Positions 1 through 64,000 of a stretch of 64,000 nt of DNA are shown one piece after another. Location: the NCBI RefSeq assembly GCF_000196015.1, contig NC_007974.2:682001-746000 (forward strand), written 5' to 3'. The notes under the pieces were generated by a model. That model saw only the letters and a list, made by a program, of their open reading frames with translations. It was not told the DNA's origin and did not search any database. This DNA comes from Cupriavidus metallidurans CH34 (GTDB lineage Bacteria > Pseudomonadota > Gammaproteobacteria > Burkholderiales > Burkholderiaceae). The translations under genes and the position numbers were made by a program. The first letter of the stretch is position 1; every line of letters begins with the position of its first letter.

Positions 1-56
1 TCCTTAGTGCAACCGAGTTGCCGGGTGGGTCCATCGGGCCGTAAAATCGCGGACCG

Positions 57-695
57 ATGGATGCGCCGGTTCAGGCGCGCACAAACCTCGATTCCGGGAT
101 GAGCAAAAAGCAAAAAGTGGAACCCGTGGCGGCCGAGCCGAGCATTGCCGAGCGGCTGGCCGAGCTGCGCAAACTCAACGGCCTGACGCTCGAAGAACTG
201 GCGCAACGCGCGTCACTGACCAAGAGCTATCTGTCCAAGCTGGAGCGGGGACTGTCGTCGCCGACCATTGGCACTGTGCTCAAGCTGGCCGATGCGCTGG
301 GCGTGACGGTGGATCAGCTCATCACGCGGTCGTCGCGTGCCAACGAGATTCTTCACATCCGGGCGGCGGACCGGATTCCCTTCAGCCCGTCCACGGAGCG
401 CCTTGGCTATACCTACGAGGCCATTGCGACCGAACGGCCCGACAAGGCGATGCAGCCCTTCATCATGGTGCCGCCGTTCACGCTCGAGGAAGACCAGCCC
501 ATGGCGAGCCATGCGGGAGAGGAACTGATCTTCGTCGTCTCGGGCGAAATGGAAGTCCTGTTCGACGACCGTACCGTGCGCATGAGCGCTGGCGATTCGC
601 TGTATTTCAACGCTTCCATTCCGCACCGGTCACGTTCGCTGGGGCGGATTCAGGCACAGGCCCTGGTGGTCGTCAGCGATCGCAAGAAGGCGTGA
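57..695 (+). CDS. XRE-family transcriptional regulator with C-terminal cupin domain
   Basis: This 212-residue protein has an N-terminal XRE/Cro-type helix-turn-helix at about residues 34-83 (LAELRKLNGLTLEELAQRAS, then SYLSKLERG) and a C-terminal cupin sensor domain at about residues 140-205 (HAGEELIFVVSGEMEV...GDSLYFNASIPHRS). Proteins of this layout usually act as local repressors or activators of catabolic or amino-acid genes, with the cupin binding a small ligand; the ligand cannot be read here. Translation may start at the ATG at 57 or at an internal ATG at 99 (MSKKQK), which gives a more typical N-terminus. A CCATCGG/CCGATGG inverted pair at 31-37 and 54-60 overlaps the first start and could be an autoregulatory site. 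It is codirectional with the MOSC operon, which begins after a 150-bp gap. Confidence 0.85.
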   Translation: MDAPVQARTNLDSGMSKKQKVEPVAAEPSIAERLAELRKLNGLTLEELAQRASLTKSYLSKLERGLSSPTIGTVLKLADALGVTVDQLITRSSRANEILHIRAADRIPFSPSTERLGYTYEAIATERPDKAMQPFIMVPPFTLEEDQPMASHAGEELIFVVSGEMEVLFDDRTVRMSAGDSLYFNASIPHRSRSLGRIQAQALVVVSDRKKA

Positions 696-799
696 CGCGA
701 GGGCGAACTCTCGCGGAGGCGGATTTTCGCTCCAGGCAACAACGGATCGCGTAGTTCGGCAATTCACTTGCCGCGCCGGACCTCTGGCCCTATGATTTC

Positions 800-816
800 A
801 TGACACACTGTGTCAT
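800..816. promoter_or_regulatory. Perfect 17-bp palindrome, probable operator of the MOSC/reductase operon
   Basis: The sequence is ATGACACA, a central C, then TGTGTCAT: 8-bp perfect arms. It ends 30 bp before the GTG start of the MOSC gene, in a short AT-richer stretch that follows the XRE-cupin gene. The position fits a repressor site overlapping the promoter. The cognate regulator is not known; the adjacent XRE-cupin protein is one candidate and a GntR-type protein another. Confidence 0.55.
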
Positions 817-846
817 ATAGGAAATTTTAAAGGCATGGAGGAAACC

Positions 847-1359
847 GTGAGTCAGACTTCAGACCGAAGCGTCGGAGCCACTGCGCCGTCGTGGCGTGGT
901 GTTGTCCGCTTTCTTCACAAAACGCCAAGGGCTTTCCTGCCGATGCTGCCCTTTCCGGAGATCACCCTCGTCGCTGGCAAGGGCATCGAAGGGGATCGCT
1001 ACATGATCGGCAACGAGGCGGGGTTCTACTCTCACAAGCCCGAAGAGGGCCGGCAGGTCACGCTGTTCGAACTGGAAACGCTCGAGGCGCTGGCCCGGGA
1101 TGCCAAGGTCGTGTTGCATCCCGAGGAACACCGCCGGAACGTCACGGTAGAGGGCGTGCCCCTCAATCACCTCGTGGGGCGCCGGTTCTGGCTTGGCGAG
1201 ACGTTGCTGGAGGCCACTCGCCTGTCCACACCGTGTCGTCACCTGGAGGAAATCCTCGGCAAGGCTGTCTTCGATCCGCTTGTTCATCGCTCGGGTCTCA
1301 ACTGCAAGATACTCAGCGGCGGCGTGGTGCGTATCGGCGATGTAGTGAGGCCAGCCTGA
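847..1359 (+). CDS. MOSC domain protein (molybdenum-cofactor binding)
   Basis: The product has about 170 residues and is essentially a single MOSC domain, related in size and layout to the stand-alone MOSC protein YiiM. Visible features are GKGIEGDRY, the QVTLFELE segment, and a conserved cysteine in STPCRHLEE near the C-terminus, the position expected to ligate the cofactor. I place the start at GTG 847 because GGAGG at 837-841 is 5 nt upstream; an ATG at 835 overlaps that Shine-Dalgarno sequence and is less likely. The stop codon overlaps the start of the downstream ferredoxin reductase gene (TGATG), so the two are translationally coupled. The MOSC protein lacks its own electron-transfer domain, and the partner could supply electrons. 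Substrate unknown; N-hydroxylated compounds are the known substrates of related proteins. Confidence 0.85.
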   Translation: MSQTSDRSVGATAPSWRGVVRFLHKTPRAFLPMLPFPEITLVAGKGIEGDRYMIGNEAGFYSHKPEEGRQVTLFELETLEALARDAKVVLHPEEHRRNVTVEGVPLNHLVGRRFWLGETLLEATRLSTPCRHLEEILGKAVFDPLVHRSGLNCKILSGGVVRIGDVVRPA

Positions 1360-2312
1360 TGGCGGCCCGGCCCATCAAGACCGTTTCGGTGGTGGTGTCC
1401 GCCATCGACGAGCCACTGCCCGGCGTCAAGCGGTTCGTCCTCAGCGACCAGGACCACTGGCCGTTGCCGCCTTTCACCCCCGGCGCGCATATCGACCTGC
1501 ATCTCGGAGGCGGCCTGGTGCGCACGTACTCGCTGTGCAACGAACCTTCGGACAGGAACCGGTATGTCATCGCCGTGAAGCACGAGGTGGCGGGGCGAGG
1601 GGGATCGGCCTTCGTGCACGAGCGGCTCGATGTCGGGGCGTCGATCGGGGTGTCGCTGCCCAGAGGTGGCATCCGCACCACGGACACGGGGATGAACGTC
1701 TTCATCGCAGGCGGGATAGGTGTGACGCCGTTTATCTCGACGATCCGCGATCTCGAACTGCGGGGCCAGACGAACTACGTGCTGCACTGGTCCAGCGCGG
1801 GGGTGCCATCGCTCGTCGACATGCTGGGCGATGCCATCGCGGCGGGCAGGGTCCGGCTTTACGACACACGCGTCGAATCCGCGCCCGATATGGATGCGAT
1901 TCTGAATGCGTGCGGTGAGAATGCCAAAGCCTACTGCTGCGGTCCGATGAGGATGCTTGACGCCTTCGAGCGGATCGTCGAAGGCTGGCCGGACGCCCGC
2001 AAGCACATCGAGCGCTTCGCGCCGCCCAAGCCTGTGGAAGATACCGACGCGGCGCCTTATACCGTGGTGCTGGCAAGGAGCGGGAAGGAGGCGATCGTCG
2101 AGCCACATGTCGGGCTGGTCGGAACGCTGGAGGCACTTGGGGCGGACGTGTCCGTGTCTTGCGGAGGCGGCGTTTGTGGCGCGTGCAGGACGACCTGGCT
2201 GGAAGGGCCGCCGATCCATCGGGACCGCGTTCTGTCGCCGGAAGAGCGCGCCCAGGACGTCATGGTCTGTGTGGCCGGATGCGCGGGGTCACGTCTGGTG
2301 CTGGATCTGTAG
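1359..2312 (+). CDS. PDR/VanB-type oxidoreductase: FMN/NAD(P)H reductase fused to 2Fe-2S ferredoxin
   Basis: This 317-residue protein has the phthalate dioxygenase reductase layout. An N-terminal flavin-binding beta-barrel carries RTYSLCNEP (about residues 51-59). A nucleotide-binding domain carries GGIGVTPFIS. A C-terminal plant-type ferredoxin carries CGGGVCGAC and a later VMVCVAGC cysteine. Such proteins take electrons from NAD(P)H to an oxygenase or reductase partner, as VanB does for VanA. Here there is no Rieske oxygenase next to it. Its ATG overlaps the stop of the MOSC gene, which makes the MOSC protein the most likely electron acceptor. The open frame extends upstream through the MOSC gene, but the overlap start at 1359 is the natural one. 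Confidence 0.88.
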   Translation: MAARPIKTVSVVVSAIDEPLPGVKRFVLSDQDHWPLPPFTPGAHIDLHLGGGLVRTYSLCNEPSDRNRYVIAVKHEVAGRGGSAFVHERLDVGASIGVSLPRGGIRTTDTGMNVFIAGGIGVTPFISTIRDLELRGQTNYVLHWSSAGVPSLVDMLGDAIAAGRVRLYDTRVESAPDMDAILNACGENAKAYCCGPMRMLDAFERIVEGWPDARKHIERFAPPKPVEDTDAAPYTVVLARSGKEAIVEPHVGLVGTLEALGADVSVSCGGGVCGACRTTWLEGPPIHRDRVLSPEERAQDVMVCVAGCAGSRLVLDL

Positions 2313-2403
2313 GGGCTGCCGCTTCGCCCCTGGGCCTGAGCCTGTGCCTGTGCATGGTTTCGGTTTTCGCCGGATCCCACTCCGTCCTGTGTCGTGATAG
2401 CAT

Positions 2404-2417
2404 TTGTCCTATGACAA
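2404..2417. promoter_or_regulatory. Inverted repeat TTGTC-CTAT-GACAA upstream of the YggS-like gene
   Basis: Two 5-bp arms flank a 4-bp spacer, 65 bp before the ATG at 2482. The layout suits a GntR- or other dimeric-regulator operator, but no regulator can be assigned. The preceding gap (2313-2403) contains only a run of imperfect CCTG-rich repeats. Confidence 0.3.
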
Positions 2418-2481
2418 TGCTGCGACGGGAGCTGCATGTCCGCTCACCGCTGATATCCCGATATGCGCCGAGGCCCAGGCC

Positions 2482-3342
2482 ATGCACACAGATCCCCCTG
2501 ATTCCGTACATCCGACGCAGCCGCTCCACGACCTGCACAACCGCTGGCCACAGGCCGAGTCCGTGGAGGACTTCCGTCACAACCTCGCGGCCGTTCATGC
2601 GCGCATCGCGGCGGCCTGTCACCGCGTTGGCCGCGATCCTGCCGGTGTGCGGCTGTTGCCCGTCAGCAAGGCCAAGCCGGAGGCGAGCATTCGTCTGGCC
2701 CATGCGGCCGGTTGTCGTCTGCTCGGCGAAAACAAGCCGCAGGAGGCCTACCGAAAGTGGGAGGCACTGGCGGATCTGGAGGACCTGCAGTGGTCGGTGA
2801 TTGGCCACCTGCAAACCAACAAGGCCAAGCTCGCGGCGCGTTTCGCCACCGAGTTCCAGGCGCTGGACAGCCTGCGCGTGGCCGAGGCACTGGACCGCCG
2901 TCTGCAGATCGAGGGCAGGGCGCTCGATGTGTTCGTGCAGGTCAACACGTCCGGCGAGGCGAGCAAATTTGGTCTGCATCCCGATGAGGTGCCGGGCTTC
3001 CTGCGCGCGCTGCCTGCATTCTCCGGCTTGCGCGTGCGCGGGCTCATGACGCTGGCGCTGCTGTCGGCGGAATCCGAGCGGGTACGCCAGTGCTTCGTGC
3101 TGCTGCGCGAGCTTCGCGAGCGGCTACGGCAGGATGCGCCCGTCGGCATCGGGCTCGATGAGCTTTCGATGGGTATGTCCGGGGATTTCGAGATTGCCAT
3201 CGAGGAAGGCGCCACGGTCGTGCGCGTCGGTCAGGCGATCTTTGGCGCCAGATCAACGCCCGATAGCTTTTACTGGCCAGAGGCGGAAGCGGGTGACTCT
3301 ACATTGAGCGCTGCTCACTCCGGCCGTCAAGGCGAACGTTGA
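2482..3342 (+). CDS. YggS/PLPBP-family pyridoxal-phosphate homeostasis protein
   Basis: The fold-type III PLP-binding protein has the LLPVSKAKP motif whose lysine (about residue 63) holds PLP, the [11 protein letters not shown] variant of the family GEN motif, the [13 protein letters not shown] segment, and the C-terminal [23 protein letters not shown] phosphate-binding region. Members have no enzymatic activity but buffer PLP and affect B6 and amino-acid balance. The product is 286 residues from ATG 2482, somewhat longer at the N-terminus than the usual 230-240. A TTG at 2404 would lengthen it further and is less likely. It precedes pdxY by 36 bp, forming a B6-related pair. Confidence 0.88.
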
Positions 3343-3378
3343 TGGGACACGCTGCATTGCATCGCAAGGAAATGAGCC

Positions 3379-4245
3379 ATGTTTGGTGAGACAGGTACCG
3401 GGGACGCGCTGCGCCCCATCTTCATGGACGTTGTGTCCGTACAGTCGCAGGTGGTCTATGGCCATGTTGGTAACAACGTGGCCTTGCCAACGTTGCGCGC
3501 GCATGGCCTGAACGTGGCCGCCGTGCCGACGGTCATGTTCAGCAACACCCCTCACTACCCGACGCTGCACGGTGGAGCGCTACCCATCGACTGGTTCGGG
3601 GGATACCTGAGCGACCTGTCGGCCCGTGGCGCGCTCCAGCGCCTGAAAGCCATCCTGGTCGGCTATCTCGGCAATCCGGAGCAGGTGGCCGTGCTCTCCC
3701 GCTGGATCAATCAGGTGCTGGCCGAGCACCCGGATGTGCAGGTGATCGTCGACCCGGTGATCGGTGACCATGACACCGGGATCTATGTCGCGGATGGCAT
3801 GGTCGAGGCCGTGCGCGAGCTGCTTCTGCCGCTGGCACATGGACTCACGCCGAACGATTTCGAACTCGGGCATCTGAGTGGCCGTTCCGCCGACAGCGTC
3901 GAGCAGGTCGTCGCCGCCGCGCGCAGCCTGCTGACCGACCGCGTGCAATGGATGGTGGTCACCAGCGCGGCCCCCGGCACATGGGGACACGACGACATGA
4001 AACTGCTCATCGTCACCCGGGACGATGCGCAGGTGCTGAGCCATCCCCGCATCCCGGTTTCGCCCAAGGGCACCGGAGACCTGTTCAGCGCGAAGTTGAC
4101 CGCGCGGCTATTGGAAGGAATGCCGCTGGCCGAGGCCGCGGCAAGCGCCAGCGACCACGTGGTGACCGCTCTGGAAGCCACCCGTCGCGCGCAAAGCCTG
4201 GAGCTTCAATTGCCATCGAACCCCTGTATCACGCATCGAGAGTGA
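3379..4245 (+). CDS. pdxY: Pyridoxal kinase PdxY
   Basis: PdxY phosphorylates pyridoxal to PLP with ATP in the B6 salvage pathway. The 288-residue ribokinase-fold protein has the N-terminal [16 protein letters not shown] segment that binds substrate, [13 protein letters not shown] at residues 125-137, LTPNDFEL, and the catalytic anion-hole motif KGTGDLF at residues 230-236 with the base Asp234. Its length and motifs match E. coli PdxY (287 residues). It lies 36 bp after the YggS-like gene and 4 bp before a small ORF, so the three are probably one transcript. The PtsJ-type regulator 1.3 kb downstream belongs to a family known to control a pyridoxal kinase gene in enteric bacteria. Confidence 0.95.
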
Positions 4246-4249
4246 TCCG

Positions 4250-4501
4250 ATGAAAACCTATCGACTCAACATCTGGCGCCATGACAGGCTGCTGGGTCAT
4301 TTCGATTCCGGCACGCCGTGGGCCGCCGAGGCCGTCAAGGACGTTGCGGGCCGCCTGGGTGCCGCGGATGGCTATCGACTCGAGTTGCTTGTGGCAACGG
4401 ATGAGCGTCGTGTGGTGGAAAGCGGCCCCGGTGGCGTGCGGGTGCTCGGCATCGAGCCGCTGTTCGTCAAGACTTCCCTGGACGAGCACCCCCGGGGCTG
4501 A
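4250..4501 (+). CDS. Small uncharacterised protein, 83 residues
   Basis: I do not recognise this family. The ORF starts 4 bp after the pdxY stop and keeps GC-rich coding bias. The protein is soluble, with no signal peptide or membrane segment; a conserved-looking start MKTYRLNIWRHD is followed by a mixed alpha/beta pattern. Tight spacing suggests it is translated with pdxY. It is convergent with psd. Confidence 0.6.
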   Translation: MKTYRLNIWRHDRLLGHFDSGTPWAAEAVKDVAGRLGAADGYRLELLVATDERRVVESGPGGVRVLGIEPLFVKTSLDEHPRG

Positions 4502-4558
4502 AATCGGTCAGGTGCGTGGGGCGGTTGTGGGGCGATTGAGGAGCGATTGCGGGGCGAT

Positions 4559-5413
4559 TCAGCCGCGGCTGGCAATTGCCTGACCCAGCCGCACCGGCTG
4601 TCCGACCTGCCAGTCAGGATGGTATTGCCATGCCGATCCCGGCATCAGCAGCACAATCGTCGAGCCGAGCTGGAAGTGCCCCATCTCCACACCCTGAAGC
4701 AGATCCTTCAGTTGAGGTGCGGAAGCGCCGTCGGCGTAGTGCCACTCCGAGACTTGCCCGGATCGCTTGGGCTCCACCAGGCCATGCCAGACCGTGGCGA
4801 TGCGCCCGACGATGGCAGCACCCACGAGCACCAGCGCAAAGACGCCGTGCTGCGGATGCTCGAACCAGCAAACCAGACGCTCATTGATGGCGAGCAGTCC
4901 GTCGATGCCTTCAACGATATCGGGCCTGACGGAGTACAGCTTGCCGGGCACATGACGCATGCCCAGCAGGCGCCCCTCGCACGGCATGTGAATCCGGTGG
5001 TAGTTACGGGGGCTCAGGTACACCGTGGAAAAGCACCCGCCCTCCAGCTGTTTCGCGAGGGCGGCATCCCCCAGCAACGCGGTGGCGCTATAGGCATGTT
5101 GCTTGGCATGGATCATCTGGCCAGCTTCGACGCGCCCAATCTGGCTGATCGTGCCGTCCACCGGGCTGGTCCAGTCTGCTGCGGCGATCGGGCGCGCGCC
5201 GGGGCGCAGCGCGCGGATAAAGAACTCGTTGAACGTCGGATAGGTGGCGAGGTCGCTGACCAATGCCTCATCGAGGTCGATCTTGTGCCGGCGCACGAAC
5301 GTGCGGATCAGGTACTGGGCGAGCCAGGGCTGGCGGCAATCCGCCAGTTGACCTGCGATACGGGTCAGCAGGTGTAGCGGGGCGAGGCGTTGCAGCAGGA
5401 CCGAGAAGGACAT
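4559..5413 (-). CDS. psd: Phosphatidylserine decarboxylase proenzyme
   Basis: Psd decarboxylates phosphatidylserine to phosphatidylethanolamine at the inner membrane. The protein cleaves itself at an LGST motif to form a small subunit with an N-terminal pyruvoyl group; LGSTIVLL is visible near residues 249-256 of a 284-residue protein. Other family features are TFNEFFIRALRPGARPI, SPVDGTISQIG and YLSPRNYHRIHMP. The length agrees with the E. coli-type (long) Psd of 280-320 residues. I start at ATG 5413 (MSFSVLLQRL); a TTG at 5443 would add ten residues. It is transcribed away from ptsJ, on the same strand, with a 170-bp gap between them. Confidence 0.95.
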   Translation of the reverse strand: MSFSVLLQRLAPLHLLTRIAGQLADCRQPWLAQYLIRTFVRRHKIDLDEALVSDLATYPTFNEFFIRALRPGARPIAAADWTSPVDGTISQIGRVEAGQMIHAKQHAYSATALLGDAALAKQLEGGCFSTVYLSPRNYHRIHMPCEGRLLGMRHVPGKLYSVRPDIVEGIDGLLAINERLVCWFEHPQHGVFALVLVGAAIVGRIATVWHGLVEPKRSGQVSEWHYADGASAPQLKDLLQGVEMGHFQLGSTIVLLMPGSAWQYHPDWQVGQPVRLGQAIASRG

Positions 5414-5516
5414 GGAGGCGGGCGTTGGGGCGACCCGGTGCAACGCATCGGGCCGCTGATTGTTTCATGGGGCAGAATTCTAATGTGGAACGATCCCGTT
5501 TGTACCGTTTCTGCCC

Positions 5517-5537
5517 GGTATCGTCGCGAGGTATCGT
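5517..5537. repeat. Direct repeat of GGTATCGT, 13 bp apart, upstream of psd
   Basis: Two copies of GGTATCGT start at 5517 and 5530, about 100 bp upstream of the psd start and 46 bp beyond the end of ptsJ. Direct repeats on one face of the helix are typical of MocR-type binding sites, so PtsJ is a possible ligand; this is inference. Confidence 0.3.
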
Positions 5538-5582
5538 TGTTACGGCAGGGAATCACTGTATTGCCTCCGTGGCGGCGGCGAT

Positions 5583-6878
5583 CTACCCAAGGCTGCGCCT
5601 GATGTCCTGCGCCAGCCGTTCGCATTGTGCCGGTTCGATGGCGGAAATCGTGATGCGCAGGCCCCGCACGCCATCCTGCACGGAGAAAACGCTCCCTTGC
5701 CGGACCAGCCAGCCTTGCCGGGCCAGTGCCAGGGCGATGGCCTGATCGTCGCACTGCAAGGGCACCCAGAGGTTGAAGCCATCGCCCTGCGCCATGTGCC
5801 CGATGCCCTGAGCATCCAGCGCCTGCTCCATCGCCTGCCGGCGTCGGGCGTAGTCGTTCCGGGCCTTGTCGATCAGCCTGATGGTCTCGGGGCGGGTGAC
5901 GGTGACCTCGACGATGTCCTGCAGAAGGTGGCTGACCCAGCTTGTTCCGGGCGCCAGGCACAAGCGTAGCTGCCGGGATGTGGCCACATCGCTGGCAACC
6001 GCGGCGACCCGAAGATCGGGGCCCAGTGCCTTGGTGAAGGACCGCACCACGGCCCAGCGATAGGTGCTGCGCGGTATCACCGGGTGATAGGCGGCGCCAG
6101 AGAGCAGGGCGAAATGGTCGTCCACGATCACCGGCACATTGGGATGCTTTGCCAGTAATCGCGAGATTGCCCGCGCCCGCTTCTCGCTCAGGCAGCAGCC
6201 CGTCGGGTTGTGCGCGCGCGGCGTCAGGATGACAGCCTGAGCCCCCTTGGCAAGGGCGCTTGCCAGACCTTCTGCCTGGATGCCTTCCGCATCCATGGGC
6301 ACGCCAATCGGCTGCAGCCCGATGGCGCGCAGCGTGTTGATGCTGCTCAGGAAGCAGGGATTCTCGACCGCTACCTTGTCCCCAGCCACCAGATACGCGT
6401 TGAGCAGCCGCTCGATGGCATCGACGGCGCCATGCGCCAGATTGACTTCGAAAGGCGCGGGGCAGTCGGGCTCGAACCATTTCCGCGCATACGCTTCCAG
6501 CCCGGCATTGACAGTGGGTTCGCCATAGAGCCGCGGCTTGTAGGGGCGGCTCTGCAGTGCGGCCGAGATATCCGGCAGCCACTCGATATTCGGATTGCCG
6601 CTGGCAAGATCGGTCAGGGGGCTGCCCGCCAGCGTGCCTTCCTGCTCACCCGGCTCGTACTGGTCGCGGATGATCGTGCCAAGCCGCCCCTGCGTCACGG
6701 CAATGCCCGCCATGGCGAGGCGCTTGTAGGCCGCGGCCACCGTGTTCCGATTGATGCCCAGTTCCAGGGCCAGGTCGCGTACGGGGGGAAGAGACGTTCC
6801 GGGGAGCAGTTGCCGGGACTGCGTCAGGGTGCGTACACAGTCGAAGATCTCCGCGGCGGTCTTGCCGTGTATTTTCAT
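5583..6878 (-). CDS. ptsJ: MocR-subfamily GntR regulator, PtsJ-like (aminotransferase-fold effector domain)
   Basis: The 431-residue protein has a GntR winged helix at residues 1-70 (LPPVRDLALELGINRNTVAAAYKRL, then GRLGTIIR). A fold-type I aminotransferase-like domain follows from about 85 to the end. It keeps AHNPTGCCLSEKRA and VIVDDHF, and RSFTKALGPDLRVA, whose lysine would bind PLP. MocR regulators sense PLP or pyridoxal; PtsJ of Salmonella controls pdxK. Placement beside pdxY and a YggS-like gene supports the same role here. Its own upstream region has a 10-bp tandem repeat and a long palindrome that look like autoregulatory sites. The assignment to PtsJ rather than another MocR member rests on sequence feel and context. 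Confidence 0.85.
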   Translation of the reverse strand: MKIHGKTAAEIFDCVRTLTQSRQLLPGTSLPPVRDLALELGINRNTVAAAYKRLAMAGIAVTQGRLGTIIRDQYEPGEQEGTLAGSPLTDLASGNPNIEWLPDISAALQSRPYKPRLYGEPTVNAGLEAYARKWFEPDCPAPFEVNLAHGAVDAIERLLNAYLVAGDKVAVENPCFLSSINTLRAIGLQPIGVPMDAEGIQAEGLASALAKGAQAVILTPRAHNPTGCCLSEKRARAISRLLAKHPNVPVIVDDHFALLSGAAYHPVIPRSTYRWAVVRSFTKALGPDLRVAAVASDVATSRQLRLCLAPGTSWVSHLLQDIVEVTVTRPETIRLIDKARNDYARRRQAMEQALDAQGIGHMAQGDGFNLWVPLQCDDQAIALALARQGWLVRQGSVFSVQDGVRGLRITISAIEPAQCERLAQDIRRSLG

Positions 6879-6927
6879 TGGGTGCCAGGACAGTCGATGT
6901 GTGCGGGAAAGCCAGGATTCATCCAGT

Positions 6928-6950
6928 CCGATCTTGCCCGATCTTGCCCG
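6928..6950. promoter_or_regulatory. Tandem 10-bp repeat in the ptsJ promoter region
   Basis: ATCTTGCCCG occurs twice without a gap (6931-6940 and 6941-6950) and is preceded by CCG, about 50-70 bp upstream of the ptsJ ATG. A 10-bp phase puts both copies on the same helix face. MocR proteins commonly bind direct repeats, so this is a good candidate for a PtsJ autoregulatory site. Confidence 0.4.
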
Positions 6951-6986
6951 AGGGCGTCATTCTGACATGCCCGGACATTTGGCGGG

Positions 6987-7010
6987 TATGCCAATCCAGC
7001 GATTGGCATA
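6987..7010. promoter_or_regulatory. Long perfect palindrome upstream of ptsJ
   Basis: The arms TATGCCAATC and GATTGGCATA pair perfectly over 10 bp around a CAGC centre, 109 bp upstream of the ptsJ start. On the + strand it is followed by an A-run, so it is not an intrinsic terminator in either direction by the usual rule. An operator for a dimeric regulator is more likely. Confidence 0.45.
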
Positions 7011-7289
7011 GGGCAAAAAACGGTGATGCAGCGGAATCGGGGACACCGGATTGAAGTGGGCTTCGCGCCGCATTCGCGGCGGTGGCTCCCCGGGGGCACG
7101 CCGCGCCGGTGCTCCACGCCGATCGGCCGTTGGAGCCGCCAAAGGAACTTGCCGCCCTCCGCCGGGTCCATTGTTGCGGTCGGTTACAATGCTGTGCCGC
7201 AATATCACAATTCTCAGGCTGACGCTGCAGTTGTATCGTATTCGTCACAAGAAATGTGATTTTTACCGGCTTTTCACGCCCCCGATTTG
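7011..7289. other. Intergenic region between ptsJ and the metal-efflux locus
   Basis: Together with 6879-7010 this is a 411-bp gap between divergent units. No convincing gene is present: the short ORFs here have poor start sites. The last 80 bp are AT-richer and hold a small inverted repeat TCACA-AGAAA-TGTGA at 7245-7259, 31 bp before the next start codon, which may be a regulator site for the efflux operon. I see nothing else to annotate. Confidence 0.4.
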
Positions 7290-7727
7290 ATGCGTTTCGT
7301 CCTCTTCCTGCTGACTGCCTTGTGCCTGTCCGCGCTGTCGTTCTCGGCAGCGGCGAACGTGCGCTCGGCCGTGCCGAAGGTGGTAGCGGCGAAAGCGGAA
7401 GCGGCGAAGGTCGAGGTGGCCATACCCGATTACGATGCGAGGCTCGCCACCGGCGACGATCTCGCGCAGCTTGCGCTGCCGGGAGATCCCGACTTCGGTG
7501 ACGACGCGGAATTCGATGACGGCCCGCCGCCGGGGTACTGCAATATCTGGTCGGCTGATCTGCTCGATCCGCCCGATCTTTTCGACGCGGTCGACGAGAC
7601 CAGCGCGTTATTCATCCTTCCCACATTCCAGCTTGCGCAATCCGTCGATGTCGTGCTGCCCACGCTCACGGAACGCGGCAAGTTCCAGTCCGAAGGCCAG
7701 TTCCGGCCGCCCAGACCCTTCGTCTGA
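7290..7727 (+). CDS. Small acidic secreted protein upstream of the RND efflux genes
   Basis: The 145-residue product begins with a clear Sec signal (MRFVLFLLTALCLSALSFSAAA) and continues as an acidic, proline-rich protein (DDLAQLALPGDPDFGDDAEFDDGPPPGYC) without a recognised domain. A periplasmic location is expected. Small periplasmic proteins of unknown or regulatory function commonly precede RND metal-efflux genes (CzcI in czc); by position this may be one, although the sequence does not obviously match. It lies 198 bp before the outer-membrane component gene. ATG at 7290 is preferred to the adjoining TTG. Confidence 0.6.
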   Translation: MRFVLFLLTALCLSALSFSAAANVRSAVPKVVAAKAEAAKVEVAIPDYDARLATGDDLAQLALPGDPDFGDDAEFDDGPPPGYCNIWSADLLDPPDLFDAVDETSALFILPTFQLAQSVDVVLPTLTERGKFQSEGQFRPPRPFV

Positions 7728-7925
7728 TCGCTCAGGCCGCCGTCCGTGCTGACTGCACGCGCGGTGCGCCTTCATTGCCCCTGAGTCCACACACGTCCGT
7801 GACGGTTGCCGTCGCGGTCTGACGCCATGCGTGCCCGCCTGCCGAACGATGTCCGGTGGCGGGGCGTGTGACGGGAAGCGTGTGTGTAGGCGCCGGGGCA
7901 GTCGTGCCGTTCGACCGATCCTGAC

Positions 7926-9308
7926 ATGAAGACCAAGAAAACGTTGACTTGGGCCGCCGCGCTGTCGTTGATGAGCGCGCCGGCCTGGGCCGCGCAGCCC
8001 GTGCCGGCCGGCGTTACCGCCGCGCCCGGGGCTGCCTCGCCACAAGCGGCGAAGCTCGCCGCCAAGGCCATGGCGCGCGCTACCACGCCAGCCCCCGATA
8101 CGTTCGACCTGCCGCAGTTGCTGCAACTGGCGCAGTCGACCAACAAGGGCGTGGAAGCCGCGCAGGCCAATGTGGATGCCGCCACGGCTGCTATTACCAG
8201 CGCCCGTGCGTATCCGAACCCGCAGGTGGAAGTGATGTATGGACGCCTGTCCGGCAAGCAGCCGGGCGTGACCAGCGGCAATGCGCCGTCCTACGCAATC
8301 GTCCAGAAACTCGATTACCCGAACCAGCGCAATCTGCGCGAGCAGATGGCGGGCCGCGGCCTGGAGGCTTCCGAGGCAATGCGGCAAGGCTTCCGCAGTG
8401 ACCTGGCCGCGCGCGTGAAGACGTCGTACTACCAGGTGCTTCGCCGCGAGACCGAACTGGCCGCCGCGCGCGAGGACCTGAACATGATGCGGCAGATCCA
8501 GGAGCGCGCGAAGGTGCGCGTGAACGTCGGCGAGGCCCCGCGCTATGAATTGATCAAGGCCGACACGGAACTGCTGGCTGCGCAAAAGACGCTGCAGACG
8601 GCGGAGCTGCGCGTCGACCAGGCCAAGGCCACGCTGCGCCAGCAGGTGGGAGGCGTAATGCCCGCGCGCTTTGCGCTGGACGGCAGCCTCGGGCACGCGC
8701 CCGACATGCCTCCGCTGGCAACGTTGCGCGACACGCTTCAGGCCAGCAATGCGGAACTGACCCAGCGCCGCAGCGAGCTGGAACGCGCGAAGCTGGGCGT
8801 GGACTACCAGCGCGCGCTGCGCTGGCCCGAGGTGGCGGTGCGTGCCAGCACCGACCGGCAGCCCGACAACAATGTTTCGCAGATCGGCCTGGTGATGACG
8901 ATTCCGATCTGGGATCGCCGCAGCGGCCCGGTGGGCGAGGCGACGGCGCAGGCCACGCAGGCCCGCACGGCGCTCGAAGCGCGTGAATTCGAGTTGATGC
9001 AGGAACTCGACACCGCCTATCGCCAATACGAGATCGCGCAGGCCCAGGTGACGGCGCTGGAATCGGGCATCGTGCGCGAGGCCGAGTCGGCCTTGGGCGT
9101 GGCCGAATCCGCCTATCGCTTTGGCGAGCGCGGCATTCTCGACTACCTCGACGCCCAGCGCGTGCTGCGTAGCGCGCGCAGCGAGTTGATTGCCGCGCAA
9201 TACGAACTGCAAGTCGCCGCCATCCAGATTGACAAGCTCATGTCGGCCTCGCCGGGCGTCAATACCGCCCCTGCGTCGTCCATGCCCGACCTCCCGAATC
9301 TGAACTGA
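7926..9308 (+). CDS. CzcC-like outer-membrane efflux protein (TolC family)
   Basis: This 460-residue protein has an N-terminal signal (MKTKKTLTWAAALSLMSAPAWAA) and the repeated helical hairpins of the TolC/OEP family. Examples are FDLPQLLQLAQSTNKGVEAAQANVDAA and the duplicated copy in the second half, with SAYRFGERGILDYLDAQRVLRSARSELI near the end. It would form the outer-membrane channel of a tripartite heavy-metal exporter with the two genes that follow. The adaptor gene begins 3 bp after its stop. No metal can be assigned from this component. Confidence 0.9.
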   Translation: MKTKKTLTWAAALSLMSAPAWAAQPVPAGVTAAPGAASPQAAKLAAKAMARATTPAPDTFDLPQLLQLAQSTNKGVEAAQANVDAATAAITSARAYPNPQVEVMYGRLSGKQPGVTSGNAPSYAIVQKLDYPNQRNLREQMAGRGLEASEAMRQGFRSDLAARVKTSYYQVLRRETELAAAREDLNMMRQIQERAKVRVNVGEAPRYELIKADTELLAAQKTLQTAELRVDQAKATLRQQVGGVMPARFALDGSLGHAPDMPPLATLRDTLQASNAELTQRRSELERAKLGVDYQRALRWPEVAVRASTDRQPDNNVSQIGLVMTIPIWDRRSGPVGEATAQATQARTALEAREFELMQELDTAYRQYEIAQAQVTALESGIVREAESALGVAESAYRFGERGILDYLDAQRVLRSARSELIAAQYELQVAAIQIDKLMSASPGVNTAPASSMPDLPNLN

Positions 9309-9310
9309 TC

Positions 9311-10465
9311 ATGCGTCCCCAATTCCTGCTTTCCTTTGCAGCCGCCGCCGTGATGATGCTGTCGCTGGCCGGCTGTTCCGATGACCCCGCCCCGGCCGCC
9401 GAGGCGCCAAAGTTGCCACCTGGCATTGTCAAGCCCGAGGAGAACCTCAAGCGCACGCTCAAGGTGGCGCCGGTTGCCGCGTCCCCATTCAGCGAGATGT
9501 TGCGCGTGGCGGGCCGTATCGACTTCGACGAGCAGCGCGTCTCGCGCATTGGCGCCAGCGTGACTGGCCGCGTGACCGATCTCTATGCCGTGCTCGGCCA
9601 GGAAGTCAAGGCCGGCCAGGTGCTGGCCCGCCTGCACAGTAGTGAACTGGGCGCTGCCCAGATGGCCTTCCTGAAGGCCGAAGCGCAGAACACGCTGCAG
9701 GCCCGCAATGCTGAGCGCGCGCGGCAACTGTTCGCCGCCGACGTGATCGGCCGTGCCGAACTGCAGCGCCGCGAAAGCGAATACGCGATTGCCGCGGCGG
9801 AGGCTCGTGCTTACCGCGATCAACTGCGCGTGCTCGGCATGTCCGCCGCGTCGATCGCCACGCTGGCGAAGAGCGGCAGCATCGAGTCGTATTCGCCGGT
9901 GTTCTCGAGCATCAACGGCACGGTGGTCGAGCGCAATGTGGCGCAGGGCCAGGTGGTGCAGCCGGCTGACGCGCTGTACACGGTGGCCGATCTGTCGCGC
10001 GTGTGGGTCGTCGCCGAGGTGCCCGAGCAGCAGGCTGCGCAGGTGGCCGAAGGGCAGAGCGTCGATATCGAGGTGCCGTCACTGGCCAACAGCAATGGTC
10101 GCATCACGGGCAAGCTGATCTACGTGGGTCGGACCGTGAATCCGCAGTCGCGCACGGTGCTGGTTCGTACCGAACTCCAGAACAAGGATGGCCGTCTCAA
10201 GCCCGCCATGCTTGCCACCATGCTGATCGCCGCCAAGCCGGTGGAACTGCTGGTGGTGCCGGGTTCAGCCGTGGTCCGTGAAGGCAACGATGAACAGGTC
10301 TATGTGGAAGTTGGCGACGGCCAGTACCGCCTGACCAAGGTGAAGCTGGGCCCGGAGAGCGACGGCATGCGTGTGGTCCAGAGCGGCATCAAGCCTGGCG
10401 ACCGCGTGGTCGTGGAAGGCGCGTTCCATCTGGACAACGAGCGCAAGCAGCAGGAGCAGGGGTAA
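9311..10465 (+). CDS. CzcB-like periplasmic adaptor (membrane fusion protein), lipoprotein
   Basis: This 384-residue RND adaptor starts with a lipoprotein signal ending in the lipobox LAGC (about residue 21). It then shows the family order: an N-terminal beta segment (IDFDEQRVSRIGASVTGRVTDLYAVLGQEVKAGQVLARL), a coiled-coil hairpin (residues about 115-165), and a lipoyl/barrel part (SPVFSSINGTVVERNVAQGQVVQPADALYTVADLSRVWVVAEVPE). It would connect the pump and the outer-membrane channel. The RND gene starts 7 bp downstream, but is split by an IS30 element, so this adaptor may lack a working partner. Confidence 0.9.
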   Translation: MRPQFLLSFAAAAVMMLSLAGCSDDPAPAAEAPKLPPGIVKPEENLKRTLKVAPVAASPFSEMLRVAGRIDFDEQRVSRIGASVTGRVTDLYAVLGQEVKAGQVLARLHSSELGAAQMAFLKAEAQNTLQARNAERARQLFAADVIGRAELQRRESEYAIAAAEARAYRDQLRVLGMSAASIATLAKSGSIESYSPVFSSINGTVVERNVAQGQVVQPADALYTVADLSRVWVVAEVPEQQAAQVAEGQSVDIEVPSLANSNGRITGKLIYVGRTVNPQSRTVLVRTELQNKDGRLKPAMLATMLIAAKPVELLVVPGSAVVREGNDEQVYVEVGDGQYRLTKVKLGPESDGMRVVQSGIKPGDRVVVEGAFHLDNERKQQEQG

Positions 10466-10519
10466 CCGGCCATGATGACATCGCTTGTTGAAGCCGCGAT
10501 CAAGCAGCGGCTGGTGGTG

Positions 10520-11622
10520 GGCGGTTTCAAGTCCAAGTGCAACAAAAACTCAATGCACTAAATCCGGCTGCTGGGCCAGCCGCGCCAAATGCTCGGCATA
10601 GACCTCGATGGGCTTGCGCCACCCCAGAGTCATCCTGGGCCGTCCATTGAGCTCATCGGCCACAGCGTCCAACTGCTCCTGGCTGTAGCCACTCAGATCA
10701 GTCCCCTTGGGGAAGTACTGGCGCAAGAGCCCATTGGTGTTCTCGTTGCTCCCCCTTTGCCAGGGACTGTAGGGGTCGCAGAAGTACACCTTCATGCCTG
10801 TGTTCTCGCTGAGCTGGCGGTGCTCGGCCATCTCGCTGCCCCGGTCGTAGGTCAGGGTCTGGCGCATCGGCTGGGCTATTGTCTTGAGCTTGTCGCTGAA
10901 GGCTTGCAGTACATGCGCCGCTGTGGCGGGGTTGGGGTGTGGCAGCTTGACCAGCACCACCAGACGGGTGGTGCGCTCGACCAGCGTGCCAATCGCACTG
11001 GCGTTAGCCTTGCCTTTGATCAGATCACCCTCCCAGTGGCCGGGCAACTGGCGATCCTCGATCTCGGGTGCTCGCACATGGATGCTCAGCAAGTCTTGCG
11101 TCTCCTTGCGGCGATCCTTTCCCCTGGAGCGGGGCCAACGTTTGGCGTGGGCCATGCGCAGGCAGGACACCAGCTCCTTCTTGAGCTCTCCCCGGGGCTG
11201 GGCGTAGATGCAGGTGTAGATGCTTTCGTGTGAGGCTTGCAAGCGGCGATCCTGTGGGTGAAGACGCTGGAGTTCGTTGGCGATTTGCTGGGGCGACCAC
11301 TTGTGGCGCAGGTAGTCGCAAACCAGCGGGAACAAGGGCCCTTGGCGGTGCAGCTTGGGGCTGGGACGGGCTTGGCGTTTGCGATTGTCACTGCGCTGCT
11401 GGGCGAACTTGGAGGCGTAGCCCTTGCCGCCTGCATTGCGATTGCACTCGCGGCTGATAGTGCTCTTGTCACGCCCCAGGGCCCTGGCTATGGCGCTGAG
11501 GCTTTGCTTTTGCTGCAGCCCCAGGGCTATCGCATGGCGTTCGGTCTCACTCAACTGCTGGTAATTTTTCTTGGTCATCTTGGCCTCAATTCTCGGTGTT
11601 GCACTTCGGAATTGAGGCCGCC
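10520..11622. mobile_element. IS30-family insertion sequence, 1103 bp
   Basis: The element starts GGCGGTTTCAAGTCC and ends with the imperfect inverse of that sequence (reverse complement of the right end: GGCGGCCTCAATTCC, then GAAGTGCAACA). It is flanked by the 3-bp duplication GTG at 10517-10519 and 11623-11625, as expected for IS30 elements. One transposase ORF occupies almost the whole length on the minus strand. The right end also holds a 10-bp inverted repeat GGCCTCAATT/AATTGAGGCC (11582-11591, 11610-11619) that may be part of the transposase site or its promoter region. It is complete and potentially active. Confidence 0.93.
10550..11578 (-). CDS. IS30-family transposase
   Basis: The 342-residue protein has the N-terminal helix-turn-helix of IS30 transposases (LSETERHAIALGLQQKQSLS, then AIARALGRDKSTISRECNRN). 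Its DDE catalytic domain shows GHWEGDLIKG (first D), LTYDRGSEMAEH (second D) and RGSNENTNGLLRQYFPKG (E). Length is in the family range and no frameshift is seen, so it should be functional. The stop codon lies about 30 bp from the left end of the element and the ATG about 45 bp from the right end. Confidence 0.95.
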   Translation of the reverse strand: MTKKNYQQLSETERHAIALGLQQKQSLSAIARALGRDKSTISRECNRNAGGKGYASKFAQQRSDNRKRQARPSPKLHRQGPLFPLVCDYLRHKWSPQQIANELQRLHPQDRRLQASHESIYTCIYAQPRGELKKELVSCLRMAHAKRWPRSRGKDRRKETQDLLSIHVRAPEIEDRQLPGHWEGDLIKGKANASAIGTLVERTTRLVVLVKLPHPNPATAAHVLQAFSDKLKTIAQPMRQTLTYDRGSEMAEHRQLSENTGMKVYFCDPYSPWQRGSNENTNGLLRQYFPKGTDLSGYSQEQLDAVADELNGRPRMTLGWRKPIEVYAEHLARLAQQPDLVH

Positions 11623-14600
11623 GTGTGCGTGATCGCCGTGGTGCTGTTCTTCTTTGGCCTGCGTGCGGCCGGGAAGCTCTCCGTCGATGCGTTCCCGGAC
11701 GTGACCAACGTCCAGGTGCAGATCGCCACGGAAGCCACGGGACGGTCGCCTGAGGAAGTGGAGCGCTTTGTCACGGTGCCGATCGAGATGTCGATGACGG
11801 GCCTGCCCGGACTCGAGGAGATGCGCTCGCTGAACAAGGCGGGCCTGTCGCTGATCACGCTTGTGTTCACGGACAAGACCGACGTCTACTTCGCGCGGCA
11901 GCTCGTCATGGAGCGGCTGATCGAGGTTTCCGGCCGAATGCCCGAGGGCGTGACGCCGGTGCTCGGGCCGGTTTCTACCGGGTTGGGCGAGGTCTACCAG
12001 TACACGCTGGACCGCGCCGACGACGGCGACCGCGAACTGACGCAGGAGGAACTGTCGGAGCGCCGCATCGCGCAGGACTGGGTGGTGAGGCCGCTGCTGC
12101 GCTCGATCCCGGGCGTGGCGGAAATCAACTCGCAGGGCGGCTTCGTGCGGCAGTACCAGGCACTGGTCAATCCGGAGCGGATGCGCCACTACGGGATCAA
12201 CATCCAGCAGGTCTACCAGGCGCTGGCGCGTAACAACGCCAACTCCGGCGGTGGCGTGCTGCCGCATTACGCCGAGCAGTACCTGATTCGCGGCGTGGGC
12301 CTGGCCAAGGGTGTCGACGATATCGGCAGCATCGTGCTCAAGGAGATCAACGGCACGCCGGTCTACCTGCGCGATGTGGCACAGGTGACGATCGGCCACG
12401 AGGTCCGCCAGGGCGCGCTGGTCAAGAACGGCCAGACCGAGGCCGTTGGCGGCATCGTGATGATGATGCGCGGTGGCAACGCCAAGGAAGTGGTGAGCCG
12501 CGTCAAGGCTCGCGTGGCGGATATCAACGAGCGTGGCATGTTGCCGGGCAAGCTGCAGATCGTGCCGTACTACGACCGTAGCGAACTGGTGGACTCCGCG
12601 CTGTGGACCGTCACCAAGGTGCTGCTCGAAGGCGTGGTGCTGGTGGTGATCGTGCTGTTCCTGTTCCTGGGCGACGTGCGTTCCTCGGTGATCGTGCTGG
12701 CCACGCTGGTGCTGACACCATTGCTGACGTTCATCGTGATGAACCAGGTGGGGCTGTCGGCCAACCTGATGTCGCTGGGGGGGCTGGCCATCGCCATCGG
12801 CCTGATGGTCGACGGCTCGGTCGTGGTGGTCGAGAACGCGTTCGAGCGGCTCGGCCACGCGGAGAAAACCGGGCTGACGCGCACGCAGGTGCTGGTCAAG
12901 GCGGTGCAGGAAGTGGCCACGCCGGTGATCGTGGGCGTGGGCATCATCATCCTGGTGTTCCTGCCGCTGATGACGCTGTCCGGCATGGAAGGCAAGATGT
13001 TCGCGCCGCTGGCCTTCACGATCTCGATCGCGCTGGCGATCTCGCTGTTCCTGTCGCTGACGCTGTCGCCGGTGCTGTCGTCGTACCTGCTCAAGGGCGG
13101 CGCCGAACACGACACGCGCGTCATCGCGTTCATGAAGCGCTACTACCTGCGCATGCTTCACTGGTCGCTGGCAAACAGCAAGAAGACCGTGCTGTCGGCG
13201 GTGGGGCTGTTCATCGCCACGCTGATGATCGTGCCGCTGCTTGGTACATCATTCATTCCGGAGATGAAGGAAGGCTCGATCGTGCCGGCTATCGACCGCG
13301 TGCCGAACATCTCGCTGGAAGAGTCGATCAAGTTGGAGAAACAGGCCAACAAGCTGGTGCTCGAAGTGCCGGGCGTGAAGTCGGTGGTCTCGGGCGTGGG
13401 TCGTGGTGAAAGCCCGGCCGACCCGCAGGGTCAGAACGAATCGACGCCGATCGCCAGCCTCAAGGACCGCGACGAGTGGCCCGATGGCTGGACGCAGGAC
13501 GACATCGCCAACGCGATCCGCGAGAAGCTCAAGGCCATTCCCGGCGTGCAGATTGTGATGGCGCAGCCGATCTCGGACCGCGTGGACGAGATGGTCAGTG
13601 GTGTGCGTTCCGATATCGCCGTGAAGATCTTCGGCGACGACCTGGAGACGCTGCGTGACCTGGCCGGCCAGATCGCCCGCGTGGCAGGTGGCATCCAGGG
13701 GTCGCAGGACATCCGTATCGAACGGATCTCGGGCCAGCAATACCTGTCGATCGAGATCGACCGTCAGGCGATTGCGCGGTACGGGCTGAACGTGTCGGAC
13801 ATCCACGACATCATCGAGATCGCCATCGGCGGCAAGCGTGCCACGGATATCTTCGAAGGCGAACGTCGCTTTGCGGCGGCCGTACGTCTGCCCGAGGAAT
13901 TCCGCAGCAACGTGCAGGAGATTCGCCAGTTGCTGGTATCGGCGCCCGATGGCGTGCAGGTGCCGCTGCAGAGCGTGGCGAAGATCGAAGTGACCGATGG
14001 TCCGGCGCAGATCAGCCGCGAAATGGCCAAGCGCCGCGTGGTGGTGATGATCAACGTGAAGGATCGCGATCTCGGCGGCTTCGTGGCCGAACTGCAGTCC
14101 GCCACCGAGAGCAAGGTCAAGCTGCCCGAGGGCTACTACTTCGAGTGGGGCGGCCAGTTCCAGAACATGGAACGCGCGATGGGCCACCTGAAGATCATCG
14201 TGCCGATTACCATCGCCGCGATCTTCTTCCTGCTGTTCCTGCTGTTCAATTCGGTGCGCTATGCCACGCTGATCATCACGGTGCTGCCGTTTGCATCGAT
14301 CGGCGGCATCATCGGGCTGTTCGTCACGGGCGAGTACCTGTCCGTACCGGCGTCGGTGGGCTTTATCGCGCTGTGGGGCATGGCGGTGCTGAACGGGGTG
14401 GTGCTGGTGTCGTACATCCGCACATTGCGCGAGTCGGGCATGTCGCTGCGCAACGCGGTGGTGCGCGGCGCCACGCAGCGTTTCCGTCCGGTGATGATGA
14501 CCGCGACGATCGCCATGCTGGGTCTGGTGCCGTTCCTGTTCTCGACGGGCCCCGGCTCCGAGGTGCAGCGTCCGCTGGCGGTGGTGGTGATCGGCGGGCT

Positions 14601-14746
14601 GATCACGTCGACGCTGCTCACGCTGGTCATGGTGCCCACGCTGTACCGCTGGTTCGATGACCGCAAGCCGGAGCCGCGCGACATGTCGGTGTAACGCGAC
14701 CCGGAACATTCGATCCGTACGCCAGTACGCCAGTACAATGGCAACC

Positions 14747-14782
14747 GGCCGGCATGCAACGCGCGTGCCGGCCTTTTTTGTT
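14747..14782 (+). terminator. Rho-independent terminator of the efflux operon
   Basis: GGCCGGCA and TGCCGGCC form an 8-bp GC-rich stem around an 11-nt loop, followed directly by TTTTTTG. It lies 53 bp after the stop of the RND pump gene and before the Shine-Dalgarno sequence of the next gene. Confidence 0.85.
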
Positions 14783-14795
14783 TGGAGTGCATACC

Positions 14796-15170
14796 ATGAC
14801 GATCCAAGCGCGCCGCGTGTTGACGGCGCTTGCATTGATCGCGCTGCCGGTGACCGCGATGGCGGCGCCTGCCGCATCCTCGGCCGACGCGCCCGTCAAC
14901 GTCGAACTGGGCCAGCGCGGCGGCAAGCCCGAAGCGCCCGAGGCACCCGGTGCCTGCATGAACGCGGTGAAGGCCGCGTTGCCGAATCCCGACCAGTTTC
15001 GCTGGGTGCGCGGCACCACTCGCCGCGTGGCCGAAGACGTCTACAGCGTGGTCGGCAGCATCGAGTACGTGGACAAGTCAGGACAGGCCCGCAAGGGCGA
15101 GGCGCAGTGCGATGTGATGCGCGCCCCCGGTAACCAGTTCATCGTGCCGAAGGTGCGTTTGCCCCAGTAA
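14796..15170 (+). CDS. Small secreted protein of unknown function
   Basis: The 124-residue product has a Sec signal (MTIQARRVLTALALIALPVTAMAAPA). A mature part of about 95 residues follows with two cysteines (GACMNAVKAALP and GEAQCDVMRAP), which may form a disulfide in the periplasm. ATG 14796 is preceded by GGAG at 14784-14787; an upstream ATG at 14754 lies within the terminator stem and is not plausible. No domain is recognised. It is an independent unit: a terminator precedes it and a hairpin (15207-15224) follows. Confidence 0.65.
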   Translation: MTIQARRVLTALALIALPVTAMAAPAASSADAPVNVELGQRGGKPEAPEAPGACMNAVKAALPNPDQFRWVRGTTRRVAEDVYSVVGSIEYVDKSGQARKGEAQCDVMRAPGNQFIVPKVRLPQ

Positions 15171-15206
15171 TTTCCGCGCTGACCCTGCCACACCGGAAAC
15201 CCGCTC

Positions 15207-15224
15207 GATGACATTTTTGTCATC
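15207..15224. repeat. Inverted repeat GATGACA-TTTT-TGTCATC
   Basis: A 7-bp perfect hairpin lies 37 bp after the preceding gene and is followed by TTGGGGGTTTTTG. It may be a weak terminator for that gene or a regulator site for the next one; the stem is AT-rich for a terminator here. Confidence 0.4.
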
Positions 15225-15268
15225 TTGGGGGTTTTTGTTGGACATCGACGACCTCGTCTTCTAACCTC

Positions 15269-15287
15269 TTGTGTACGTCGTACACAA
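15269..15287. promoter_or_regulatory. Perfect 19-bp palindrome before the DUF1579 gene
   Basis: TTGTGTACG, a central T, then CGTACACAA form 9-bp perfect arms, 32 bp upstream of the start codon of the DUF1579 gene. The length and symmetry suit a TetR- or GntR-type dimer. No such regulator lies next to it. Confidence 0.55.
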
Positions 15288-15318
15288 ATAGCGGCGCAAC
15301 TCACAAGGAGGCGTTTGC

Positions 15319-15816
15319 ATGAAGATCGAAGCGACCAACGAACACCGCTGGCTACAAAAGCTCGTCGGCAGGTGGGTAGGCGAGGGCGAGGCCCAGATGG
15401 GCCCCGAGGCACCGCCTGAAAAATGGAAGATCCCCGAGCAGGTCAGCCAGGTGGGCGACGTCTGGGTGCAGGCGCGTGCGGAGGGCGAGTTTCCGGGATG
15501 TGGGTCGGCGGTCACGATCATGACGCTCGGCTACGACCCCGTTCGCAAGCATTTTGTCGGCACGTTCATCGGTTCGATGATGACCCACATGTGGGTCTAC
15601 GAAGGCGATCTCGAGGCCGATGGCCGTACGCTCACGCTGCGTGCCGATGGCCCGGCGTTCGGCCCGGATGGCAATGTGATCGAGGGAAAAACGGCGAAGT
15701 ACCGCGACGTTGTGGCCATGGTTGACGACGATCACCGCACGCTGACGTCGTTCATGCAGGCCGACAACGGCGAGTGGATGCAGATCGTGCAGGCTCGCTA
15801 TCGTCGCGAGAAGTAG
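15319..15816 (+). CDS. DUF1579-family protein
   Basis: This 165-residue soluble protein shows the features of the DUF1579 family: an N-terminal WLQKLVGRWVGEGEA segment, a central TIMTLGYDPVRKHFVGTFIGSMMTHMWVYEG strand region, and a C-terminal VDDDHRTLTSFMQ. The fold is expected to be a lipocalin-like barrel; no catalytic activity is known for the family. ATG 15319 has AAGGAGG at 15305-15311. The palindrome just upstream suggests repressor control by an unlinked regulator. Confidence 0.8.
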   Translation: MKIEATNEHRWLQKLVGRWVGEGEAQMGPEAPPEKWKIPEQVSQVGDVWVQARAEGEFPGCGSAVTIMTLGYDPVRKHFVGTFIGSMMTHMWVYEGDLEADGRTLTLRADGPAFGPDGNVIEGKTAKYRDVVAMVDDDHRTLTSFMQADNGEWMQIVQARYRREK

Positions 15817-15839
15817 GGCGCCGTTCGCGGTTTGACTGG

Positions 15840-15863
15840 CGTTATATACGTGGTTATATTGCG
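15840..15863 (+). promoter_or_regulatory. Candidate ModE molybdate-responsive operator (Mo-box) upstream of nifQ
   Basis: Two TATAT half-sites at 15843-15847 and 15855-15859 are separated by exactly 7 bp, which matches the TATAT-N7-TAYAT form described for ModE sites. The outer bases are CG on the left (CGTTATAT) and TGCG on the right (ATATTGCG), giving a partly symmetric 24-bp site. It is 47 bp upstream of the nifQ-like start codon. A molybdenum-related gene directly downstream makes the match meaningful. No modE gene is in the window. Confidence 0.6.
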
Positions 15864-15910
15864 ATGCGACGCCCGCCATTCCGCGGGCGTGCTGCCGCAT
15901 TGTTGCCACG

Positions 15911-16543
15911 ATGAACCGCTCACTGCTGTTGCTGGATGCCTTTGCCGCCCAACCCGGCGATCCCGTTACACGGGCGTTGGCCGGGGTACTGGAGTCCGCC
16001 TGCGCGGGGCGCCTGCCGCGCTTCGCGCAATGGCTCGGCCTGCCGCCGGACGCGTTCCGGCACATGCTGGATCACTGCTTTCCCGGGGCCGCGCAGGCGG
16101 GGTGGGCGCCCGATGTTCCGCCACAGGCGCCGGACAGCCTGCCGTGCGAATTCGCCGATCTGGTGGAGATGCTCGAGGACGGCTGCACGCCGGGCGCGGC
16201 AGGGACGCTGGTGCCGCTGGTGCATTGGGCCGCGCACGCGCTGGCCTGCGGCTGCTTCGGCCATACGCACTTGTGGCAGGACATGGGCCTGTCCGGGCGC
16301 GACGATGTGTCCGCGTTGCTGCGGCAGGTCTTCTGGCCGGTCTTCGCGGCCAATACCACGGACATGAAATGGAAGAAGTTCTTCTATCACCGCGTCTGCG
16401 AGCGGCTCGATATTCATCCTTGCCCTGAGCCCTCGTGCGAGGGCTGCGACCATTACGCGGCCTGTCACGGCGCCGAATCAGCCATCGAATCAGCCATCGA
16501 ATCGGTCATCGAATCGGTCATCGTGAGACAGCCCCGCTCCTGA
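15911..16543 (+). CDS. nifQ: NifQ-family protein (molybdenum-iron-sulfur carrier)
   Basis: This 210-residue protein carries the NifQ signature. Around residues 153-185, KWKKFFYHRVCERL is followed by the cluster motif C-x4-C-x2-C-x5-C (CPEPSC, GC, DHYAAC). NifQ of diazotrophs binds a Mo-Fe-S cluster and gives molybdenum to FeMo-co synthesis. No other nif gene is in the window, so a wider role in molybdenum handling is possible. A candidate ModE box lies just upstream. The C-terminal tail carries an in-frame 12-bp tandem repeat (four units coding ESAI/ESVI) that is not part of the domain. It is convergent with the small gene that follows. Confidence 0.88.
   Translation: MNRSLLLLDAFAAQPGDPVTRALAGVLESACAGRLPRFAQWLGLPPDAFRHMLDHCFPGAAQAGWAPDVPPQAPDSLPCEFADLVEMLEDGCTPGAAGTLVPLVHWAAHALACGCFGHTHLWQDMGLSGRDDVSALLRQVFWPVFAANTTDMKWKKFFYHRVCERLDIHPCPEPSCEGCDHYAACHGAESAIESAIESVIESVIVRQPRS
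16475..16522 (+). repeat. Four tandem 12-bp units in the 3' end of nifQ
   Basis: Two copies of GAATCAGCCATC are followed by two copies of GAATCGGTCATC, all in frame, encoding ESAIESAIESVIESVI. The unit length is a multiple of three, so copy number could change without a frameshift. Confidence 0.9.
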
Positions 16544-16601
16544 TTCCCGATGGAAGTCTCCCCAGCCTCCCCGGTGCAGGCGGGCGAGCGTATGAGCGTG
16601 G

Positions 16602-16937
16602 TTATGCGCGATCGACGCGATCGAGTTCGTTGCTGCTCCACCAGGCCTCCAGCAGCGGCTGGAAGCGGTCGTCGGGCGCGCGCGGCACGCGCGTGCTCTT
16701 GCGGGCGGGCGGGAGCTGCCGGCCCGTGAGCTGGTAGAAGATGGCGCCGGGCAACGTGCCGGGACCGTAGGGCACGTGATCGACCACGTTCATCTGGCGC
16801 GCGGCCTTTAGCGCGCGCGTGGTTTCCTCGGGGGTAAGACCACACGCGTCGGCCATCACGTCACGGCGCAGCGGACCTTGACGCTTGAGACCATCGATCA
16901 GCAGATGCACGCAATCGCGCGTATTCCGTTGTTTCAT
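16602..16937 (-). CDS. Small uncharacterised protein, possible winged-helix fold
   Basis: The 111-residue product starts MKQRNTRDCVHLLIDGLKRQ and has a helix pattern (LRRDVMADACGLTPEETTRALKAARQMNVVDH) that resembles a winged helix with a turn. The family is not recognised. The frame is open further upstream, to 17183, but this crosses the imuA promoter and SOS box, so I place the start at the ATG at 16937 (an ATG at 16946 is the alternative). It is convergent with nifQ and divergent from imuA. Confidence 0.55.
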   Translation of the reverse strand: MKQRNTRDCVHLLIDGLKRQGPLRRDVMADACGLTPEETTRALKAARQMNVVDHVPYGPGTLPGAIFYQLTGRQLPPARKSTRVPRAPDDRFQPLLEAWWSSNELDRVDRA

Positions 16938-17088
16938 GTCGCGCATTTTGCGTACCTGCCCCGGACTGCACAATCGTGCATGACATTTGTTTGCATTCGT
17001 GCCGGGAATCCGTGGCAGTTCGCTGACAAGCGCACATTCCAGGCGGTGAACGCGCCACATTCGTGCTGCAGGCTTGCATCGGTCTCGA

Positions 17089-17108
17089 TACTGTATAAAC
17101 ATACAGTA
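17089..17108. promoter_or_regulatory. SOS box (LexA site) of the imuA-imuB-dnaE2 cassette
   Basis: TACTGTATAAACATACAGTA fits the consensus TACTGT...ACAGTA with CTGT-N8-ACAG at 17091-17106. It lies 52 bp before the imuA ATG, overlapping the likely promoter. It could also affect the divergent small gene ending at 16937. Confidence 0.93.
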
Positions 17109-17160
17109 TTCGTAAAAATACGAGGGCAGCGCCAGTCGATTGCGCCTCTTCATCCACATC

Positions 17161-18090
17161 ATGACCGTGTCATCGCATGTCACGCCGCCGACAGTCGTGG
17201 CGGGCCATGCGGCTTCCTCCTCCTCCGCGCCCCGTGCATCGGTGAGCGAACTCGAGCACCGCTACCCCGGGCTGTGGCGCGCGGGTCAGCTCGGCCGCGC
17301 CGGACGCTTGCCCGTGTGCCCGACCGGGTACGATGCCCTGACGGCCGAACTGCCGGGCGGCGGCTGGCCTGTTGGCGCCGTGACCGAGTTGCTGCTGGCC
17401 CAGGGTGGCGCGGGCGAATTGCGTCTGCTGATGCCGGCGTTGCGTGCGCTGGCCGCGGCGGGGCGCTGCATCGGTTTTGTCGATCCCCCGTACCTGCCCA
17501 ATGCGGCAGGGCTGGCGGCAGGACTGGCCGACGGTGGCCTGCCCGCGCGTCAGCTTTACTGGGTACGTCCACAGGCTGGTGCGAGCGTGGCATCGCGCCG
17601 CGCCGACATGGCGTGGGCGGCCGAGCAGATGTTGCGCAGCCAGGCGTTCGGCGCGGTGCTGGTCTGGCTCCCGGCGGCGCGGCCAGAGGCGCTGCGGCGT
17701 CTGCAGGTGCTGGCGCAGGCCGGCGATACCGTGGTGTGGGTGCTGCGGCCGATCCGCGTGCTGCACGAATCGTCGCCGGCCATGCTGCGGCTGGCGTTAT
17801 CGCCGTTGCCCGGCAATCTGCTATCCATCGTTTTTCACAAGCGGCGCGGCCCGGCACGCGACACGCCGCTGCTGTTGCCGCTGGAAGGCATGCTTCATGT
17901 GCCGCGGCGCGCGGGTGTACCCGCGGTGCCCACGCCGGTCGCTCTGGTCGTTCCAGCAACTCCGGCAGGAGCCGATCATCATGTTCCCGATATCTCCGAC
18001 ATCCGCGGCAGCGCCAGCCATCCCGGCGTACTGGATCGCGGTGCACCTGCCGCGCCTGCCGCTGGACGCGCTGCAGCCGAGCTGGCCTGA
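17161..18090 (+). CDS. imuA: ImuA, mutasome accessory protein (RecA/SulA-like)
   Basis: The 309-residue protein has a RecA-like core: LPGGGWPVGAVTELLLAQGGAGELRLLMPALRALAAAGRCIGFVDPPYLPN and later GAVLVWLPAARPEALRRLQVLAQ. ImuA works with ImuB and DnaE2 in SOS-induced translesion synthesis and mutagenesis. ATG 17161 is preferred to an in-frame TTG at 17140. The C-terminal tail (from about residue 250) is low-complexity Ala/Pro-rich and overlaps the start of imuB by 110 bp in another frame. The consensus SOS box is 52 bp upstream, so LexA control is very likely. Confidence 0.93.
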   Translation: MTVSSHVTPPTVVAGHAASSSSAPRASVSELEHRYPGLWRAGQLGRAGRLPVCPTGYDALTAELPGGGWPVGAVTELLLAQGGAGELRLLMPALRALAAAGRCIGFVDPPYLPNAAGLAAGLADGGLPARQLYWVRPQAGASVASRRADMAWAAEQMLRSQAFGAVLVWLPAARPEALRRLQVLAQAGDTVVWVLRPIRVLHESSPAMLRLALSPLPGNLLSIVFHKRRGPARDTPLLLPLEGMLHVPRRAGVPAVPTPVALVVPATPAGADHHVPDISDIRGSASHPGVLDRGAPAAPAAGRAAAELA

Positions 18091-19690
18091 GCCGGTCGAT
18101 GCCGGTATGCCCGCCGCTACGTCTGCCCATGCGTCCGCCAGTACGTCCGTCGATCCCCGGCCCGCACCCCATACCGGAACGCTGCATCAGGCGCTGCCGG
18201 TGGCGGTGATCGAGCACGAGCGCGTGGTGCTGGCCAATGGCCCGGCCGTGGCGCTGGGCGTGCGCTATGGAATGCGGCGCGGCGGCGTGCAGGCGCTGTC
18301 GGCCGATGTGGTGCAGCTCGATCGCGATCTGGCGGCGGAGTCCGCATTGATGACCTCGGCCGCTTTGGCGTTGCTGCATTTCACGCCGGCCGTGGCGATC
18401 GACGCCGAACCCGAAGCGGCCACGGTGATGCTCGATGTCACGGCCAGCCTGCGGCTGTTCGGCGGCCATCGCGCGTTGTGCCGGGCGATTCGCGCGCGTG
18501 TGCGGCAACTGGGCACGTTTGCGCAGATCGGTAGCGGTACCACGGCACAGGGCGCCGCGTGGCTGGCGCGTCAGCCGTTACGCAAGACGTCGCGCGGCAT
18601 TGTCCGGCCCGCGCGCCGCGCGGTGCGTGCCGCCCGCATGACGCGCCTGCTCGACCGCCTGCCCGTGGAATGCCTGCACACGCTGGCCGATCCCGAATGG
18701 CTCGAAGGCATTGGTTGCCGCACGCTGGGGCAGGTGCGCCGGTTGCCGCGCGCGGGGCTGTCACGCCGTATTGGCACGGAATTGCTGGCGCGGCTCGACC
18801 AGGCCTATGGCCAGATTTCGTCCGGGTTTGCCTGGTTCGAGGCGCCACCGGCGTTTGCGCAGCGCATGGAACTGCCAGGCCGCGTGGAGTCGGCCGAGGG
18901 CGTGCTGGCCGGGGCGCAGCGGCTGTTGCTGGCGCTCTCGGGCTGGCTGGCCGTGCAGCAGGCCGGCGTGACGCGCTGCGTGCTGATGCTGGAGCACGAA
19001 CGCTACCGGCTGGGCGAGGACACTGACAGCACGCCGGTGCCGCTCCGGCTGGCGCAGCCAAGCCGTGATCCCGTGCATCTGTCGAAGCTGCTGCGCGAGA
19101 AGCTCGACAAGATCCGCTTTCATGCGCCGGTGGGCGGGTTGGCGTTGCGCGTGGAGGCGATGGAAATTTGCGTGCCGCAAAGCGACTCGCTGTTTCCGGA
19201 ACCGGGTGCCGAACCGGCGGAACTGGGCCGGCTGCTCGATACGCTGGTGGCGCGGCTAGGGCGCGACAACGTGCTGCAGCCGCATCCACAGGCGGATCAC
19301 CGGCCCGAGCGCGCCAATCAATGGGCGCCCGTCGACGAACCGCCCGCCCGGGTCGCGGCAAGCGGCACGACAAGCGGCACGACAAACGGCAGGACAAGCG
19401 GCGGCGCGGCCCCGCCCGAACGGCCGCTATGGCTGCTGGAGTCGCCATTGCCGCTGCGCGTGCACAAGCATCGCCCCGTTCATGATGGCCCGCTGGTGAT
19501 GCTGACGCGCCCCGAACGCATCGAGGCCGGCTGGTGGGATGGTGGCCTGGCCACGCGCGACTACTTCATCGCCGAGCGCGACGACGGGCTGCGTTGCTGG
19601 GTCTATCGTGAACGCCCGGGGCATCCCACGCGCGACGGGCAGGAAGACGGCGGCGAATACCGCTGGTTCCTGCATGGGCTGTTTGCCTGA
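17981..19690 (+). CDS. imuB: ImuB, Y-family DNA polymerase-like protein lacking polymerase activity
   Basis: This 569-residue Y-family homologue begins at ATG 17981 (MFPISPTS), behind GGCAGGAG, and overlaps imuA by 110 bp. Palm and finger regions are recognisable (YWIAVHLPRLPLDALQP; VVLANGPAVALGVRYGMRRGGVQAL; VMLDVTASLRLFGG), as is the helix-hairpin-helix region (LADPEWLEGIGCRTLGQVRRLPRAGL). Catalytic acidic residues of true Y polymerases appear replaced, as is typical of ImuB, which acts as a beta-clamp-binding hub for DnaE2. Near residue 460 there is a Gly/Thr/Ser-rich linker (SGTTSGTTNGRTSGG). The frame remains open far upstream through imuA; that part is not coding. Confidence 0.93.
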   Translation: MFPISPTSAAAPAIPAYWIAVHLPRLPLDALQPSWPEPVDAGMPAATSAHASASTSVDPRPAPHTGTLHQALPVAVIEHERVVLANGPAVALGVRYGMRRGGVQALSADVVQLDRDLAAESALMTSAALALLHFTPAVAIDAEPEAATVMLDVTASLRLFGGHRALCRAIRARVRQLGTFAQIGSGTTAQGAAWLARQPLRKTSRGIVRPARRAVRAARMTRLLDRLPVECLHTLADPEWLEGIGCRTLGQVRRLPRAGLSRRIGTELLARLDQAYGQISSGFAWFEAPPAFAQRMELPGRVESAEGVLAGAQRLLLALSGWLAVQQAGVTRCVLMLEHERYRLGEDTDSTPVPLRLAQPSRDPVHLSKLLREKLDKIRFHAPVGGLALRVEAMEICVPQSDSLFPEPGAEPAELGRLLDTLVARLGRDNVLQPHPQADHRPERANQWAPVDEPPARVAASGTTSGTTNGRTSGGAAPPERPLWLLESPLPLRVHKHRPVHDGPLVMLTRPERIEAGWWDGGLATRDYFIAERDDGLRCWVYRERPGHPTRDGQEDGGEYRWFLHGLFA

Positions 19691-19716
19691 GCGCGCCGGA
19701 TGCCAGGAGGTTGATC

Positions 19717-22700
19717 GTGCTGTCCGGCCTGTCTTCGTTGTTGCCGTCGCTGCCCGACTATGTCGAGCTGCACTGCATCTCCAACTTCACATTCCTGAAC
19801 GGTGCCTCGCATCCGCAGGAACTGATTTCGCGCGCGTTCCAACTGGGCTACAGCGGGCTGGCGCTGACCGATGAATGCTCGGTGGCCGGCACCGCCCGCG
19901 CGCATCATGCGATCAAGGTGCTGCGCGAGGATATGTGGGAGGCGGTAACACGCAGCGCCCGGCGACTGGCCGCGGGGCAGACGGCGGGCGATGTCGACGA
20001 GATAGAGGAGCTATCGGCATTCGACCTCGACACCGGCGGCGAAGAGAGCGATGCAGGAGGTGTGGATGATGCGGAGGATACGGAGGATGAGGATGCGCTG
20101 TCGCCGGACGATTTCGACGATGACCCCGATGCCGCCGCGCGCCGTCATCGCGTGCTCGAAGCCCGCGCCGCCGCTGCCGATGCGTTCAACCTGATCATCG
20201 GCAGCCGCTTCACGTTGACAGCCGCGCCCGAAGACACCATGCCGCCACCGCGCCTGGTGCTGCTGGCGCGCAATCGCATCGGATTTGGCGACCTGTGCGA
20301 GTTCATCACGCTGGGCCGCACCCGCGCGGAGAAGGGCAGCTATCTGCTGTATCCATCCGATCTTGCCGATCCGCAGCCGGAGCAGGCGCATCTGCGCGGC
20401 ATGCCGGATTGCCTGGTGGTCCTGCTGCCCGATTACTGCGCCGATCTCGACGTCCTGCGCGCGCAGGCACGCTGGTGCCGCGCAACCTTCGGCGACCGCG
20501 CTTGGATGGCGATGGAACTGCTGCAGGGCCATGCCGAAGCCATGCATCGCGCGCGTTTGCAGCAGGTGTCGGCGGAAACCGGCGTGCCGCTGGTGGCGGC
20601 CGGCGCGGTCAACATGCATGTCCGCTCGCGCAAGCCGCTGGCCGATGTGCTGACCGCGATCCGCATCGGCCAGCCTTTGTCTGCGTGTGGACGGGCCCTC
20701 GCGCCAAATGCCGAGGCGCATCTGCGCATGCGCCAGGTGCTGTCGCGGCTCTATCCGCGCGAAGCGCTGGCGCAGACGCTGAAGCTGGCGGACCAATGCC
20801 GCTTCTCGCTCGACATGCTGCGCTACGAGTATCCCGAGGAACTCGTGCCCGACGGCGAAACGCCGATCACCTATCTGCGCAAGGAGGTGGAGCGCGGCAT
20901 CACCGAACGTTTTCCACATGGCATGGCGCCGGAATGGAAGAAGCAACTCAAGGAAGAACTCGAACTGATCGAGGAGAAGCACTACGAGCCGTTCTTCCTG
21001 ACCGTGCACGATATCGTCCGCTTCGCGCGCCAGGAGGGCATCCTGTGCCAGGGGCGCGGATCGGCGGCCAACTCGCTAGTCTGCTACTGCCTGCATATCA
21101 CCGAGGTCAGCCCGGAACAAGCCAACCTGCTGTTCGGCCGGTTCCTGTCGCGCGAGCGTGACGAGCCGCCCGATATCGATGTCGATTTCGAGCACCAGCG
21201 GCGCGAGGAGGTGATCCAGTACATCTATGGAAAATACGGCCGCCATCGCGCCGCGCTGGCCGCGTCGCTGATCACGTACCGCTCGCGCAGCGCGTTGCGC
21301 GACGTGGGGCGCGCGCTCGGCATCGACCCGGGTGTGGTGGAACAGGTGGTCAAGGGGCAGGCCTGGTGGGATGGCGGCGCGGCGTTCATTGACCGCATTT
21401 CGCGCTACGGGCTCGATCCCGATTCCATCACCGTGCGGCAATGGGCCAGCCTGACGGAGCAGTTGCGCGGCTTTCCCCGTCACCTGTCGCAACACGTGGG
21501 CGGCTTCGTGATCGCGCGGGACAAGCTGTCGCGGCTCGTGCCGATCGAGAATGCGGCGATGGAAAACCGCAGTGTGATCCAGTGGGACAAGGACGACCTG
21601 GAATCGCTGGGGTTGTTGAAGGTCGATGTGCTCGCGCTGGGCATGCTGACCGCGATCCGCCGTGCGCTGACGATGATCCCGAATCCGGACCCGGAGCGCG
21701 CCGGACTGCCCACGCGCATGGAGGATCTGCCCGATGGCGACGTCAAGACCTACGACATGATCTGCAAGGCCGATACGATCGGTGTGTTCCAGATCGAATC
21801 GCGCGCGCAGCAATCGATGCTGCCGCGGCTGCAACCGCGGGAGTATTACGACCTCGTGGTGGAAGTGGCCATCGTGCGGCCGGGGCCGATCCAGGGCGGC
21901 ATGGTGCATCCGTATCTGAAGCGGCGCGAAGCGTTTCGCCTCACCCGCAAGCTGCCGACCTACTTCGACGACGTGATCCGCCGCGTGCTGGGCCGCACCT
22001 TGGGCGTGCCGATCTTCCAGGAACAGGTCATGCAGCTTGCGATCGAGGCGGCCGGGTTTACGCCCGGGCAGGCGGATCAGTTACGGCGCTCGATGGCGGC
22101 CTGGCGTCGTCGTGGCGATCTCAAGAAGCATCAGGACGCGCTGGTACGGGCGCTGACCGGGCGCGGCTATCCCGAATCGTTCGCGCTGGCCATCTGCAAG
22201 CAGATCGAGGGGTTTGGGGAATATGGCTTCCCGGAAAGCCATGCGGCCAGCTTCGCCAAGCTCGTATACGTCAGCGCATGGATCAAGTGTCATTACCCCG
22301 AGGCGTTCCTGTGCGCACTGCTCAACAGTCAGCCGATGGGCTTCTACTCGCCGTCGCAACTGGTGCAGGACGCGCGCCGGCATGGCGTGACGTCGCAGCC
22401 CGTGGACGTGACGATCAGCAACTGGGAGAGCACGCTGGAGCCGCGCCGGGAAGGGCAGAACTTCCGCGACGTGCGGCTGGGCATGAATCGCGTGAAGGGG
22501 ATGCGCGAGGCTGCCGCGCTGCGGATCGAGGCGGCGCGTGTGGCGCGGCCATTCGACAGCGTCGAGGACCTCGCGCGCCGCGCGTCACTGGACCGGCACG
22601 ACATTGACGCGCTGGCCGCGGCCGATGCGCTGGTATCCCTCGCGGGGCATCGACGCCAGGCACGCTGGCACGCGCGTGGCGCGGCGGTGCAGACCGCGCA

Positions 22701-23178
22701 TCGCGATCTGCTGCACGATGCGCCACCGCAGGAGCACGCACTGCAACTTCCCGAGCCGAAACTCGGCGAGGACGTGGCCGCCGACTACGCCAGCCTGGGG
22801 CTATCGCTGAAGTGCCATCCGCTGACACTACTGCGCCACAGACTGCGCGCGCTCAAGTTCGCGACGGCACGCCAACTCGCGAACTGCGCCAACGGCCGCC
22901 GCGTGCGTGCCTGCGGCATCGTGACCGTGCGCCAACGGCCATCGACGGCCAGCGGCACGATCTTCACCTCGATCGAGGACGAGACCGGCGCCGTCAACGT
23001 CATCATCTGGCCAGACCTGGTGGAGCGGCAGCGCAAGGAGGTTCTGGGGGCGACGCTGCTCGGCGTGATTGGCACCTGGCAACGACAGGGCGAGGTGCGC
23101 CATCTGGTTGCGGACGAACTGGTGGATCTGAGTCCGTTGCTGGGGAGGCTGATGGTGGGGAGTCGGGATTTTCATTGA
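19717..23178 (+). CDS. dnaE2: DnaE2 error-prone DNA polymerase III alpha subunit
   Basis: DnaE2 is the polymerase of the ImuA-ImuB-DnaE2 mutasome. The 1153-residue protein has an N-terminal PHP domain (ELHCISNFTFLNGASHPQEL). The C-family palm follows (CQGRGSAANSLVCYCL; RDEPPDIDVDFEHQRREEVIQYIYGKYG with catalytic Asp residues), then SRYGLDPDSI..LRGFPRHLSQHVGGFVI, and a C-terminal OB fold (GIVTVRQRPSTASGTIFTSIEDETGAVNVIIWP). The start is GTG 19717, because AGGAGG at 19705-19710 is 6 nt upstream; the TTG at 19711 directly abuts it. An Asp/Glu-rich insert of about 75 residues (72-150) interrupts the PHP domain. The gene follows imuB by 26 bp and ends the SOS transcript. Confidence 0.95.
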   Translation: MLSGLSSLLPSLPDYVELHCISNFTFLNGASHPQELISRAFQLGYSGLALTDECSVAGTARAHHAIKVLREDMWEAVTRSARRLAAGQTAGDVDEIEELSAFDLDTGGEESDAGGVDDAEDTEDEDALSPDDFDDDPDAAARRHRVLEARAAAADAFNLIIGSRFTLTAAPEDTMPPPRLVLLARNRIGFGDLCEFITLGRTRAEKGSYLLYPSDLADPQPEQAHLRGMPDCLVVLLPDYCADLDVLRAQARWCRATFGDRAWMAMELLQGHAEAMHRARLQQVSAETGVPLVAAGAVNMHVRSRKPLADVLTAIRIGQPLSACGRALAPNAEAHLRMRQVLSRLYPREALAQTLKLADQCRFSLDMLRYEYPEELVPDGETPITYLRKEVERGITERFPHGMAPEWKKQLKEELELIEEKHYEPFFLTVHDIVRFARQEGILCQGRGSAANSLVCYCLHITEVSPEQANLLFGRFLSRERDEPPDIDVDFEHQRREEVIQYIYGKYGRHRAALAASLITYRSRSALRDVGRALGIDPGVVEQVVKGQAWWDGGAAFIDRISRYGLDPDSITVRQWASLTEQLRGFPRHLSQHVGGFVIARDKLSRLVPIENAAMENRSVIQWDKDDLESLGLLKVDVLALGMLTAIRRALTMIPNPDPERAGLPTRMEDLPDGDVKTYDMICKADTIGVFQIESRAQQSMLPRLQPREYYDLVVEVAIVRPGPIQGGMVHPYLKRREAFRLTRKLPTYFDDVIRRVLGRTLGVPIFQEQVMQLAIEAAGFTPGQADQLRRSMAAWRRRGDLKKHQDALVRALTGRGYPESFALAICKQIEGFGEYGFPESHAASFAKLVYVSAWIKCHYPEAFLCALLNSQPMGFYSPSQLVQDARRHGVTSQPVDVTISNWESTLEPRREGQNFRDVRLGMNRVKGMREAAALRIEAARVARPFDSVEDLARRASLDRHDIDALAAADALVSLAGHRRQARWHARGAAVQTAHRDLLHDAPPQEHALQLPEPKLGEDVAADYASLGLSLKCHPLTLLRHRLRALKFATARQLANCANGRRVRACGIVTVRQRPSTASGTIFTSIEDETGAVNVIIWPDLVERQRKEVLGATLLGVIGTWQRQGEVRHLVADELVDLSPLLGRLMVGSRDFH

Positions 23179-23300
23179 GAAGGAGGTCCAGCTTCCCTCC
23201 CCTTCTCATGCATCGGAGCAGAGCGCAGCAGGCCGGTCCCCGACTCCGGTCCCCAACTCAACGCACAAATTTTCAACCCCTGCAAGCAAAACCCCGCCAG

Positions 23301-23331
23301 GGTTGATTGCACAAAAATTAGGCAATCAACC
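23301..23331. repeat. Hairpin in the convergent dnaE2/peroxiredoxin gap
   Basis: GGTTGATTGC and GCAATCAACC are perfect 10-bp arms around an 11-nt loop. No T-run follows on either strand. The position between convergent genes suggests a bidirectional transcript-end or mRNA-protecting structure. A second hairpin, TATCCAC/GTGGATA, lies at 23377-23397 in the same 278-bp gap. Confidence 0.5.
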
Positions 23332-23456
23332 TTGAGCCAATACCGGCGCGGGCTGGCGGGTTGTCAAGAGGGGGATTATCCACGCTCTCTGTGGATAGTT
23401 CCTATCCGTCGTGCGGACTACCCCATCTGTATTAACAGAGGTGCTTACTTCGGTCC

Positions 23457-24110
23457 CTACTTCGGCTGGGCAACCGTTCGCAGATAAGGCTTGAGCGTCT
23501 TGAAGCCCTGTGGATATTTCTTCTTCGCGTCGTCATCCGACACCGAGGTGGGGATGATCACGTCGTCGCCCGGCTTCCAGTTGACGGGTGTGGCGACGGT
23601 GTGTTTCGCGTTCAGTTGCAGCGAGTCGAGCAGGCGCAGCACCTCGTCGAAATTGCGTCCCGCGCTCATCGGGTAGACCAGCATGGCCTTGACCTTCTTG
23701 TCAGGGCCGATCATGAACACCGCGCGGATCGTGGCGTTGTCCGCTGCCGTGCGTGGGCCGCCGCTCGCCTCGGGGTGGATCATGTCGTAGAGCTTGGCCA
23801 CCTTGAGGTCGTGATCGCCGATCATCGGGTAGTTGACCGTGGCGCCCTGCGTTTCCTCGATGTCCTTGACCCAGCGCGAATGGTCGCCCACCGGATCGAT
23901 CGACAGGCCGATGATCTTCGTATTGCGTTTGTCGAACTCGGGCTTCAGCTTGGCCATGTAGCCGAGCTCGGTGGTGCAGACCGGCGTGAAATCCTTGGGG
24001 TGCGAGAAAAGGATGGCCCAGCTGTCGCCGATCCACTCATGAAAATGAATCTTCCCTTCAGTGGTGTCGGCGGTGAAGTCCGGTGCTTCCTCGCCAAGTC
24101 GGATTGCCAT
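23457..24110 (-). CDS. 1-Cys peroxiredoxin (Prx6/AhpC-TSA family)
   Basis: The enzyme reduces hydrogen peroxide and organic hydroperoxides with a peroxidatic cysteine, Cys45 in FTPVCTTELG. Supporting features are FSHPKDFTPVC, SIDPVGDHSRWVKDIEE and the long C-terminal domain (NWKPGDDVIIPTSVSDDDAKKKYPQGFKTLKPYLRT), which is typical of the 1-Cys Prx6 group. It is 217 residues, the usual length. No resolving cysteine is visible in the protein. The upstream region (24111-24283) holds only a small inverted repeat, CCAGT/ACTGG at 24174-24189, a possible regulator site. It is on the same strand as, and downstream of, the dehydrogenase operon, but the 173-bp gap suggests its own promoter. Confidence 0.92.
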   Translation of the reverse strand: MAIRLGEEAPDFTADTTEGKIHFHEWIGDSWAILFSHPKDFTPVCTTELGYMAKLKPEFDKRNTKIIGLSIDPVGDHSRWVKDIEETQGATVNYPMIGDHDLKVAKLYDMIHPEASGGPRTAADNATIRAVFMIGPDKKVKAMLVYPMSAGRNFDEVLRLLDSLQLNAKHTVATPVNWKPGDDVIIPTSVSDDDAKKKYPQGFKTLKPYLRTVAQPK

Positions 24111-24283
24111 GGTCGTGCTCCTTTATTGGTGGGTTGGGTGGGGGCGTGACGCAGCCGTCTGTGCGGCGAAAATCCAGTATAGGAACTGGTTTGCCCGCCG
24201 GACGGACAATGGGCTTCATCCATGTGGCGGATGGCCGGCCTGGCCAGGGCCGTGCCGGTATCGCCGGAATCACTCCTGTCGTG

Positions 24284-25417
24284 CTACTCGGGCCGTTCCA
24301 GATCCTCGATGACCGCGCGCAGGAACCGGGCCGCCTCGCCGCCCGTGACCACGCGGTGATCGAATGTCAGCGACAGTGGCATGACCCGGTGCACGGCAGG
24401 CACGCCGCCGGATGCCACCACTTCGTCGCGCACGCGCCCCGCGCCGAGGATGGCAACCGTTGGCGGCACCACGATGGGCGCCGCGTAGCGGCCCGCGATC
24501 ATGCCGAAGTTCGACAGGGTGATGGTATTGCCGCGCATCTCCTCCGGCGCGATGGTGCGTGCGACCACGTCGGCGCGCATTCGGTCCAGCCCGGCACGCA
24601 GGTCGGCGGCATCGCGTTTGCCGACGTTGCGCAGCACCGGCACGAACAACCCCTCCGGCAGGTCCGCCGCAATGCCCACGTCGATCCGCTCGAGCAGGTG
24701 GCGTCTGCCGGTCCTGCCTTCGTACCACGCGTTGAGCGCCGGTTCCGCGCGCACGCCGGCCACCAGCGCGCGCACCAGGCGGATCGTGATGTCCTGACCG
24801 GTCACCGATGCGCCGGTCGCCTGCCACGCATGCAGGTCCGCATCGTCCATGACCGTGGCCGCGGCCACTTCGCTCTGCGCGCGCGCCATGTTCTGCGCCA
24901 TTGCGCGGCGCACACCGCGCAGCACGTCCGGCGCGCCGACGTCCGCCAGGGTGGTGGCCACGCGCTGCACATCGGTGGCCGTGATCACGCCATCGTGGCC
25001 GGATGGGGTGACCATCGACAGGTCGACCGACAGCTTGCGCGCCAGCGCGCGCACGGCCGGCGTGGCCTTGATGCCATGTCCGCCGGGAATGCCGGCGGCG
25101 CCTACGCGCGTGACGCCTTCATTGACCACATGCGTGCCGACCTTCACGGCGCCTACCACCGTGCCGGCATCGTCGGACGCCCCCGCGCCCTCGAAGCCAA
25201 CCAGCGGCGCGCCCAGGTGGACGATGTCGCCCGGTTGCGCAAAGAGTTTCGCAACCTGTCCGGCGAACGGGGAGGGGATCTCGACGATGGCCTTGGCTGT
25301 TTCCACCGACAACAGCGGCTGGTCGGCTGCGATGGTGTCCCCGGGCTTCACATGCCAGTTGACGATTTCCGCTTCCTGCAGGCCTTCGCCCAGGTCGGGC
25401 AGCTTGAAGATCCGCAT
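24284..25417 (-). CDS. Dihydrolipoamide acyltransferase, E2 component of a 2-oxoacid dehydrogenase
   Basis: The 377-residue E2 has one lipoyl domain (FKLPDLGEGLQEAEIVNWHVKPGD; lipoylated Lys42 in SVETAKAIVEIPSP), a peripheral subunit-binding domain (KATPAVRALARKLSVDL...GVITATDVQ, about residues 112-150), and the catalytic core ending SLTFDHRVVTGGEAARF. The active-site motif DHRVVTGG has His354 but Thr instead of the usual Asp of DHRxxDG, a variant I believe occurs in some E2 groups. The start is ATG 25417. It follows E1-beta by 16 bp. No E3 is in the window, so a shared dihydrolipoamide dehydrogenase would be needed. Pyruvate or branched-chain oxoacid substrates both remain possible. Confidence 0.9.
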   Translation of the reverse strand: MRIFKLPDLGEGLQEAEIVNWHVKPGDTIAADQPLLSVETAKAIVEIPSPFAGQVAKLFAQPGDIVHLGAPLVGFEGAGASDDAGTVVGAVKVGTHVVNEGVTRVGAAGIPGGHGIKATPAVRALARKLSVDLSMVTPSGHDGVITATDVQRVATTLADVGAPDVLRGVRRAMAQNMARAQSEVAAATVMDDADLHAWQATGASVTGQDITIRLVRALVAGVRAEPALNAWYEGRTGRRHLLERIDVGIAADLPEGLFVPVLRNVGKRDAADLRAGLDRMRADVVARTIAPEEMRGNTITLSNFGMIAGRYAAPIVVPPTVAILGAGRVRDEVVASGGVPAVHRVMPLSLTFDHRVVTGGEAARFLRAVIEDLERPE

Positions 25418-25433
25418 CGCTATCTCTCCTTGG

Positions 25434-26414
25434 CTAGGCTGCTTCCAGCGCGCGTCGCGCCGCGTCGACAATCCGCGCCACCGACGGCATGTAGCTGTGT
25501 TCGAGTCGCGCCAGCGGCACCACCGTGTCAGGCGCCGTCACGCGCTGCACCGGGGCGCTCAGCGAATAGAGTCCCGCGTCGGCCAGGTTGGCGGCAATCT
25601 CTGCGCCCAGGCCGGCGGTGCGCGGTGCTTCATGCACGATCACGCATCGGCCGCTCTGCGCAACCGACTCCAGGATGGTCTCCATGTCCAGCGGCTTGAG
25701 CGTGGCCACGTCGATCACTGCCGCGGAAACGCCGTCGTCGGCCAGCACATCGGCCGCGGCCAGCGTTTCCCGCAACATCGCGCCCCAGCTCACCAGCGTG
25801 AGGTCCGTGCCCTCGCGCAGCGTGAAGCAGGCGTCGAGGGGCAGCGCCTGGCCGTCGTCGGCGACCTCCTGCCGGAACAGCCGGTACAGGCGGGTGGGCT
25901 CCAGGAAGATCACCGGGTCCGGGTCGCGAATCGCCGCGAGCAGCAGCCCGTAGGCGCGCGCCGGCGATGAAGGCATGACCACGCGGATGCCCGGCATCTG
26001 CGCGAACAGGGCCTCCGGGCTTTCGGAATGGTGTTCGGGCGCGTGGATGCCCGCGCCGCTCGGCGCGCGCACAACCATCGGGCACGTGATCCGGCCGCGT
26101 GTGCGGTGCCGCATATGACCCGCGTGATTCAGGATGTTGTCGATCGCCGGATAGATGAAGCCGGCGAACTGGATCTCCGCGACGGGCTTGAGCCCCATCG
26201 CCGCCATGCCGATGGCCGCGCCGACGATGGCGCCTTCGGCCAGCGGCGTGTCGATGACGCGGGCCTCGCCGAAGCGCGACTGCAGCCCCACAGTCGAGCG
26301 GAATACGCCGCCGTTCACGCCGATGTCCTCGCCCAGCAGCACCACGTCGGGATCGTTGGCGAGGGCATGGGCCAGGGCCAGGTTGACGGCTTCCACCATA
26401 TGCAGTTCAGCCAT
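25434..26414 (-). CDS. 2-oxoacid dehydrogenase E1 component, beta subunit
   Basis: The 326-residue transketolase-like subunit has AVNLALAHALANDPDVVLLGEDIGVNGGVFRSTVGL, DTPLAEGAIVGAAIGMAAMGLKPVAEIQFAGF, and the C-terminal domain TLKPLDMETILESVAQSGRCVIVHEAPRTAGLGAEIAA. It pairs with the alpha subunit to bind thiamine diphosphate and decarboxylate the oxoacid. ATG 26414 overlaps the last 8 bp of the alpha-subunit gene, so the subunits are translationally coupled. The long ORF upstream of this start is a shadow within the alpha gene. Confidence 0.93.
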   Translation of the reverse strand: MAELHMVEAVNLALAHALANDPDVVLLGEDIGVNGGVFRSTVGLQSRFGEARVIDTPLAEGAIVGAAIGMAAMGLKPVAEIQFAGFIYPAIDNILNHAGHMRHRTRGRITCPMVVRAPSGAGIHAPEHHSESPEALFAQMPGIRVVMPSSPARAYGLLLAAIRDPDPVIFLEPTRLYRLFRQEVADDGQALPLDACFTLREGTDLTLVSWGAMLRETLAAADVLADDGVSAAVIDVATLKPLDMETILESVAQSGRCVIVHEAPRTAGLGAEIAANLADAGLYSLSAPVQRVTAPDTVVPLARLEHSYMPSVARIVDAARRALEAA

Positions 26415-27510
26415 GATGGGCTCCCGAGGTATCGGTCTTGCCAGAGGCGTCGTATTGCCGCGCGGTGTCGAGTTGTTCGGCCATGGCGTCGGGCAGCGTT
26501 TCATACAGGCAATCGAACATCGCCGATGCATCGGGATGCGGCAGCGCAAGATAGGCCTGCACGGCCGCGCCGACGGCCTGCTGGCATTCCTTGATCAGCG
26601 CCTCTTCCTGCGCGGCGTCCCAGGCGCCGAGGCGGGCCAGGTAGTCTCGCAGCCGGATAATGGGCTCGCAGCGCCAGGCTTCCTTGACCGATGCCTCGTC
26701 CCGGTAGCGCGACGCATCATCGGCTGTCGTATGGTCGCCCAGGCGGTAGCTCACCGCCTCGATCAACGTCGGCCCGCCGCCGTGGCGCGCATGTTCGATG
26801 GCCGCGCCAACGCGCTGCCGCACGGCAATCACGTCGTTGCCGTCGATCTGTTCGCCCGGAATGCCCGCTGCGATCGCCTTCTGGGCCAGCGTCGCCGCCG
26901 CCGTCTGCTTGGCGCGCGGCATCGAGATGGCCCACTGGTTGTTGTTGATAACGATGACCAGCGGGACGTGCCACGCGCCGGCCATGTTCATCCCCTCGTA
27001 GAAGTCACCCTTCGAGGTGCCGCCGTCGCCGAGGATGCACACCGCCACGTTCGGTGCCTGGCGCAGCTTGAACGTGTAGGCCACGCCGGCCGCATGGCCA
27101 ACCTGGGTGCCGATCGGCACGCAGTTGCCGAAGTCATATGGCACTGCGGCAAACGCGCTGCCGCGTTCGTCGCCACCCCAGTACAGCAGGCTCTCCGTCA
27201 TCGTGACGCCCCGCACAAACTGCGCGGCATGATCGCGGTACGACGGCACCAGCACGTCGTCGCGGCGCATCGCCGTGGCCACGCCGACGCCGATCGCTTC
27301 CTGGCCCAGCGCGGACGCGAACGTGCCGATCTGGCCGGTACGTTGCATCGCGATGGCCTTGAGATCGAACTGCCGGGTCAGCACCATGGCGCGATAGAGC
27401 GGCAGCAGGGTGGCCGGATCGCGGGCAAAGTCGGGAAGGTCGGGCTCTGGCGAGCCGTCGGGGGAGAGGTAGCGGGTAAAGCCGATTTCAAAACGCGCAA
27501 CAGTGCCCAT
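26407..27510 (-). CDS. 2-oxoacid dehydrogenase (pyruvate/branched-chain type) E1 component, alpha subunit
   Basis: The 367-residue protein carries the thiamine diphosphate motif starting GDGGTSKGDFYEGMNMA and ending NNNQWAIS (about residues 166-198). It also has GQEAIGVGVATAM, YRDHAAQFVRG and the phosphorylation-loop-like YRLGDHTTADDASRYR segment. The heterotetrameric E1 layout differs from the long homodimeric AceE of most proteobacteria. The start ATG 27510 (MGTVARFEIG) follows AGGGGA at 27514-27519. It is the first gene of the E1a-E1b-E2 operon. About 190 bp of upstream sequence up to 27697 has no gene. Confidence 0.92.
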   Translation of the reverse strand: MGTVARFEIGFTRYLSPDGSPEPDLPDFARDPATLLPLYRAMVLTRQFDLKAIAMQRTGQIGTFASALGQEAIGVGVATAMRRDDVLVPSYRDHAAQFVRGVTMTESLLYWGGDERGSAFAAVPYDFGNCVPIGTQVGHAAGVAYTFKLRQAPNVAVCILGDGGTSKGDFYEGMNMAGAWHVPLVIVINNNQWAISMPRAKQTAAATLAQKAIAAGIPGEQIDGNDVIAVRQRVGAAIEHARHGGGPTLIEAVSYRLGDHTTADDASRYRDEASVKEAWRCEPIIRLRDYLARLGAWDAAQEEALIKECQQAVGAAVQAYLALPHPDASAMFDCLYETLPDAMAEQLDTARQYDASGKTDTSGAHHG

Positions 27511-27697
27511 GTGGTTGTCCCCTTGAGGTTGCTCCCTTGTGGTTCGCGGTGTCCTGTGCGGCGCAGCATCTTGTGAACGCTGCTGCCTTTGAGTGTAGGG
27601 CACGGAATCGCGCTGCGGGCGTGCGGTGGCGCACCGCCGTCACATTGTCAGCGCGGGCGGGTGGGGCGGTTTCATCGGCGGACGTGCAGCCGGGGCG

Positions 27698-28168
27698 CTA
27701 GCGGTGCCGGTACGCAGCGTGTGGCGGCACGCCGCCACGTGGTGGATAGAGTTTCTGGAACTGGGTGGACGTAATGCCCATGCCGCCCTTGTCGTCGATG
27801 ATCGTCATCTCGTGCCACGCGACGGGCGAGCCCTGAAGACCGGCGAATTCCCTCAACTGCCAGATCCGGCCCGTCTGCGTGTCGAGCAGGAACGGGCCGG
27901 TGCGAGTCTGGCCGCTGGCGACGATCTGGAACCGGCCGGGCGCTGCGGCCTCCGCTGGCTGGCCTCCCGGGATGGGCGGCTGGGCGACGGCCCCGGCCCC
28001 GGCGTTGGATGCGGCGACGGATGCGGCATTGGATGCGGCGGAAACCGGATTGCTGCCGGACGTGGCGGGCGCCGCTGCCTTGGGCTTGTCGCTGCCTCCG
28101 CATCCGGTCAAGACCATGAAGGCTGTCGCCATCGACAGAGACAGCATGGAACGTATTGCATCTTGCAT
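27698..28168 (-). CDS. Small lipoprotein of unknown function
   Basis: This 156-residue product has a lipoprotein signal with lipobox LTGC (Cys23). An Ala/Ser/Asn-rich linker (residues about 30-65) follows, then a C-terminal segment GPFLLDTQTGRIWQL...GMGITSTQFQKLYPP. The motif DTxTGRIW is common in small periplasmic proteins that may form a beta-propeller-like or peptide-binding hairpin, but no function is known. ATG 28168 is followed by a good signal peptide; the frame is open far upstream into the dioxygenase gene on the other strand, which is only a GC-rich shadow. It is divergent from the dioxygenase gene. Confidence 0.7.
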   Translation of the reverse strand: MQDAIRSMLSLSMATAFMVLTGCGGSDKPKAAAPATSGSNPVSAASNAASVAASNAGAGAVAQPPIPGGQPAEAAAPGRFQIVASGQTRTGPFLLDTQTGRIWQLREFAGLQGSPVAWHEMTIIDDKGGMGITSTQFQKLYPPRGGVPPHAAYRHR

Positions 28169-28348
28169 ACGGGCCTCCCGCGCGCCTGGTGTTGTTCCAG
28201 TCATTCCAGCAAGTTTAGGCGCGAGGCCGCGGGCGCGCCAACGCGATATAAGGAATCCGCATAATCGCGCGCGATTTGATTCGTTGTCCGGCCGGTGCGG
28301 CTTCCCTACAGTGCAAGGCTTGTGCTTCCCCCAGAGCAAAGACCTGCC

Positions 28349-29275
28349 ATGACGATTGCCACTGCCGACGCTTCCGTCGATACCTCCGCCAACCTCGCCA
28401 CCGAGTCTTCCACCAGATCCCTTCAGGATTTCGAGATCCGCCCGCTGGGCGCCGCACTGGGTGCGGAAGTCATCGGGGTCGATCTGGGGCGGCCGCTGTC
28501 GCATGGTGATTTCCAGCGCATCCATCAGGCGCATCTCGATCATCACGTGCTGGTGTTCCGCGACCAGCGCATCACGCCGGCACAACAGATCGCCTTCAGC
28601 CGCCGCTTCGGGCCGCTGCAGATTCACGTGCTGAACCAGTTCCAGTTGCCGGGCCACCCCGAAGTGCTGATCGTCTCGAACGTGATCGAGAACGGCAAGC
28701 CGATCGGGCTGGGTGATGCCGGCCACTTCTGGCATTCGGATCTCTCGTACAAGGAGACACCGAGTCTTGGTTCCCTGTTGCACGCACGGGAGTTGCCCGC
28801 CGAAGGCGGCGACACGCTTTTCGCCAATATGCACACCGCATGGGAGAGCCTGCCGGAAGCGCTGCAGCGCAAGGTGGCGGATCTCACCGCCGAGCACACG
28901 TATCTGGCGCGGTACGCCGAGTTGCAGGCGCGCAGCCCGTGGCGTCCGAACCTGACGCCGGAGCAGATCGCGCAGGTCAAGCCCGTGGTGCATCCGGTGG
29001 TCCGCACGCATCCGGAGACCGGGCGTCGCGCGCTGTTCGTCAGCGAGCATTTCACCACGCGCATCGTCGGCCTGCCTGATGCCGAAAGCCGCGCGATCCT
29101 CGATGAATTGTTTGCGCACAGCGTGAAGCCCGAGCACGTGTACCGCCATCAGTGGCGCGAGCACGACCTCGTGTTCTGGGACAACCGGTCGCTGCTGCAT
29201 CTGGCCGCCGGCACGCCCGATCAACTGCGGCGCGTGATGTATCGCACCACGATCGAAGGCGATCAGCCGTTCTGA
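28349..29275 (+). CDS. TauD/TfdA-family Fe(II)/2-oxoglutarate dioxygenase
   Basis: The 308-residue enzyme has the family metal site: HxD in HFWHSDLSYKE, the distal His in DNRSLLHLA, and the 2-oxoglutarate-binding Arg in RRVMYRTTIEGD. Family members hydroxylate taurine, alkyl sulfonates, sulfate esters or aryloxyacetates. It heads a gene set with a sulfonate/nitrate-type ABC importer, which suggests that the imported compound is its substrate; the exact compound cannot be read. Upstream, AT-rich CGATATA and ATAATCG (28244-28250, 28261-28267) flank a 10-bp spacer in an otherwise GC-rich gap and could hold the promoter or a LysR-type site. The start ATG 28349 is chosen over an in-frame upstream codon at 28295. 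Confidence 0.87.
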   Translation: MTIATADASVDTSANLATESSTRSLQDFEIRPLGAALGAEVIGVDLGRPLSHGDFQRIHQAHLDHHVLVFRDQRITPAQQIAFSRRFGPLQIHVLNQFQLPGHPEVLIVSNVIENGKPIGLGDAGHFWHSDLSYKETPSLGSLLHARELPAEGGDTLFANMHTAWESLPEALQRKVADLTAEHTYLARYAELQARSPWRPNLTPEQIAQVKPVVHPVVRTHPETGRRALFVSEHFTTRIVGLPDAESRAILDELFAHSVKPEHVYRHQWREHDLVFWDNRSLLHLAAGTPDQLRRVMYRTTIEGDQPF

Positions 29276-29324
29276 TTCGATTCTCGTTTTTTCACTCCGG
29301 CCCCATTTTTCAGGAGTCCATTGC

Positions 29325-30350
29325 ATGTCGCTGTTTTCGTCCGCTTCCACCCTGACCCGTCGCGCCGCCGTTGCCATGCTGACAGCGGGCCTCGCCTTGA
29401 CTGGCAATGCGCACGCCGAAGGCCGCCTGCGCATTGCCGAGCAGTTCGGCGTGGTCTATCTGCTGCTCAACGTCGCACGTGACCAGCAACTGATCGAGAA
29501 ACACGGCAAGCAGCAGGGTATCGACGTCAAGGTCGAATGGACGCAGCTTTCCGGTGGCGCGGCGGTCAACGATGCCTTGCTCTCCGGCGCGATCGACATC
29601 GCCGGAGCTGGTGTCGGCCCGCTGCTGACGCTGTGGGATCGCACCCAGGGCAAGCAGAACGTGAAGGGCGTGGCGTCGCTTGGCAACTTCCCGTATTACC
29701 TGGTCAGCAACAATCCCAAGATCAAGACGATTGCGGATTTCACCGAGAAGGACCGCATCGCGTTGCCGGCGGTGACGGTCTCGGTGCAGTCGCGCGTGCT
29801 GCAATATGCCGCTACCAAGCAGTGGGGTGACAAGGAATTCAACCGGCTCGACAAATGGACCGTGGCGGTGCCGCATCCCGATGCTGCGGCGGCGATCATT
29901 GCAGGCGGCACCGAGATCACTGGGCACTTCGGCAACCCGCCGTTCCAGGAGCAGGAACTGGCGGGGAATCCGAACGCGCGCATCGTGCTCAATTCCTACG
30001 ATGTGCTCGGCGGTCCCAGCTCCGCCACGGTGCTCTACGCGACCGAGAAATTCCGCAGCGAGAACCCGAAAACCTATCGCGCGTTCGTCGATGCGCTGGC
30101 CGAAGCCGCCCAGTTCGCAACGAAGAACCCGGAAGCTGCCGCCGATCTGTATATCCGCGTGAACAAGGCGAAGATCGACCGCGCGCTGCTGGTGAAGATC
30201 CTGAAGAACCCGCAGGTGCAGTTCAAGGTGACGCCGCAGAATACGTTCGCGCTGGCGGACTTCATGTATCGCGTGGGTGCGATCAAGCATCAGCCGAAGT
30301 CGTGGCAGGACTATTTCTTCCAGGACCCGGCAACCGCCGAAGGGAGCTGA
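29325..30350 (+). CDS. ABC transporter substrate-binding protein, SsuA/TauA/NMT1 type
   Basis: The 341-residue periplasmic receptor has a twin-Arg-containing N-terminus (TLTRRAAVAMLTAGLALTGNAHA). The type II binding-protein core follows: LRIAEQFGVVYLLLNVARDQQLIEKHGKQQG, SGGAAVNDALLSGAIDIAGAGVGPLL and AVTVSVQSRVLQYAA. The family binds aliphatic sulfonates, nitrate/cyanate or thiamine precursors; adjacency to the dioxygenase favours a sulfonate-like or aromatic acid ligand. It is 49 bp after the dioxygenase gene and 1 bp before the ATPase gene. Confidence 0.9.
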   Translation: MSLFSSASTLTRRAAVAMLTAGLALTGNAHAEGRLRIAEQFGVVYLLLNVARDQQLIEKHGKQQGIDVKVEWTQLSGGAAVNDALLSGAIDIAGAGVGPLLTLWDRTQGKQNVKGVASLGNFPYYLVSNNPKIKTIADFTEKDRIALPAVTVSVQSRVLQYAATKQWGDKEFNRLDKWTVAVPHPDAAAAIIAGGTEITGHFGNPPFQEQELAGNPNARIVLNSYDVLGGPSSATVLYATEKFRSENPKTYRAFVDALAEAAQFATKNPEAAADLYIRVNKAKIDRALLVKILKNPQVQFKVTPQNTFALADFMYRVGAIKHQPKSWQDYFFQDPATAEGS

Positions 30351-30351
30351 C

Positions 30352-31191
30352 ATGGCCGAAGGCAATAGCGCGCACCTGCGTGTGGTCGCCAGTCACGAAC
30401 CGCTGCTGCAGGTGGATGGCGTATCGCTGGAGTACCGCACCGCGCAGCGCGTGGTGCGCGCCACGCATCGCGTGAGCTTCGACGTCCACGCCACGGACCG
30501 GTTCGTGCTGCTGGGGCCTTCGGGTTGCGGCAAGTCGACGCTGCTCAAGGCGGTTGCGGGCTTCGTGCCGCCGGCCGAAGGCGAGATCCGGCTCGACGGG
30601 CAACGGGTGCAAAAGCCGGGGCCGGACCGCATCGTCGTGTTCCAGGAATTCGACCAGTTGCCGCCGTGGAAGACGGTGCGACAGAACGTGATGTTCCCGC
30701 TGCGGCAGGCGCGTGGCATGTCAAAGGCCGAGGCCAACGACGTGGCGCTGCATTTCCTGGACAAGGTGGGGCTCGCGGCCTTTGCCGATGCCTATCCACA
30801 CACGCTGTCGGGCGGCATGAAGCAGCGGGTGGCGATTGCGCGAGCGCTGGCCATGCGGCCGAAAGTGCTGCTGATGGACGAGCCGTTCGCCGCGCTCGAC
30901 GCGCTGACGCGCCGCCGGATGCAGGAGGAATTGCTCGCGCTGTGGGACGACGCGGCCTTCACGCTGCTGTTCGTGACCCATTCGATCGAGGAAGCATTGG
31001 TGGTCGGCAGCCGCATTCTGCTGCTGTCGCCGCATCCGGGGCGGGTGCGCGCGGAACTCAACAGTCATCAGTTCACGCTGGCCAGCCAGGGCAGCGCGGA
31101 ATTCCAGACGGCCGCGCACCGCATCCACCGGATGCTGTTCGACGAACCCGCCACCGTGGAGGATGCGTCGAGCCGCATCGTTCACGCCTGA
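30352..31191 (+). CDS. ABC transporter ATP-binding protein (sulfonate/nitrate/taurine type)
   Basis: The 279-residue ATPase shows Walker A GPSGCGKST, a Q-loop in VFQEFDQLPPW, the signature LSGGMKQRVAIARAL, Walker B VLLMDEPFAALD and the switch His in FVTHSIEEA. These are typical of the TauB/SsuB/NrtD group. The start at 30352 follows AGGGAG at 30341-30346. It lies between the receptor and permease genes. Confidence 0.94.
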   Translation: MAEGNSAHLRVVASHEPLLQVDGVSLEYRTAQRVVRATHRVSFDVHATDRFVLLGPSGCGKSTLLKAVAGFVPPAEGEIRLDGQRVQKPGPDRIVVFQEFDQLPPWKTVRQNVMFPLRQARGMSKAEANDVALHFLDKVGLAAFADAYPHTLSGGMKQRVAIARALAMRPKVLLMDEPFAALDALTRRRMQEELLALWDDAAFTLLFVTHSIEEALVVGSRILLLSPHPGRVRAELNSHQFTLASQGSAEFQTAAHRIHRMLFDEPATVEDASSRIVHA

Positions 31192-31238
31192 ATCCCCAGA
31201 TACCCCCAATTCCCGCCCTTCGATTCGAGATGCAAGCG

Positions 31239-32108
31239 ATGAGTACCGCCAATCCCCCGGTTCGCCCCGAGTACGAGCACCTGCTGGCTCCCTTCACGGC
31301 CGCGCCGTTGTCGCTGCCGCTGCCGTGGTACCGGCAACTGTGGCAGCAAGGCTGGATGCGCAAGGCCCTGATCCTGGTGGTGCTGGCCACACTGTGGGAA
31401 ATCATCGCCCGCATCCAGGACAACGACCTGCTGCTGCCGACGTTCCTGGCCACAGTGCGGGCGTTCGGCGAAGGCGTCGCCAGTGGCGAACTGCCGGGCA
31501 AGGCGGCGGTGTCGTTGACGGTGCTGCTACAGGGCTATGCGGCCGGCATCGTACTGGCCTTCGCGCTCACCACGCTGGCTGCGTCGACGCGTATCGGGCG
31601 CGATCTGCTCGACACGCTGACGGCGATGTTCAATCCCCTGCCGGCAATCGCGCTGCTGCCGCTGGCCCTGCTGTGGTTCGGGCTTGGCAGCAAGAGCCTG
31701 ATCTTCGTGCTGGTGCACTCGGTGCTGTGGCCGCTCGCGCTGAATACGTATGCCGGGTTTCGCGGCGTGCCGGAAACGCTGCGCATGGCGGGGCGTAACT
31801 ATGGCCTGCGTGGGCTGCGCTTCGTGGTGCTGATCCTGGTGCCCGCGGCGTTGCCGGCCATCCTTTCCGGGCTGAAGATCGGCTGGGCCTTCGCCTGGCG
31901 CACGCTGATCGCGGCCGAGCTTGTCTTCGGCGCTTCGTCGGGCAAGGGCGGCCTGGGCTGGTACATCTTCCAGAACCGCAACGAGCTCTATACCGACCGC
32001 GTGTTCGCGGGGCTGGCCACGGTGATCCTGATCGGGCTGGCCGTGGAAGGGCTGGTATTCGCCACACTGGAGCGCGTTACCGTCCGGCGCTGGGGGCAGC
32101 AGCACTAG
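31239..32108 (+). CDS. ABC transporter permease (sulfonate/nitrate/taurine type)
   Basis: The 289-residue protein has about six membrane segments (first at ALILVVLATLWEIIA). It has the binding-protein-dependent permease loop MAGRNYGLRGLRFVVLILVPAALPAILSGLKIGWAFAWRTLIAAEL, equivalent to the EAA motif that docks on the ATPase. Starts at 31230 (MQAMST) and 31239 (MSTANPP) are both possible. The open frame extends back through the ATPase gene but is not coding there. The following 84 bp hold degenerate CACTAG/GCAGTAG repeats and no gene. Confidence 0.92.
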   Translation: MSTANPPVRPEYEHLLAPFTAAPLSLPLPWYRQLWQQGWMRKALILVVLATLWEIIARIQDNDLLLPTFLATVRAFGEGVASGELPGKAAVSLTVLLQGYAAGIVLAFALTTLAASTRIGRDLLDTLTAMFNPLPAIALLPLALLWFGLGSKSLIFVLVHSVLWPLALNTYAGFRGVPETLRMAGRNYGLRGLRFVVLILVPAALPAILSGLKIGWAFAWRTLIAAELVFGASSGKGGLGWYIFQNRNELYTDRVFAGLATVILIGLAVEGLVFATLERVTVRRWGQQH

Positions 32109-32192
32109 TAGCCGCACTAGCAGGCCGCAGTAGCAGTAGCACTGGCAGGCAGGTCTTGCCGTTGTCATGCGAGCGGAGTAACGTACGCGCTC

Positions 32193-32960
32193 ATGACCGC
32201 GATCCATCATGCTGCCGCCCAGGGCTTTTCTGCCCAGGCCGATACCTACGCCCGTGGGCGTCCCGAATATCCCGCCGAGCTTTCCGGCTGGCTGCGCGAC
32301 ACGCTTGGCGTGGCACCCGGCAAGAGCGTTGTCGACCTCGGCGCGGGCACCGGCAAGTTCACGCGCCTGCTGGCGCAGACCGGCGCCACGGTGATTGCCG
32401 TGGAACCGGTCGATGCCATGCGCGCGCAACTGTCGTCGAAACTGCCGGACGTGCAGGCGCTGGCGGGTAGCGCCGAGTCGATTCCGCTGCCCGACGGCAG
32501 CGTCGACGCGGTGGTCTGCGCCCAGGCGTTCCACTGGTTTGCCAACACTGCTGCCGTGCAGGAAATCCGCCGCGTGCTGAAGCCCGGCGGCAAGCTCGGG
32601 CTGGTGTGGAATGTCCGCGACGAGTCGGTGGGCTGGGTCGCCAGGCTGACCGAGATCATGACGCCGTTCGAGGGCGATGCGCCGCGCTTCTACAAGGGGG
32701 ACTGGAAGAAGGTCTTCCCGGCCGATGGCATGGGACCGCTCGGTCTGACACGCTTTGCGTACACCCACAGCGGCGCGCCGGAACAGGTGATCGTCGATCG
32801 CGTGATGTCGGTCAGCTTTATCGCGTCGCTGCCGCAGGACCAGCAGGACGCCGTGCGCGCCCGGTTGCGCGAGGTCATTGCCACCGACCCGGCGCTGCAG
32901 GGGCACGACGTGGTGTCGTTCCCGTACAGCACCGAAGCGTACTGCTGCGAACGGCTCTGA
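32193..32960 (+). CDS. Class I SAM-dependent methyltransferase
   Basis: This 255-residue soluble enzyme has the SAM-binding motif I VVDLGAGTGKFTRLLAQ (residues about 46-62) and acidic motif II VIAVEPVD. It also has GSAESIPLPDGSVDAVVCAQAFHWF and RVLKPGGKLGLVWNVRD. This is the Methyltransf_11 pattern; FHWF is common in a subgroup whose substrate is unknown. It stands alone, convergent with the MFS gene. Confidence 0.9.
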   Translation: MTAIHHAAAQGFSAQADTYARGRPEYPAELSGWLRDTLGVAPGKSVVDLGAGTGKFTRLLAQTGATVIAVEPVDAMRAQLSSKLPDVQALAGSAESIPLPDGSVDAVVCAQAFHWFANTAAVQEIRRVLKPGGKLGLVWNVRDESVGWVARLTEIMTPFEGDAPRFYKGDWKKVFPADGMGPLGLTRFAYTHSGAPEQVIVDRVMSVSFIASLPQDQQDAVRARLREVIATDPALQGHDVVSFPYSTEAYCCERL

Positions 32961-32993
32961 TCGGGTGGCGGTCAGATGACCGTCAGATGAGCA

Positions 32994-34220
32994 TCAGGTG
33001 GCCGGCGCCAGCCGGTCGCGATAGCGCGCAGCCAGGACCTGGCTGAGCACCAGCGCCAGCACTGCCGCCAACGCGGCGAACAGGTACACGGCCGGATAGC
33101 CGGCGTGCTTCGTGATCAGGCCGGCGACGGGGCCGGTCAGCCCGAGCGAGAAATCGAAGAACAGCGCGTAGGCGCCCAGCGCGGAGCCGCGATTGGTGGC
33201 TGGCACGCGCTTGACGGCTTCGATGCCGAGCGACGGAAAGACCAGCGAGAAACCGAAGCCAACCACGGCTGCGCCAGCTAGCGCCTGCCACGGCGCCTGG
33301 GCCAGCCACAGCATCGCCAGACCCGCTGCCTCCACCGCGAACGACACCAGCGCCACCGGATAACCGCCGAAGCGCGTGATGCTGTCGGCCATGATCAGCC
33401 GCGTCAGGACGAAGCAGGTGCCGAGCGCGGTCAGCGCCAGCGCGGCATGATCCCAGCCATGCCCCGCGTAGTAGAGCGTGATGAAGGCCGTGATCGCGCC
33501 AAAGCCGACCGAGCCAAGCCCGAGGCACAGGCCGAACGGTGACATCGCGCGGAATACGCTACGGAAGGGCAACCGCTCGCCCTTGAGGATTGGCACGGCG
33601 GCTTGGCGGCGCGCCAGCAGCCACGAGGCGCCGGCGATGACTGACGTCACGATGCCGATCGCGGTCAGGCCACCGTGGCCGGCCAGCAGCACGCCCACGG
33701 GCGCGCCCACCGCCAGCGCGCCGTAGGTGGTGACGCCATTCCAGGAAATCACTTTTGCCGTATGGCGCGCGCCCACGCTGCCGATGCCCCAGGCGATGGT
33801 GCCGGTGGTCACCAGGCTCTCGCCCGCGCCCAGCATCAGGCGGCTCGACAGCAGCCAGCCCAGCGCGAGCCAGTCGTTGCCCGCGAACTGCGCGGCGACC
33901 AGCATCAGCAAGCCGCTGCCCGCGCACAGCAGCAGGCCCGTCAGCACCGAGCGCTTCGGCCCTTTCATGTCGCACAGGCTGCCGGCCCACGGGCGGCTCA
34001 GCAGCGTGGCCAGATACTGGATGCTGACCGCCAGACCCGCCAGTACCGCGCTATAGCCAAGGTCGCCATGCACGAAGCCGGGCACCACGGCGATCGGCAG
34101 GCCGACGCTGAGATATGCGATGAAGTTGAAGACAACGATGCCAAGTATGCGGCGAGTCACATTACCGGAGGCGAGATCGCCATGCGGTGGCGTGGCCTCG
34201 GGGGAAAGCGGGGTGGTCAT
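32994..34220 (-). CDS. MFS transporter, YhhS-like
   Basis: The 408-residue permease has 12 predicted membrane segments and the MFS signature between TM2 and TM3 (RPWAGSLCDMKGPKRSVLTG). The sequence resembles the YhhS group of putative efflux carriers (SRLMLGAGESLVTTGTIAWGIGSVGARHTAKVISWNGVTTYGALAVGAPVG). The substrate is unknown. It is divergent from the IclR gene over a 202-bp gap, but no shared operator was recognised there except the half-site noted near 34373. Confidence 0.88.
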   Translation of the reverse strand: MTTPLSPEATPPHGDLASGNVTRRILGIVVFNFIAYLSVGLPIAVVPGFVHGDLGYSAVLAGLAVSIQYLATLLSRPWAGSLCDMKGPKRSVLTGLLLCAGSGLLMLVAAQFAGNDWLALGWLLSSRLMLGAGESLVTTGTIAWGIGSVGARHTAKVISWNGVTTYGALAVGAPVGVLLAGHGGLTAIGIVTSVIAGASWLLARRQAAVPILKGERLPFRSVFRAMSPFGLCLGLGSVGFGAITAFITLYYAGHGWDHAALALTALGTCFVLTRLIMADSITRFGGYPVALVSFAVEAAGLAMLWLAQAPWQALAGAAVVGFGFSLVFPSLGIEAVKRVPATNRGSALGAYALFFDFSLGLTGPVAGLITKHAGYPAVYLFAALAAVLALVLSQVLAARYRDRLAPAT

Positions 34221-34372
34221 TCGGTGCGGGGCGCGATTGGACGGGGATACAGGCCGGGTCCGGGTCGTGTATCAGGTACGACAACATAGGGAAAACCCGG
34301 GAGCGGCAATCATACCGGGAATGGGCGCGGTCCGTGCGGCGTGTTGGCGTGCAGATTGACATTGATTTTGCC

Positions 34373-34380
34373 GTTCTATA
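34373..34380. promoter_or_regulatory. GTTCTATA half-site upstream of the IclR gene
   Basis: GTTCTATA occurs 43 bp before the iclR-type start codon. The same 8 bases form the left part of a perfect palindrome in front of the Bug-receptor operon at 39753-39764. A shared site suggests that this IclR protein regulates itself and that operon; this is inference from an 8-bp match. Confidence 0.35.
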
Positions 34381-34422
34381 CCGTGGACGCCCGTTCCATG
34401 CCACGTCCTCGACGCTTTCTCC

Positions 34423-35199
34423 ATGCCCCGCAAAGCCGCCCAACTCTCCGAAGCCGACAAGCACGCCGCTGAAGGTGGTGCCGTCGCCGTGGATCGGGCG
34501 TTGTTCGTGCTGTCGGCTTTCCGGGAAGGCGACGGGACGTTGGGGCTGGCCGAACTCGCGCAACGCAGCGGCCTGTACAAGAGCACGCTGCTGCGGCTGC
34601 TGGCGTCGCTGGAGCACGCGCGGCTGATCCAGCGTCATACGGATGGACGCTATGGGCTCGGCCCCGAGATCGCACGGCTTAATGCGGTCTACGCGGCGTC
34701 GTTCTCGCTCGAGCAGGTCGTGTTGCCGGCGTTGCGCGAACTGGTGCGCACCACGCGCGAATCGGCCGCGTTCCACATCCAGCAGGGGGAACACCGGCTC
34801 TGCCTTTATCGCGTGGACTCCCCGCAGCCGGTGCGCGACCACATTCGTGCCGGCGATCTGCTGCCGCTCAATCGCGGCGCCGGCGGCCGTGTGCTGCGCG
34901 CTTTCGCCGGCGCGCGCGGAGAGATTTATCAGCGTATCCGTGACGAAGGCGTAATCGCGCTGGTGGGCGACCGCAGCCCCGACATCGCGGGCGTGTCGTC
35001 GCCGGTGTTCGGGCCCGGTGGGGAATTGAAGGGCGCCTTGACGCTGACCTGCCCGACGCCGCGCTTCTCCGAATCGTTCCGCGAACAGGTACTCGATGCC
35101 GCGCGGCGGCTGACGCAGGCGCTTGGCGGGATTTTCCCGGAGGTCGTCGAAGCCGCCGGACCCTCATCCTCGGCGGCAACTGCCCCGCAGGACGACTGA
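34423..35199 (+). CDS. IclR-family transcriptional regulator
   Basis: The 258-residue protein has an N-terminal winged helix (AVDRALFVLSAFREGDGTLGLAELAQRSGLYKSTLLRLLASLEHARLIQRH, about residues 21-70). The IclR effector domain follows, with GDLLPLNRGAGGRVLRAFAG, DIAGVSSPVFGPGGELKGALTLTCP and LDAARRLTQALGG at the end. IclR proteins control catabolic operons in response to organic acids. The nearest candidate target is the CoA-transferase/lyase/Bug operon 1.4 kb downstream on the opposite strand. Confidence 0.9.
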   Translation: MPRKAAQLSEADKHAAEGGAVAVDRALFVLSAFREGDGTLGLAELAQRSGLYKSTLLRLLASLEHARLIQRHTDGRYGLGPEIARLNAVYAASFSLEQVVLPALRELVRTTRESAAFHIQQGEHRLCLYRVDSPQPVRDHIRAGDLLPLNRGAGGRVLRAFAGARGEIYQRIRDEGVIALVGDRSPDIAGVSSPVFGPGGELKGALTLTCPTPRFSESFREQVLDAARRLTQALGGIFPEVVEAAGPSSSAATAPQDD

Positions 35200-35350
35200 G
35201 TATCCCCCGGCTTGTCGGGGGTGCCGCTCGGTGACCCGCGCGGGATAAGATGCGTGCTTTCGTGCCGACGATAGCAACAGGGGCTACCCGTCAAGGGTAA
35301 ACCTCGACAAGCGGCAGCCGCCCCCGGTAGCTTTAGAGGATTCGACTCCC

Positions 35351-36580
35351 GTGCACCTGGCCCAGCAGACCATCCTGGTCGTGATGATGGTGGTTTTCTC
35401 CAGCACGCTCGTCATGGCGGCGGGGCTGGTGCTCGCGCTGCGCGCCAATGAGGCTGGCCGCCTGTGGGCCGTCGGGCATGTGATCGCCTCGGGCGCGGGG
35501 CTGGTCATCGCGGCCAGCGCAAGCGCCGGATCGGCGGAACTCGGCGCGCTCGGCGCCGGTGCCTATGTGTTTGGCCGCCTGACGATCTACCGGGGTGTGC
35601 GCGTCTACTACGGCATGTCCGAACACGCGGCGCTGCTGCACGGTGTCGGCTTCGTGACGCTGGTGCTGCTGATGCTGCTGACCGGCCTGCCCGATGGCAG
35701 CAGGCTCGTGCATGGCCTCGCGTACGGCTTGCTGGCCCTGATCTCGTTTTTCACTGTCATCACCATGCTGCGCAGCGCGCGCGGCCGCAGGAGCATCGGC
35801 AGCCCGCTGGTGCTGGCCTCCCACCTGGTGCTGCTGATCTCGCAGGTGGCGGCGCTGAGCTACGGGGCGACATTCAAGGGTTTCGAGGTCACGCCTTTCT
35901 TCCTGCAGCCCGAAGGCTCGGTCTGGCTGCTGGCGCCGCTGGTGGCCGTGTTGCTGGGCCTGTTCGGTTTCTGCCTGATGTCGATGGAGCAGATCATCGC
36001 GCGCAACGAGAGCGGCGCGCGTACCGATGCGCTGACCGGGCTGCTCAATCGCGGCGCGCTCGACATGCTGGCCATCAGCATGATCGCGCGCTGGCAGCGC
36101 AACGGCGAGGCGCTGTCGTGCCTCGTGATCGACGTCGACTATTTCAAGCTGGTCAACGACACGCACGGCCACCATGCCGGTGACAACGTGCTGCGTGAAA
36201 TCGCGACGGCGCTAGACAATTCGCGGCGCGCGTCGGATATTGCCGCGCGCTACGGTGGCGAGGAGTTTTGCATCCTCTGTCCGCATACGGACGAGCACCA
36301 GGCCACTGCGCTGGCCAATCGTATTCTGCGGAAGGTGAGGGCGATCGAACTGCCCGGCGCGGGCGGTCATGCCAGCGTCAGCATCGGCGTGGCCGAGCTG
36401 CGCGGCGGGCCCTCGAGCCGTGAGGGCCTGTGGCGCAGCCTGTTCGCCACGGCGGACCGCGCGCTCTATCAGGCCAAGCAGCGCGGCCGCGACCAGTTCA
36501 TGCTGGCGTCCAGCATGATCGAAGAGACACCGGTCGGCGACGCGCTGCAATCGGTGACCGAGCCGCAGATGATTGTTTGA
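35351..36580 (+). CDS. Membrane-bound diguanylate cyclase (GGDEF)
   Basis: The protein makes the second messenger c-di-GMP from two GTP. Of its 409 residues, about 1-210 form several membrane segments (a MASE-like sensor; first helix QQTILVVMMVVFSSTLVMAAGLVLAL). A GGDEF domain follows with DALTGLLNRGAL, DVDYFKLVNDTHGHHAGD and the active motif GGEEF. An RASD motif lies five residues before GGEEF, the classical inhibitory I-site. So the enzyme looks active and feedback-inhibited. The start is GTG 35351, behind TAGAGGA. It may supply c-di-GMP for PelD, coded in this window. It is convergent with the lyase gene. Confidence 0.92.
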   Translation: MHLAQQTILVVMMVVFSSTLVMAAGLVLALRANEAGRLWAVGHVIASGAGLVIAASASAGSAELGALGAGAYVFGRLTIYRGVRVYYGMSEHAALLHGVGFVTLVLLMLLTGLPDGSRLVHGLAYGLLALISFFTVITMLRSARGRRSIGSPLVLASHLVLLISQVAALSYGATFKGFEVTPFFLQPEGSVWLLAPLVAVLLGLFGFCLMSMEQIIARNESGARTDALTGLLNRGALDMLAISMIARWQRNGEALSCLVIDVDYFKLVNDTHGHHAGDNVLREIATALDNSRRASDIAARYGGEEFCILCPHTDEHQATALANRILRKVRAIELPGAGGHASVSIGVAELRGGPSSREGLWRSLFATADRALYQAKQRGRDQFMLASSMIEETPVGDALQSVTEPQMIV

Positions 36581-36622
36581 CGGCGGATACCCAGGCGGGC
36601 CCGGTGGGTACCTGGGCCGTCC

Positions 36623-37477
36623 TTATACCGCCCCGCCATCCACCGGCACATCCCGTTGCGGCTGCCCGTCGTACGTCCAGATGAACTGGCGCGGAATCGG
36701 CCCCTTGTTGCGGCCGCCCTGCTGGGTTTGCTCCCACGCATGAGACAGGATGCCCACCGAGCGCGACAGGCAGAATAGCCCGCGTGCCAGCGGCGCCGGA
36801 AAGCCGAGTTCCGCGTAGATGACAGCGGTCGCGCCGTCGATGTTCATCGGGATCGGCTTGTCGCGTCCTGCGCCGAGCGCCTTTTCCACCGCGCGGGCAA
36901 TCGCCGCGTAACGGCCGGACACCACGCCATCGTCGGCAGCCTGATCCACCAACGCCAGCAGGCGCGGCGCGCGCGGGTCGAGCGGATGGAAGCGATGGCC
37001 GAAGCCCGAGACGAACTTGCCGTGCAGGTCGCGATAGTGGGCCAGGCCAGCGGCCACGGCATCATCGAACGGCGTGCCGGCGTCGAAGCGGCGCGCGATG
37101 TCCTGATAGAGTTCCACCGCCTGCTCGCCGGCGCCGCCGTGCACATCGCCCAGCACGTTGACCGCTGAGGCCATCGCATTGTTCAGCCCCACGCCGCAGG
37201 TGGCGGCCATGCGGGCGATGGCGATGCTGGGTGCCTGCGGGCCGTGGTCGACGGCGGCCATCAGCGCAGCGTCGAGCAGTTCGCCTTCGCGCTTGCCCGG
37301 CAGCTCGCCGCGCAGCATCAGCCAGATCATCTGCGCGAACGACACATTGCCGATCAACTGCTCGATCGGGTAGCCGCGATAGCGGATCTCGCCCGGCTTC
37401 ATGTCGATGATTTCGGTACGCCACCAGTCCTGCGAAGCCTGTTGGCCGGCGTCGATCGTTTCGTTCGTGGCGCTCAT
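36623..37477 (-). CDS. Citryl-CoA lyase-like protein (citrate synthase superfamily)
   Basis: The 284-residue protein is a short member of the citrate synthase fold. Three equivalents of the catalytic residues are visible: His in GDVHGGAGEQ, His in SGFGHRFHPLDPRAPRL, and Asp in PMNIDGATAVIYAELG. Short members of this type are annotated as citryl-CoA lyases, which split acyl-CoA intermediates into acetyl-CoA and an oxoacid. The CoA-transferase gene just upstream overlaps it by 4 bp (ATGA), so the transferase probably makes its substrate. The N-terminus starts MSATNETIDAGQQ. Activity and substrate are inferred. Confidence 0.8.
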   Translation of the reverse strand: MSATNETIDAGQQASQDWWRTEIIDMKPGEIRYRGYPIEQLIGNVSFAQMIWLMLRGELPGKREGELLDAALMAAVDHGPQAPSIAIARMAATCGVGLNNAMASAVNVLGDVHGGAGEQAVELYQDIARRFDAGTPFDDAVAAGLAHYRDLHGKFVSGFGHRFHPLDPRAPRLLALVDQAADDGVVSGRYAAIARAVEKALGAGRDKPIPMNIDGATAVIYAELGFPAPLARGLFCLSRSVGILSHAWEQTQQGGRNKGPIPRQFIWTYDGQPQRDVPVDGGAV

Positions 37478-38673
37478 AGCGCGCGCTCCTGTTTGAGGGT
37501 GTCGATGGCGGCGGCGTCATAGCCGAGTTCGCCGAGGATGTCGTCGGTATGCTCGCCGAGTTGCGGCGGGGGCGTGTCCACGGACGGTGCCTGCCCGTTG
37601 ACCTTGAAACCGGTGCGCAGCAGGCGGATGTCGCGACCCACGCCAGGCACGTTTTCGAACGCGCCGATCATGCCGCGGTCGCGCACCTGCGGAAGTGCGA
37701 GCGTGTCCGGCACCTTCAGCACCGGCCCGGCCGGCACGCCAGCCTCATTGAGCAGTTGCCACCAGTCGGTGGCGGACTTCTTCGCCAGTTCCGCTTCCAG
37801 TTCGGCGGTCAGCGCCGCGCGGTTCGCCAGGCGCGACTGGCGCTCGGCAAAGCGCGGGTCGGTCGCGAGCTCGGGGCGGCCCACCACGCGGCACACCGCT
37901 TCGAACTGCTCCTGCTTGTTGGCCGCGATATTGAGCGGGCCGTCGCCAGTGCGGAACGTGCCAGACGGGCTCGCTGTCATGTTCTCGTTGCCCATCGGGG
38001 CAGGGTCCTTGCCCGCCACCAGATGGTTGGAAACCACCCAGCCCATCGTGACCAGCGTGGCTTCCAGCATCGATACGTCGAGGAAGTAGCCTTCCGTGCG
38101 TTCGGTATCGGCCAGCGAGGCGGCGATGGAAAAGGCCGCGGTCATGCCGCCGATGGTGTCGGAGACGGGATAACCGACGCGATACGGCGCGGTCTGCGGG
38201 TCGCCGGTGATGCTCATCACGCCTGCCATGCCCTGGATGATCTGGTCATAGGCCGGCAGGTCGGAGAGCGGCCCATCCTGGCCGAATCCGGAGATCGCGC
38301 AGTAGATCAGGCGCGGGTTCACCAGCTTGAGTTCGTCGTAGCCCAGGCCCAGGCGCGTCATCACGCCGGGGCGGAAGTTCTCGACAACGACGTCGGCGCT
38401 CTGCACCAGCTTGCGGAAGACTTCCTTGCCGCGCGCGTGCTTGAGGTTGATCGTGATCGAGCGCTTGCCGGGGTTCTGCGCCAGGAACGAGACGCCCATC
38501 AGCTTGCGGTTCAGCTCGGCATCGGCGCCAAGCTGACGTGCGAGGTCGCCCGTGCCGGGCGTTTCCACCTTGATCACCTCAGCCCCCATGTGGGCGAGCT
38601 GGTGGCAGCAGAAGGGCCCGGCCAGCACGTTGGTGAGGTCGAGCACGCGGATATTGCGAAGCGGCTTTTGCAT
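37474..38673 (-). CDS. Family III CoA-transferase (CaiB/BaiF)
   Basis: The 399-residue enzyme has the family N-terminus NIRVLDLTNVLAGPFCCHQLAHMGAEVIKVETPGTGDLAR, with the mobile loop SITINLKHARGKEVFRKLVQSADVVVENFRPG. The catalytic Asp is in SGFGQDGPLSDLPAYDQIIQG. It transfers CoA between carboxylic acids. ATG 38673 is preferred; an ATG at 38700 is also in frame. With the lyase (4-bp overlap) and the Bug receptor upstream, it fits a pathway that takes up a carboxylic acid, activates it, and cleaves it. Confidence 0.9.
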   Translation of the reverse strand: MQKPLRNIRVLDLTNVLAGPFCCHQLAHMGAEVIKVETPGTGDLARQLGADAELNRKLMGVSFLAQNPGKRSITINLKHARGKEVFRKLVQSADVVVENFRPGVMTRLGLGYDELKLVNPRLIYCAISGFGQDGPLSDLPAYDQIIQGMAGVMSITGDPQTAPYRVGYPVSDTIGGMTAAFSIAASLADTERTEGYFLDVSMLEATLVTMGWVVSNHLVAGKDPAPMGNENMTASPSGTFRTGDGPLNIAANKQEQFEAVCRVVGRPELATDPRFAERQSRLANRAALTAELEAELAKKSATDWWQLLNEAGVPAGPVLKVPDTLALPQVRDRGMIGAFENVPGVGRDIRLLRTGFKVNGQAPSVDTPPPQLGEHTDDILGELGYDAAAIDTLKQERAL

Positions 38674-38710
38674 GAGGGGTATGTGGGTCCGGCCAGGCAT
38701 GTTGTTGGTC

Positions 38711-39730
38711 TTATTCAACGCGAGCGCCGGAGTCTCGCACGATCGTGCCCCAGCGCGTGTGCTCGCTCTTGATGAACGTGGCGAGGTCGGCCGCGGAGCC
38801 GCCGCGCGGTTCGCTGCCTTCGTCACGCAGCCTGGCGATCGTATCCGCATCCTTGAGCGCCTTGTTGACTTCCGCGTTCAGGCGGGCGATCACGTCGGCC
38901 GGTGTGCCGGCGGGCGCCACCAGTGCCTTCCAGTCCTCGGCCTGGAAACCCGCGTAGCCCTGCTCCGCGACGGTGGGCACATTCGGCAGCAGCGCCACGC
39001 GCTTGACCGACGTCACGCCCAGCGCGCGCAGCTTGCCAGCCTTGAGCATCGGCATGGCGATCGGCGGCGTGGCGAAGTAGAAGTCGGTCTGGCCGCCCAT
39101 CAGGTCGGTCAGCGCGGGCGATGCGCCCTTGTATGGCACATGCAGCGCCTTGAAGCCGGCACGGCGCTGGAACATCTCGCCGGTCAGGTGGCCCACGGTG
39201 CCGGTGCCCGCTGACGCCATCGACAGTTGCTTGGTCTTGGCCGCGGCCACGAGGTCAGCCAGCGTCTTGTAGGGCGAGTCCTGTCGCACGATCAGCACCA
39301 CGGGCTGCGCGGCCACCAGGGCCACGGGCGTGAAATCCGTGACCGCGTTGTACGGCATCTTCGGGTAGAGCGTCGGGTTGATGGCGAGGTTGGCGGTCTG
39401 GCCCATGCCGATCGTGTAGCCATCCGGGCGTGCCTTGGCCACGGCGTCGAGGCCGATGTTGCCGCCGGCGCCGGCGCGGTTCTCCACCACCACCGTCCAG
39501 TGCGTGGCGGTGCCAATCTTGTTGAAGACCAGACGCGACAGCACGTCGGTGCCGCCTGCCGGCGGGAACGGTACGACCAGACGGATCGGCTGAGCCGGAT
39601 AGGCGTCGGCGGCAAATGCGGACGCACCCGGCAGGGCGGCGATGGCCGCCACGGCGATCAGGCCGTGCACGAGGGTGCGGCGTCGCGAGGAGGCCGAGCG
39701 GGTCGGACGGGTCGGGTGGATCTTGTTCAT
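38711..39730 (-). CDS. Bug-family tripartite tricarboxylate transporter receptor
   Basis: The 339-residue periplasmic receptor has a Sec/Tat-like signal (RRRTLVHGLIAVAAIAALPGASAFA). The Bug core is seen in YPAQPIRLVVPFPPAGGTDVLSRLV, NRAGAGGNIGLDAVAKARPDGYTI, FTPVALVAAQPVVLIV and HVPYKGASPALTDLMGGQTDFYF. Such proteins are very numerous in Cupriavidus and Bordetella and bind carboxylates. No TctA/TctB membrane genes are present here. It is the first gene of an operon with the CoA-transferase (37 bp apart) and lyase genes. Confidence 0.93.
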   Translation of the reverse strand: MNKIHPTRPTRSASSRRRTLVHGLIAVAAIAALPGASAFAADAYPAQPIRLVVPFPPAGGTDVLSRLVFNKIGTATHWTVVVENRAGAGGNIGLDAVAKARPDGYTIGMGQTANLAINPTLYPKMPYNAVTDFTPVALVAAQPVVLIVRQDSPYKTLADLVAAAKTKQLSMASAGTGTVGHLTGEMFQRRAGFKALHVPYKGASPALTDLMGGQTDFYFATPPIAMPMLKAGKLRALGVTSVKRVALLPNVPTVAEQGYAGFQAEDWKALVAPAGTPADVIARLNAEVNKALKDADTIARLRDEGSEPRGGSAADLATFIKSEHTRWGTIVRDSGARVE

Positions 39731-39752
39731 GCTGGGGTCTCCGATTTCTGTG

Positions 39753-39764
39753 GTTCTATAGAAC
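39753..39764. promoter_or_regulatory. Palindrome GTTCTATAGAAC, probable operator of the Bug/CoA-transferase operon
   Basis: A perfect 12-bp palindrome lies 23 bp upstream of the Bug receptor start, followed by a further GAAC (AGAAC at 39765-39769). It shares GTTCTATA with the IclR gene promoter. It is a candidate IclR-type site. Confidence 0.5.
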
Positions 39765-39769
39765 AGAAC

Positions 39770-40046
39770 ATCGATCTTAAGAAAGGAATGAAACGGAGAA
39801 TAGGAGGGGGGCGACGGACTGTCAAGTCATGGTGGATGACAGGCGGTGGCGGGATGTCAGGCCGCAGCGCGCGGGTGTGATCCTGACCTGGATGGGAATT
39901 TGAACGGCTTGCCGTCTCCCCGGCCCGCTCTGGCGCTGCGGGAGATGGGAAAAAACAGCGGGTGTTTTGATGGGCGTGGGTGTGCTCCCCTCACCCGCGA
40001 TGGCGCGAGAGGGGTAGGGGGAGGGCGAAAAGATGGGAGGGTGGCG
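39770..40046. other. Gap between the hopanoid operon and the Bug operon
   Basis: No gene is supported in this 277-bp stretch. It holds an AAAACA/TGTTTT inverted repeat (39952-39957, 39963-39968) with an adjoining A-run, and a REP-like hairpin (39987-40014). Both lie just downstream of hpnG and could end its transcript. Confidence 0.5.
39987..40014. repeat. REP-like extragenic palindrome
   Basis: CCCCTC and GAGGGG arms enclose an imperfectly paired ACCCGCGATGGCGCGA centre, followed by TAGGGGGAGGGC. This pattern resembles repetitive extragenic palindromes common between genes of Burkholderiaceae. It lies 33 bp beyond the hpnG stop. Confidence 0.55.
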
Positions 40047-40718
40047 TCAGGCCGCCGCGAGTGCGGTCAATGCGAAGCCAGCGCCGACAGCGTGTCGGGC
40101 GGCAGATAGCGCGGACTTTGCCGCTGAAGCATCGCGCCCCAGCCGCAGCAGGCCGCCAAGTTGATGCGGAGCCTTGAGCAGGCCGAAGATGATTGCGCCG
40201 ATGTCGGTGCTGCCATCGGCCGCCATGCCGGCCACGGCCAGCGGGGGCACGGGACGATCGGCAGGGTCGATCACCACGCGCAGCGCGGCGAACGGAATAT
40301 GGTGGGTCTGGGCGGCCAGCGCGGCGATGTGGGATTCCATGTCCACGGCCAATGCGCCGTGGGATTCGTGCAGCGCTGTTTTGCCGGTCACCGTGGTGAC
40401 CGGGGTATCGGACCCCGCCAGCAGGCCACACACGGCCTGGGGCAGGGCGCGGCGAAGCGCCGCTGTCCAGTACGGGTCGGTCGAGTAGGATGCGTCGCCC
40501 GCCCGTACGGCGGTGGCGACGATCACGGTGCCCGGCGGCAGCGTGGGATCGAGCCCGCCGGCCACGCCGAAGCTGATGACGCCGTCGCAGCCTTGCGCCA
40601 GCCGGGCGTCAAGCACACGCGCCAGTGCCGCATCGCGATGCCCGTAGAGCGTTTCCACGCCCGCTCCCGACGCGATGCGCGCCTCGAAATCCATCCCGCT
40701 GACTGCCAGTACCGCCAC
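40047..40718 (-). CDS. hpnG: HpnG-like hopanoid-associated nucleoside phosphorylase
   Basis: The 223-residue protein belongs to the phosphorylase/nucleosidase superfamily: GCDGVISFGVAGGLDPTLPPGTVIVATAV and LAVDMESHIAALAA with the conserved MES motif. HpnG acts in hopanoid side-chain synthesis, removing adenine from adenosylhopane. I start at GTG 40718, 4 nt after the shc stop; the Shine-Dalgarno is weak (GGGGG within the shc end). An ATG at 40754 inside shc is an alternative. Position after shc supports the hopanoid role. Confidence 0.85.
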   Translation of the reverse strand: MAVLAVSGMDFEARIASGAGVETLYGHRDAALARVLDARLAQGCDGVISFGVAGGLDPTLPPGTVIVATAVRAGDASYSTDPYWTAALRRALPQAVCGLLAGSDTPVTTVTGKTALHESHGALAVDMESHIAALAAQTHHIPFAALRVVIDPADRPVPPLAVAGMAADGSTDIGAIIFGLLKAPHQLGGLLRLGRDASAAKSALSAARHAVGAGFALTALAAA

Positions 40719-40722
40719 GACT

Positions 40723-42732
40723 TCAGAGCCCCCAGGAGATGGCGCGATTGCCATCGCGCAGCAGGTTGCGGAAGCGCGCCAGTGCCCAGAGCGGGAAGAA
40801 GCGCGAATAGCCGTGGTAGCGCAGATAGAACACGCGAGGGAAACCCACCGCCGTGAAGTACGGCTCGTCCCAGAAACCATGGCTGGCCTGCGTGCGCAGC
40901 AGGTACTCGACGCCGCGCACCAGGGCGGGGTGGTCGCCTGCGCCGGCGGCCATCAGGCCGAGCATGGCCCAGGCGGTTTGCGATGCCGTGCTCGGCGCCT
41001 TTTCATAGCCCCGATACTCGAGCTTGTAGCTGTCGCCCGACTCGCCCCAGCCGCCATCCTCGTTCTGGATCGACAGCAGCCATTGGGCCGCGCGCTTCAT
41101 CTCGGGCGCGTCCGTGCCGATGCCGGCGGCGTTCAGCCCGCACAGCGCGCTCCACGTGCCATAGATATAGTTGGTGCCCCAGCGGCCGAACCAGCTTCCG
41201 TCGGCTTCCTGTTCGTCGAGCAGGTAGCGCAGCGCGCGCGCGGCCGGCTCGCTGTTGGCCGGCATCTGGCCTAGCTGGCACAGCATCGCCAGACAACGCG
41301 CGGACACGTCGGCCGTGGGCGGATCGAGCAGCGCGCCGTGATCGGCGAACGGGATGTTGTTCAGGTAAAGGTGCGTGTTCTCGGGTTCGAACGCGCCCCA
41401 GCCACCGTTGCTGCTTTGCATGCCGACGATCCACTCGCAGGCGCGGGATACGGCCTCGTCATAACGGTTGGAGCGGTCGCCCTTGTCCACCCGGTCCATC
41501 GCGGCAGCCACCACGGCGGTGTCGTCCACGTCGGGGTAGTGAGGGTTGGCGTACTGGAAAGCCCAGCCGCCCGGGCGGACGTTGGGACGGCGCACCGTCC
41601 AGTCGCCGCGCAGTTCGAGTTCCTGCAGCGGCAGCAGCCAGTCCAGCCCGCGTGCCGCAGCCGCGATCGTGCGCGGCTCGCCGACTTCCAGCAAGGCATG
41701 GGCGGCCAGCGACGTATCCCAGACCGGCGACAGGCATGGCTGGCAGTAAGCCTCGTCATCCTTGATCACGAGCAGCTTGTCGATCGAGCGGCGGGCGATG
41801 GCCCGGTTCGGGTCGCTCTCGGGCACGCCGAGGACGTCGAACATCAGCACTGAGTTGACCATCGCCGGGAAGATCGCGCCGAGGCCGTCTTCGCCGTTCA
41901 GCCGTTCGACCGTGAATTCACGCGCGCGCTCGATGGCCCGCTGGCGCAGGCCACGCGGGAACAGTGGCTCGGCCATGCGCACCACGGCGTCGAGCGTGCG
42001 GAACACGCCGACCCATAGCGGGCTCTGGTGCGGCGCGCGGCGCGGCAGGCGGGTGGCCTGGCACGGGCGTACGAACAATTCGTCGATGCCGATCTTGCGC
42101 GGATTGCGCGCCTGCGGACGCAGGCTGTTGAGCACCAGCAGCGGCACGATGACCGTGCGGGCCCAGTACGACACCTTCGACAGATGGAACGGAAACCACT
42201 CGGGCAGCAGCATGATCTCCACCGGCATCATCGGCACCGCCTGCCACGGCATCACGCCGTACAGCGCGAGCAGCGTGCGCGTGAATACGTTGCTGGCCTC
42301 GGCGCCGCCCATCGCGTGGATCGCGGCGCGCGCGCGGCGCATGTGTTCGGCTTCCGGGTTGTCGCCGGCCATCTTCAGCGCGAAGTAGCCCTTCACGCTG
42401 GCACTGATGTCCGAGGCGCCGGCGTGGAACAGCGGCCAGCCGCCATCGGCGTTCTGGATGCGGCGCAGGTAGTTGGCGATCTTGCCTTCCAGTACCAGAT
42501 CCGGCGTCTCGCCGAGGTAGTGGACCATCAGGATGTACTCGGCCGGAATCGTGGCGTCGGCTTCGAGTTCGTAGACCCAGTGGCCATCGGACTGCTGTTG
42601 CGCCAGCAGGGATTCGACGACATGGGCGATGCCGGCATCGAGCGGATCGGGCAGGGCCGGCTGGGCAGGGCGACGGGCGCTGGTGGTCAGCGTTTCATCC
42701 TGGGGGCGGGTTATTGTTGCGGCCTGGTTCAT
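40723..42732 (-). CDS. shc: Squalene-hopene cyclase
   Basis: Shc cyclises squalene to hopene and hopanol at the membrane. The 669-residue protein has the catalytic DVDDTA at residues 401-406 and several QW repeats (RIQNADGGWPLF, GMQSSNGGWGAF, SIQNEDGGWGES). It also has PAEYILMVHYLG and the C-terminal GFPRVFYLRYHGYSRFFPLWALARF. Length fits the family. It follows hpnD by 75 bp and is nearly joined to hpnG. The N-terminal 30 residues are a poorly structured, Ala/Pro-rich extension. Confidence 0.97.
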   Translation of the reverse strand: MNQAATITRPQDETLTTSARRPAQPALPDPLDAGIAHVVESLLAQQQSDGHWVYELEADATIPAEYILMVHYLGETPDLVLEGKIANYLRRIQNADGGWPLFHAGASDISASVKGYFALKMAGDNPEAEHMRRARAAIHAMGGAEASNVFTRTLLALYGVMPWQAVPMMPVEIMLLPEWFPFHLSKVSYWARTVIVPLLVLNSLRPQARNPRKIGIDELFVRPCQATRLPRRAPHQSPLWVGVFRTLDAVVRMAEPLFPRGLRQRAIERAREFTVERLNGEDGLGAIFPAMVNSVLMFDVLGVPESDPNRAIARRSIDKLLVIKDDEAYCQPCLSPVWDTSLAAHALLEVGEPRTIAAAARGLDWLLPLQELELRGDWTVRRPNVRPGGWAFQYANPHYPDVDDTAVVAAAMDRVDKGDRSNRYDEAVSRACEWIVGMQSSNGGWGAFEPENTHLYLNNIPFADHGALLDPPTADVSARCLAMLCQLGQMPANSEPAARALRYLLDEQEADGSWFGRWGTNYIYGTWSALCGLNAAGIGTDAPEMKRAAQWLLSIQNEDGGWGESGDSYKLEYRGYEKAPSTASQTAWAMLGLMAAGAGDHPALVRGVEYLLRTQASHGFWDEPYFTAVGFPRVFYLRYHGYSRFFPLWALARFRNLLRDGNRAISWGL

Positions 42733-42807
42733 CTAAATCGGGGGCACTTCTCTGTTCTGGGCACGCGGCAATGGCCGCGTGCCTTGGCTAAATACAAGGC
42801 GGGCAAA

Positions 42808-43671
42808 TCATGCGATGGCATGTCGGAGCAGAATCCAGACCAGCTTTGCCTTGGGCACGCGCACGCGCGCGCGCGGCGGTTGCCAGCCACGGGCCAGCAG
42901 GCGGGTCAGGATGCCGTGATAGACATCGGACATGATGCGCGGCGAACGCACCACGCGCGCCGGGCAGCGCGCCATGATCGCGGCGGAGGCATCGTAGTGA
43001 GCCTGAGCATCGCGCGCGATGCCGGTGCAGACCTCGGCGATCGCGGGGTGATGGATGACGTCGTATGGCTTGCCGACGGGAATGCCGGCGGCGGCCAGGG
43101 CCTCGGCCGGCAGGTACAGACGGCCGATCTCGGCGTCCTCGTCGAGGTCGCGCAGGATGTTGGTCAGCTGCAGCGCACGGCCAAGGTGATGCGCCAGCGC
43201 GATGCCGGGTGCTTCGTCCAGGCCGAACACGCGCACGGCCAGGCGGCCGACGGCGCTGGCCACGCGGTCGCAGTAGGTGTCCAGCGTGGCGGCATCCGGC
43301 GCGACGATCGTGGCGACGACGTCCATGATCATGCCGTCGATGACGTCGGAAAAATCCTGCTGCTGGAGATTGAACGCCTTGATCTGCTCGTCGAGCGGGC
43401 GCAGCGCCGCAGGCGCCTGGCCTGCATAGCAGGCGGCGATGTCGGCGCGCCACTGTTCCAGCGCGGCGAGGCGGTCGGCGTGCTGGGTGTCGCCATCGGC
43501 GATGTCGTCCACGGCGCGGCAAAACGCGTAGATCTCGAACATGGCCTGCCGCTGCGAAGCGGGCAGGATGCGCATGGCCGCATGGAACGAGCTTCCGGAT
43601 GACACGGCGGGTCCGGCGATCGGCCCGCCTGGCGTTGCGATTTCAGTACCGGCCACGGGTTTCCTCGGCAC
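42808..43671 (-). CDS. hpnD: Presqualene diphosphate synthase HpnD
   Basis: The 287-residue protein is a squalene/phytoene synthase homologue. It has the first Asp-rich motif in AFCRAVDDIADGD and the second in LTNILRDLDEDAEIGRLYLPAEAL, with YDVIHHPAI and ARARVRVPKAKLVWILLRHA at the end. In the HpnC-HpnD-HpnE route HpnD makes presqualene diphosphate from two farnesyl diphosphates. HpnC and HpnE are not in the window. It is the first gene of the operon hpnD-shc-hpnG. Confidence 0.9.
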   Translation of the reverse strand: MPRKPVAGTEIATPGGPIAGPAVSSGSSFHAAMRILPASQRQAMFEIYAFCRAVDDIADGDTQHADRLAALEQWRADIAACYAGQAPAALRPLDEQIKAFNLQQQDFSDVIDGMIMDVVATIVAPDAATLDTYCDRVASAVGRLAVRVFGLDEAPGIALAHHLGRALQLTNILRDLDEDAEIGRLYLPAEALAAAGIPVGKPYDVIHHPAIAEVCTGIARDAQAHYDASAAIMARCPARVVRSPRIMSDVYHGILTRLLARGWQPPRARVRVPKAKLVWILLRHAIA

Positions 43672-43766
43672 GCATTGTCAAATACCTTCCAGCGGGGCAG
43701 CCAGCGGGTGGCGCCCCGGGAACGGCAGAATTTGGGGGGATTCGAAGTCGGGCGATTATAGCAACT

Positions 43767-44336
43767 TCATCGCGCCGGGGGATTTGTGACGTTATCACCA
43801 TAACGCGGGTATGGTACGCCGCGTGCCGGGGTGGTGGTGGTCTGGTCGATAACCCGTTCTACGTCGGGCACTTCGCGCAGCGCGCCCAGGAATCCTTTCC
43901 GGTCGAAATCCGTGGCCACGCAGCCCTGCACGGTCAGCCAGCGGCCCCGCACCATGATCCAGAGCGAGCTTTGCTGCCAGGCGGGCATCGTGTGCCGCAG
44001 CGTATCGAGCCGACGCCGCAGGGCCTCGGCAATTTCCTGGTCGTACTGGTAAGCGTTGGCCAGCCTGCAACGGCCTTCCATATAGCAGTGGTTACCTTCC
44101 TCGATGCGGTGGTGCGCCTCACGTTTCCAATCCGCCTCGGTAATGCGCGGGCCCGCCGGTTCGGGGCAATTGGCGATCGCCTGCGAGATTTGCAGGAAGG
44201 GGTCGTTGCCGAAGTTGCGGGTCGTCTGTCCAAGTGCCATTTGCGCCGCGCATATCGTCATGGCCATTAGTGTCGCCAAGTGAATTGCCACGCGCAAAAA
44301 ACACCGCGATGACCGAACGTCATCAATGCAATACAT
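43767..44336 (-). CDS. Secreted protein, possible BON-like domain
   Basis: The 189-residue product has an N-terminal hydrophobic segment (FLRVAIHLATLMAMTICAAQMALG) that looks like a signal sequence. A region follows with paired cysteines (ANCPEPAG and NHCYMEGRC). A C-terminal half (ALRRRLDTLRHTMPAWQQSSLWIMVRGRWLTVQGCV...VPDVERVID) has the spacing of a BON domain, which binds membranes or lipids. The domain call is by pattern only. It lies between the hopanoid operon and the cold-shock gene terminator, with its own promoter. Confidence 0.55.
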   Translation of the reverse strand: MYCIDDVRSSRCFLRVAIHLATLMAMTICAAQMALGQTTRNFGNDPFLQISQAIANCPEPAGPRITEADWKREAHHRIEEGNHCYMEGRCRLANAYQYDQEIAEALRRRLDTLRHTMPAWQQSSLWIMVRGRWLTVQGCVATDFDRKGFLGALREVPDVERVIDQTTTTPARGVPYPRYGDNVTNPPAR

Positions 44337-44367
44337 TATCTGCCCTGTGGAAAGCCCAGAAAGCAGA

Positions 44368-44389
44368 AAGCCCCGCCGGAGCGGGGCTT
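44368..44389 (-). terminator. Rho-independent terminator of the cold-shock gene
   Basis: AAGCCCCGC and GCGGGGCTT form a 9-bp GC-rich stem with a 4-nt loop. Read on the minus strand, it is followed by TCTGCTTTCT. It begins 31 bp after the csp stop. Confidence 0.8.
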
Positions 44390-44420
44390 CCCAGGCAAGA
44401 TAAACTGCCCGGTGATCCAG

Positions 44421-44624
44421 TTAGATAGCCTGGATCTTCGTGGCCTGTTCGCCCTTCTGGCCCATAGCCTTAACGTAGCGAACCTTCTGACCTTCCTTCA
44501 GCGACTTGAAGCCATTGCCTTCAATCGCCGAGAAGTGTGCGAACAGGTCATTGCCGCCTGCGTCCGGCGTGATGAAGCCGAAGCCCTTGGCGTCGTTGAA
44601 CCACTTAACGGTACCGGTTTCCAT
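44421..44624 (-). CDS. Cold-shock protein (CspA family), cut off from its own leader by an IS
   Basis: The 67-residue single cold-shock domain has [18 protein letters not shown] (RNP1 KGFGF) and DLFAHFSAI (RNP2), and binds single-stranded nucleic acid as an RNA chaperone. The gene is intact, but an IS481-family element begins 9 bp upstream of its ATG. Only GATAGACAT of the original upstream sequence remains next to it; the promoter and the GAGG Shine-Dalgarno sequence now lie beyond the IS. The stop of the IS transposase (44629-44631) is 4 nt before the ATG, so csp may be translated by coupling. Whether it is still expressed is open. Confidence 0.93.
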
Positions 44625-44628
44625 ATGT

Positions 44629-45594
44629 CTATCTGTCGTGTCCCGGCTGATTGGTAACACGTCTGTTGAACAGTTCGGGGTGTGATCGCTGCCATTGTTT
44701 CATGGCCTGGATGGGGCTGACATGCCCCAAGGCTTTCTGTGGCAGTTGGTGATTGTACAGCCAGACATACCGCAGGATGGTGGCCTCAAGTTCTTCGCCG
44801 GAATGGAAGTGATGGGTGCGCAGGATGTCGGCGATGCGCCCGTTGAAGCGTTCAACCATGCCGTTGGTCTGCGGGTGTTTTGGGCGGGTCAGGCGATGCT
44901 CAATGCCTAGCTCCTCGCAGAGCTGATCGAACTGATGCCTGCCGGTCGGCGTACGCTCTCCCCGTGTGATGAAGCGATCCGTGAATTCCTTGCCGTTGTC
45001 GGTCAGGATCGTTCGGATACGGAAGGCAGCGGCCTTGTGCAATTCCTTCAGGAAGCGCCGGGCGTTGGTAGCGCTCTTGCTGGCATAGACACGCACGAAC
45101 ACCCAGCGGGTGGCGCGATCAATGGCCACAAACAGGTAACGCCGCGTGGTTTCGTCCGCCATCTGCGGCAGGTACTTCACATCGATGTGGACGAAGCCGG
45201 GCTCGTAGGCCTTGAACGGCTTGGTCCTGGGGCGATCCACGCTCAATGCCTCGCGCGCCGACACTCCATGGCGTTTGAGCATGCGGTGCAAGGCAGCGCG
45301 TGAGACGGTCGGATGGATGAACTCGCGTACGACTGCCAGCAGGTCATCCAGCGAAAGGCCCAGGCTTTTACGCAAGACGAGCACGATGGACTCCTGGGCC
45401 GGCGTCAGCGTGGTTTGCAGTCGATGAGGGGTATGGGAGGCGTCATGAACCGATGCACGCTTCTTCCAGCGAGCGATGGTGGAGACACTCACGCCAAAGC
45501 GCTGGGCCAGAACCCTCATGGGCTCCTTGCTGACCTGGATCTCGGCGCGGATCCTGGGTGTCGTGGTGGCGTTCTTGTGCAGCCTCAGATGCAT
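44629..45594 (-). CDS. IS481-family transposase
   Basis: The 321-residue transposase has an N-terminal helix-turn-helix ([19 protein letters not shown]), the sequence [10 protein letters not shown], and an rve-type catalytic domain with VHIDVKYLP (D), [11 protein letters not shown] (D) and [15 protein letters not shown] (E). I start at ATG 45594 behind GGAG; an in-frame TTG lies within the right inverted repeat. The stop TAG falls in the target duplication (44629-44631), i.e. the last bases of the ORF come from host DNA. This gene now sits between the csp leader and the csp coding region. Confidence 0.94.
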
Positions 45595-45674
45595 CGTTTC
45601 AGCTCCAGCATGACCTCTCGGGCCAAGAGTAAACCACGGCGTGAACCAATTAACCAATCATCAGGGACACGACA
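44634..45674. mobile_element. IS481-family insertion sequence, 1041 bp
   Basis: The ends are inverted repeats: the left TGTCGTGTCCCGGCTGATTG and the inverse of the right TGTCGTGTCCCTGATGATTG differ at three positions over 20. A 6-bp target duplication TCTATC flanks the element (44628-44633 and 45675-45680). One complete transposase gene fills it, on the minus strand like csp. It appears intact. Confidence 0.95.
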
Positions 45675-45778
45675 TCTATCCAACCTCGAATTTCAAATGG
45701 GCGTAATTGCCCGACCAAGCATGTCGCTCACAACGAACCGGAGCAAAACGCTACAGGCCGGCGCACATGCGAGCAGCC

Positions 45779-45806
45779 ATTTTGACTGTTTTTTTCTGGC
45801 TGTCAA
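45779..45806 (-). promoter_or_regulatory. Likely original csp promoter
   Basis: On the minus strand TTGACA (45806 to 45801) and CAAAAT (45784 to 45779) are separated by 16 bp. Between them and the IS481 right end lie about 100 bp that would be a long csp 5' leader, ending in a GAGG Shine-Dalgarno sequence (45685-45688). The IS5 element lies only 13 bp upstream of the -35. This promoter should now transcribe the IS481 transposase before csp. Confidence 0.55.
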
Positions 45807-45823
45807 TCGGACCATGCCCCTAA

Positions 45824-47154
45824 CAGGCTGCTGAAGTACTAGCCGCATAAAAGCGAAGCTTCCCTCTGCAAGGCTGATGGGCTCGCTATTTTTCACAATC
45901 CGGAAGCTGATCGTCACTTCACCGACTTTTTCGTTGATTTGGCGACCGTTTCCGGCCTCATTGCCGCGATTACTGCAACTGCGGACGGATTTGTCCCAGC
46001 GAACGCATGCGCACGAGGTTGTAGGCGGCCATGCTCAGCACAAACATTTGATCGACCTTCTTTAGTCCGCGCACCATCACCTGGCGCATGCGCCCAACGG
46101 TCTTGGCCCATCCAAAGCCTTGTTCAATCAGCTTGCGCTTCTGCTGTGAGATGGCATAACCCTTGGTGCCTGCAATGGCGTCGGGAACGGCCGAGCGGCG
46201 GCCAGAGGTGTTTTGTGCGACGTGCGGCGTCACCTTCAACTCCAGGCAGGCTTGAATGAACTCGTGCGCGTCGTAGCCCTTGTCCGCACCCACGGTGACT
46301 TCCACATTCAGGTCCTCAATCACCTGCCTGGCATCGTTGAGCATGACCTTCGCGGCCTCGCGCTCGGCGTGTCCGTCCGCATTGGTCACCATGGCGCTCA
46401 CCACCAGGCCGTGGCGGTTGTCGCTCAGGGTATGACCCATGTAACGCAGTTCACTGGCGGTTTTGCCCTTGCGGTACAGCTTGGCATCGGGATCGGTTTT
46501 GGACTCGTGCGTCTCGTTGCTGCGCTTTTCACCCTTGAAGTCAGCACCGTCGTTATCGTCTTGGTCGTCGCCATCCTTGCGTACAAAGCTCTTGTGGCCA
46601 GCCCACGCCTTAATCAACGTGCCGTCGACGCTGAAGTGCTCGCCCGACAGCCAGTCCTTCTTCTGCGCGATGGCCAGCACTTCGTTGAAGAAGTCGATCA
46701 CAGCATCGTGCTTGATCAGCCGTTCCCGGTTCTTGCTGAAGACGCTGGGCACCCAGACCACATCATCCATCGCCAGGCCAATGAACCAGCGAAACAGCAA
46801 GTTGTAGTGCGTCTGTTCCATGAGCTGGCGCTCCGACCGGACGCTGTAGAGCACCTGCAGCAGCATGGCCCGCAGCAACTTCTCCGGCGCGATGCTGGGC
46901 CGGCCACCCTTGATATCGGCCTCGTACATTTGCGCGAACAGCCGATCCATCTTCGCCAGCGCCTGGTTCGCCATGGTGCGGATCGCGCGCAGGGGGTGGG
47001 ACTTCGGCACGAAATCTTCCAGCCGCCGCATGGTGAACAAACTTTCGGTGAAGGTGTCAGCGCCGCGCATGAACGTGGGATTGTATGGAGTCCTCAGATT
47101 AACGATTCAGCAAGTCGTCGCGCTGACGTTCGCTGCCGGTATTTCAGCAGCCTG
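45824..47154. mobile_element. IS5-family insertion sequence, 1331 bp
   Basis: The ends CAGGCTGCTGAAGTAC and the inverse of the right end, CAGGCTGCTGAAATAC, are near-perfect inverted repeats. It is flanked by a 4-bp duplication CTAA (45820-45823 and 47155-47158), which fits the YTAR target of IS5-type elements. A single complete transposase gene on the minus strand occupies it. It sits just upstream of the csp promoter, in the former csp/pelA intergenic region. Confidence 0.94.
45970..47070 (-). CDS. IS5-family transposase
   Basis: The 366-residue transposase has the IS5-type N-terminal domain (LRAIRTMANQALAKMDRLFAQMYEADIKGGRPSIAPEKLLRAMLLQVLYSVRSERQLMEQ). Its DDE core shows FSVDGTLIKAW (D), VTVGADKGYDAHEF (D) and KRKLIEQGFGWAKTVGRMRQV (E). 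No break is seen. A charged linker (KDGDDQDDNDGADFKGEKRSNETHE) lies in the middle, an insertion seen in some members. Confidence 0.94.
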   Translation of the reverse strand: MRGADTFTESLFTMRRLEDFVPKSHPLRAIRTMANQALAKMDRLFAQMYEADIKGGRPSIAPEKLLRAMLLQVLYSVRSERQLMEQTHYNLLFRWFIGLAMDDVVWVPSVFSKNRERLIKHDAVIDFFNEVLAIAQKKDWLSGEHFSVDGTLIKAWAGHKSFVRKDGDDQDDNDGADFKGEKRSNETHESKTDPDAKLYRKGKTASELRYMGHTLSDNRHGLVVSAMVTNADGHAEREAAKVMLNDARQVIEDLNVEVTVGADKGYDAHEFIQACLELKVTPHVAQNTSGRRSAVPDAIAGTKGYAISQQKRKLIEQGFGWAKTVGRMRQVMVRGLKKVDQMFVLSMAAYNLVRMRSLGQIRPQLQ

Positions 47155-47158
47155 CTAA

Positions 47159-47756
47159 TGGTGTTTCGGCATACAAACAGCAGATATTAAATTCTTCTAC
47201 ATCCATTCCGGATTTGTCTGACATCAGGGTGCCTTCCACGATGTTATGTCAGTCATTGCGGGCGTGGCGGTACCGGCAGTCGTTACATATTCGTAAGGCA
47301 CGAGTGTGAGATATCACACAGTTGCCCACAGTTGCCATGCGGACAATCACACCGCAATACCTCAAATGGGCCAGATGCCGGAATAAAAATCCTGAGAGGT
47401 ATGGTTATCCCGTATGCCAGAACCGAGAAACTTGTGGTCGAGGCGAGCGTAGTGGCGGCAGACATCTGCATTTTTACCACCCGGTGTAACATCTGCTTAC
47501 CGATTCCCCTGTGGTCAAGGGGCACGCGGGTTGAATCGTGCCAAATGTCGTACCTATGACATGGCTTGTCGGGCACAATTTTTGACAATCTATTTCAAAC
47601 GGATGGCCTAGGATCCACCTGCTCGCAAATTAGGAAAAATCCTATATAAAAGTGCTGCATAGAGCATAATGCAGGCTTAGGCATCGTCCGAGATGCGGGT
47701 CATGCATGCGAGCGGGGCCTGCGCGCCGCCATCGGCAACCGTCATAACAGCAGCGG
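47159..47756. other. Native csp/pelA intergenic remnant, lower GC, no supported gene
   Basis: This 598-bp stretch lies between the IS5 and IS4 elements. Its base composition is visibly less GC-rich than that of the surrounding genes. Before the insertions it separated the divergent csp and pel units. An ORF on the minus strand (47283-47588) lacks coding features. Features seen are a TTGACA at 47582-47587, an inverted repeat TAGGA-AAAA-TCCTA at 47630-47643 and AT-rich TATATAAA just after it; these are candidate pieces of the pel promoter, with no convincing complete promoter. Confidence 0.5.
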
Positions 47757-47766
47757 ACTTTAAGCC

Positions 47767-49221
47767 CAATACTGTTCAGATAGTATTTTTAAAGCCATAA
47801 TCCTCATCCATCGAAGCTTCAATGGATGAGGGTGATGGCCAGAACACGCAAGACGCTGCCGTCGAGAGTTGACGTTGCGCATTTGATCAGCGCCGGGGTG
47901 CTGGCCAGCGTGTGTCCACGGACGTTGATCGAAGAAGTGTTGGCCGAGACCGGCAAGGCCAGCCAGCGGGAGCGGCTGCTGCCCGCGCCGGCAGTGGTGT
48001 ATTACGTGATGGCGCTGGCGCTGTGGCGCGAAGCGCCGCTGGAGGAAGTGCTGCGCGTGGTGTGCGAAGGCCTGCAATGGCTCGGCGGCGGCCACACTGA
48101 GGCGGTGCAGGCCAGCAAGTCCGCGATCTCGCAGGCGCGCAGCCGGCTGGGCCCCGAGGTCATGCGCCAATTGGCCGATCGGGTGCTGCGCCCGCTGGCC
48201 GCGCCGGGGGCGCCAGGGGCGTGGTACCGGGGATTGCGCGTGATGGCCCTGGACGGCAGCTGCATGGACGTGGCCGACGAGGCGGCCAACGCCAAGTTCT
48301 TCGGCTACCCGGGCGCCTCGCGCGGCCAAAGCGCCTTCCCGCAGGCGCGCGTTCTGGGCCTGGTGGAATGCGGCACGCACGCGGTGGTGGCAGCCGGCAT
48401 CGCACCCTACGGCCACAGCGAGCAGGTCATGGCCGCCCAGTTGCTGCCCGCCAAGCTCACGCCCGAGATGCTGGTGCTGGCCGACCGCAACTTCTACGGC
48501 TTCAAGCTCTGGCAGACCGCCTGCGCTACGGGCGCCAAGCTGGCCTGGCGGGTCAAATCCAACCTCAAGCTGCCGGTAGAGCAGATGTTGCCCGATGGCT
48601 CGTACCTGAGCCGCGTGTTCGACAGCGACGACCGCGCGCGGCGCGCAGGGCAAACGGTGCGTGTGATCGACTACGCGCTCGAGGGCTCGGCCACGCCGGC
48701 GCAGGGCAGCTACCGGCTGCTGACCAACCTCCTGGACCCCGATGCGGCGCCGGCCCTGGAGCTGGCCGCGCTGTACCACGAGCGCTGGGAGATCGAGGGG
48801 GTGTTCGATGAGTTCAAGACGCATTTGCGCGCCAACAGCACGGTGCTGCGCAGCAAGACGCCCGAGCTGGTGCAGCAGGAGCTGTGGGGGCTGCTGCTGG
48901 CGCACTTTGCGATTCGCCAGTTGATGGCGCAGGCGGCCTGGGCGCGCGAACTCGATCCGGATCGCCTGAGCTTCATGCACGCCGTGCGCGTGATCAAGCG
49001 CAAGATGCCGCAAGCTGCGGCCGTTTCCCCCTGAGCGTTTGCCTGCCTGGCGCGAGGCCCTGCTGGCCGAGATCGCGCGCGGGCGCTGCGTGAGCAGTCG
49101 TGGGCGCCTGAACCCGCGCGGCGTCAAGCGCAAGATGAGCAACTTCAATGTTCGGCATCGCGGCGCAGCGCTCCATTTGCGGCATCAGCCAGTGCCGGTG
49201 CTTCGTATCTGAACAGTATTT
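47767..49221. mobile_element. IS4-family insertion sequence, 1455 bp, directly before pelA
   Basis: Left end CAATACTGTTCAGAT and the inverse of the right end AAATACTGTTCAGAT are inverted repeats. A perfect 10-bp target duplication ACTTTAAGCC flanks the element (47757-47766 and 49222-49231). The transposase gene lies on the plus strand, pointing at pelA, whose GTG begins only 11 bp after the element. The IS thus separates pelA from its original upstream region. Confidence 0.94.
47826..49212 (+). pseudogene. IS4-family transposase with a frameshift near its C-terminus
   Basis: The in-frame part (47826-49034, 402 residues) has the DDE residues in ALDGSCMDV and VLADRNFYGFKLW, and the IS4 signature YHERWEIEGVFDEFK (Y-x2-R-x3-E-x6-K). 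It stops at TGA 49032-49034, just after a run of five C (49027-49031). If one C is removed the frame continues as ...SPERLPAWREALLAEIARG...VLRI to a stop at 49210-49212, giving about 460 residues. This is either a true single-base insertion or a programmed shift. All catalytic residues lie before the break, so activity is not excluded. Confidence 0.8.
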
Positions 49222-49232
49222 ACTTTAAGCCA

Positions 49233-52184
49233 GTGAAGCAATTACAGCGATGGATTCGGGGACTTTTCGAGGAGAGGGATGGGCCGACGGGCCGCTCGCG
49301 ATCCGGTGCGTGGCGTGTAGTGATGGCCGTGATTGCCATTGTGGCAGCCGGTGTAGGGCTTGTGCTTGGCACGCTGACGCCGTCGACCGCGGCGCTGGCG
49401 CAGTCACCGGCGCCAGCGCGCGTCGCGCCGAGCGTGGCATTTCACTATGGCGCCCGGCCGCCGGTGGACATGCTGCAGGCCTTCGACGTGGCCGTCGTGG
49501 AGCCCGATAGCGGCTTCGATCCGCGTAGCGCCAGAACGCCGAACACCGCCTGGTTCGCATATGTCAGCGTCGGCGAAGTCCTGCCGAGCCGCGCGTACTT
49601 CAAGGACATCCCCCAGGCCTGGCTTTCCGGCAGCAATGACGCATGGAACGCCAGAGTCGTCGATCAGGCCGCCGACGGCTGGCCTGCCTTCTATGTCGAC
49701 AAAGTAATCACGCCACTGTGGGAACGCGGCTATCGCGGCTTTTTCCTCGATACGCTCGATTCGTACCATCTCGTGGCCAAGACCGACGCCGACCGCGCGC
49801 GTCAGGAAGCCGGCATGGTGCGTGTGCTCCAGGCAATCAAGGCACGCTATCCAGACGCGAAGCTGCTGTTCAACCGTGGCTTTGAGATTCTGCCCCAGGT
49901 GCATTCGCTGGCCTACGGCGTGGTGTTTGAATCGCTGTTCCGCGGCTGGAACCAGGCGCAAGGCACGTACACCGAAGTCAGTCAGCAGGACCGTGACTGG
50001 TTGCTTAACCAGGCGCGCATCGTCCGCGAGCAGTACGGCCTGCCCGTGATCTCGATCGACTACTGCCCGCCCACCGACGCCCAATGCCGACGCGACACCG
50101 CGCGTCGCATCGGCGCGCTGGGCATCACTCCTTATGTCACCGATTCCGGGCTGCAGACCGTGGGCGTCGGGTCGTTCGAGGTCATGCCGCGCCGCGTGCT
50201 GGTGGTGCAGGAAAACGAACTCGATGTTTCCATCGACGACAGCGTCGGCGTGCGTTTCCTGTCGATGCCGCTCAACTATCTGGGCTACCGCGTCGATTTC
50301 GCGGAAACGCGCGACACGTTGCCGGAGATCACTCCCGACCGCTATGCCGGCGTGGTGGTCTGGACCAACGGCAATATCCGCCAGAACCCGGGCCGCTTCT
50401 ACGCCTGGGCGGAGAAACAGATCCGCCAGGGCATCCCCGTGGCCTTCATGAATGGGTTTGGCGCGCAGCCCGACGGGGCGCTGGCACGGATGCTGGACCT
50501 GAAGGCAGTCAAGGGCCGCACCTCGGGCGACGTCCAGATCCTGTCGCAGGACAAGATGATGGGCTTCGAGCAGCAAGTGGCCCCGGACCGTACCGATGCG
50601 GTGCCGGTGCAGATACGCGATGGCGCGGCGAACACGCGCACGCTGCTGCGCCTGCGTTCGGGCACGCTGACGTATGACGCCGCCGCGATCACGGCCTGGG
50701 GCGGCTATGTGATGGGCCCCTACGCCGTGCGGCAGAACACGCCCAAGGGGCAGGACCGCTGGATCGTGCAGCCGATCGACTTCCTGCGCGAGGCATTGCG
50801 CCTGCCGTTGATGCCGGTCCCGGATTCCACCACCGAAAGCGGCCGCCGGCTGCTGACCATCCATATCGATGGCGATGGGTTTGCCTCGAAGGCTGAGATT
50901 CCCGGTGGCGGATATTCGGGCGAGGTGCTGTTCCGCGAGATCTTCGACCGGTACCGCCTGCCGATGACGATGTCCGTGATCGAAGGCGAGGTCGGCAAAA
51001 GCGGCATGTATCCGAAGCTGGCACCGGAACTGGAGCCGATTGCCCGCAAGATCTTCGCGCAGCCGTATGTCGAGGTGGCCAGCCATACCTATTCGCATCC
51101 GTTCGAATGGGGCCGGACCGTGCCGGGACAGGAGAGTAACGCCAGGATCATCGAGGGCGATGACACCTATCACCTGGCAATTCCGGGCTACAAGATGGAC
51201 CTGAACCGTGAAATCGGCGGCTCGATCGATTACATCAACAAGGTGCTGTCGCCGAACAAGCCGGTGAAGCTGGTGTTGTGGCCCGGTGACTGCCAGGCCC
51301 CGCCCGAGGCGCTCAAGCTGACCGAAGCCGCTGGCGTGCTGAACATGAATGGCGGCGACACACTGATCACGCGCAGCAATCCGACCTGGACCGCCATCGC
51401 TCCGCTGGGCATCCACAAGGCGGATCACACGTTCCAGGTGTTCGCGACCAACCAGAACGAGAACGTCTATACGAACCTGTGGCATGGGCCGTACTACGGC
51501 TTCGAGCGCGTGATCGAAACGTTCGAGATGACGGAGAAGCCGTACCGCTTCAAGGCGGTGAACATCTACTACCACAGCTACTCGGGTACCAAGGTGGCAT
51601 CGCTGAAGGCGCTGCGCAAGGTCTATGACTACGTGCTGACGCAGAACTTGCTGCCGATGCATTCCACCGACTACGTGCTCAAGGTGATCGACTGGCAGGG
51701 GATGGCTGTGGCCCGCGAGTTGGGCGATGGCGCCGACGGTGCGCCGGCCAGTGGCGCGTGGCGCGTGCGGGGCGATGGCAACCTGCGCAATCTGCGTTGG
51801 ACGGGCGCGGGCGTCCCCGACGTGGTCACCGCAACCGGCGTCACGGGTTCGTCGCCGGCGCCGGGCGGCGGCGTCTACGTGCATCTGGATGGCGGCAACG
51901 CGCGCTTCCGCTTCGTACCCACGGCCACGCAGTCGGTGCCGGAGCTGCCCGAGGCCAACGGTCTCGTGCGCGACTGGCGCCGCGATGGCAATGTCACCCG
52001 CTTTACCTTCGCCGGCTACTACAAGCCGTTCTTCCGGCTCGCCAACGCGGGCCAGTGCAGTGTTTCCATCGATGGCAAGCCAGTAACCGGTGTGCGCGAT
52101 CGCAATACGCTGCGTTTCGATACCCCGGCGGTCAATGATCCGATCCATGTCCAGCAACAAGTCGAAGTCCGCTGCGGCGCCTGA
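49233..52184 (+). CDS. pelA: PelA: periplasmic polysaccharide deacetylase/hydrolase
   Basis: PelA modifies the Pel polymer in the periplasm: one domain hydrolyses it, another removes acetyl groups. The 983-residue protein has an N-terminal membrane segment/signal (about residues 30-50). The hydrolase domain follows, with the catalytic Glu candidate E233 in GVVFESLF. A NodB-like deacetylase comes next, with HIDGDG (544-549; D548 likely metal ligand) and SHTYSH (His618, His622). Length compares with 948 in Pseudomonas. The start is GTG 49233, 11 bp from the IS4 element and without a clear Shine-Dalgarno sequence; in-frame GTG 49320 and ATG 49323 are alternatives. It overlaps pelB by 38 bp. Confidence 0.95.
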   Translation: MKQLQRWIRGLFEERDGPTGRSRSGAWRVVMAVIAIVAAGVGLVLGTLTPSTAALAQSPAPARVAPSVAFHYGARPPVDMLQAFDVAVVEPDSGFDPRSARTPNTAWFAYVSVGEVLPSRAYFKDIPQAWLSGSNDAWNARVVDQAADGWPAFYVDKVITPLWERGYRGFFLDTLDSYHLVAKTDADRARQEAGMVRVLQAIKARYPDAKLLFNRGFEILPQVHSLAYGVVFESLFRGWNQAQGTYTEVSQQDRDWLLNQARIVREQYGLPVISIDYCPPTDAQCRRDTARRIGALGITPYVTDSGLQTVGVGSFEVMPRRVLVVQENELDVSIDDSVGVRFLSMPLNYLGYRVDFAETRDTLPEITPDRYAGVVVWTNGNIRQNPGRFYAWAEKQIRQGIPVAFMNGFGAQPDGALARMLDLKAVKGRTSGDVQILSQDKMMGFEQQVAPDRTDAVPVQIRDGAANTRTLLRLRSGTLTYDAAAITAWGGYVMGPYAVRQNTPKGQDRWIVQPIDFLREALRLPLMPVPDSTTESGRRLLTIHIDGDGFASKAEIPGGGYSGEVLFREIFDRYRLPMTMSVIEGEVGKSGMYPKLAPELEPIARKIFAQPYVEVASHTYSHPFEWGRTVPGQESNARIIEGDDTYHLAIPGYKMDLNREIGGSIDYINKVLSPNKPVKLVLWPGDCQAPPEALKLTEAAGVLNMNGGDTLITRSNPTWTAIAPLGIHKADHTFQVFATNQNENVYTNLWHGPYYGFERVIETFEMTEKPYRFKAVNIYYHSYSGTKVASLKALRKVYDYVLTQNLLPMHSTDYVLKVIDWQGMAVARELGDGADGAPASGAWRVRGDGNLRNLRWTGAGVPDVVTATGVTGSSPAPGGGVYVHLDGGNARFRFVPTATQSVPELPEANGLVRDWRRDGNVTRFTFAGYYKPFFRLANAGQCSVSIDGKPVTGVRDRNTLRFDTPAVNDPIHVQQQVEVRCGA
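49279..49320 (+). CDS. Possible 13-codon leader ORF within the start of pelA
   Basis: ATG 49279 is preceded by GAGGAG (49269-49274), the strongest Shine-Dalgarno sequence in the pelA start region, but reads another frame and codes MGRRAARDPVRGV. Its TAG stop overlaps an in-frame pelA GTG (49320) and is 2 nt before an in-frame ATG (49323). It may couple translation into a shorter PelA. It could equally be chance. Confidence 0.3.
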   Translation: MGRRAARDPVRGV

Positions 52185-55100
52185 GCGCGAGCGGCTGTTG
52201 CCGCCGGCGCTGGTTCTGACCTTTACCGCGATCGTGGGGGTTGGGCTGGCGCTGATGTTCCCGCGCGAGACCCTGCGTGAGCGCCTGCTTGGTCAGGGGC
52301 GGGCCGTCGATGGCCTGACCGTGGCCTATCTCGAGGCGTGGTCGCGTGTGGCGCCCAACGATACGAACTTCATGAGCGTGCTGGCCGAACAGTACGCCCG
52401 TAGTGGTCGGCTGGATGATGCCGAAACGATGCTCGAACGCATGTTGGCGGTGAAGGGCCAGGACCTGACGGGCCAGATCCTGCGCACGCGCATCGAGATC
52501 ACGCAGCAGCGCGCCTATGCGGCCCAGCCGGATTCTGCCGAGCGCGCGGAGCGTCTGGCGATGATGGACGGCCTGCTCAAGGACGCCACCACCCCGGAGA
52601 TGCTGCGTGCCTGGTCGGTGGCCGACCTGCAGACGCTGGCCACGCAGTCGCGCCAGGTCGGCAATGCGGCTGCGGCCGTGAAGCTCTTCCGCGAACTCAG
52701 CGTGCGCGACCCGGCCAACGTGGATTTCTATAATCGCCAGCTTGCCGGCATCGCCCTGGCGGGCGGCAACTATCGCGATTCCGCTCGCGCGTTGTTCGAG
52801 GCGCAGGCCCGCGCGAAGAATCTCTACGAGCAGCGCACGCTGTTCCTGCAGGCCCTGCAAACACTGCAGGCCGGCAACCTGCTCGATGAAGCGCTGGCCG
52901 AAGCCGAGCGCCACGGTGGAAAGCTGCTCGATGACGCCGAGGTACTGCGCTATCTGACCAGACTGGCGCTGGCGGCGAACAAGCCGGATATCGCGGCGAA
53001 GTATGTGGAGCGCCTGCTCAAGCTGTCGGCCAACCGGCCGACGAAGAGCACGCAGCTCGCACAGGCCGAACGGCAGCGGAACCTCCGCCGGGTCTCCGAT
53101 ACCGAGCCGTGGCTCGCGCGCGGCGTGGTGTTCCTCGACGGTCCGCACGGCCTTGCCTTGCGCGAACAGGTGGGCGAATTCGGCCTGCGTCGTGTGGCTG
53201 CGGAAGCGATCCCGGCGTCTGGCGTCGTGACGAAGCCGGCCACCCGCGACATCACGCAGGCTGAGGCCCAGGAGACGGCCAAGTCAGAAGTGGCCACGGC
53301 TGTCGCCAATGGCAAGACGTTCAATCCCGACGATTACGACCTGGCCTACCGCGTGTTCCTGGCTGCGGGCAAGCTCGATCAGGCCCAGCGCGTGGCGCAG
53401 ACGGCCGTGGACAAGTTACCCAACGACGCCGTCTGGCGCGAGCGTCTGGCGCAGGTGGCCGAATGGAATCGCCAGCCAATGGTCGCGCTGCAAAGCTGGC
53501 TCAAGTATGCGCAGGAGACCAACGACGAACGCGCCTGGAACAACGTGATGCGGCTGGCGCCGGGCCTCAACGACGACCGCGCCTATCTGGCGGCGTTGCG
53601 GCATCGTGCGGCGGGCGGCGACCTGAAGACGATCGACGAGGTCGTCGCGGCCTACGAGCGGCTCGGCGAGCCGGAGGCCGGCATGGCATTCCTCGACGGG
53701 CTCGCCAACGGGCCGAACGGGCGTCAGGTGATGGAGCGCAATGCCGAACTGGCCGAGCGCGCCGGCAAGGACGACCGCGCGTTCGAGCTCTACGGCCAAC
53801 TGGAGAAGCGCTTCGGCGCGCGCCCGCTCTACGCGCTCAAACGCGCCAACATACTGTTCGTGCGCGGCCGGCTGGATCAGGCGATGGACGCGATGCTGCC
53901 CGCGCGCGACAAGGCCGGCACGCAGGACCTGCTCTATTGGCGCACGTACACCCAGCTTGCTCGCCTGACGCAGCGGGACGATCTGCTCAAGGAGGGCTAT
54001 CGCCAGATGATGATCTCAATGGCCAAGAGCCATGACGATCACTGCATGGCGATGCCGCCCGGTGCGGCCCGCAACGATTGCCTGGCCGAAGTTCGCGACA
54101 CCGAGGACGATGATTTCGCGAACCTGATCGAGTACTACGATCGCTGGCCGATCGACGCCGGCCGCATCGCAGAGGCAGGCTGGCGCAAGAACGGCAAGCT
54201 CGATGAGCTTCAGTTGGCGATGTACTACTACACGCGCGCGCACGCTTATATCCGCATCGAGCAGATGCTGGCCAGCCTGACTCCCGAGCAGACGCGACAG
54301 GCCGAATCGTCGGCGGGCTTCCTGATGCGTCGCGCCGAGTACTGGCGCGCGACCGGTAACCACGAACGCGCGCTTGCCGATCTGCGTCATGCCATCGGGC
54401 AGGCCGATGCCGATAGCGAAACCTACGGCGCATTGCTGTGGGCACTCGTCGACATGGGTACCGACACCGAGGTGCGCGCGGTGATGCTGCGGCTGAAGCC
54501 AGAGGCGGAGAATGATCCGAGCCTCTGGGGCGCCTACGCGGCAGGCGCGATGCGCTTCCAGGACGGTCGCACCGCCTTGCACTTCCTGCGAAAGATGCAG
54601 CGTGGCAAGAGCGCCGATCCGCTCTGGCTCGGTGTGACCGCCGATGCCTGCGAGGCTATCGGCCAGACCGATCTGGCCTGGCGTATCCGCCGGGAGGCAT
54701 GGGTCGAACTGCATCGTACGTGGGCCGTGGGTGGCGCGAAGTGGGCCGAGGAAAGCGCCGGCGACGAGTATGCCGATGAAGACGAAGAAGATGCGCAGGG
54801 CCGTCCGGCACGCTCGGATCTCCGTAGGCAGATGATCGCGCTTGGGCAGATCTTTGCCTCGGCCGATGTGTCGCGTGGACTCGTCGTCGAGATGCTGCGG
54901 CGCGATCGCGAAAGCGTCGCCGCGCGCCAGGCCGCGCCCAGCGATCCAAAATCGCCCTCGCAGCTCGGCAACGTGCCGGGTCTGTCCCCGCTCGAAGTGA
55001 CGCCGCCGCCGGCGCTGGTGGAACGCGAACGGCGCAGACAGGCGCAGCTTACGGCCGCCAGTCGCGAGGTGGCGCTGGCCTGGGCGATGTCGTCGGAGTC

Positions 55101-56304
55101 GAACGAACTCGCGCGAGCCTGGCTGGCCCGTCAGTACGCCGAGCGGCTGCAGCGGCCCGCGTATGCCGAGATTGCGATTGCGCTCGACGACAACGACATG
55201 GACAAGCTCGACCGGATCATGGAGCGCAAGGCCGGGAAGGTGCCTGTGCTGAGCCAGATCGAGGTCAATCGCCAGCTCGACCGGCTTGCCGCCGCCCAGA
55301 CCCAGGCGTTTGAAACGCAGGAGCTGGCGCGCACCGATGACTCGCTGCAGCAGACACTGCAGGACGCACTGTTGTTCAACGCCCAGGCAATCGAGCCGCG
55401 CGCGTCGTACCAGCGTCAGAATCCGCTGGAGTTCTACGAGTACAGCCTGGCCGGTGGTGCCCGGCTTTGGGACGGCTATGCGCTGAACCTGCGCGGCGTG
55501 TTCCGCGATCAACGCTCGACCGACCGTACTGCGCTCGACAACGTGCCTGGCAGCGACCGTCGCGCCGAATTGGCGTTGACCTACCGCGACACCCAGAAAC
55601 TCTGGCTGCTGGGCGTGGGGCGTCGCGACGGCCTGCAGAGCTTCACCACGGCGCGGCTGACCGGCGCGTGGAACCTGGAGGATCGGGTCTCTTTCACTGG
55701 CCGGCTCGGCTACAACCAGCAGGCGGACGAATCGGCGCAACTACGTGTGGGCGGCATGAAGGACCTGGTCGAACTGGGCGCGACATGGCGGCTGGGGCTG
55801 CGCGAGTTCATTCGCGGACGGATCGAGTACGACCGTTTCTACGGGCAGGACCGCAGTTCGCTGGGGCACGGCATGGTCTACGACGTGGAGGCCGGCTATC
55901 GCATTCGCACGCAGTATCCCGACTACACGGTCCGCATCGTCGGCACGCGCGGCATTTACAACACCAACGGCGGCGCGCTGACGCCCACGATGCAGCGGCT
56001 GGTGCCGGCCGGTGGCGACGCGACGCCTGCGTTCTACATGCCGCAGAACTTCACGCAGGCAGGTGTGCTGTTCGGCTTTGGCACCGAACTGCTCGACGAC
56101 TACACGCGCAAGTGGCGGCCCTTCCTGGACGTTGGGGCGCTCTACGACTCGCGCGCGGGGCACAACTTCCGCGGCCAGCTTGGCATGGCTGGCTCGGTGT
56201 TCGGCAACGACCACATGTCGATGTACGTGCTGCATGAAACCGCGTCCCGCAACGGCGGCACGCCGCTGACAGAAGTGGGTTTGCGATATCGCTGGCTCTA
56301 CTGA
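52147..56304 (+). CDS. pelB: PelB: outer-membrane Pel exporter with TPR scaffold
   Basis: PelB exports Pel across the outer membrane. The 1385-residue protein is longer than the Pseudomonas protein (about 1190). It starts with a membrane anchor (LPPALVLTFTAIVGVGLALMF). A long periplasmic TPR superhelix follows (e.g. EQYARSGRLDDAETMLERML, KLFRELSVRDPANVDFYNRQLAG). A C-terminal beta-barrel of about 330 residues (from ARTDDSLQQTLQDALLFNAQ) ends LTEVGLRYRWLY, with the terminal aromatic residue usual for outer-membrane proteins. An acidic stretch (EESAGDEYADEDEEDAQG) lies near residue 885. ATG 52147 lies inside the pelA end. Confidence 0.94.
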   Translation: MSSNKSKSAAAPERERLLPPALVLTFTAIVGVGLALMFPRETLRERLLGQGRAVDGLTVAYLEAWSRVAPNDTNFMSVLAEQYARSGRLDDAETMLERMLAVKGQDLTGQILRTRIEITQQRAYAAQPDSAERAERLAMMDGLLKDATTPEMLRAWSVADLQTLATQSRQVGNAAAAVKLFRELSVRDPANVDFYNRQLAGIALAGGNYRDSARALFEAQARAKNLYEQRTLFLQALQTLQAGNLLDEALAEAERHGGKLLDDAEVLRYLTRLALAANKPDIAAKYVERLLKLSANRPTKSTQLAQAERQRNLRRVSDTEPWLARGVVFLDGPHGLALREQVGEFGLRRVAAEAIPASGVVTKPATRDITQAEAQETAKSEVATAVANGKTFNPDDYDLAYRVFLAAGKLDQAQRVAQTAVDKLPNDAVWRERLAQVAEWNRQPMVALQSWLKYAQETNDERAWNNVMRLAPGLNDDRAYLAALRHRAAGGDLKTIDEVVAAYERLGEPEAGMAFLDGLANGPNGRQVMERNAELAERAGKDDRAFELYGQLEKRFGARPLYALKRANILFVRGRLDQAMDAMLPARDKAGTQDLLYWRTYTQLARLTQRDDLLKEGYRQMMISMAKSHDDHCMAMPPGAARNDCLAEVRDTEDDDFANLIEYYDRWPIDAGRIAEAGWRKNGKLDELQLAMYYYTRAHAYIRIEQMLASLTPEQTRQAESSAGFLMRRAEYWRATGNHERALADLRHAIGQADADSETYGALLWALVDMGTDTEVRAVMLRLKPEAENDPSLWGAYAAGAMRFQDGRTALHFLRKMQRGKSADPLWLGVTADACEAIGQTDLAWRIRREAWVELHRTWAVGGAKWAEESAGDEYADEDEEDAQGRPARSDLRRQMIALGQIFASADVSRGLVVEMLRRDRESVAARQAAPSDPKSPSQLGNVPGLSPLEVTPPPALVERERRRQAQLTAASREVALAWAMSSESNELARAWLARQYAERLQRPAYAEIAIALDDNDMDKLDRIMERKAGKVPVLSQIEVNRQLDRLAAAQTQAFETQELARTDDSLQQTLQDALLFNAQAIEPRASYQRQNPLEFYEYSLAGGARLWDGYALNLRGVFRDQRSTDRTALDNVPGSDRRAELALTYRDTQKLWLLGVGRRDGLQSFTTARLTGAWNLEDRVSFTGRLGYNQQADESAQLRVGGMKDLVELGATWRLGLREFIRGRIEYDRFYGQDRSSLGHGMVYDVEAGYRIRTQYPDYTVRIVGTRGIYNTNGGALTPTMQRLVPAGGDATPAFYMPQNFTQAGVLFGFGTELLDDYTRKWRPFLDVGALYDSRAGHNFRGQLGMAGSVFGNDHMSMYVLHETASRNGGTPLTEVGLRYRWLY

Positions 56305-56355
56305 TAGTGAATACTGATGATCGAGTTCTTGAGAGTAACGAGGGGGATGGAAAAC

Positions 56356-56904
56356 ATGAACAGGATGACGACTCGCATGGGCCGCGTGATGGCCTGGTGT
56401 GGCGCGCTCGGCGCGGCACTGTGGCTGGCTGGTTGCGCGGTTACCGACGTGGGCCGCGCGCCACAGATGTCGCCCGGTGACGTGGTGGCGGTACTGCCCA
56501 TCGTCAACAACACCGAGACGCCCCAGGCTGGCTTGCGTGCCGAGGCGATCGCCGAATCGCTGCTGAAGACCGGCGGCGTGGCGAACCTCAAGCGCTACCC
56601 CGCCTCGCTGAACCCGGAAACGCTGTTCGAACCGGCCGAGCGCGAGGCGGTGGGCAAGGCGCTTGAGTGGGCCCGTGGCGAGCGCGCGCGCTACGCGCTG
56701 ACGGGTTCGGTGCAGGAGTGGCGCTACAAGGTTGGCGTTGATGGCGAGCCCGCCGTGGGCATCTCGCTGCAGCTGATCGACGTGGCCAGCGGCCAGGTGG
56801 TGTGGTCGGCCACCGGCAGCAACGCCGGCTGGAGCCGCGAGTCGCTCTCGGGCGTGGCGCAGAAGCTGCTGCGTCGCCTGCTGGCGCCGCTGATGCAGGG
56901 TTGA
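56356..56904 (+). CDS. pelC: PelC: outer-membrane lipoprotein of the Pel export channel
   Basis: The 182-residue lipoprotein has a signal ending in the lipobox LAGC. A core follows with VVAVLPIVNNTETPQAGLRAEAIAESLL, ARYALTGSVQEWRYKVGVDGEPAVGISLQLIDVASGQVVWS and SGVAQKLLRRLLAPL. PelC forms a ring under the outer membrane that funnels Pel to PelB. I start at ATG 56356; ATG 56347 and an upstream ATG at 56317 are in frame, and GAGGGGG at 56338-56344 favours 56356. It follows pelB by 51 bp. Confidence 0.92.
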   Translation: MNRMTTRMGRVMAWCGALGAALWLAGCAVTDVGRAPQMSPGDVVAVLPIVNNTETPQAGLRAEAIAESLLKTGGVANLKRYPASLNPETLFEPAEREAVGKALEWARGERARYALTGSVQEWRYKVGVDGEPAVGISLQLIDVASGQVVWSATGSNAGWSRESLSGVAQKLLRRLLAPLMQG

Positions 56905-56927
56905 GCACGGAAGGACGGGGGAGAGAC

Positions 56928-58391
56928 GTGGCCAAGACCGTGGAGACAAGGCGCCAGGGGCAGGGCATCGGCCTGGGCGGGCGCTACGCGCGCTGGCTGG
57001 CGCCCGCGGGTGGCGGTGCGGCAGCCGTGATCGAGATGATCGTGATCATGGCGGCGGCAATGGGCATCACCTGGCTAGTGCTGCCGCAGAACCCGCTGCT
57101 GCTGGGCATGGGCTTTCCATGGGCCTGGTTGCTGCCGGTGATTCTGGCGCTGCGCTATGGCACGTTGGTGGGCGTTGGCGCGGTGCTGATGCTGCTGGGC
57201 GGCTGGTTCTTTTTCGACGAGATCGGCGCGCACAGTGGCGCCTTCCCGCGCATGTTCTTCATGGGCGGGCTGCTGCTGGTGCTGGTGGCGGGGCAGTTCG
57301 GGGACGTGTGGAATACGCGCCTGGCGCGAGCGCGGGCCGTGAATCGCTATCTCGACGAACGGCTGGCCGCGCTGACGAAGAACCACTACCTGCTGCGCAT
57401 CTCTCATGCCCGGCTCGAGAACGATCTGCTGGCGCGCCCGACGACGCTGCGCGACACGTTGTCGCAACTGCGCGCGGTGGCCCTGCAGGACGCGATGAAC
57501 GGCGGCAAATCCGGTCCGCTGGCCGGCGCGCAGCCGATGCTCCAGGTCGTCGCGCAGGCCTGTCAGGTCGAGGGCGCGGCGCTCTATGCCTGCGATGGCG
57601 AGCGTGTCGTGCCGAACGCCGTGGCCAGCATCGGCCCGGCCTTCGAGATCGACGTCAACGATCCGCTCGTGCGGCATTGCCTCGAAACACGCGCGCTGGC
57701 GCATCTGCGTTCCACGGGGCTCCAGCAGGACGCGCAGACGCGTTACGTGGCCGTCGCGCCCGTGCTGGCGGGGTCGGACCGGTTGATTGGCGTGCTGGTC
57801 GTGGAACGGATGCCGTTCCTGTCGCTGACTTATGAAAACCTGCAGATGCTGATGGTGCTGATGGGCTACTACGCCGATGGCGTGGAACACGCCCGCGCCA
57901 CGCACGGCATCCAGGAAATGGCGCCGGCTATTCCGTACGCGTTCGCACTCGACTACGCGCGGCTGTCGCGGCTGCGTCACGAGACGGGCATCCAAAGTTC
58001 GGTGGTGGCGCTGGTCTTCGACCTCGACGAAGCACGCGATGCGCTGTTCGAGCAGGTCGTGCGCAGCCGTCGTGCGCTCGATGTGGCCTGGCCGGTGCGC
58101 AACGCCCATCACCGGGCCATGCTGACGCTGATGCCACTGTCGGACGCCCAGGCGGTATCCGCCTATCTGGTGCGTATCGAGGACATGCTGCGCGCGCAGT
58201 TCGGCACCGATTTCTCGAGCGCGCATATTGGCGTCTACACGCTCTCGGTGCCCGCTGAGGGTGCGGAGGAGGCGCTGATGCGGCTGCTGCACCGCTGCCA
58301 GCTCGATGGGGCGTCCACGATCACGGCCGTGCAGGCCGATGGCACGCGCGACGCCAGCGTGGCGAGCGCCGGACCGGCACGGGCAGGCTGA
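56928..58391 (+). CDS. pelD: PelD: inner-membrane c-di-GMP receptor
   Basis: PelD activates Pel synthesis on binding c-di-GMP. The 487-residue protein has an N-terminal membrane part (segments at about 33-53, 63-93 and 108-124). A short coiled coil and a GAF domain (about residues 170-320) follow. A degenerate GGDEF domain closes the protein, in which the active GGDEF motif is absent (MLTLMPLSDA) but an RxxD I-site is present (R382-x-x-D385, in SRRALDVAW). Residues R391 or R396 could be the second arginine contact. The start is GTG 56928 behind GGGGAGAG; the open frame before it is inside pelC. It follows pelC by 23 bp. Confidence 0.93.
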   Translation: MAKTVETRRQGQGIGLGGRYARWLAPAGGGAAAVIEMIVIMAAAMGITWLVLPQNPLLLGMGFPWAWLLPVILALRYGTLVGVGAVLMLLGGWFFFDEIGAHSGAFPRMFFMGGLLLVLVAGQFGDVWNTRLARARAVNRYLDERLAALTKNHYLLRISHARLENDLLARPTTLRDTLSQLRAVALQDAMNGGKSGPLAGAQPMLQVVAQACQVEGAALYACDGERVVPNAVASIGPAFEIDVNDPLVRHCLETRALAHLRSTGLQQDAQTRYVAVAPVLAGSDRLIGVLVVERMPFLSLTYENLQMLMVLMGYYADGVEHARATHGIQEMAPAIPYAFALDYARLSRLRHETGIQSSVVALVFDLDEARDALFEQVVRSRRALDVAWPVRNAHHRAMLTLMPLSDAQAVSAYLVRIEDMLRAQFGTDFSSAHIGVYTLSVPAEGAEEALMRLLHRCQLDGASTITAVQADGTRDASVASAGPARAG

Positions 58392-58394
58392 CCC

Positions 58395-59381
58395 ATGGGC
58401 AAGCTGACCTTCGGAGGCGCTGCCTTCCAGATCTCCGCCCTGGCGCTGCTGTTCAGCGGCGGAACGGGGCTGCCGCTGTTGCTGGGCTTCCTGACGCTGC
58501 AAGGCGCGGCTGCGGCGCTGCTGGGGCTGGTGTTGTGGCGCCTGTTGCCGCGCCGCTTCCGGACACCGTTCGTGTGGAGCTACGGCTATCTGGCAGCGTT
58601 CTGCTTCTTCGTGCCGGTGGGTGGCATATTGGTGTGCGTGGGCAGCCTGTTGTTCTCGAAACTGTTCCCGCGCCGTGGCAGCAACAGCGGTATTGCATCG
58701 GTGGCGCTGCCCGAGTTCGTCACCCACCTGATCCAGCGTGTGACCCATGGCGGGGGCGCGCGGCTGCGCGCGCAACTCGGCAATTCGCGCGCGCCATTGC
58801 CCGAGCGCATGACCGCGCTGGTAGCCATGCAGTCGATGCCCACGCGAACGGCCAGCCCGATGCTGCGCGAACTGCTGGCCGACAGCACCGACGATATCCG
58901 GCTGCTGGCCTACGGCATGCTCGACGGCGCGGAAAAGCAGCTTACGCAGAAGATCCTGGCCGAGCTGCCCCGTCTGGAGTCGGCTGACAGCCCGCAGGCG
59001 CGCGGGGAGATCAACCAGCGGCTGGCTGACCTGTATTGGGAACTGATCTACCAGAACCTGGTGCAGGGCGATGTGTACCGCTACACGGCCAGCCAGGTGG
59101 AGCGCTACGCCAGCGCGGCACTGGAGATCGACGGCAACATCGCCGCGCTCTGGTACATGCGCGGCCGGCTGGCGCTGACGCGCAACGCGCCCGCCGAGGC
59201 GCGCGAGTTCCTGGCTCGTGCCGAAGCGCTCGGCTTCGCGCGTGATCGCGTGTTGCCGCTGCTTGCCGAGGCGGCTTACCTGGAACGCGACTATGCCACC
59301 GTGCGCCGCCTGATGGCGGATTTCGACAGTCCTTCGCCGCTCCCACTGGTGCGGCCCTTGCTGCGGTACTGGCAATCATGA
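58395..59381 (+). CDS. pelE: PelE: inner-membrane TPR protein of the Pel synthase
   Basis: This 328-residue protein has two or three N-terminal membrane segments (residues about 8-50 and 62-88). A cytoplasmic helical-repeat region follows (VERYASAALEIDGNIAALWYMRGRLALTRNAPAEAREFLARAEALGF), with TPR-like spacing. PelE is thought to help assemble PelD, PelF and PelG. It starts 4 bp after pelD and overlaps pelF by 4 bp (ATGA). Confidence 0.9.
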   Translation: MGKLTFGGAAFQISALALLFSGGTGLPLLLGFLTLQGAAAALLGLVLWRLLPRRFRTPFVWSYGYLAAFCFFVPVGGILVCVGSLLFSKLFPRRGSNSGIASVALPEFVTHLIQRVTHGGGARLRAQLGNSRAPLPERMTALVAMQSMPTRTASPMLRELLADSTDDIRLLAYGMLDGAEKQLTQKILAELPRLESADSPQARGEINQRLADLYWELIYQNLVQGDVYRYTASQVERYASAALEIDGNIAALWYMRGRLALTRNAPAEAREFLARAEALGFARDRVLPLLAEAAYLERDYATVRRLMADFDSPSPLPLVRPLLRYWQS

Positions 59382-60967
59382 GCGAGATTCTGGTCAAGGG
59401 AACGTCCGCGGACGTCATGCTGCTTCTGGAAGGCACGTTTCCTTATGTGAGTGGTGGGGTGTCGAGCTGGGTCAATCAGATGATCCGTGCCTTCCCCGAT
59501 ATCCGGTTCGGCATCGTCTTCATCGGCAGCCGCCGACAGGACTATGGCGAGATGGCCTACGCGCTACCGGACAATGTGGTGCATCTGGAAACGCATTTCC
59601 TTTACGACTTCGCGCCGCCGCCGATGGTGCATGGCACGAAGGGCGATGCGCACGCCTTCGACCGCTCGGACGAACTGCACGAAATGCTGCGTCAGCGCGG
59701 CAGGGAGGTGGAGGCGGGGGATCTGATTCGCGAACTGATGCCAGCGCTGGGCGAGGGCGGCGCGCTGTCCGAGGATGCGTTCCTCTACAGCAAGCGGGCG
59801 TGGGACACGATCACCGATCAGTACCGACGGTACTGCACCGATCCGTCGTTCACGGACTATTTCTGGACTGTCCGGATCATGCACAAGCCGCTGTGGCAGC
59901 TCGTGCGGATCGTGGACGGGCTGATTCCCGCCAAGGTCTATCACACGGTTTCCACCGGATACGCGGGATTCCTCGGTGCGATGCTGCGGCATCGCACTGG
60001 GCGCCCGCTGCTGGTCTCGGAGCACGGCATCTATACGAAGGAACGGAAGATCGACCTGTTCCAGAGCCAGTGGATCCGTGATAACCGGAACATCTTCGAG
60101 CGCGACATTTCTCAGATTAGCTACTTCCGCGAGCTCTGGGTGCGCTTCTTCGAGACGTTGGGTCGCGTCTGCTATGAAGCCGGTGACGAGATCACGGCGC
60201 TGTACGAAGGCAACCGCAGCCGCCAGGTGCTGGATGGCGCGCCGGCCGAGCGCACGCACAATATCCCGAATGGCATCAACCTGCCGCGCCTTTCCGCGCT
60301 GCGCGAGCGGCGCGCGCCGGGTGTGCCGCCGGTGCTGTGCCTGATTGGCCGGGTGGTGCCCATCAAGGACATCAAGACGTTCATTCGCGCGATGCTGACC
60401 GTGGTGCGGGAGTATCCCGATGCCGAAGGATGGATTGCCGGTCCCGAGGATGAGGATCCGGATTACGCGACTGAGTGTCGCAGCCTGGCCGAAAGCCTCG
60501 GGCTGGGCGGCAAGGTGAAATTTCTCGGCTTCCAGAAAATCGACGAACTGCTGCCGAAAGTCGGCGTGCTGGTGCTGAGTTCGATTTCCGAGGCGTTGCC
60601 GCTGGTGGTGCTCGAAGGGTTCGCGGCGGGTGTGCCGTGCGTGACGACCGACGTCGGCTCGTGCAGCCAGCTCGTCTTCGGGCTGCCCGGCGAGGACGCG
60701 GCGCTGGGGACCGCGGGCGACGTGGTGCGCATCGCGGACCCGGCGGCGCTGGCCGATGCGGCGCTGAAACTGATCAAGGAGCCCGCGCGATGGCAGGCGG
60801 CCCAGGCCGCCGGCATCGCGCGGGTGGAACGCTACTACACGCAGGAACAGATGGTGGGCAGCTATCGCACGCTCTATGCATCGATGATGGCGATGCCGGA
60901 CAACACGCATCACGCACGCGGCGGGGCAAGCCCGGCAAAGTGCCCGGTGCACGGGGGAGGGCGCTGA
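59378..60967 (+). CDS. pelF: PelF: Pel glycosyltransferase (GT4 family)
   Basis: PelF polymerises Pel from UDP-sugar in the cytoplasm. The 529-residue GT-B enzyme has VMLLLEGTFPYVSGGVSSWVNQMIRAFPD at the N-terminus, HTVSTGYAGFLGAMLRHRTGRPLLVSEHGIYTKER, and IPNGINL. The donor-binding segment is VLVLSSISEALPLVVLEGFAAGVPCVTTDVGSC, with the E-x7-E-type motif of GT4 enzymes (EALPLVVLE). Its length fits (507 in Pseudomonas). It ends 1 bp before pelG. Confidence 0.95.
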   Translation: MSEILVKGTSADVMLLLEGTFPYVSGGVSSWVNQMIRAFPDIRFGIVFIGSRRQDYGEMAYALPDNVVHLETHFLYDFAPPPMVHGTKGDAHAFDRSDELHEMLRQRGREVEAGDLIRELMPALGEGGALSEDAFLYSKRAWDTITDQYRRYCTDPSFTDYFWTVRIMHKPLWQLVRIVDGLIPAKVYHTVSTGYAGFLGAMLRHRTGRPLLVSEHGIYTKERKIDLFQSQWIRDNRNIFERDISQISYFRELWVRFFETLGRVCYEAGDEITALYEGNRSRQVLDGAPAERTHNIPNGINLPRLSALRERRAPGVPPVLCLIGRVVPIKDIKTFIRAMLTVVREYPDAEGWIAGPEDEDPDYATECRSLAESLGLGGKVKFLGFQKIDELLPKVGVLVLSSISEALPLVVLEGFAAGVPCVTTDVGSCSQLVFGLPGEDAALGTAGDVVRIADPAALADAALKLIKEPARWQAAQAAGIARVERYYTQEQMVGSYRTLYASMMAMPDNTHHARGGASPAKCPVHGGGR

Positions 60968-60968
60968 C

Positions 60969-62339
60969 ATGGCCGGCATCGGATTCGAACTGCGCAAGAT
61001 GCTGCGGCGGGACAGCCTTTCGGGGCTGATCGGCGCCTATGCCTATGCCGGGGTGATCAGCTCCGGTCCGTGGGTGCTGTCGATCGTCGGCATCCTGCTG
61101 ATTGGCCTGCTGTCGGTCGGTTTCGTGATTCCGGGCATGCTGATCACGCAGTTCCAGGTCTCGGTGACGTACCTGATCGCGTGCAGCCTGATACTGACCG
61201 GGCCGATGCAGCTCTCGTTCACGCGCTTCACCTCGGACCGGCTGTTCGAGCGTCGCGATGATCTGGTGCTGTCGAACTATCACGCGGTGGCGTTGCTGGC
61301 CACGATGCTGGCAGGGCTGATCGGGCTGGCGTGTGCGTTCTGGGCCTTTCCGGAGCAGTCGGTGCTGTACCGGCTGTTGATGATCGCGGGCTTCGTGATC
61401 ATGAGCAACATCTGGATCGCGGCGATCTTCCTGTCCGGCATGAAGCAGTACAAGGCCATCGTGTGGACCTTCCTGATCGGCTATGCCATCACCGTGCTGG
61501 CGGCGCTGGCAATGCGCAAGAGCGGGCTCGAAGGGCTGCTCGGCGGCTTTGTGGTCGGCCAGCTATGCCTGCTGGTGGGCATGATCACGCTGATCTACCG
61601 GAACTACACCAGCCGCCGCTTCATGTCGTTCGAAGTCTTCCAGAAGCGCTACGCGTATCCGAGCCTGATCGCCATCGGCCTCTTTTACAACCTTGGCATC
61701 TGGCTCGACAAGTTCATGTTCTGGTATGCGCCGTCCACCGGCCAGCAGATGATCGGGCCGCTCCATGCGTCGATCATCTACGACATTCCGGTGTTCCTGG
61801 CCTATCTGGCGATCATTCCGGGCATGGCCGTGTTCCTGGTGCGGATCGAGACGGACTTTGTCGAGTATTACGACGCGTTCTACAACGCGGTGCGCGGCGG
61901 CAGCTCGCTGGAGCATATCGAGGACATGCGCAACACGATGGTCCAAACCATCCGCCTGGGCCTGTACGAGATCGTCAAGGTGCAAGCCATCGCGTCGCTG
62001 GTGCTGTTCGTGGTGGGCGGATGGGTGCTGCGACTGCTCGGGATTTCTGAGCTGTATCTGCCGCTGCTCTACGTGGACGTGATCGGCGCCAGCCTGCAGG
62101 TGGTGCTGCTGGGCGTGCTGAACATCTACTTCTACCTGGATCGCCGCCGCGAGGTGCTGATGCTGACCGGCACGTTCGTCGTGCTGAATTTCGTGCTGAC
62201 GCGCCTCACGCTCGAGCTTGGGCCGGCCTGGTATGGCTATGGCTTCGCGGTATCGCTGCTGATCGTCGTAGCACTTGCGTTATATCTTCTCGATCGTAAA
62301 CTTGACCGTCTCGAGTACGAAACCTATATGCTCCAATAA
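60969..62339 (+). CDS. pelG: PelG: Pel inner-membrane transporter (Wzx-like)
   Basis: The 456-residue protein has about 12 membrane segments and belongs to the MOP flippase-like group. The N-terminus MAGIGFELRKMLRRDSLSGLIGAYAYAGVISSGPWVLSIVGIL is typical. It moves Pel across the inner membrane. The length equals that of PelG of Pseudomonas (456). It is the last gene of the pel operon; no strong terminator was seen in the 208 bp that follow. Confidence 0.95.
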   Translation: MAGIGFELRKMLRRDSLSGLIGAYAYAGVISSGPWVLSIVGILLIGLLSVGFVIPGMLITQFQVSVTYLIACSLILTGPMQLSFTRFTSDRLFERRDDLVLSNYHAVALLATMLAGLIGLACAFWAFPEQSVLYRLLMIAGFVIMSNIWIAAIFLSGMKQYKAIVWTFLIGYAITVLAALAMRKSGLEGLLGGFVVGQLCLLVGMITLIYRNYTSRRFMSFEVFQKRYAYPSLIAIGLFYNLGIWLDKFMFWYAPSTGQQMIGPLHASIIYDIPVFLAYLAIIPGMAVFLVRIETDFVEYYDAFYNAVRGGSSLEHIEDMRNTMVQTIRLGLYEIVKVQAIASLVLFVVGGWVLRLLGISELYLPLLYVDVIGASLQVVLLGVLNIYFYLDRRREVLMLTGTFVVLNFVLTRLTLELGPAWYGYGFAVSLLIVVALALYLLDRKLDRLEYETYMLQ

Positions 62340-62484
62340 AGGGCGCGATGCGTGGCGATGCTGCATTTTGCGCGCACGAAACCGTTACGCCCGCAATTGG
62401 AAACTGAGAGGAAAAGGTAAAGATTGAGGTTGGTCTGCAACACCCGAAGCGCAGAATCCCCTCTAACGTAGCCTCGACGGGCCG

Positions 62485-62502
62485 TGTTACCGTTCGGTAA
62501 CA
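62485..62502. promoter_or_regulatory. Inverted repeat TGTTACCG-TT-CGGTAACA before the response regulator
   Basis: Perfect 8-bp arms flank a 2-bp centre, 45 bp upstream of the response-regulator ATG. It is a candidate operator or autoregulatory site. The region 62340-62484 shows nothing else. Confidence 0.5.
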
Positions 62503-62547
62503 TAACACCGCCGTGCCAGACACAGGCCGTAGTTATCAGAGGGAAGT

Positions 62548-63246
62548 ATGAGAATTGCCTCCGTGGAGGACGACACCAGCCAGGCCGAGCAGATTTGCCA
62601 GCTGCTGGATGAAGCGGGCTTTGAATGCTCGAGCTTCGCGACCGGTTCCGCGTTCTTGCGAGCATTGCGGGACCAGGCGTTCGACCTGGTCGTCATGGAC
62701 TGGCAATTGCCGGACGTCAGTGGTTACGAGCTCGTGAGCTGGGTCCGCCAGCATTCGGGACGCCTGCCACCGATCCTGTTCCTGACCAGTCGCATCGAAG
62801 AATCCGATATCGTCGCGGGCCTGTCCGTGGGCGCCGACGATTACCTTGCCAAGCCGATCCGGCCGGGCGAGTTCGTCGCGCGCGTGCGAGCGTTGCTGCG
62901 TCGCGCATATCCCAAGACCCTGCACGAAGACGATCTGATCCGGCAGGGCGCCTATATCGTGGACGCGCGCCGGCGCGTTATCGCGCTGGACGGCCAGAAC
63001 GTCGATCTGTCGCCGCGCGAGTTCGACCTGGCATTGTTCCTGTTCCGCAACATCGGCCGCCTGCTGGCGCGTGACGTGATTGAGCAGGCCGTCTGGGGGC
63101 GTGCGATGGATGCCGCCTCGCGCACGCTCGACACGCATATGTCGCGCCTGCGCATCAAGCTGGCCCTGCGCCCCGAAAACGGTGTGCGGCTGGCTTCCGT
63201 CTATTCGCATGGCTATCGGTTCGAAGCCACGGCCGCTCATGAGTAG
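62548..63246 (+). CDS. OmpR-family response regulator
   Basis: The 232-residue protein has a receiver domain with the acidic pair Glu7/Asp8-Asp9, the phosphorylated Asp51 (VVMDWQLPD), Thr80 (LFLTSR) and Lys102 (YLAKP). The winged-helix effector (LSPREFDLALFLFRNIGRLLARDVIEQAVWG, then LDTHMSRLRIKL and YSHGYRFEA) is of the OmpR/PhoB type. No histidine kinase is in the window. Its stop overlaps the start of the LysM-FecR gene by 8 bp, so the two are translated together. Confidence 0.94.
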   Translation: MRIASVEDDTSQAEQICQLLDEAGFECSSFATGSAFLRALRDQAFDLVVMDWQLPDVSGYELVSWVRQHSGRLPPILFLTSRIEESDIVAGLSVGADDYLAKPIRPGEFVARVRALLRRAYPKTLHEDDLIRQGAYIVDARRRVIALDGQNVDLSPREFDLALFLFRNIGRLLARDVIEQAVWGRAMDAASRTLDTHMSRLRIKLALRPENGVRLASVYSHGYRFEATAAHE

Positions 63247-64000
63247 CCGTCCCACGTCGCACCGTGCCGCCGTGGGAGGTGCGCTGATTTCCCTGATTCT
63301 GTCTGGCAGTGCGCTGGCCGGCCCCGCGGGCACGCAGGGCAAGGATTTCATCTATGAGGTCGAGCGGGGCGACACGCTGATCGGCCTGGCCACGCGTTTC
63401 ATGACGAGCACGGACGGCTGGCACCTGCTGCAGACGCTCAATCGCGTGGAAGACCCGTACCGGCTGGTGCCCGGCACGCGGATTCGCATTCCCCTGTCGC
63501 AGATCCCCGTAGCGCCGTCGACGGCGCGGGTGGTTTTCGTGCGCGGACAGGCAAGCGTCGATGGCAGCCCGATGCAGACCGGCATGGCGCTGGCCGAATC
63601 GGCGCGGATCGAGATCGGTCCGAATAGTGCGGCGACGCTCGAACTGAGCGACGGGACCCGTGTGTCGCTGCCAGCGGCGACCACGCTGCAGGTGCGCCGA
63701 CTGCGCGCATTCGCGCGCAGCGGTCTGACCGATACGATGATCGGCATCGACAAGGGCGGCGCCGATTCAGTGGTCGCGCCGAAGGGCGGTGGCGTCGGGC
63801 GCTATGAGATCAGCACGCCGTTGATGGTGACAGGCGTGCGTGGCACGCGCTATCGCGTCAGCGCCGATGACGGCGGTAGCCGTAGTGAAGTCATCGAAGG
63901 CAAGGTCGGTGTGGGGGCAGGTGCGCGTCCGGGCTCGGCCACGCAAGTCGCCGCCGGCTACGGTGTTGGGGTGTCGACCGCGGGCCGACTGTCCAAACCA
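63239..64000 (+). CDS. LysM-FecR domain protein, partial (runs off the window)
   Basis: At least 254 residues are encoded without a stop before the window end. The N-terminus is a Sec signal (about residues 1-27, ISLILSGSALA). A LysM domain (about 38-84, YEVERGDTLIGLATRFMTST to VPGTRIRIP) follows, which binds peptidoglycan. A FecR-like domain then begins near 95 (VVFVRGQASVDG...LELSDGTRVSLPAATTLQVRRL...STPLMVTGVRGTRYRVS). ATG 63239 lies within the end of the response-regulator gene (8-bp overlap). The pairing suggests an envelope sensor or effector acting with the regulator. Periplasmic location is expected. Confidence 0.88.
   Translation, partial: MSSRPTSHRAAVGGALISLILSGSALAGPAGTQGKDFIYEVERGDTLIGLATRFMTSTDGWHLLQTLNRVEDPYRLVPGTRIRIPLSQIPVAPSTARVVFVRGQASVDGSPMQTGMALAESARIEIGPNSAATLELSDGTRVSLPAATTLQVRRLRAFARSGLTDTMIGIDKGGADSVVAPKGGGVGRYEISTPLMVTGVRGTRYRVSADDGGSRSEVIEGKVGVGAGARPGSATQVAAGYGVGVSTAGRLSKP

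Follow-up and report, generated by a model that had tools for sequence, protein, structure and literature searches.

The insertion sequence ISRme5 is catalogued in Cupriavidus metallidurans CH34 as copies a, b, c and d, whose transposases are 333, 463, 321 and 321 amino acids in length, respectively, with ISRme5d corresponding to Rmet_4152 (PMC4803752). A promoter directed outward from the 3' end of ISRme5 has been mapped and drives the downstream gene cnrC, and the stop codon of the ISRme5 transposase has been described as being made by the target (PMC4803752). A transposase stop codon located in the duplicated target has also been published for ISLxc2 (PMC2516522). The neighbours of ISRme5d are named ISRme1 (Rmet_4153) and ISRme8 (Rmet_4154), and the region which holds them has been termed an insertion hotspot (PMC2864759). 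ISRme5d, its reporter fusion, the outward promoter of ISRme5 and the target-made stop codon are therefore already published. A link between ISRme5d and the csp gene next to it was not found in the literature searched, a statement which is only as sure as those searches. The term csp has no matches in the main texts of PMC4803752 and PMC2864759, no mention of csp being split by ISRme5d was found in them, and in PMC7563307 the term cold shock occurs once, in a reference title. Searches for literature linking the transposase of an insertion sequence with cold shock, outward transcription and translational coupling found none, nor did searches on IS481 start sites, promoter and read-through in Bordetella pertussis.

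ISRme5 separates csp from its promoter, leader and Shine-Dalgarno sequence

The window, which here means the whole stretch of 64,000 nucleotides of CH34 DNA that was analysed, contains a copy of ISRme5 which separates a csp gene from its own promoter, leader and Shine-Dalgarno sequence. Read along the minus strand, the locus consists of ISRme1 (47154-45824), the csp promoter, a leader of about 100 nt with the sequence GAGG, GATAGA, ISRme5d (45674-44634), a second GATAGA, the trinucleotide CAT and the csp ATG at 44624. The first-pass annotation had placed an IS481 element between the csp control region and the csp ATG, and the coordinates and anatomy it gave are borne out. It was also correct about the 9 bp that lie between the end of the IS and the ATG, the 6-bp duplication TCTATC (GATAGA on the coding strand), and the TTGACA/CAAAAT promoter, leader and GAGG that now lie past the IS in the same direction as the transposase gene. 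The features of the locus are as follows.

45824-47154, minus strand: ISRme1 (IS5 family), which adjoins the csp promoter and is flanked by the duplication TTAG at 45820-45823 and 47155-47158
45801-45806, minus strand: -35 element of the csp promoter, TTGACA, with an N16 spacer to the -10 element
45779-45784, minus strand: -10 element of the csp promoter, CAAAAT (CAGAAT in those relatives with a recognised promoter, 12 of 28)
45675-45772, minus strand: csp leader of about 100 nt, stranded upstream of the IS, with a predicted start near 45772
45699-45712, minus strand: small hairpin of the csp leader, 4 bp, just upstream of the Shine-Dalgarno sequence, with pairs kept in 23 of 23 distinct aligned sequences
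45684-45687, minus strand: former csp Shine-Dalgarno sequence GAGG (AAGG in 27 of 28 relatives, TAGG in one)
45675-45680, minus strand: target duplication GATAGA on the leader side (TCTATC on the plus strand)
44634-45674, minus strand: ISRme5 copy d, IS481 family, 1041 bp, identified from its inverted repeats, the four identical genome copies and the transposase lengths
45653-45674, minus strand: left inverted repeat of ISRme5d, 22 nt
44629-45594, minus strand: ISRme5 transposase, 321 amino acids, with ATG at 45594-45592 and GGAG upstream (start taken from the annotation of the B. multivorans copy)
44634-44655, minus strand: right inverted repeat of ISRme5d, 22 nt
44629-44631, minus strand: transposase stop codon TAG, wholly inside the duplicated target bases
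44628-44633, minus strand: target duplication GATAGA on the csp side (TCTATC on the plus strand)
44421-44624, minus strand: csp coding sequence, 67 amino acids, CSD family, with ATG at 44624-44622

The csp product contains a cold-shock domain (Pfam PF00313, 96.5 bits) and is 100% identical over 66 amino acids to orthologues in four other genomes (G004, G006, G010 and G022). Four csp paralogues are found elsewhere in the CH34 genome. The intergenic region upstream of csp also contains ISRme1 and ISRme8 (45820-49222), the latter an IS4-family element, which brings the number of IS elements there to three.

The empty site is preserved in relatives of CH34. The comparison set held 28 genomes, consisting of the 26 of 35 same-genus genomes with a csp at least 95% identical, together with Cupriavidus sp. 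EM10 and C. campinensis MJ1, two records whose species may already be represented in the 26; the other 9 of the 35, in which csp was absent or more distant, were left out. All 28 have an unbroken csp leader that runs into the ATG with no insert, and in all of them the AGG within the Shine-Dalgarno block precedes the ATG by 10-15 nt (AGGTTG in 27 and AGGTTT in one). The leader-side flank is 90% identical to that of G006 and 83% identical to that of EM10, and blocks of EM10 match the window on both sides of the three IS elements. Among relatives with the same promoter region whose aligned sequence extends to the ISRme1 site, TTAG occurs there once.

TTGACA-N16-CAAAAT is the sole consensus-type promoter in 44380-47400, a count which shuffled sequences also average (1.0). 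A weight-matrix scan along the minus strand gives a score this high about 3 times per 100,000 bases. Of the 28 csp relatives, 12 carry TTGACA-N16-CAGAAT. The pattern was not found within 170 nt in the remaining 16, two of which (G005 and G028) have longer leaders and 14 of which have a different upstream sequence. Control of csp by cold shock is a presumption drawn from the protein family. In alignment A1 the leader hairpin is paired in 100% of cells, with G-U, A-U and G-C at the one pair that varies. No pair of the four shows changes in both partners, and the covariation score is attained in 148 of 500 shuffles. With one varying pair of four, the alignment is no proof of structure. A cspA thermosensor in the leader was considered and rejected, as Rfam gave no accepted match there; the match to the cspA thermosensor (RF01766) fell below the cut-off and was confined to the csp coding region and the IS end. 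A strongly folded leader was likewise rejected, since the leader plus the IS start folded no better than shuffles (z +0.91).

Copies of ISRme5 and the target-supplied stop codon

The element in the window is ISRme5d (Rmet_4152). Its 22-nt terminal repeats are 91% complementary and begin with TGT, and its transposase matches the IS481 family model NCBIfam NF033577 with 269.2 bits against a cut-off of 224. The CH34 genome holds four ISRme5 copies that are 100% identical, and their predicted transposase lengths (333, 463, 321 and 321 amino acids) equal the published values for ISRme5a-d. A 6-bp target duplication is present at ISRme5d (GATAGA) and at L004 (ACTACG); neither L002 nor L003 is flanked by a duplication of its own, but CCTAAT occurs in the outer flank of both. 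The identity of the four copies suggests that the element moved recently, and the insertion of ISRme5d is probably recent. It is mostly an ordinary event in an IS-rich intergenic stretch of the CH34 chromid.

A full copy of ISRme5 was found in none of the 59 other same-genus genomes (60 were searched including CH34, and only the best first-look candidates were scored), one of which has a 32-base match. An ISRme5 copy is given for strain NA4 and none for strains NA1 or H1130, based on draft genomes and a 98% identity cut-off (PMC6210171), which suggests that some strains of the species probably lack the insertion. Strain FDAARGOS_675, whose recorded source is a zinc-factory sedimentation pond and which is perhaps the same strain as CH34, has an identical 13-kb stretch. 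Outside the genus, transposases that are 99-100% identical, two of them partial matches, occur in Lysobacteraceae, Tepidiphilus, Tepidimonas and a Chloroflexota MAG (L039, L040, L041 and L047), the last possibly through a binning error. Their occurrence in distant taxa points to horizontal spread of the element. A copy on a B. multivorans plasmid (L121, NZ_CP090750.1) is 98.8% identical to ISRme5d and is annotated as ISRme14 family where the CH34 papers say ISRme5, which is a naming inconsistency.

ISRme5b and ISRme5c (L003 and L002) are direct repeats that bound L125 (G000 C3 1399922-1417744), with outer flanks that are both CCTAAT and inner flanks that differ, an arrangement as in a 17.8-kb composite transposon. 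Open reading frames of L125, of which 10 of 35 long ones were scanned, include those for HypD, HypF, a CobW/HypB-like protein, HupH, a NiFe hydrogenase and a piece of a GMC oxidoreductase. The hyp/hox cluster has been suggested to have been brought in by ISRme5 copies (PMC2864759), and the matching outer duplication would fit such an import.

The sequence of ISRme5 supplies no stop codon for its transposase, and the frame of two of the four CH34 copies continues into host sequence. At csp, the stop codon had been described as partly built from duplicated host bases and as lying 4 nt before the ATG; the distance is correct, but the TAG lies wholly, not partly, in the duplication. We examined 85 loci, namely the best 80 of 369 relatives, the four CH34 copies and one of three places on the B. 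multivorans plasmid. Nine loci were dropped because the right end was unrecognised or lay beyond the contig, leaving 76, several of which come from one genome and are not independent. In 76 of 76 loci the transposase frame crosses the end of the element after the first base of a codon, and in 69 of them TA occupies target positions 3-4 (NNTANN). The stop codon falls at target positions 3-5 in 45 of the 76 loci, further out in 30 and inside the element in one. A target-made stop codon is thus the commonest state in this IS481 branch. A host-built stop codon as something remarkable and special to the csp site was rejected, being usual in the branch and already published. The word from stop codon to ATG, TAGNCATATG, is found a single time in the window, where 0.06 occurrences would be expected; we give this no weight as the word was chosen after the site was seen. 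With a stop codon that usually comes from the target, the transposase frame in this branch ends at or beyond the host border and may adjoin, or run into, a host gene.

Transcription of the transposase and of csp

The csp promoter had been proposed to drive the transposase, with the csp Shine-Dalgarno sequence pointing into the transposase gene. The direction is as proposed, but the GAGG stands in front of a short open reading frame created by the junction rather than at the transposase start at 45594.

45661-45675, minus strand: junction-made 4-codon open reading frame, ATG TCG TGT CCC TGA, 8 nt after GAGG

The ATG of this reading frame (45675) takes its A from the end of the duplication and its TG from the IS, and the transposase start lies 66 nt beyond its end. 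The published reporter for ISRme5d is a plasmid transcriptional fusion, assayed at 30 C only, that carries a 239-bp fragment starting 148 bp upstream of the left repeat (PMC4803752). Based on coordinates rather than primers, the 5' end of the fragment falls at about 45822, upstream of the csp -35 element. At 30 C the ISRme5d fragment gave less reporter activity than the 91-bp promoter of the element itself; in each of the four ISRme5 copies the flank reduced activity relative to that promoter at this temperature, and ISRme5d was not zinc-inducible (PMC4803752). Since the ISRme5d flank lowers reporter activity and by coordinates holds the csp promoter, these results argue against a boost at 30 C, and the proposed effect of the csp promoter on the transposase is not supported.

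The first-pass annotation had set against its own proposal a csp promoter inside the IS right before 44630. The published outward promoter of ISRme5 comes close to this (PMC4803752), while our scan gave only weak matches at the right end. The best of these scored 2.7 bits, a value reached about once per 100 bases of strand. One match, TTACCA-18-GATAGA, would start transcription near 44621 and another, TTACCA-16-CAGATA, near 44623, at the csp ATG. Given how weak these matches are, the csp junction may lack the outward promoter that operates at cnrC. The best Shine-Dalgarno-like duplex left for csp within 20 nt has an energy of -3.5 kcal/mol, with a GGGA core 16 nt from the ATG. At 400 random places in the window the median is -2.5 kcal/mol and the best quarter starts from -3.8 kcal/mol, and more than one quarter of the places do as well as csp. 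The best duplexes of the 28 relatives range from -3.4 kcal/mol (14 of 28) to -5.4 kcal/mol, with an AGG core 10-15 nt from the ATG. As half of the relatives reach only -3.4 kcal/mol, translation of csp may be less hurt than the layout suggests, and the loss of the csp Shine-Dalgarno sequence is real but modest by this measure.

The explanation that we favour, with a probability of roughly 0.7, is an ordinary, recent insertion of ISRme5d that severed the control of csp, gave the transposase no boost at 30 C and left residual csp expression to arise from within the IS. ISRme5d landed in an IS-rich intergenic stretch and cut csp from its promoter, leader and Shine-Dalgarno sequence, with the target supplying the transposase stop codon as is usual in this branch. 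Going by the published reporter, the csp promoter region brings no rise in transposase expression at 30 C. The remaining csp expression would most likely come from the IS, by transposase read-through and from the outward promoter at the ISRme5 3' end, with a ribosome-binding site that appears no better than background, and the other four csp genes would probably cover for csp.

Alternatively, csp could be silent, having lost its promoter and ribosome-binding site, and be decaying in a genome which tolerates this thanks to the paralogues. The removal of the Shine-Dalgarno sequence to a distance of 1 kb, its replacement at background level, the lack of a strong promoter at the junction and the four other csp genes are all in keeping with silencing, which we regard as possible but hold only tentatively, as the 3' end of ISRme5 is known to promote expression of a gene downstream (PMC4803752) and the duplex of csp in half of the relatives does not surpass that in CH34. 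The coding sequence is also intact and identical to its orthologues, although this may mean only that the insertion is recent. It is less likely that the outward promoter makes a leaderless or nearly leaderless csp message from the ATG. Such a message would agree with the starts near 44621 and 44623 predicted from the right-end matches, with the published outward promoter (PMC4803752) and with the 4.67% of primary starts in CH34 that are leaderless (PMC7563307), but neither match is strong or unusual for the window.

The model of the first-pass annotation, a single transposase-csp message driven by the csp promoter and leader, with csp coupled across the 4-nt gap and with transposase and transposition rising in the cold, is decidedly doubtful. 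The two genes share one direction behind a conserved promoter and leader, a consensus scan found no terminator-like site in 44380-47400, the stop-to-start gap is short, and the published reporter, being limited to 30 C, says nothing on cold. That same reporter has the flank lowering activity at 30 C (PMC4803752), however, and the csp Shine-Dalgarno sequence now serves a 4-codon reading frame that ends 66 nt before the transposase start. The leader also yields no cspA-type thermosensor call, the RF01766 match being sub-threshold and on the csp coding region and IS end, and the folding of leader plus IS start does not exceed that of shuffled sequences (z 0.91). We consider it highly improbable that the csp promoter and leader have captured the IS into one cold-responsive, translationally coupled transposase-Csp message with temperature-dependent transposition at this copy. 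Expression of csp from the IS, or silence of csp, is more likely than a cold-controlled transposase-csp operon.

Comparison with described systems

In a laboratory strain with published reporters, the locus provides a clean natural example of an IS usurping the control region that belongs to a host gene. The E. coli cspA thermosensor leader (PMC9947658; RF01766) likewise belongs to a csp gene with an untranslated leader, and differs from the CH34 csp leader in that the latter has no accepted Rfam match. At cnrC, where ISRme5 and IS1086 lie upstream, an IS also stands in front of a gene start and supplies an outward promoter (PMC4803752). There ISRme5 is 25 bp from the start codon and expression was measured, whereas ISRme5d is 9 bp from the csp start codon. 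ISLxc2/ISLxx4, which are IS481-family elements of Leifsonia xyli, resemble ISRme5d in having the transposase stop codon in a duplicated target, NCTAGN (PMC2516522), while the branch examined here has a looser target, with NNTANN in 69 of 76 loci.
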